A DNA stretch of 14,437 bases from Globomyces pollinis-pini (lineage: Eukaryota; Chytridiomycota; Chytridiomycetes; Rhizophydiales; Globomycetaceae), in contig MU621385.1 of the NCBI GenBank assembly GCA_025399215.1, positions 1 through 14,437 on the forward strand, read 5' to 3'. Every line of letters begins with the position of its first letter. The first letter of the stretch is position 1. The notes under the pieces are model-generated. The model worked only from the letters and a program-made list of their open reading frames with translations, was not told where the DNA came from and made no database searches. Shown here one piece after another: positions 1 through 14,437 of this stretch. Position numbers and translations under genes: made by a program.

Positions 1-354
1 ATGAAGTCTACTATGCCAACATCTGATACAATGGCATCAGGAAGTACAACTGCATCATCGTTGTACAAATACACTCCTGGATCCTATCTACTCTCCGAAT
101 TGAATTTACCATCAGCAGTTCGATATGATATTTTCGAAACTGAATTCAAAAACGCTTATGGAGCGGATGATCGTTTTAACTCTGCTGCTTTCAAAAATAT
201 GGTGAAACCGACAGCAAATAAAGTGACTGCTAAAGGGTTGAGTTTGGGTTTGTTGAAGGATTTGGATGCCTTGACACATGAAGCAGATGAAGAAAGTTGG
301 ATTGAAGAATTCCATATCCTGTTGGAAGACATTTTACATAGTGTCTCTAAATAA
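1..354 (+). CDS. Hypothetical protein, 117 aa, possibly only the 3' part of a gene
   Basis: An open frame runs from the first base of the window to a TAA at 352-354. I do not recognise the product. The first 25 residues are rich in Ser, Thr and Met and look disordered. The rest looks like a compact, mainly helical domain: an aromatic/acidic stretch around residues 43-60 and a C-terminal amphipathic segment with WIEEFHILLEDIL at about 100-112. No signal peptide or membrane segment is visible. The ATG sits exactly at the window edge, so the true start cannot be judged; upstream exons behind micro-introns are possible. An AATAAA lies 15 nt after the stop, supporting a real 3' end. The gene converges on the PPR gene, leaving 95 nt between the stop codons. 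Confidence 0.6.
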   Translation: MKSTMPTSDTMASGSTTASSLYKYTPGSYLLSELNLPSAVRYDIFETEFKNAYGADDRFNSAAFKNMVKPTANKVTAKGLSLGLLKDLDALTHEADEESWIEEFHILLEDILHSVSK

Positions 355-368
355 GCTTATTTGATTTA

Positions 369-374
369 AATAAA
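369..374 (+). terminator. AATAAA poly(A) signal of the first gene
   Basis: A canonical AATAAA lies 15 nt after the TAA at 352-354. Similar spacing is seen for several other genes in this window, so I read it as the 3'-end signal of the 1-354 gene. Confidence 0.55.
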
Positions 375-449
375 AGACTAGATTGATTGTGAAATGCTAC
401 TATGGTTTGAATTGAAAAGATTAAGGTACATTAAAGAACATCATTATAT

Positions 450-2915
450 TTAATTACGATTATTTTTGTATCCATTCTTCAATATTTTAAATGTTTCCAC
501 ATTGGATTTCACATTTTCATTCATCATCGTTTCATATACACTCTCCATTTCAGGAATCAATCCTGCTCGACCAAAAGCATTCATCATGATGTTATAATGG
601 ACCACGGTAATCGGAATATCATGACTTTTCATTTGACTTTCCAATAATTTCATTTTCTCTAATTCACCTTTTAGACCATAAGAGTATAACATTGAGGTAT
701 ATGTTAAGGTATCAATTTCGATATTCTTTGATCGCATTTTTTCAACAATGTATTCCATTTGAGTGAAATTCGATGTCATTCGATATGAGTGTAGTAATGA
801 TAGATACGTTATTTTATCTGCTTCCACTTCATATTTGAACATTTGAGTAAAAGTTTGTTCCATTCGCTCTATTGCATTGGTTCGTCCAAAATAACTGATC
901 AGCAAATTATATAAATCTAAGTTTAAACGGGATGAAAGCCCATCTAATTCTGCTATCAATTCTTTGAGAAGAGTGTATGAATTTCTGGTTTCATAAATAT
1001 TGAATAAATAGATGTATGTGTCTAGGTTCGGCAATATGTTCAAACTATCAAACTCTTCAAGAGTATCTTTAGCTAGACCATCTAATCCTGCAGATGCATA
1101 TCCGTATATCAAGCCATTCAGTGTATTTACTGATAAATTTTCATTGTTAAGTTTGATACTTTGATAAATCTTTTCCATGTCAACAATTCGATTATTCATT
1201 GCATGCTCCAATAGTCTTTGGTCATCTTTGGTTCCTTTAGTTCGCTGCTCTGAATTGTCTAAACGTGGAGAGTATATTTCTTTTAGTGTTCTAATGTTTG
1301 GAGCTATATTGAATTCACACATCATGCTCCAATATTCTTCCAATTTTGAAATTGATGTTGTTCCAGAAAAAGAAGAAAATATGGTATTGAAGGTTTCGAC
1401 GTTTGGAATAATCAACTTGGATTTCATTTGCTTAAAAGCGTCTTCTAATCCCTTGTGGTGATTTGATTGAGCATACGACTGAAGCAAACAGTTCCACACT
1501 TTTACATCGGTATATTTCAGTTTATCTGCTTCTCGGAAGACTCTTTCAACTTCCATCATATTCCCCAACTGACTTAATAAAGATATTCTCGTTGCAATCC
1601 AAGATGGAGACACAGTAACCTTAGATCCTTTCAGTTTGAGAAACAGTTGCTCTAAAATATCGATCCTTCCCAAGATTCCTGCATGTACGCAAACATGGTT
1701 ACAAAGTATTTCATCCAATTCAATATTAGAATCAAATAAATCATTTATAACTCTATTCCAGTCATCCAATCGTCGAAAGTCCCAATATGTATTCAGTACA
1801 ATATCGTACGTAAACCTACAATATGGAACTTTATTAATTTTCATCAAACCAAGGGTATCTTCAAACAAATCAATCCGATTGAATTTTTTGAATGATTTGA
1901 TCATGATATGATAAACTTGAGAATCTGGTACAATATTGAATCTTTCGAAGCGATTGAACGTCTGTTCCATTTCAATTAATCTACCACATGAGCCATAATA
2001 TTCAAGAATAGTAGATAATAGATATACATCAGGAGTACGTCCACTCTGAATGATTTGATCCACCATTAATTCCATTTTCGAAAATTCTTTTCGATCACCA
2101 TATACATGAATTAAATTTGTATATGTTTCAATAGTTGGTTCAAGATTTAACTCTTTAATTGACTCTAATGCCGACTGCAACTCTGTCATCTTTCCCGCTT
2201 TCCCATAATAATAAATAATAGAATTAACAATTTGAATGTCAAAATTGATTCTGTGTCGTTTCATCTCTGCCAATAACAACTCTACCAGTATGTATTTACT
2301 TGCATCAGCGTATGCAAGTATCATCCAAGAGAACCCGGAATGACTTGGCAAAAATCGTTTTTCTCTCATCTTGGTATATAATTCGTTCATTTGAGTGAGT
2401 AAACCATTTCGTGCATAAGCTTCCAACATCTTATTAAAAATAGAACTGGTGACAGATAATCTGTTATGGTTAATTAATAGATAGAATAGATCCATTTGTT
2501 GTATATTGTTCACCTGAGCAGCACAATTGATTAAACAAGTGTAAATCACAAGTGTTGGAGTTAGACCAAGCTGACGAAGACAGTTCCACACGTGTATACA
2601 ATCGTCCCATTTAGATTTATTGGAAAGAGATATGAGTAGCAATTCAATAGTGACAAGAAGAGGAACAGTTTTAGTTGTCATCATTTGATTCAGTAATTGA
2701 AGGCATTTTTGTTCATCATCATCCAAAAGAGACTTCGCGACTATTTGATGGTATTGAAGAGGGTTTAAAGAATTGCTGGTTGAAATAGATTCTTGGGTAT
2801 TTTGTTCACCAGGAAGTACAGTAGAGACATACCTCACTGTCCTAAAACAGCAATGACTGGACCAAAGATAGGGCCGGTAAACAGTGAGCATTTTCACTGG
2901 TATTCTTCGGATCAT
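450..2915 (-). CDS. Pentatricopeptide repeat (PPR) protein, probably mitochondrial
   Basis: An intronless 821-aa protein. The open frame continues 49 codons further upstream (to 3062), but that extension is hydrophobic, low-complexity and ends in a pyrimidine-rich stretch. The ATG at 2915-2913 instead gives a good mitochondrial presequence: the first 36 residues carry Arg/Lys at 3, 4, 8, 14, 25 and 28 and no acidic residue until Glu37. From about residue 80 to the C-terminus the protein is a run of roughly twenty degenerate 35-residue helical hairpins of PPR type, for example 'TYTNLIHVYGDRKEFSKME' and 'NIMMNAFGRAGLIPEMESV'. PPR proteins bind organellar RNA sequence-specifically and act in processing, stability or translation; the target cannot be read from the sequence. 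It lies downstream of the coiled-coil gene on the same strand, about 235 nt from that gene's stop, and is probably separately transcribed. The family assignment is secure; the individual orthologue is not. Confidence 0.93.
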   Translation of the reverse strand: MIRRIPVKMLTVYRPYLWSSHCCFRTVRYVSTVLPGEQNTQESISTSNSLNPLQYHQIVAKSLLDDDEQKCLQLLNQMMTTKTVPLLVTIELLLISLSNKSKWDDCIHVWNCLRQLGLTPTLVIYTCLINCAAQVNNIQQMDLFYLLINHNRLSVTSSIFNKMLEAYARNGLLTQMNELYTKMREKRFLPSHSGFSWMILAYADASKYILVELLLAEMKRHRINFDIQIVNSIIYYYGKAGKMTELQSALESIKELNLEPTIETYTNLIHVYGDRKEFSKMELMVDQIIQSGRTPDVYLLSTILEYYGSCGRLIEMEQTFNRFERFNIVPDSQVYHIMIKSFKKFNRIDLFEDTLGLMKINKVPYCRFTYDIVLNTYWDFRRLDDWNRVINDLFDSNIELDEILCNHVCVHAGILGRIDILEQLFLKLKGSKVTVSPSWIATRISLLSQLGNMMEVERVFREADKLKYTDVKVWNCLLQSYAQSNHHKGLEDAFKQMKSKLIIPNVETFNTIFSSFSGTTSISKLEEYWSMMCEFNIAPNIRTLKEIYSPRLDNSEQRTKGTKDDQRLLEHAMNNRIVDMEKIYQSIKLNNENLSVNTLNGLIYGYASAGLDGLAKDTLEEFDSLNILPNLDTYIYLFNIYETRNSYTLLKELIAELDGLSSRLNLDLYNLLISYFGRTNAIERMEQTFTQMFKYEVEADKITYLSLLHSYRMTSNFTQMEYIVEKMRSKNIEIDTLTYTSMLYSYGLKGELEKMKLLESQMKSHDIPITVVHYNIMMNAFGRAGLIPEMESVYETMMNENVKSNVETFKILKNGYKNNRN

Positions 2916-3149
2916 TTCTATCTCTGTTACTGAAAAATAATTGAATTCAAGAGTCAATAAAAAAAAATGAAAAGTCACTTCAAGTTGACTGTAAAGAAAA
3001 CAAAACCAAATAAATGATTCTAATCCCAGTTTATCTGTTAAAAATATTTGGACGAGAGTCATTGCAAGACGTAATCTACACTGTTTAGCACATTAAATAA
3101 TCTATTTATAATATTATATTTACAATCTATGGTATCATTGCAGAAAATC

Positions 3150-5488
3150 CTATTCGCGATCATTATAATTTCTGACTCCAATAGATTTGAAAGCTTCTCG
3201 AACTTGCTGCTTCTCAAGTGGCCCTTTAAATAGTAATTGCTTCTTGACCATTTTCGATTTGATTCTTTCTTGACTAATGGTAGCCCTTTGGGATTGTTTA
3301 ACTGCAACTTCCCCTACTCCATTCTCTTTATTCTCATTCGCTAGACAGTTAAAACCGATTCTTTAAAATTACTCTGTGTTGATTGATCATTGGTTGATAA
3401 CGGTATTTTGATATTGGCCCTTATCTTATTATTCAATTCCACAAGTCGTTTTCTTTCTTGATTTACATTTTTTAGTTCCACTACCGCCCTTTCCAATTTA
3501 TCACGCAGCAATTTATTCTGTTGAATCAGCAGTTTATCTGTAACGGGGTTTATGTGATTTGAGTTCTGAATCGTTGAACTGGTTGAATTGTCGAATTTTT
3601 GTTGCAAATCATCTAATTTCTGATTTTGTTTCAATATGACAGTTTGTAATTCCATGATTATTTTATCATTCTGAATATCGGTTATTTTATCTGCAGAAGA
3701 AATCAATGATACAGGATTTTTCTGGACAGGTTTTACCAAATCCTCCATATCCATACGCATATGATGAATGGTATCAAGAAGTTCTTGGTTTTCGAACTCC
3801 AATTCATTCAACCTAGTTTGAAGTGACAATGATGTGTCCGATTGATGGTCAATCTCTTGTTGTGATTTACATCTAATACTTTCATCATACAATTCACAAA
3901 CTTCGCTGTATTTTTCCTTGCACTCCTACGAATTCGTAAATAAATATCATTTACAATAAGTTGTTGGATTAGTTTAGAATTCTTCTTTGTCAAAGTATCA
4001 ATGTTAGTACAATTTTTCTGCTGTTGATCTTTTAATTCTTCTAGTTCTTGTTCATATGCTATTCGCTCTAAAGTATTAATTTGGTGTTTCAAACCTTTTT
4101 CTAGTCTAGAACTGAGTTCGTCATTTTGTTCCACTGATTCTCTCTTGGTTCTTTCCACTTCAGTTTGTAAGTCAGAGATTTGATTATATAGCTGGTTTTG
4201 ACATTTTTCGAGATCTTTGATCACCAATTCCTTTTCCATTAGCTAGAAAACGTTAGGAAAGCACGAATACCTTGGCTTTAAAATCATCATCTCTGCATTG
4301 TTCAATATCGTTGACATTTTGTAATTCAACTTCAAGCTGTGCTATTAAGTTGGATTTTTCGGTTATATCTGAGGTCATTTTCAATTCTAACTGAGTGGCA
4401 TGTAATTTAATTTCATTCTTCTCTTTTAATTCAGACTGTAATTTGTCTTGTATGTTAGATAAGCGACTATTCAGCTGATCTTTTTCGGATATCCAAGCCT
4501 AGATATGAATTAAACAATACCAAACTGTTTTTGACATTTCAAACTCTTGCTCCATTTCTTGCTTTAAATACATATATTTTTCATATTCAACTTTAGCCAT
4601 GGTATTAGCCTAAGATTAATACTTTCATTTGGGTACTTTATCTAAGCATATTTCAAGTTCCTTTATTCTTGCGGCTATCATTTTATTCGTATCTGACATT
4701 TGCCATTGAATAGCTCTCTTCTCTTCCTCTAATGCTCTATAAATTAGAATGAATAAATATCTACTTTAAATTTGAATTCAAATTGTTTCGTTCATCTTCA
4801 ATGGATTGTTTCTGACTCTGACAACACCTCAAGTCTGCCAGAACTTCGTTAAACTGATTTTGATGTAAAACTTGCTGTTTCTCTAATTTAAGTTCTAATG
4901 ATTTGATGGACGAAGTGTGTATATATAGTTGTTGTTCGTGATCATTCGTCATTTGGATTCTCTCAGAGGTTAATCGTGATATCTCATCCTGTAAAGAACT
5001 AACAACTTGCTTATGTTCTGTTTCTAATTTCAATGCCAAATTATCAAAATGGGTTCCCTGCTGTTCTAACCTTGACTGCATATCTCGTTCTAGTTGCTTC
5101 ATATGCTTTCTATTCTCTGATACGTTCTTGTCATTCATAGATTTAAATTGCTTCATTTTTTCTTGTAGATCATTGTATTTGACTTTATGTAATGAGAAAT
5201 CCTCTTTTCTGTGTTTATTAGTTATGTATTAGGATACGTTATTGATAGTTCTTCAGTGATTGATATTATATGAGATTCCAACTCTTTAATTTGATTATCT
5301 CTATCTTCCAATAACTTTAGATTATACAAGAAGTCCGATTGTAATTTTACGACTTGATCTTTCAGTAGTTTGTTCTAAAATATCAAACAAACAAAGGATA
5401 CTTGATCTTCTAACTGAATAAAAGCCTAATAGTTAACACTGTTCGCAGGTACTTTATGTAGCTGGTTTTCCGCTTGTTTCCATTGCAT
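3150..5488 (-). CDS. Coiled-coil protein, ~694 aa, ten exons with nine micro-introns
   Basis: Rebuilt by joining open frames across GT-AG introns. Exons (high to low): 5488-5453, 5425-5402, 5374-5238, 5208-4765, 4736-4637, 4609-4526, 4498-4271, 4242-3955, 3925-3373, 3340-3150. Introns are 27, 27, 29, 28, 27, 27, 28, 29 and 32 nt. Frame is kept at every junction, and exon lengths sum to 2085 nt, or 694 codons plus TAG. All donors are GTA except GTTTGG at 4525; most acceptors are TAG. The protein is almost wholly heptad-patterned and rich in E, K, Q, N and L, with no signal peptide, membrane segment or catalytic motif. The final ~60 residues are basic and less coiled ('GPLEKQQVREAFKSIGVRNY'). 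Such proteins are usually structural or scaffolding (cytoskeleton, centrosome/basal body, trafficking); I cannot say which. The start at 5488 is the first ATG in frame and is provisional; a further 5' exon is possible. It lies head-to-tail after the receptor, 157 nt from its stop. Confidence 0.85.
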
Positions 5489-5628
5489 ATTTTTTATCTA
5501 AAATTCAAACAAACCTCTTAAAAACGTGAATTGTAAATCAGAGTACCCAGTCGGAATACTTCCTTCATACGTACTACTAATTAAAATAGAGTTGAAAGCA
5601 GTGGAATGGTATTAAGTTTAAGGAAAGA

Positions 5629-5634
5629 TTTATT
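5629..5634 (-). terminator. AATAAA poly(A) signal of the receptor gene
   Basis: On the minus strand an AATAAA lies 11 nt after the receptor's stop codon (TAA ending at 5646). It leaves a very short 3' UTR before the next gene on the same strand. Confidence 0.5.
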
Positions 5635-5645
5635 ATTAAAGAATA

Positions 5646-8185
5646 CTATTGCATTGATGCAACAACCAAAGATTCATTTTTAACGCTGTTGGTTTGATAA
5701 GTCCAAGGTTCAAAATACTTTGTCCATAAACTCATTTCTTCTGCAGTTTTGAATTCAATCCAATATGAGGTATGTTCTACTGAAAATCGCAGAATGAGAG
5801 GATCCGTTGGTTTCATTGCAAAGTCTTTAATTTTGGTTACTTGCCAAATAACTCCTACTCCCAAATCTGCAGTAGCAGTGGATTCTAAAGACACTCGTTT
5901 GACGTCAAATATTCCGATAGATTGAGGTGTAATTTCACAAAGTATGACATTGCGTGTATATTTCAAGCCAAATCTACTAACAGTTGTCAATAGTGCTTCA
6001 CATCTCGTTCGTCCTGTCTTATTATGAGTCGCAGTATTCGAAGTGTTCGAATTTGCACCAGTTTTACTACCGTTGCTGTTTATGGATCCATTTTTTCCAG
6101 TGTCAGAAATTGAAACGAATATTTTGTACAGGAAATTGCTTGAAACATTGAATAGCAAAATGTAAATAATGGCAGTTGATTTGATAATATACTTTGCTTG
6201 AAATCCTAAACTGTCGGAGCTGAGCACTACAATGGTGAATAGAGAAATAACAGTCATATTATAGACAGATGAAGCAATTACTTTCGTTTCACTGTAGGTT
6301 GACACAACATTACGAGTCATAAATGCCATTACCAAGTTAGCCAATAAGACCAGTGTGTTGATTGCAATATGAAAAGCGATTGCAGTGGATTCCAGCCCAT
6401 TAGTGCTTTTACAAGTCCAATAGTATTGTGTAATAGACACTTTCACAATTGTAGGCACAGGCGGATCAGCAATAACCCAAACCATTGAGACAATAACAGA
6501 TGGGAGAGCAATTAGCAAACCATTAAAGTAAATAAAAGTATCCGATAATTGGAACCGGTTGGGCGGTTTATAGAAAATACGATAGATTCGAAGATTCTTG
6601 GCAAACAGTAATCCATAGTAAAATGAGAATAAGACAGGAATGACAAAGGCATCGATGGAACACTTGGATACAGTTGGTTTATCAATCATGATTAAGAATT
6701 GAATGTTTAGAAGTAATAGACATAGCTGCATCCCAAATCCTATTATGACTCCTGACTTCTTAATCGCACCGACTCTTCGATATTTTAGGACCCCAAGAAC
6801 AGACACTAGAGTAAAAATAGTTCCAATAATCGCCAAAACAATTGAGAGAACTGCCAAACCGGTTCCAGGGACGGCGTACAAAGCAACATCGTTTGGGTCA
6901 ATTCCATCTTTGGGTTGTAATTGAGAACCACCAGGATAAATAATTGGAGTATTTGGATTCAAAACCTTCCTGCCACCAGTCCAACCTCCAACTAGTTGCC
7001 GAGATCCATCTGCAAGAAGGTTGTAAATATCGAAATCACCCAATCGATCACCATTTTTGTCAGTTCGAACATATCCACTTGGAGTTGCAACTTCGGGAAA
7101 CACGAACGAGTCAGGTACTTTCATAAGCTTGTTCAAGCTTCCCGAAATTAAGTCATCAATAGTGAAAGAAGTATTGGATTTTAACAAAGCATCAAATCCA
7201 TGAAGAAACAAATCAACACAGCTGGGGAAAAAGTAAACATAGGATTTTGTAGCTTCTGGTGCTGTCATTGAAATGTTTGGAAATCCTGATATTTCTCGAT
7301 TAGCTTTCCAGTAGTCAGCAAAAGGTATTGCTTCTGGCCCCGAAGCTTCAACAGGGTAGAACACCAAGAAACCATTGTAAATACTTCCATCATTTGGATA
7401 TGCAGCAGCGAAATCAAACAGAGAATCAGCACCAAACCATACAAAATCTTTTCCATAAATTCCTAGCTGTTTGGCTAGTTTCAAAACAACTAACAACTCT
7501 TCATTATACCCAAAAAAGAATATGATTCGAGCACCAGATTCTTGAACAGTTTGTACAGCTGGTTTTGCCTCCACATCACTAACACCAATCTTTACGTTTA
7601 CTTTTGCTAGCACTTCAACGGAATTATCACGTGCAAGATTGGTGAGATAGTTAGCCAATCCACCACCATAGTCTTCGTTAGTATGAATAATTGCAATCTT
7701 TTTCCACCCTGACGCGACCACATAACCCATCATAGCTGCAGTTTGAGATGCATCGGTTGGAATAACGCGAAAGAAGTTTGGATATTGCTTCTTGTCTGAC
7801 AAACAGGATTGGTTGATGCACCACAACATTGTGGGATCTTATAGTTTTGTAAAACCAGAGATGTTAACATCGATAACGAGCTAAACCCAGATCCAACAAC
7901 AGCCAAAACCCCTTGCTTTTGCAGTTCAAGAGAATTGATAATGGTCACATCTCTCGTAACTCTATGGTTCAAGAAAACTGGCTCCAAGGCAACATCATCT
8001 CCAAGTAAAGGCGAATTTTCATTTAATTGCTTGATTCGTAGAAAGGTTGCTTGAGCACCATCCAAAACATTACTTCCTTCGGGAGGAAATCCTAAGCTGA
8101 TACCAATCTTGATTTTCTTGGTCCCAGTTGTGCTAAGCCCAGAGCATAATAGAACCAAGGAAAGAAATTGAATCCAGCAGTTCAT
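5646..8185 (-). CDS. Class C (GABA-B-like) G-protein-coupled receptor, frame broken near 7801
   Basis: Two overlapping frames form one receptor of about 846 aa. The first (from ATG 8185) has a signal peptide (residues 1-19) and the start of a type I periplasmic-binding (ANF receptor) domain: 'KIKIGISLGFPPEG', 'AVVGSGFSSLS', 'CCGASTNPV' up to about residue 128. The second resumes with 'LSDKKQYPNFFRVIPTDAS' and carries the rest of that domain to about residue 290 of the 727-codon frame. Seven membrane segments follow, at about 324-347, 358-381, 391-412, 431-452, 482-505, 520-540 and 547-571. Cys390 and Cys473 suit the conserved TM3-ECL2 disulfide, and 'KNLRIYRIF' ends TM3 as in class C receptors. 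A Ser/Asn/Gly linker (575-605) leads to a ~100-residue cytoplasmic domain ending 'SLWTKYFEPW', which looks PH-like (inference). The frames fit if one base is added to the T run at 7801-7803. Family knowledge: ligand binding in the Venus flytrap signals through heterotrimeric G proteins; the ligand is unknown. Confidence 0.9.
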
Positions 8186-8733
8186 TATCTTTTTAATACT
8201 TTTTTGTTTGTTTAATTTTGGGTGAAAAAGTCGTGTTTTTTTAAAAAGTGCAACCTGGATCGAATTGGATTACTCAGCATTTTAGTTGCAAATCGTAAAT
8301 ATTCGAACTGTCATATGTTTTTTTTGACCATTCTTGTGAAATTTATTTTATAAAGATTTTGCAGGTTTAACAGCAACTAGAATTAAACAAAGTGTCCTGA
8401 AACACCCAGTCCATTTCTCCATATCTTGATCAATTTCTCTATATACTAAAAGAAAGAAGATCAAAAGTTTAGATCCTTACTCTCCATTAAAATGGATGAA
8501 TCATTTTTTGAATAAGGTTCAAATCTTCCCTCCTTTCTAAGAGCAGCATTATTGTTAAAGAGCTACTAATATTTGACGAGATTAAAACAGTTTATCTTAT
8601 AATTGTGTGCCTATTTTTCACTACTCAAAAATTGCTTGGTGATTTTAACCCCTTGCATGTTTTAACGTGATACGATTTCTTATTCTTTGGACTTCTGATC
8701 ACTCATCACATTCGAAATCCTAAATACACAATT

Positions 8734-8889
8734 ATGAATCTGCCATCCATCACCGTTTGCTCGTTATGGACAGATACCATCGGTATATTACAGCCGTTAA
8801 TTAGGATGGAGTTTAAAGAATTTTGTTTTGACATGTTCCCAGAATTGATCAAGTTATTTAGTACATTTTATTCCAATCGCCGTCATTGA
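8734..8889 (+). CDS. Small open frame, 51 aa, doubtful
   Basis: An ATG-initiated frame of 51 codons ending in TGA, with non-repetitive composition ('FDMFPELIKLFSTFYSN' near the C-terminus). I do not recognise it. No TATA box or poly(A) signal is convincingly placed around it. It could be a short gene, an exon of a gene with micro-introns, debris of a larger gene, or chance. Confidence 0.15.
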   Translation: MNLPSITVCSLWTDTIGILQPLIRMEFKEFCFDMFPELIKLFSTFYSNRRH

Positions 8890-9225
8890 AACCCCATTTT
8901 AGTGCTTTTTAAATGCAAAATACACTGAAATTCACGTCTGTTTATAGTGCTTGCTTCTATAAGATTTTTTTTATCTGTTTATATGATTATTAACCAAAAA
9001 CAGTAAATCATCGTATTGAATTTTACTTTTCCTTCATTTTAGTGAATAATAGCAGGATATAGTTGCTCAATCACACTTCATTCCCCAGTCGAATTAATGA
9101 ATACCAGCATATTTATTTGACATCTTTGATAGGTATCGAGATGAGTATCTTTGCCTCACAGATGTGATGTTTTCTATGTGATCTCTTATAAAAAATGAAG
9201 GATATGCGATAATAGAACGTTCAGT

Positions 9226-9348
9226 ATGGAACAAAGACCGAAATTGATATTCTTGGGTTTGAAAGACTTATCTTATTATCAGTGCCATATCCAACTACTA
9301 CAAGGACATTATTTCCTCCGCTCCACTATGGAAAATAACTATCACTGA
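9226..9348 (+). CDS. Small open frame, 40 aa, doubtful
   Basis: An ATG frame of 40 codons ending in TGA. A TATAAAA-like motif lies about 35-40 nt upstream (around 9187), similar in spacing to the TATA boxes of better-supported genes here. The product has no recognisable motif. The hairpin at 9366-9438 begins 18 nt after its stop, so the hairpin could belong to this transcript. Chance is a fair alternative. Confidence 0.15.
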   Translation: MEQRPKLIFLGLKDLSYYQCHIQLLQGHYFLRSTMENNYH

Positions 9349-9365
9349 TAACATCTAATTTAGTA

Positions 9366-9438
9366 TTCTTCAGGTATGTCGTCCAAGACTTTCGATCCAT
9401 AACTTATTTTTAAAGTCTTGGATGACATAACTGGGGAA
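9366..9438. repeat. Long imperfect inverted repeat / RNA hairpin
   Basis: Arms 9366-9392 and 9412-9438 pair around a 19-nt loop. The inner 18 positions (left arm 'tatgtcgtccaagacttt') all pair, one as G-U. The outer nine have a single G-A mismatch and two more G-U pairs. In all 26 of 27 positions can pair in RNA. It lies in a region without genes. It could be a structured RNA, a small-RNA precursor, a transcription or 3'-end element, or a small inverted-repeat transposon remnant. Confidence 0.75.
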
Positions 9439-9944
9439 AAGAATGGTGGTCTCCCTCTTATAATTGCTTCGCAAATCGAGTGAAATGAGTATTTTACGCC
9501 TGCTTTAACCTAGAAAATCAGACCAGTGTTCAATTGGAACATGTGGAAGCAACAGCACTAGTTCGGCTACATACAATTTATGCCATTGGAATAATCTTAT
9601 ATTACCTTCATTGTCACAGTAAAAACATTGTTAACAGAACACACCAAAGAAATGTAGTTTCCGGTATCGGCTTTGAAAAAGATACAGACTTGTCAAAGCA
9701 AATGCTTTCTGGATTTATTTAACAGTGGTAAATGAACAAAATGTTTGCCATAACTTATACATCGGTGGGCTATGGTAAGAAACAATGCCACGCTTTATTT
9801 ATCTTGAGATATCATTCATAGAATTGAAACGGTTTAGTTATGAATTATTAATAACAATGCTAAGGAATATTCAAAGTATTCCTATCTGATTGTTCTGATT
9901 CAATTCAAATCATCTGACTTCCAAACACAGCCAGGACTCCCCGG

Positions 9945-10022
9945 TTAGAACCTTTTTGTCCAACCTTCAACGCCATTAGTGTTGAAGATGACATCATCAA
10001 CCAAAAAGAATTTTGGACTATC
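9945..10022 (-). pseudogene. Possible DDE transposase fragment
   Basis: After an acceptor-like TTTAG the minus strand reads 25 codons, 'DSPKFFLVDDVIFNTNG' followed by 'VEGWTKRF', then TAA. A further in-frame stretch continues with 'PGSPGCVWKSDDLN'. The D-D-x-x-F-N...G-W-T spacing resembles the segment around the second catalytic acid of DDE_3/Tc1-type transposases. No upstream catalytic Asp, terminal repeats or full open frame are visible, so at best this is a small relic. It could equally be chance. Confidence 0.2.
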
Positions 10023-10230
10023 CTAAAGTAGAAACAAGTAACACTTGTAAAGCTGGTCTTCAAATATACTTCACTTTCTCCAATAGATCCCTCCTGTTTT
10101 AAAATCAATTCAAGTTTAAAGTGGTGGACAATCTTTTCAACTTTGTATTTTTTTTTTGTTTTTGTACAACCGAAATTCGATTTTGTGATACTCCAAACGG
10201 TCACAACCAAATTCGGATCCCTTTGATTGA

Positions 10231-10238
10231 TATAAAAA
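10231..10238 (+). promoter_or_regulatory. TATA box of the 143-aa orphan gene
   Basis: TATAAAAA starts 44 nt before the ATG at 10275, preceding a T-rich leader. The placement matches the TATA boxes before the two secreted-protein genes, so I take it as the core promoter. Confidence 0.6.
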
Positions 10239-10274
10239 GATATTTGTTTTCAACTCAGTTTAATCTTTATTTAT

Positions 10275-10706
10275 ATGAACGTCTACGAATGGAAACAACA
10301 CTTCAACAAGCTACAAAAGCTAGAATCTGGGAATATTGGTACTTTTGAGCATTTGAATGAAATGAATGCAGTTCGAGAAACATTGCATCAATTAAGCAAA
10401 CGTATCACCATTATCGACACCAATGCTTTCCGAACTTATTCTCCAAAAGATCAAGAAGATGCATTCAAAATGTTCCTCAACTGTCGTTCAATCAAAATTG
10501 TTCGTTTAGCCTTTCCTTTTCCTGAACAAGTAGTTTTTGATTTAATGAAGACTTTGCCAAACTTGAAAGAGGTTGAAACGTCTTTAGAAATCATGGATCG
10601 TATGATTCAAACTGGTACTTTGACCGCTTTGCCTGGGTTGGAAACTATCAAATTCACTGATGATAACGTTTTGGAATCGATTCAATTTCAAAAAGCTTCC
10701 CTTTAA
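10275..10706 (+). CDS. Hypothetical intracellular protein, 143 aa, LRR-like C-terminal half
   Basis: A single-exon frame from ATG 10275 to TAA 10704-10706. There is no signal peptide or membrane segment. The N-terminal half is charged and helical. The C-terminal half has leucine-spaced repeats, 'VVFDLMKTLPNLKEVETS' and 'LTALPGLETIKFTDDNVLES', like the irregular LRRs that follow F-boxes, but no F-box is visible. It could be a truncated member of an F-box/LRR family or an independent small gene. Transcription signals frame it well: TATA box 44 nt upstream and AATAAA 22 nt after the stop. It converges on the first secreted-protein gene, leaving 98 nt between stop codons. I cannot name it. Confidence 0.7.
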   Translation: MNVYEWKQHFNKLQKLESGNIGTFEHLNEMNAVRETLHQLSKRITIIDTNAFRTYSPKDQEDAFKMFLNCRSIKIVRLAFPFPEQVVFDLMKTLPNLKEVETSLEIMDRMIQTGTLTALPGLETIKFTDDNVLESIQFQKASL

Positions 10707-10727
10707 TTTATTATTAACTTCTTTCAA

Positions 10728-10733
10728 AATAAA
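10728..10733 (+). terminator. AATAAA poly(A) signal of the 143-aa orphan gene
   Basis: A canonical AATAAA lies 22 nt after the stop at 10704-10706, in the 98-nt gap between two convergent genes. Confidence 0.6.
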
Positions 10734-10800
10734 TTTTCTTGATATTTAATTGATTCTTTCTGTACTTTGTTAAACTGAGAAAATAGTTAAATGATGCTTA

Positions 10801-10806
10801 TTTATT
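10801..10806 (-). terminator. AATAAA overlapping the stop codon of secreted protein A
   Basis: The minus strand reads TAATAAATAAG at the end of the gene. The AATAAA shares two bases with the stop codon TAA (10807-10805), so the 3' UTR must be only a few tens of bases. Confidence 0.5.
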
Positions 10807-11398
10807 AAAGAGTGAATCGATAGTTTTGACCATAAAGAGAATCCCAATCACCTTTATCATTCACAAATGCAATCTCAACATTCCAATCATAATTTCCTGC
10901 ATTAGTGATGAGAGCTTTTTCGTTCGCGAATCCAGGTGCATAAAACCAGCCGACATAACCTGGTGATGGTCCCTCTTGTAAAGGAAACTGTTCAGTGACT
11001 GGGCAACGAGGAAAGCCATACATAGTGAAATCTGGGGCATCAGTTTTGGTTGCATGATAACACATGTGAACGTTGGCAGGAGCACCAACAGCATAGTAAG
11101 CATAGTTGATTGCGTCACCTGCATTTTGTGATGATCCAGTAAAATGTTTGGTAGTAATGTCTTTACCATTTACTTTCACATAAGCAGACAATGGACTTGC
11201 TTTAGGCCATAAACTACCAGAGTCCTTGTATTTGATGTACAATCGAGGATGGTTGTAGCCTTTATTCCAAGCACAAGCAGTCACTGGTCCAACATCTTTA
11301 CAATTTTGAATGGCGACATAGTCAGGTGGATAGTTTGAACGTTTGTCAACAGGAGTGGAATTAACGAGAGCCAATAAGGAAACAAAAATAGAGAGCAT
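10805..11398 (-). CDS. Small secreted four-cysteine protein A, 197 aa (tandem paralogue)
   Basis: A single-exon gene. Residues 1-15 form a signal peptide (hydrophobic 'IFVSLLALV'), followed by a possible Kex2-type 'DKR' site at 18-20. The mature part has four cysteines (33, 42, 113, 132), conserved in the neighbouring paralogue and likely forming two disulfides. Further shared motifs are 'GPVTAC', 'SPLSAYVKVN' and 'DWNVEIAF'. The C-terminal 'KGDWDSLYGQNY' recalls the W-D-x-x-x-G-x-N-Y last strand of starch-binding CBM21/CBM25-like beta-sandwich domains. That resemblance is an inference from the motif only. It is probably a secreted or wall-associated beta-rich protein, conceivably carbohydrate-binding. 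TATAAAT starts 33 nt before the ATG, which implies a very short leader. It converges with the 143-aa orphan and shares strand with paralogue B. Confidence 0.85.
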   Translation of the reverse strand: MLSIFVSLLALVNSTPVDKRSNYPPDYVAIQNCKDVGPVTACAWNKGYNHPRLYIKYKDSGSLWPKASPLSAYVKVNGKDITTKHFTGSSQNAGDAINYAYYAVGAPANVHMCYHATKTDAPDFTMYGFPRCPVTEQFPLQEGPSPGYVGWFYAPGFANEKALITNAGNYDWNVEIAFVNDKGDWDSLYGQNYRFTL

Positions 11399-11901
11399 TA
11401 TACTATTACTAACTCATTGGCCGGATTTATAAGTAAAAGCCCCGAACCTGATTAAATTATGTGATGGCCTGGGTCTTCTAAAAGAAGTTTGAGAGGATCA
11501 GAACTCGAAACGAGAACGGTAGATGCTGAACCTCAGTATCATTAATTGATAGACGATATGACTGATGCGAGTGGGTTTTTTTCCAAGTTGGAGTACAAAA
11601 CACTTGAGTATTTATGGAAAACTTCTGAATCTGGCTCTTAAACTAATATTTGTTATCAGAAGATATTATCAGTGCCTATGTGGCTAGTGTCTGTACTACA
11701 ACGTGACCTCAGGTGCCAAATCACAAATGTTAAATGAAACGCCCACTAAATGTAAAATGCCATGGTTATGAATGAGATTGACCAAAAGTCGGTGTAAATT
11801 AGTAAAGGCCGAAGCTCAAGAATTACGATGACTTAATCAAACGACTTTCCAGCAATCCTTAATATTTCATTGGTTATTGCTAGTAGGTAATCAATTTTAA
11901 A
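11399..11901. other. Spacer between the two secreted paralogues
   Basis: About 500 nt that must hold the promoter of paralogue A (TATA box at 11425-11431) and the 3' end of paralogue B. I see no open frame of note, no RNA gene and no clear repeat in it. Confidence 0.6.
11425..11431 (-). promoter_or_regulatory. TATA box of secreted protein A
   Basis: TATAAAT on the minus strand starts 33 nt before the ATG (11398-11396). With a start site about 30 nt downstream of TATA the mRNA would have almost no 5' leader. Confidence 0.6.
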
Positions 11902-12507
11902 TTAAAGTTTTATTTGGTAATTGCTTCCTCCGATTGAGTCCCAATCGCCTTTGTCGTTGAAAAATGCCAGTTCAACGTTCCAATCCTTCTTACCAGCTTG
12001 GGCTATCAATTCTTTCTCCGCATTTGGTGCAGGTGTGTAGAACCAGCTAATAATTCCAGCCTTAGCAGGTCCGTCAATAAGGGGGAACAAATCATTCACT
12101 GAACATCGGCTAAATCCATCTGGGCTGTAGTCCACAGGATCGTGGGTGGTAGGATGGTAACAGCGCTGAACGTCAGAAAATGCTCCCACCACATAGAACG
12201 CATAAGTATTGTCAGCGATTGTTTGATTTGTTGACCCAATAAAGTTTTTGGTGACAATAAACTCTTGATTGATCTTCACATATGCAGAAATCGGGCTACC
12301 TTTTGCCCATAATGCACCAGTGTTATCGTAAGCCAAGTATAAACGAGTATTGGCAACATTTTTGTTCCAGATGCAAGCAGTGACTGGTCCAATGACATCA
12401 CAAGTTTGAGTTTCCACATGGTCAGGGGAGATATCAATATCCTTCTCCATGGGTGTTGCTTTAACCAAAGCAACCAAGGATAATAGTATTGGTAAAATGA
12501 ATAACAT
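11902..12507 (-). CDS. Small secreted four-cysteine protein B, 201 aa (tandem paralogue)
   Basis: A single-exon gene with a signal peptide (residues 1-17, 'LFILPILLSLVALV'). It aligns along its whole length with protein A and is clearly paralogous, though well diverged. Shared features are cysteines 36, 45, 116 and 135, 'GPVTAC', 'SPISAYVKIN', 'DWNVELAFFNDKGDWDS' and a closing 'NY'. One N-glycosylation sequon (Asn94-Gln-Thr) is seen here and not in A. The dibasic site of A is absent. As with A, the C-terminal W-D...N-Y motif suggests a carbohydrate-binding-like beta-sandwich, without proof. A TATAAAT box starts 39 nt before the ATG, and an inverted CCAAT (12598-12604) lies further upstream. 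An AATAAA lies inside the last codons of the coding region. The head-to-tail arrangement with A indicates local duplication followed by divergence. Confidence 0.85.
   Translation of the reverse strand: MLFILPILLSLVALVKATPMEKDIDISPDHVETQTCDVIGPVTACIWNKNVANTRLYLAYDNTGALWAKGSPISAYVKINQEFIVTKNFIGSTNQTIADNTYAFYVVGAFSDVQRCYHPTTHDPVDYSPDGFSRCSVNDLFPLIDGPAKAGIISWFYTPAPNAEKELIAQAGKKDWNVELAFFNDKGDWDSIGGSNYQIKL
11909..11914 (-). terminator. AATAAA inside the last codons of secreted protein B
   Basis: The AATAAA falls within the codons for the C-terminal Gln-Ile-Lys, a few bases before the stop (11904-11902). If used, cleavage would come just after the stop codon, parallel to the overlap in paralogue A. 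Confidence 0.4.
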
Positions 12508-12539
12508 TTTGATGAATTATTTATTCTTTTAGGAGTGAT

Positions 12540-12546
12540 ATTTATA
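12540..12546 (-). promoter_or_regulatory. TATA box of secreted protein B
   Basis: TATAAAT on the minus strand starts 39 nt before the ATG at 12507-12505, the same heptamer as at paralogue A. Confidence 0.6.
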
Positions 12547-12980
12547 GCCAGATCCCTGTTTCTGTTTAATGAAATCGGATGCGTGCCGTTTCCATTTGGC
12601 CAATCAATGAATATTAGTCAAGCGTTATTTCAAAGTCTTTTCATTTATACTGACACCCTATGTTTACAAATGACTTAGTCCACTTGTTTACACAATTGGA
12701 TGGAAAGATTCGACTTCACCTGTGACCAAGTCTCGTATTCTTTTATTGATCTAATTTCAAATTAAATCAATTTGATTCTAAGTAATTGGAGAAATTTAAT
12801 TAAAGTCTCGGATCTCAGACTTGTGATGGTACAAAGTTCTGATGAAATGTAGGCAACTACAACCTTATTAGGTTTCAAACTGTAAAGGGAAATAACTGAA
12901 GGTTCCGTGTGTGATTGAATCTCAAGATAAGTTTATACATTTCAAGTTGCTTATCTCAGCCCAAACGGAGTGAATTCCTT

Positions 12981-13076
12981 ATGGTTTACTTTTCAGGCGC
13001 AGTTGTGATAGTAGACAAAAGTATTGAATTGAAGAACATTAAAGCTCTTTATCGTATAATTAAATGTAAAAGCTAG
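12981..13076 (+). repeat. Upstream copy of a diverged direct duplication
   Basis: Starts 'atggtttacttttcaggcgc' and matches 13285-13375 with substitutions and small gaps. Shared blocks include 'agttgtg', 'agtattg' and 'aagaacat'. Confidence 0.7.
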
Positions 13077-13190
13077 ATACTTCATCCAAACAAAGAACGG
13101 GCAATCTATTACGGAGAAAATGTTTTTATTAATGAAACTGGACAAACTTATTCAACTGCAGGCCCTATGCGATGCTGGAATTGGTTATAG
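12981..13190 (+). pseudogene. Broken open frame, possibly decayed LRR exon
   Basis: From ATG 12981 one frame reads 31 codons to a TAG at 13074-13076. The same frame then continues 37 codons ('HPNKERAIYYGENVFINETG', later 'STAGPMRCWNWL') to a TAG at 13188-13190. Near its start 'YFSGAVVIVDKS' resembles the 'NFSGAVDDIVF' of an LRR in the downstream gene, suggesting a decayed copy of an LRR exon. A second, more damaged copy lies at 13285-13375. The resemblance is short, so this remains tentative. Confidence 0.25.
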
Positions 13191-13284
13191 ACGTATCATG
13201 ATAAAATTGGTAACTTGTATGTTTTATTATAAAATTATGCGAGTGTAGAATAGTATAATGGCTAATTAAGTATTATTAGTAGTT

Positions 13285-13375
13285 ATGGTTTACTTTTCAG
13301 GCACAGTTGTGTAGTAGAAAGTATTGCATTTAAGAACATCAAAGTTCTTAAATGTATATTTAAAAGTAATGAGTC
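13285..13375 (+). repeat. Downstream copy of the diverged direct duplication
   Basis: Starts 'atggtttacttttcaggcac', about 300 nt after the first copy. A small deletion brings a stop ten codons in, so the frame open in copy one is closed here. It contains a 7-bp inverted repeat (13331-13337 with 13344-13350). Confidence 0.7.
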
Positions 13376-13413
13376 TTGCATCTTCTTCATTGTATATTTA
13401 AAAGTAATGAGTC
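13353..13413 (+). repeat. Two perfect 23-bp direct repeats upstream of the LRR gene
   Basis: The 23 bases at 13353-13375 (beginning 'tgtatatttaaaagtaatga') recur exactly at 13391-13413, 38 nt apart. The second copy ends 82 nt before the LRR gene's ATG, so the pair may form part of its promoter or mark a recent small duplication. Confidence 0.8.
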
Positions 13414-13495
13414 GCATCGTCCTTAAGGTTCTTAATCCAAAAAAAACACGCCATCATTGACAACAATTAAAACGCGAAAAGAGTTGACTAAATTC

Positions 13496-14437
13496 ATGAA
13501 AACAGCACACTTGATTGTGGGTATCAGCTTTCTCTATGGACGAATCAATGCCTTGGGTCAATGTGAATCATTTTGTAAATTTTACAGTGGTTTGAAAGCT
13601 ATTGGAGGAGTATGTAGTGACCTAGTTGGGACACCAGATGAATCTGCTTTGACCAACTGTTGCAATTTTCCTGGTGTTAAATGTGATTCCTCTAAGCCGA
13701 ATCCTACTATAACTAATATGTAAGACATACGACACGCTAAAATCCAGTGTTTTATCTCAAGATTTGACTGGGACTATAACAAACCATGTGTCTAGCTTAA
13801 CATCTTTACAGCTCCTGTAAATACTTCTTTCTTTTAATAATTTAGTGATTTGAGTCACAATGCTCTTTCAGGAGAATTGCCAGACTTCCGTATGTTGATT
13901 AACTTAGAAAACCTGTAACTAATGTCAGATCTAACAAATGCCTAGATATTTGTACGAGAATCAATTCACTGGTCCAATTAATAGTGCCATATTTCCAGTT
14001 TCGCTGGTAGAACTGTATGTTAAATTATTTATACTGATTACTTTCAGTGACCTATATAACAATCTTCTTTCGGGTGAATTACCACAAGATTTCAGTACAT
14101 TGATACACTTACAATACCTGTAATTAAATTTCTCTTACATTCTAGTAACTTGGGACGAAATCAATTCTCTGGGCGAATCAATAATATTCTCTTTCCTACT
14201 TCAATAGAGTATCTGTAAGGATGATTCAAATTTTCATAACATTAGCACTTTGAGCAGCAATACTCTGTCAGGTGAGTTGCCTCAGGATTTTAGTATATTA
14301 AGTAATCTAAAAAAACTGTAATTGATGATATATCTTAACATTAGTGCTCTATCTGGGAACAATTTTTCCGGTGCTGTCGATGATATCGTATTTCCAACAA
14401 ACATTGAGCGACTGTAAGTTTATGAACATTCACTATT
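13496..14437 (+). CDS. Secreted/surface plant-type LRR protein, 5' part, one LRR per exon
   Basis: Starts at ATG 13496 (the first ATG of the frame) and runs off the window. Exons: 13496-13719, 13748-13816, 13846-13914, 13946-14014, 14048-14119, 14146-14214, 14246-14317, 14345-14413. Complete introns are 28, 29, 31, 33, 26, 31 and 27 nt; an eighth opens at 14414. All introns are phase 2 and, after the first, split the same Leu codon. Exon 1 encodes a signal peptide (1-20) and a cysteine-rich cap (Cys 23, 27, 40, 55, 56, 63; 'NCCNFPGVKC') like the N-terminal cap of plant-type LRR proteins. Every later exon is 69 or 72 nt and encodes one 23/24-residue repeat, L-x-x-N-x-(L/F)-(S/T)-G-x-(L/I). Such LRRs form a curved binding surface. 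Any C-terminal membrane segment or kinase lies outside the window. Confidence 0.9.

What the first reader, a model, noticed from the sequence alone, without database searches (positions are those of the whole stretch)
13720..14437. LRR gene with exactly one repeat per exon and a micro-intron at every repeat boundary
Seven consecutive internal exons are 69 or 72 nt (69, 69, 69, 72, 69, 72, 69). They are separated by 26-33 nt introns, all phase 2, and the later junctions all split the same leucine codon as CT|N. Exon equals repeat equals structural unit. One-LRR-per-exon genes exist elsewhere, but with introns shorter than half the exon this is an unusually compact modular array. It looks suited to repeat gain and loss by unequal recombination, and possibly to diversification by exon skipping that keeps the frame.
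Basis: partly seen in the sequence, partly recalled or inferred. Interest (0 to 1): 0.85.

Follow-up and report, generated by a model that had tools for sequence, protein, structure and literature searches.

The report
Chytrid LRR genes, one repeat per-exon
In the chytrid fungus Globomyces, genes for long, probably cell-surface proteins made of leucine-rich repeats carry mostly one repeat per tiny exon, cut by introns of about 29 letters at the same point of the repeat, an arrangement known from plants and brown algae.

Summary
From ATG 13496, eight exons (224, 69, 69, 69, 72, 69, 72, 69 nt) are separated by seven introns of 26-33 nt, all phase 2; six of seven junctions split CT|N. The gene runs off the contig end. 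A paralogue matches a deposited Globomyces pollinis-pini protein.

It is a family trait: at one setting, 145 of 146 predicted introns in ten genes are phase 2. Introns of other genes nearby are as short but mixed in phase (8 of 26 phase 2), so compactness is not special; phase and position are. In a paralogue's AlphaFold model 26 of 27 introns cut at the centre of a beta-strand. In the clearest array the copied unit is two exons with their introns.

One LRR per exon with phase-2 introns is known from rice LRR kinases (same Leu, same phase), brown algae, Tetrahymena (90-bp exons) and animal hormone receptors. This is a fungal micro-intron variant. Exon skipping is untested; all splicing is predicted. 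One related gene joins LRRs to a kinase domain, a type a 2010 survey found lacking in fungi.

The parts
13496..13719 (+). exon 1: start codon, hydrophobic N-terminus (signal-peptide-like, by eye), Cys-rich N-terminal cap
   Evidence: 65% identical over residues 1-66 in paralogue C410
13720..13747 (+). intron 1, 28 nt, phase 2 (AT|T)
13748..13816 (+). exon 2, 69 nt, first LRR-like unit
13817..13845 (+). intron 2, 29 nt, phase 2 (CT|T)
13846..13914 (+). exon 3, 69 nt, LRR of type A by motif (LSGELP)
13915..13945 (+). intron 3, 31 nt, phase 2 (CT|A)
13946..14014 (+). exon 4, 69 nt, LRR of type B by motif (FPVS)
14015..14047 (+). intron 4, 33 nt, phase 2; multiple of three without a stop, the only such intron here
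14048..14119 (+). exon 5, 72 nt, LRR of type A
14120..14145 (+). intron 5, 26 nt, phase 2
14146..14214 (+). exon 6, 69 nt, LRR of type B
14215..14245 (+). intron 6, 31 nt, phase 2
14246..14317 (+). exon 7, 72 nt, LRR of type A
14318..14344 (+). intron 7, 27 nt, phase 2
14345..14413 (+). exon 8, 69 nt, LRR of type B (not typed); donor GTAAGT follows, the gene continues beyond the contig end
14414..14437 (+). start of intron 8, cut by the contig end

Best explanation
This is the 5' part of a gene for a secreted, probably membrane-anchored leucine-rich-repeat protein of the chytrid Globomyces pollinis-pini. The family is built from an exon module: typically one LRR, bordered on both sides by a phase-2 intron that splits the first Leu codon of LxLxxN, i.e. 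cuts each turn of the solenoid in the middle of its beta-strand. Because the modules are 2-2 in phase and multiples of three, copying or losing modules at the DNA level keeps the frame and adds or removes whole turns. Such copying (inferred: unequal crossing over or slippage) made arrays of different length in paralogues; in the C254 array the copied unit was two exons with their two introns. The introns are short because introns are short in this genome. The protein most likely works as a long curved binding surface outside the cell (adhesion or ligand recognition); that last step is inference from domain architecture.
For: Structure of the window gene and chance control. Paralogues C254 (28 exons at four of five settings) and C410 (46 to 50 at four of five) with nearly every intron in phase 2; C254 fits the deposited protein P0001 residue by residue with 28 exons. 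At one setting (penalty -4, first codon table) ten genes on nine contigs give 146 introns, 145 in phase 2; with the codon table from frames without LRR motifs, penalty -4 gives 130 of 130 and -3 one exception in C410. Control introns in other genes of the same stretches: 8 of 26 phase 2; Fisher p = 1e-17 against the 129 of 129 (copies within an array are not independent events, so the p value overstates). In the C12 gene the 7 LRR-part introns are phase 2 and the two kinase-part introns phases 0 and 1. 26 of 27 C254 introns fall on the central residue of a beta-strand where 21% of residues are in strands (model). The base before the intron is T in 127 of 129 array introns but 5 of 26 control introns, which fits copying of one module better than many separate insertions at ordinary sites. 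Repeat types A and B alternate: 16 alternating versus 1 equal typed neighbour pair in P0001, 14 versus 0 in P0003, 0 of 10000 shuffles each; C254 introns resemble each other by type of neighbouring exon (3/5000 and 7/5000 permutations). Fold: the 50 listed Foldseek matches are plant LRR receptor chains.
Against: No transcript evidence: all exon models are computed, and how the deposited protein was derived I did not see. At strict settings the window chain stops early, and with the LRR-free codon table at -6 the C254 and C410 chains fail too. Lighter settings give a few introns of other phases in C410 (1 to 4) and one in C254. Intron resemblance by type is not significant in the window gene alone (6 of 7 exons typed); a simple lag-identity test showed only weak differences in C254 and none in C410, and I made no A/B test in C410. 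Other loci do not keep one repeat per exon throughout: exons of 141-147 and 219 nt hold two or three LRRs. Membrane anchoring is read by eye from the C-termini of paralogues; the window gene lacks that part.
Confidence: 0.82

Rival explanations
1. Independent insertion: introns were gained many times at the same point of pre-existing LRRs (a favoured insertion site), rather than being copied along with the exons.
For: Other LRR genes of this genome lie in long uninterrupted frames (C146, C183, C117, C213, C188; open frames of about 300-590 aa), and some array genes have exons with two or three repeats, so introns can be absent at single borders.
Against: The exonic context is atypical for this genome (T before the intron in 127 of 129; of 26 controls 19 have A or G). 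C254 introns resemble one another according to exon type, as expected if exon and intron were copied together.
Confidence: 0.12
2. A diversity generator: the symmetric exons are alternatively skipped in frame to make many isoforms of the surface protein, as reported for brown algal LRR exons.
For: All inner exons of the seven modelled loci are multiples of three and 2-2 in phase. The Globomyces sp. JEL0801 model P0002 is shorter than P0001 by 23 and 24 residues at places that can be read as exons 21 and 25; the residues I and F there are those that joining exons 20-22 and 24-26 would give.
Against: The same absences fit genomic loss or a missed exon in annotation; MAFFT places the first gap a few residues away from the exon border, and P0002 differs at other splice borders in ways that look like model noise. 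117 of 129 introns carry an in-frame stop if retained, so faithful removal matters. No transcripts were available.
Confidence: 0.12
3. Chance or misreading: not introns but an intronless coding repeat, or a pseudogene.
For: No transcript was seen, and strict model settings do not carry the window chain through.
Against: Unspliced reading meets stops at six of seven introns; 0 of 200 shuffles reach the score; the paralogue fits a deposited protein.
Confidence: 0.02

Closest known systems
Plant LRR receptor kinases, as described for rice (PMC3050792; passages and section 6 read)
   Same: Introns that usually split the codon of the first Leu of xxLxLxx in phase 2; most short LRR exons are 72 nt with one LRR, others 162, 144, 81, 78, 75, 69, 66 nt; similar LRR consensus and fold.
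   Different: More than half of the rice genes have one or two exons and the most complex has 27; here arrays reach 46-50 predicted exons with introns of about 29 nt, in a fungus; the window gene shows no kinase (truncated).
Brown algal LRR-ROCO genes (PMC11378527; passages read)
   Same: One LRR per exon, 72-bp exons, phase 2; exon shuffling and alternative splicing reported there.
   Different: No ROC-COR domain among the Pfam matches of P0001, P0003 or the window protein; their exon is said to contain the whole LxLxxNxL segment, so the cut appears to lie elsewhere in the repeat; exon lengths here vary.
Tetrahymena 90-bp LRR exon arrays (PMC6564038; passages read)
   Same: Tandem LRR exons of fixed size with extreme phase-2 bias, attributed there to exon shuffling with unequal crossing over.
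   Different: 90 bp not 69/72; tens of thousands of such exons; intron lengths there about 50 (oldest) to peaks near 122 and 257 bp.
Gonadotropin receptors of animals (as described in PMC11378527, passage read)
   Same: LRR exons of similar size, all introns phase 2.
   Different: Receptors with seven transmembrane helices and long introns (recalled).
GP46-like surface antigens of kinetoplastids (one Bodo saltans protein is in the list)
   Same: LRR surface proteins with a C-terminal anchor signal (recalled).
   Different: That hit covers 25% of the query, 31% identity; kinetoplastid genes mostly lack introns (recalled).

Membership tests
Leucine-rich repeat proteins | Tandem LRR motifs over the curated cut-off | tested here: met
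   LRR_1 61 bits, LRR_4 55.4, LRR_8 43.4, LRR_6 27.2, all above cut-off, on the spliced window protein
Exon-module (one LRR per exon) genes | Exon borders coincide with repeat borders in one phase | tested here: met
   7 of 7 introns in the window; 145 of 146 phase 2 in ten genes at one setting
Plant-type LRR exon module | Phase-2 intron in the first Leu codon of xxLxLxx | tested here: met
   Split residue L 83, I 30, F 7, V 5, M 2, P 1, E 1 of 129; definition from PMC3050792
Plant LRR receptor kinase family | Transmembrane helix and kinase domain after the LRRs | tested here: not met
   No kinase match in the two paralogues scanned that have the C-terminus (P0001, P0003). The window gene is cut off before that part and cannot be tested. 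A separate gene, C12, has LRRs, a hydrophobic helix (by eye) and a kinase domain
Brown algal LRR-ROCO | ROC-COR domains | tested here: not met
   No such Pfam match in P0001, P0003 or the truncated window protein
Tetrahymena 90-bp LRR exon genes | Exons of exactly 90 bp | tested here: not met
   Inner exons mostly 69 and 72 nt; one of 90 nt
GPI-anchored surface proteins | C-terminal hydrophobic signal with cleavage site | tested here: inconclusive
   P0001-P0003 end in a shared hydrophobic stretch, read by eye; no predictor was run; window gene truncated
Alternatively spliced LRR exon arrays | Transcripts that omit whole exons | not testable with these tools
   No transcript data

The most novel reading that the evidence does not exclude
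The LRR exon module with its phase-2 intron at the first Leu of LxLxxN is one inherited element shared by plants and chytrids (by descent or transfer), still being copied in a fungal genome, where it serves both anchored surface proteins and an LRR-transmembrane-kinase receptor, i.e. an early-branching fungus carries a plant-like modular receptor system.
Probability: 0.2. Interest if true: 0.8.

Novelty: new variant of a known kind. Interest (0 to 1): 0.52.

Why it matters
It gives a compact natural case (about 100 bp per exon-intron unit, 18.5-Mb genome) in which growth of a repeat protein by exon copying can be read directly, including the size of the copied unit. The intron position equals that described for rice LRR kinases, which makes it possible to ask whether that exon module is older than plants or was reached twice. 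And the same genome holds an LRR-kinase gene of the same make-up, whereas a survey of 101 eukaryotes reported no LRR receptor kinases in fungi (PMC2939053, passages read).

Tried and rejected
Lag analysis by percent identity was too blunt to show the two-exon period; replaced by typing exons by motif and by permutation (one C254 exon and one window exon stayed untyped and were dropped). A first motif count failed through a wrong pattern and was redone (untyped repeats, 6 of 25 in P0001, 5 of 22 in P0003, count in no pair). Intron search up to 120 nt joined neighbouring genes and crashed; redone with limits of 60 and 100 and a heavier penalty. P0003 as the continuation of the window gene: considered, not testable; it gave no near-identical match in G000 (best 69%; 49 of 80 candidates scored). 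The 129 introns mix settings (C254 threaded to P0001, C410 at -5, window and C396 at -4, C12, C33, C194 at -3.5) and include one probably false intron inside the N-terminal cap of C410 (absent at -6); hence the uniform recount and the second codon table. Of the 41 introns, 7 belong to the C12 array and were dropped from the control, as were those outside 22-40 nt, leaving 26. Selection for early stops by GTAA donors: 89 of 129 array introns versus 13 of 26 controls begin GTAA; too few controls to claim. Eukaryotic rRNA search: machine busy, not answered, dropped; the organism came.

Full report
What is there. The + strand gene at the right end of the window starts at ATG 13496. Splicing seven introns gives eight exons of 224, 69, 69, 69, 72, 69, 72 and 69 nt; introns are 28, 29, 31, 33, 26, 31 and 27 nt, all GT-AG and phase 2; junctions 2-7 split CT|N and junction 1 AT|T. 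The 237 complete residues match four LRR models above their cut-offs. The window is the whole contig C296 of an 18.55-Mb, 459-contig assembly, so the gene is cut by the contig end after its eighth exon.

Is it more than chance. I used a Viterbi gene model that scores codon use and splice signals; repeat length, place and phase are not in it. Its first codon table came from long frames of this genome, several of them in LRR genes. It recovers the eight window exons at intron penalties -4, -3 and -2 and stops after three exons at -5 and -6. With a second table from 21 of 23 frames (two with LRR-like motifs left out) the window is recovered in full at -3, in part at -4, and not at -5 or -6. In 200 dinucleotide shuffles of 13496-14437 no chain reached the observed score and none had more than one intron; the reverse strand gives a single 105-nt exon.

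Organism and family. A search with the spliced paralogue from contig C254 returned a deposited protein of Globomyces pollinis-pini (BC833DRAFT_623593, P0001; its contig length of 24,010 is that of C254), a Globomyces sp. JEL0801 relative (P0002, 89% identity) and a second, partial G. pollinis-pini protein (P0003, 55%) (120 of 5173 hits listed). P0001 can be threaded through C254 exactly with 28 exons and 27 phase-2 introns of 23-39 nt. A search with the C-terminal 424 residues of the C410 protein gave 644 hits; of the 120 listed only these three Globomyces proteins cover the whole region. The N-terminal cap of P0001 finds 2 proteins, both Globomyces. Within that database and its length limits the family is so far a Globomyces one.

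Extent in the genome. C410 has 46, 48, 49, 50 and 54 exons at penalties -6 to -2; its introns are all phase 2 at -6 and -5 (45 and 47) and 1, 2 and 4 depart at -4, -3 and -2. C254 has 28 exons and 27 phase-2 introns at -6 to -3, and 30 exons with one other phase at -2. C396 has 27 of 27 introns in phase 2 (its 5' end was not fetched); its C-terminal exons 273, 105, 72, 72 resemble 258, 105, 72, 72 in C254 and 255, 105, 72, 72 in C410. At penalty -4 throughout, the window (7), C410 (48), C254 (27), C396 (27), C12 (7), C194 (7), C33 (7), C177 (10) and two genes on C14 (2 and 4) give 146 introns, 145 in phase 2. With the second codon table at -4 the same ten genes give 130 introns, all phase 2. 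A first count over seven loci, with mixed settings, is 129 of 129, median 29 nt, range 23-39, and is the base of the length, residue and context figures below; one of its C410 introns is probably false. There the inner exons are 72 nt (55), 69 nt (32) and fewer of other sizes, all multiples of three. C177 and C14 have exons that hold two or three repeats. Other LRR genes (such as C146, C183, C213) lie in long open frames. The list of loci is a lower bound: the genome search scores only its best candidates, and I fetched only part of them.

Control. In non-array genes of the same stretches predicted introns also peak at 25-34 nt: 29 of 41 with a limit of 60 nt, 7 of these from the C12 array; with a limit of 100 nt, 29 of 55, the rest spread thinly up to the limit, which I take for false joins. 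Longer true introns are not excluded. The 26 control introns of 22-40 nt have phases 0:13, 1:5, 2:8; against 129 of 129 the Fisher p is 1e-17, an overstatement since copies are not independent. Thus short introns belong to the genome, and phase and place belong to the LRR arrays. In the C12 gene the LRR part has seven phase-2 introns and the kinase part one each of phase 0 and 1.

Where the introns cut. The split residue is Leu in 83, Ile in 30, Phe 7, Val 5, Met 2, Pro 1, Glu 1 of 129: the first Leu position of LxLxxN. The AlphaFold model of P0001 (three-sequence alignment; mean pLDDT 55.7, mostly 75-95 in residues 101-410 and 511-640, low elsewhere) puts 26 of 27 split residues at the central residue of a three-residue strand, where 21% of residues 78-840 are in strands. 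Some of these strands lie in low-confidence parts. One exon therefore supplies the second half of one strand, the loop and convex side, and the first half of the next strand. Foldseek's 50 listed solved matches are plant LRR receptor chains, led by GASSHO1, BRL2, FLS2, MIK2 and BRI1.

How the array grew. Repeats in C254 and P0003 are of two kinds, A (24 residues, LSGELPxDxSxLxxL) and B (23 residues, FTGxIxxIxFPxSL), that alternate: typed neighbour pairs A-B versus equal are 16 to 1 in P0001, 14 to 2 in P0002, 14 to 0 in P0003 (0 of 10000 shuffles reach each), 4 to 0 in the window (74 of 10000). In C254 introns are more alike when they flank the same kind of exon (3/5000 before, 7/5000 after) and differ in length by kind (Mann-Whitney p 0.026 and 0.004); in the window alone, with six typed exons, this is not significant. 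A plain lag comparison gave only a slight excess at lag 2 in C254 and none in C410. So in the C254 array exon and intron were copied together, two exons at a time. The exonic base before the intron is T in 127 of 129 array introns but in 5 of 26 controls, of which 19 have A or G; this argues against repeated insertion at ordinary splice contexts. The copying mechanism (unequal crossing over or slippage) is inferred.

Stability and skipping. The first 13 typed repeats of P0001 and P0002 are in the same order; the later part differs. P0002 is shorter by 23 and 24 residues at places that can be read as exons 21 and 25; its residues I and F there are those that joining exons 20-22 and 24-26 would give, though MAFFT sets the first gap a few residues off the exon border. 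P0002 differs also at a few other borders in a way that suggests model noise. Exon loss, skipping and annotation error cannot be told apart without DNA or cDNA. If retained, 117 of 129 introns bring an in-frame stop, in 91 as the first codon after the split one.

What the protein may do. The window gene shows a hydrophobic start, a Cys-rich cap and LRRs. Full paralogues add a second cysteine-rich and LRR part, a Ser/Asn/Gly-rich stretch and a hydrophobic tail, read by eye as a membrane-anchor signal. I take them as anchored surface proteins that bind a ligand or a surface; this is inference.

Known relatives. Rice LRR kinases have introns that usually split the first Leu of xxLxLxx in phase 2, with mostly 72-nt one-repeat exons among the short ones (PMC3050792): same place, same phase. 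Brown algal ROCO genes have 72-bp one-LRR exons in phase 2 with alternative splicing (PMC11378527). Tetrahymena has 90-bp LRR exon arrays with phase-2 introns (PMC6564038). I found no account of such genes in fungi in ten searches of an open-licence library, read mostly as listings; the nine papers naming G. pollinis-pini were seen as a listing only. That does not show that none exists.

A side result. The C12 gene encodes LRRs, a hydrophobic helix (by eye) and a kinase domain (Pkinase E = 1.6e-23; exon model). By eye its HRD and DFG motifs are changed (HLN, DFK), so it may be catalytically dead; no signal peptide was seen upstream of its start. A survey of 101 eukaryotes reported LRR receptor kinases absent from fungi, while naming LRR-kinase proteins without a membrane helix in Batrachochytrium (PMC2939053). 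The C-terminal domain of the C12 protein recurs in the window's own left-end frame 1-354 (36% identity).

Noticed in passing
window 1-354 (+, open at the left end): Similar to the C-terminal domain of the LRR-kinase protein of contig C12 (36% identity over 90 columns, E = 2e-20), so perhaps the 3' end of a receptor-kinase-like gene; no Pfam match.
   Followed up: partly
L031/L049 (G000:C12, minus strand, about 127426-124597): LRR + hydrophobic helix + kinase domain (Pkinase E = 1.6e-23) with HLN in place of HRD and DFK in place of DFG (by eye): a possible LRR receptor pseudokinase in a fungus; LRR introns phase 2, kinase introns phases 0 and 1.
   Followed up: partly
window 10805-11398 and 11902-12507 (-): Tandem pair of small secreted-looking proteins, 50% identical, without Pfam match; the second has no convincing solved relative (best E = 0.48).
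   Followed up: partly
window 12979-13069 and 13283-13369: Duplicated segments about 300 bp apart (97% over 29 nt, 80% over 59 nt) upstream of the LRR gene.
   Followed up: no
window 5646-8185 (-): Class C GPCR: 7tm_3 plus ANF_receptor in frame 5646-7829, with a second overlapping frame 7730-8185, so probably one gene with an intron.
   Followed up: no
window 450-3062 (-): Long PPR protein in one open frame (PPR_2 E = 2.2e-50).
   Followed up: no
L046 (G000:C177:4200-6700): LRR gene in which a cap-plus-LRR block (a large exon followed by shorter ones of 144 and 69 nt) appears to recur, all predicted introns phase 2: perhaps a second level of block duplication.
   Followed up: no
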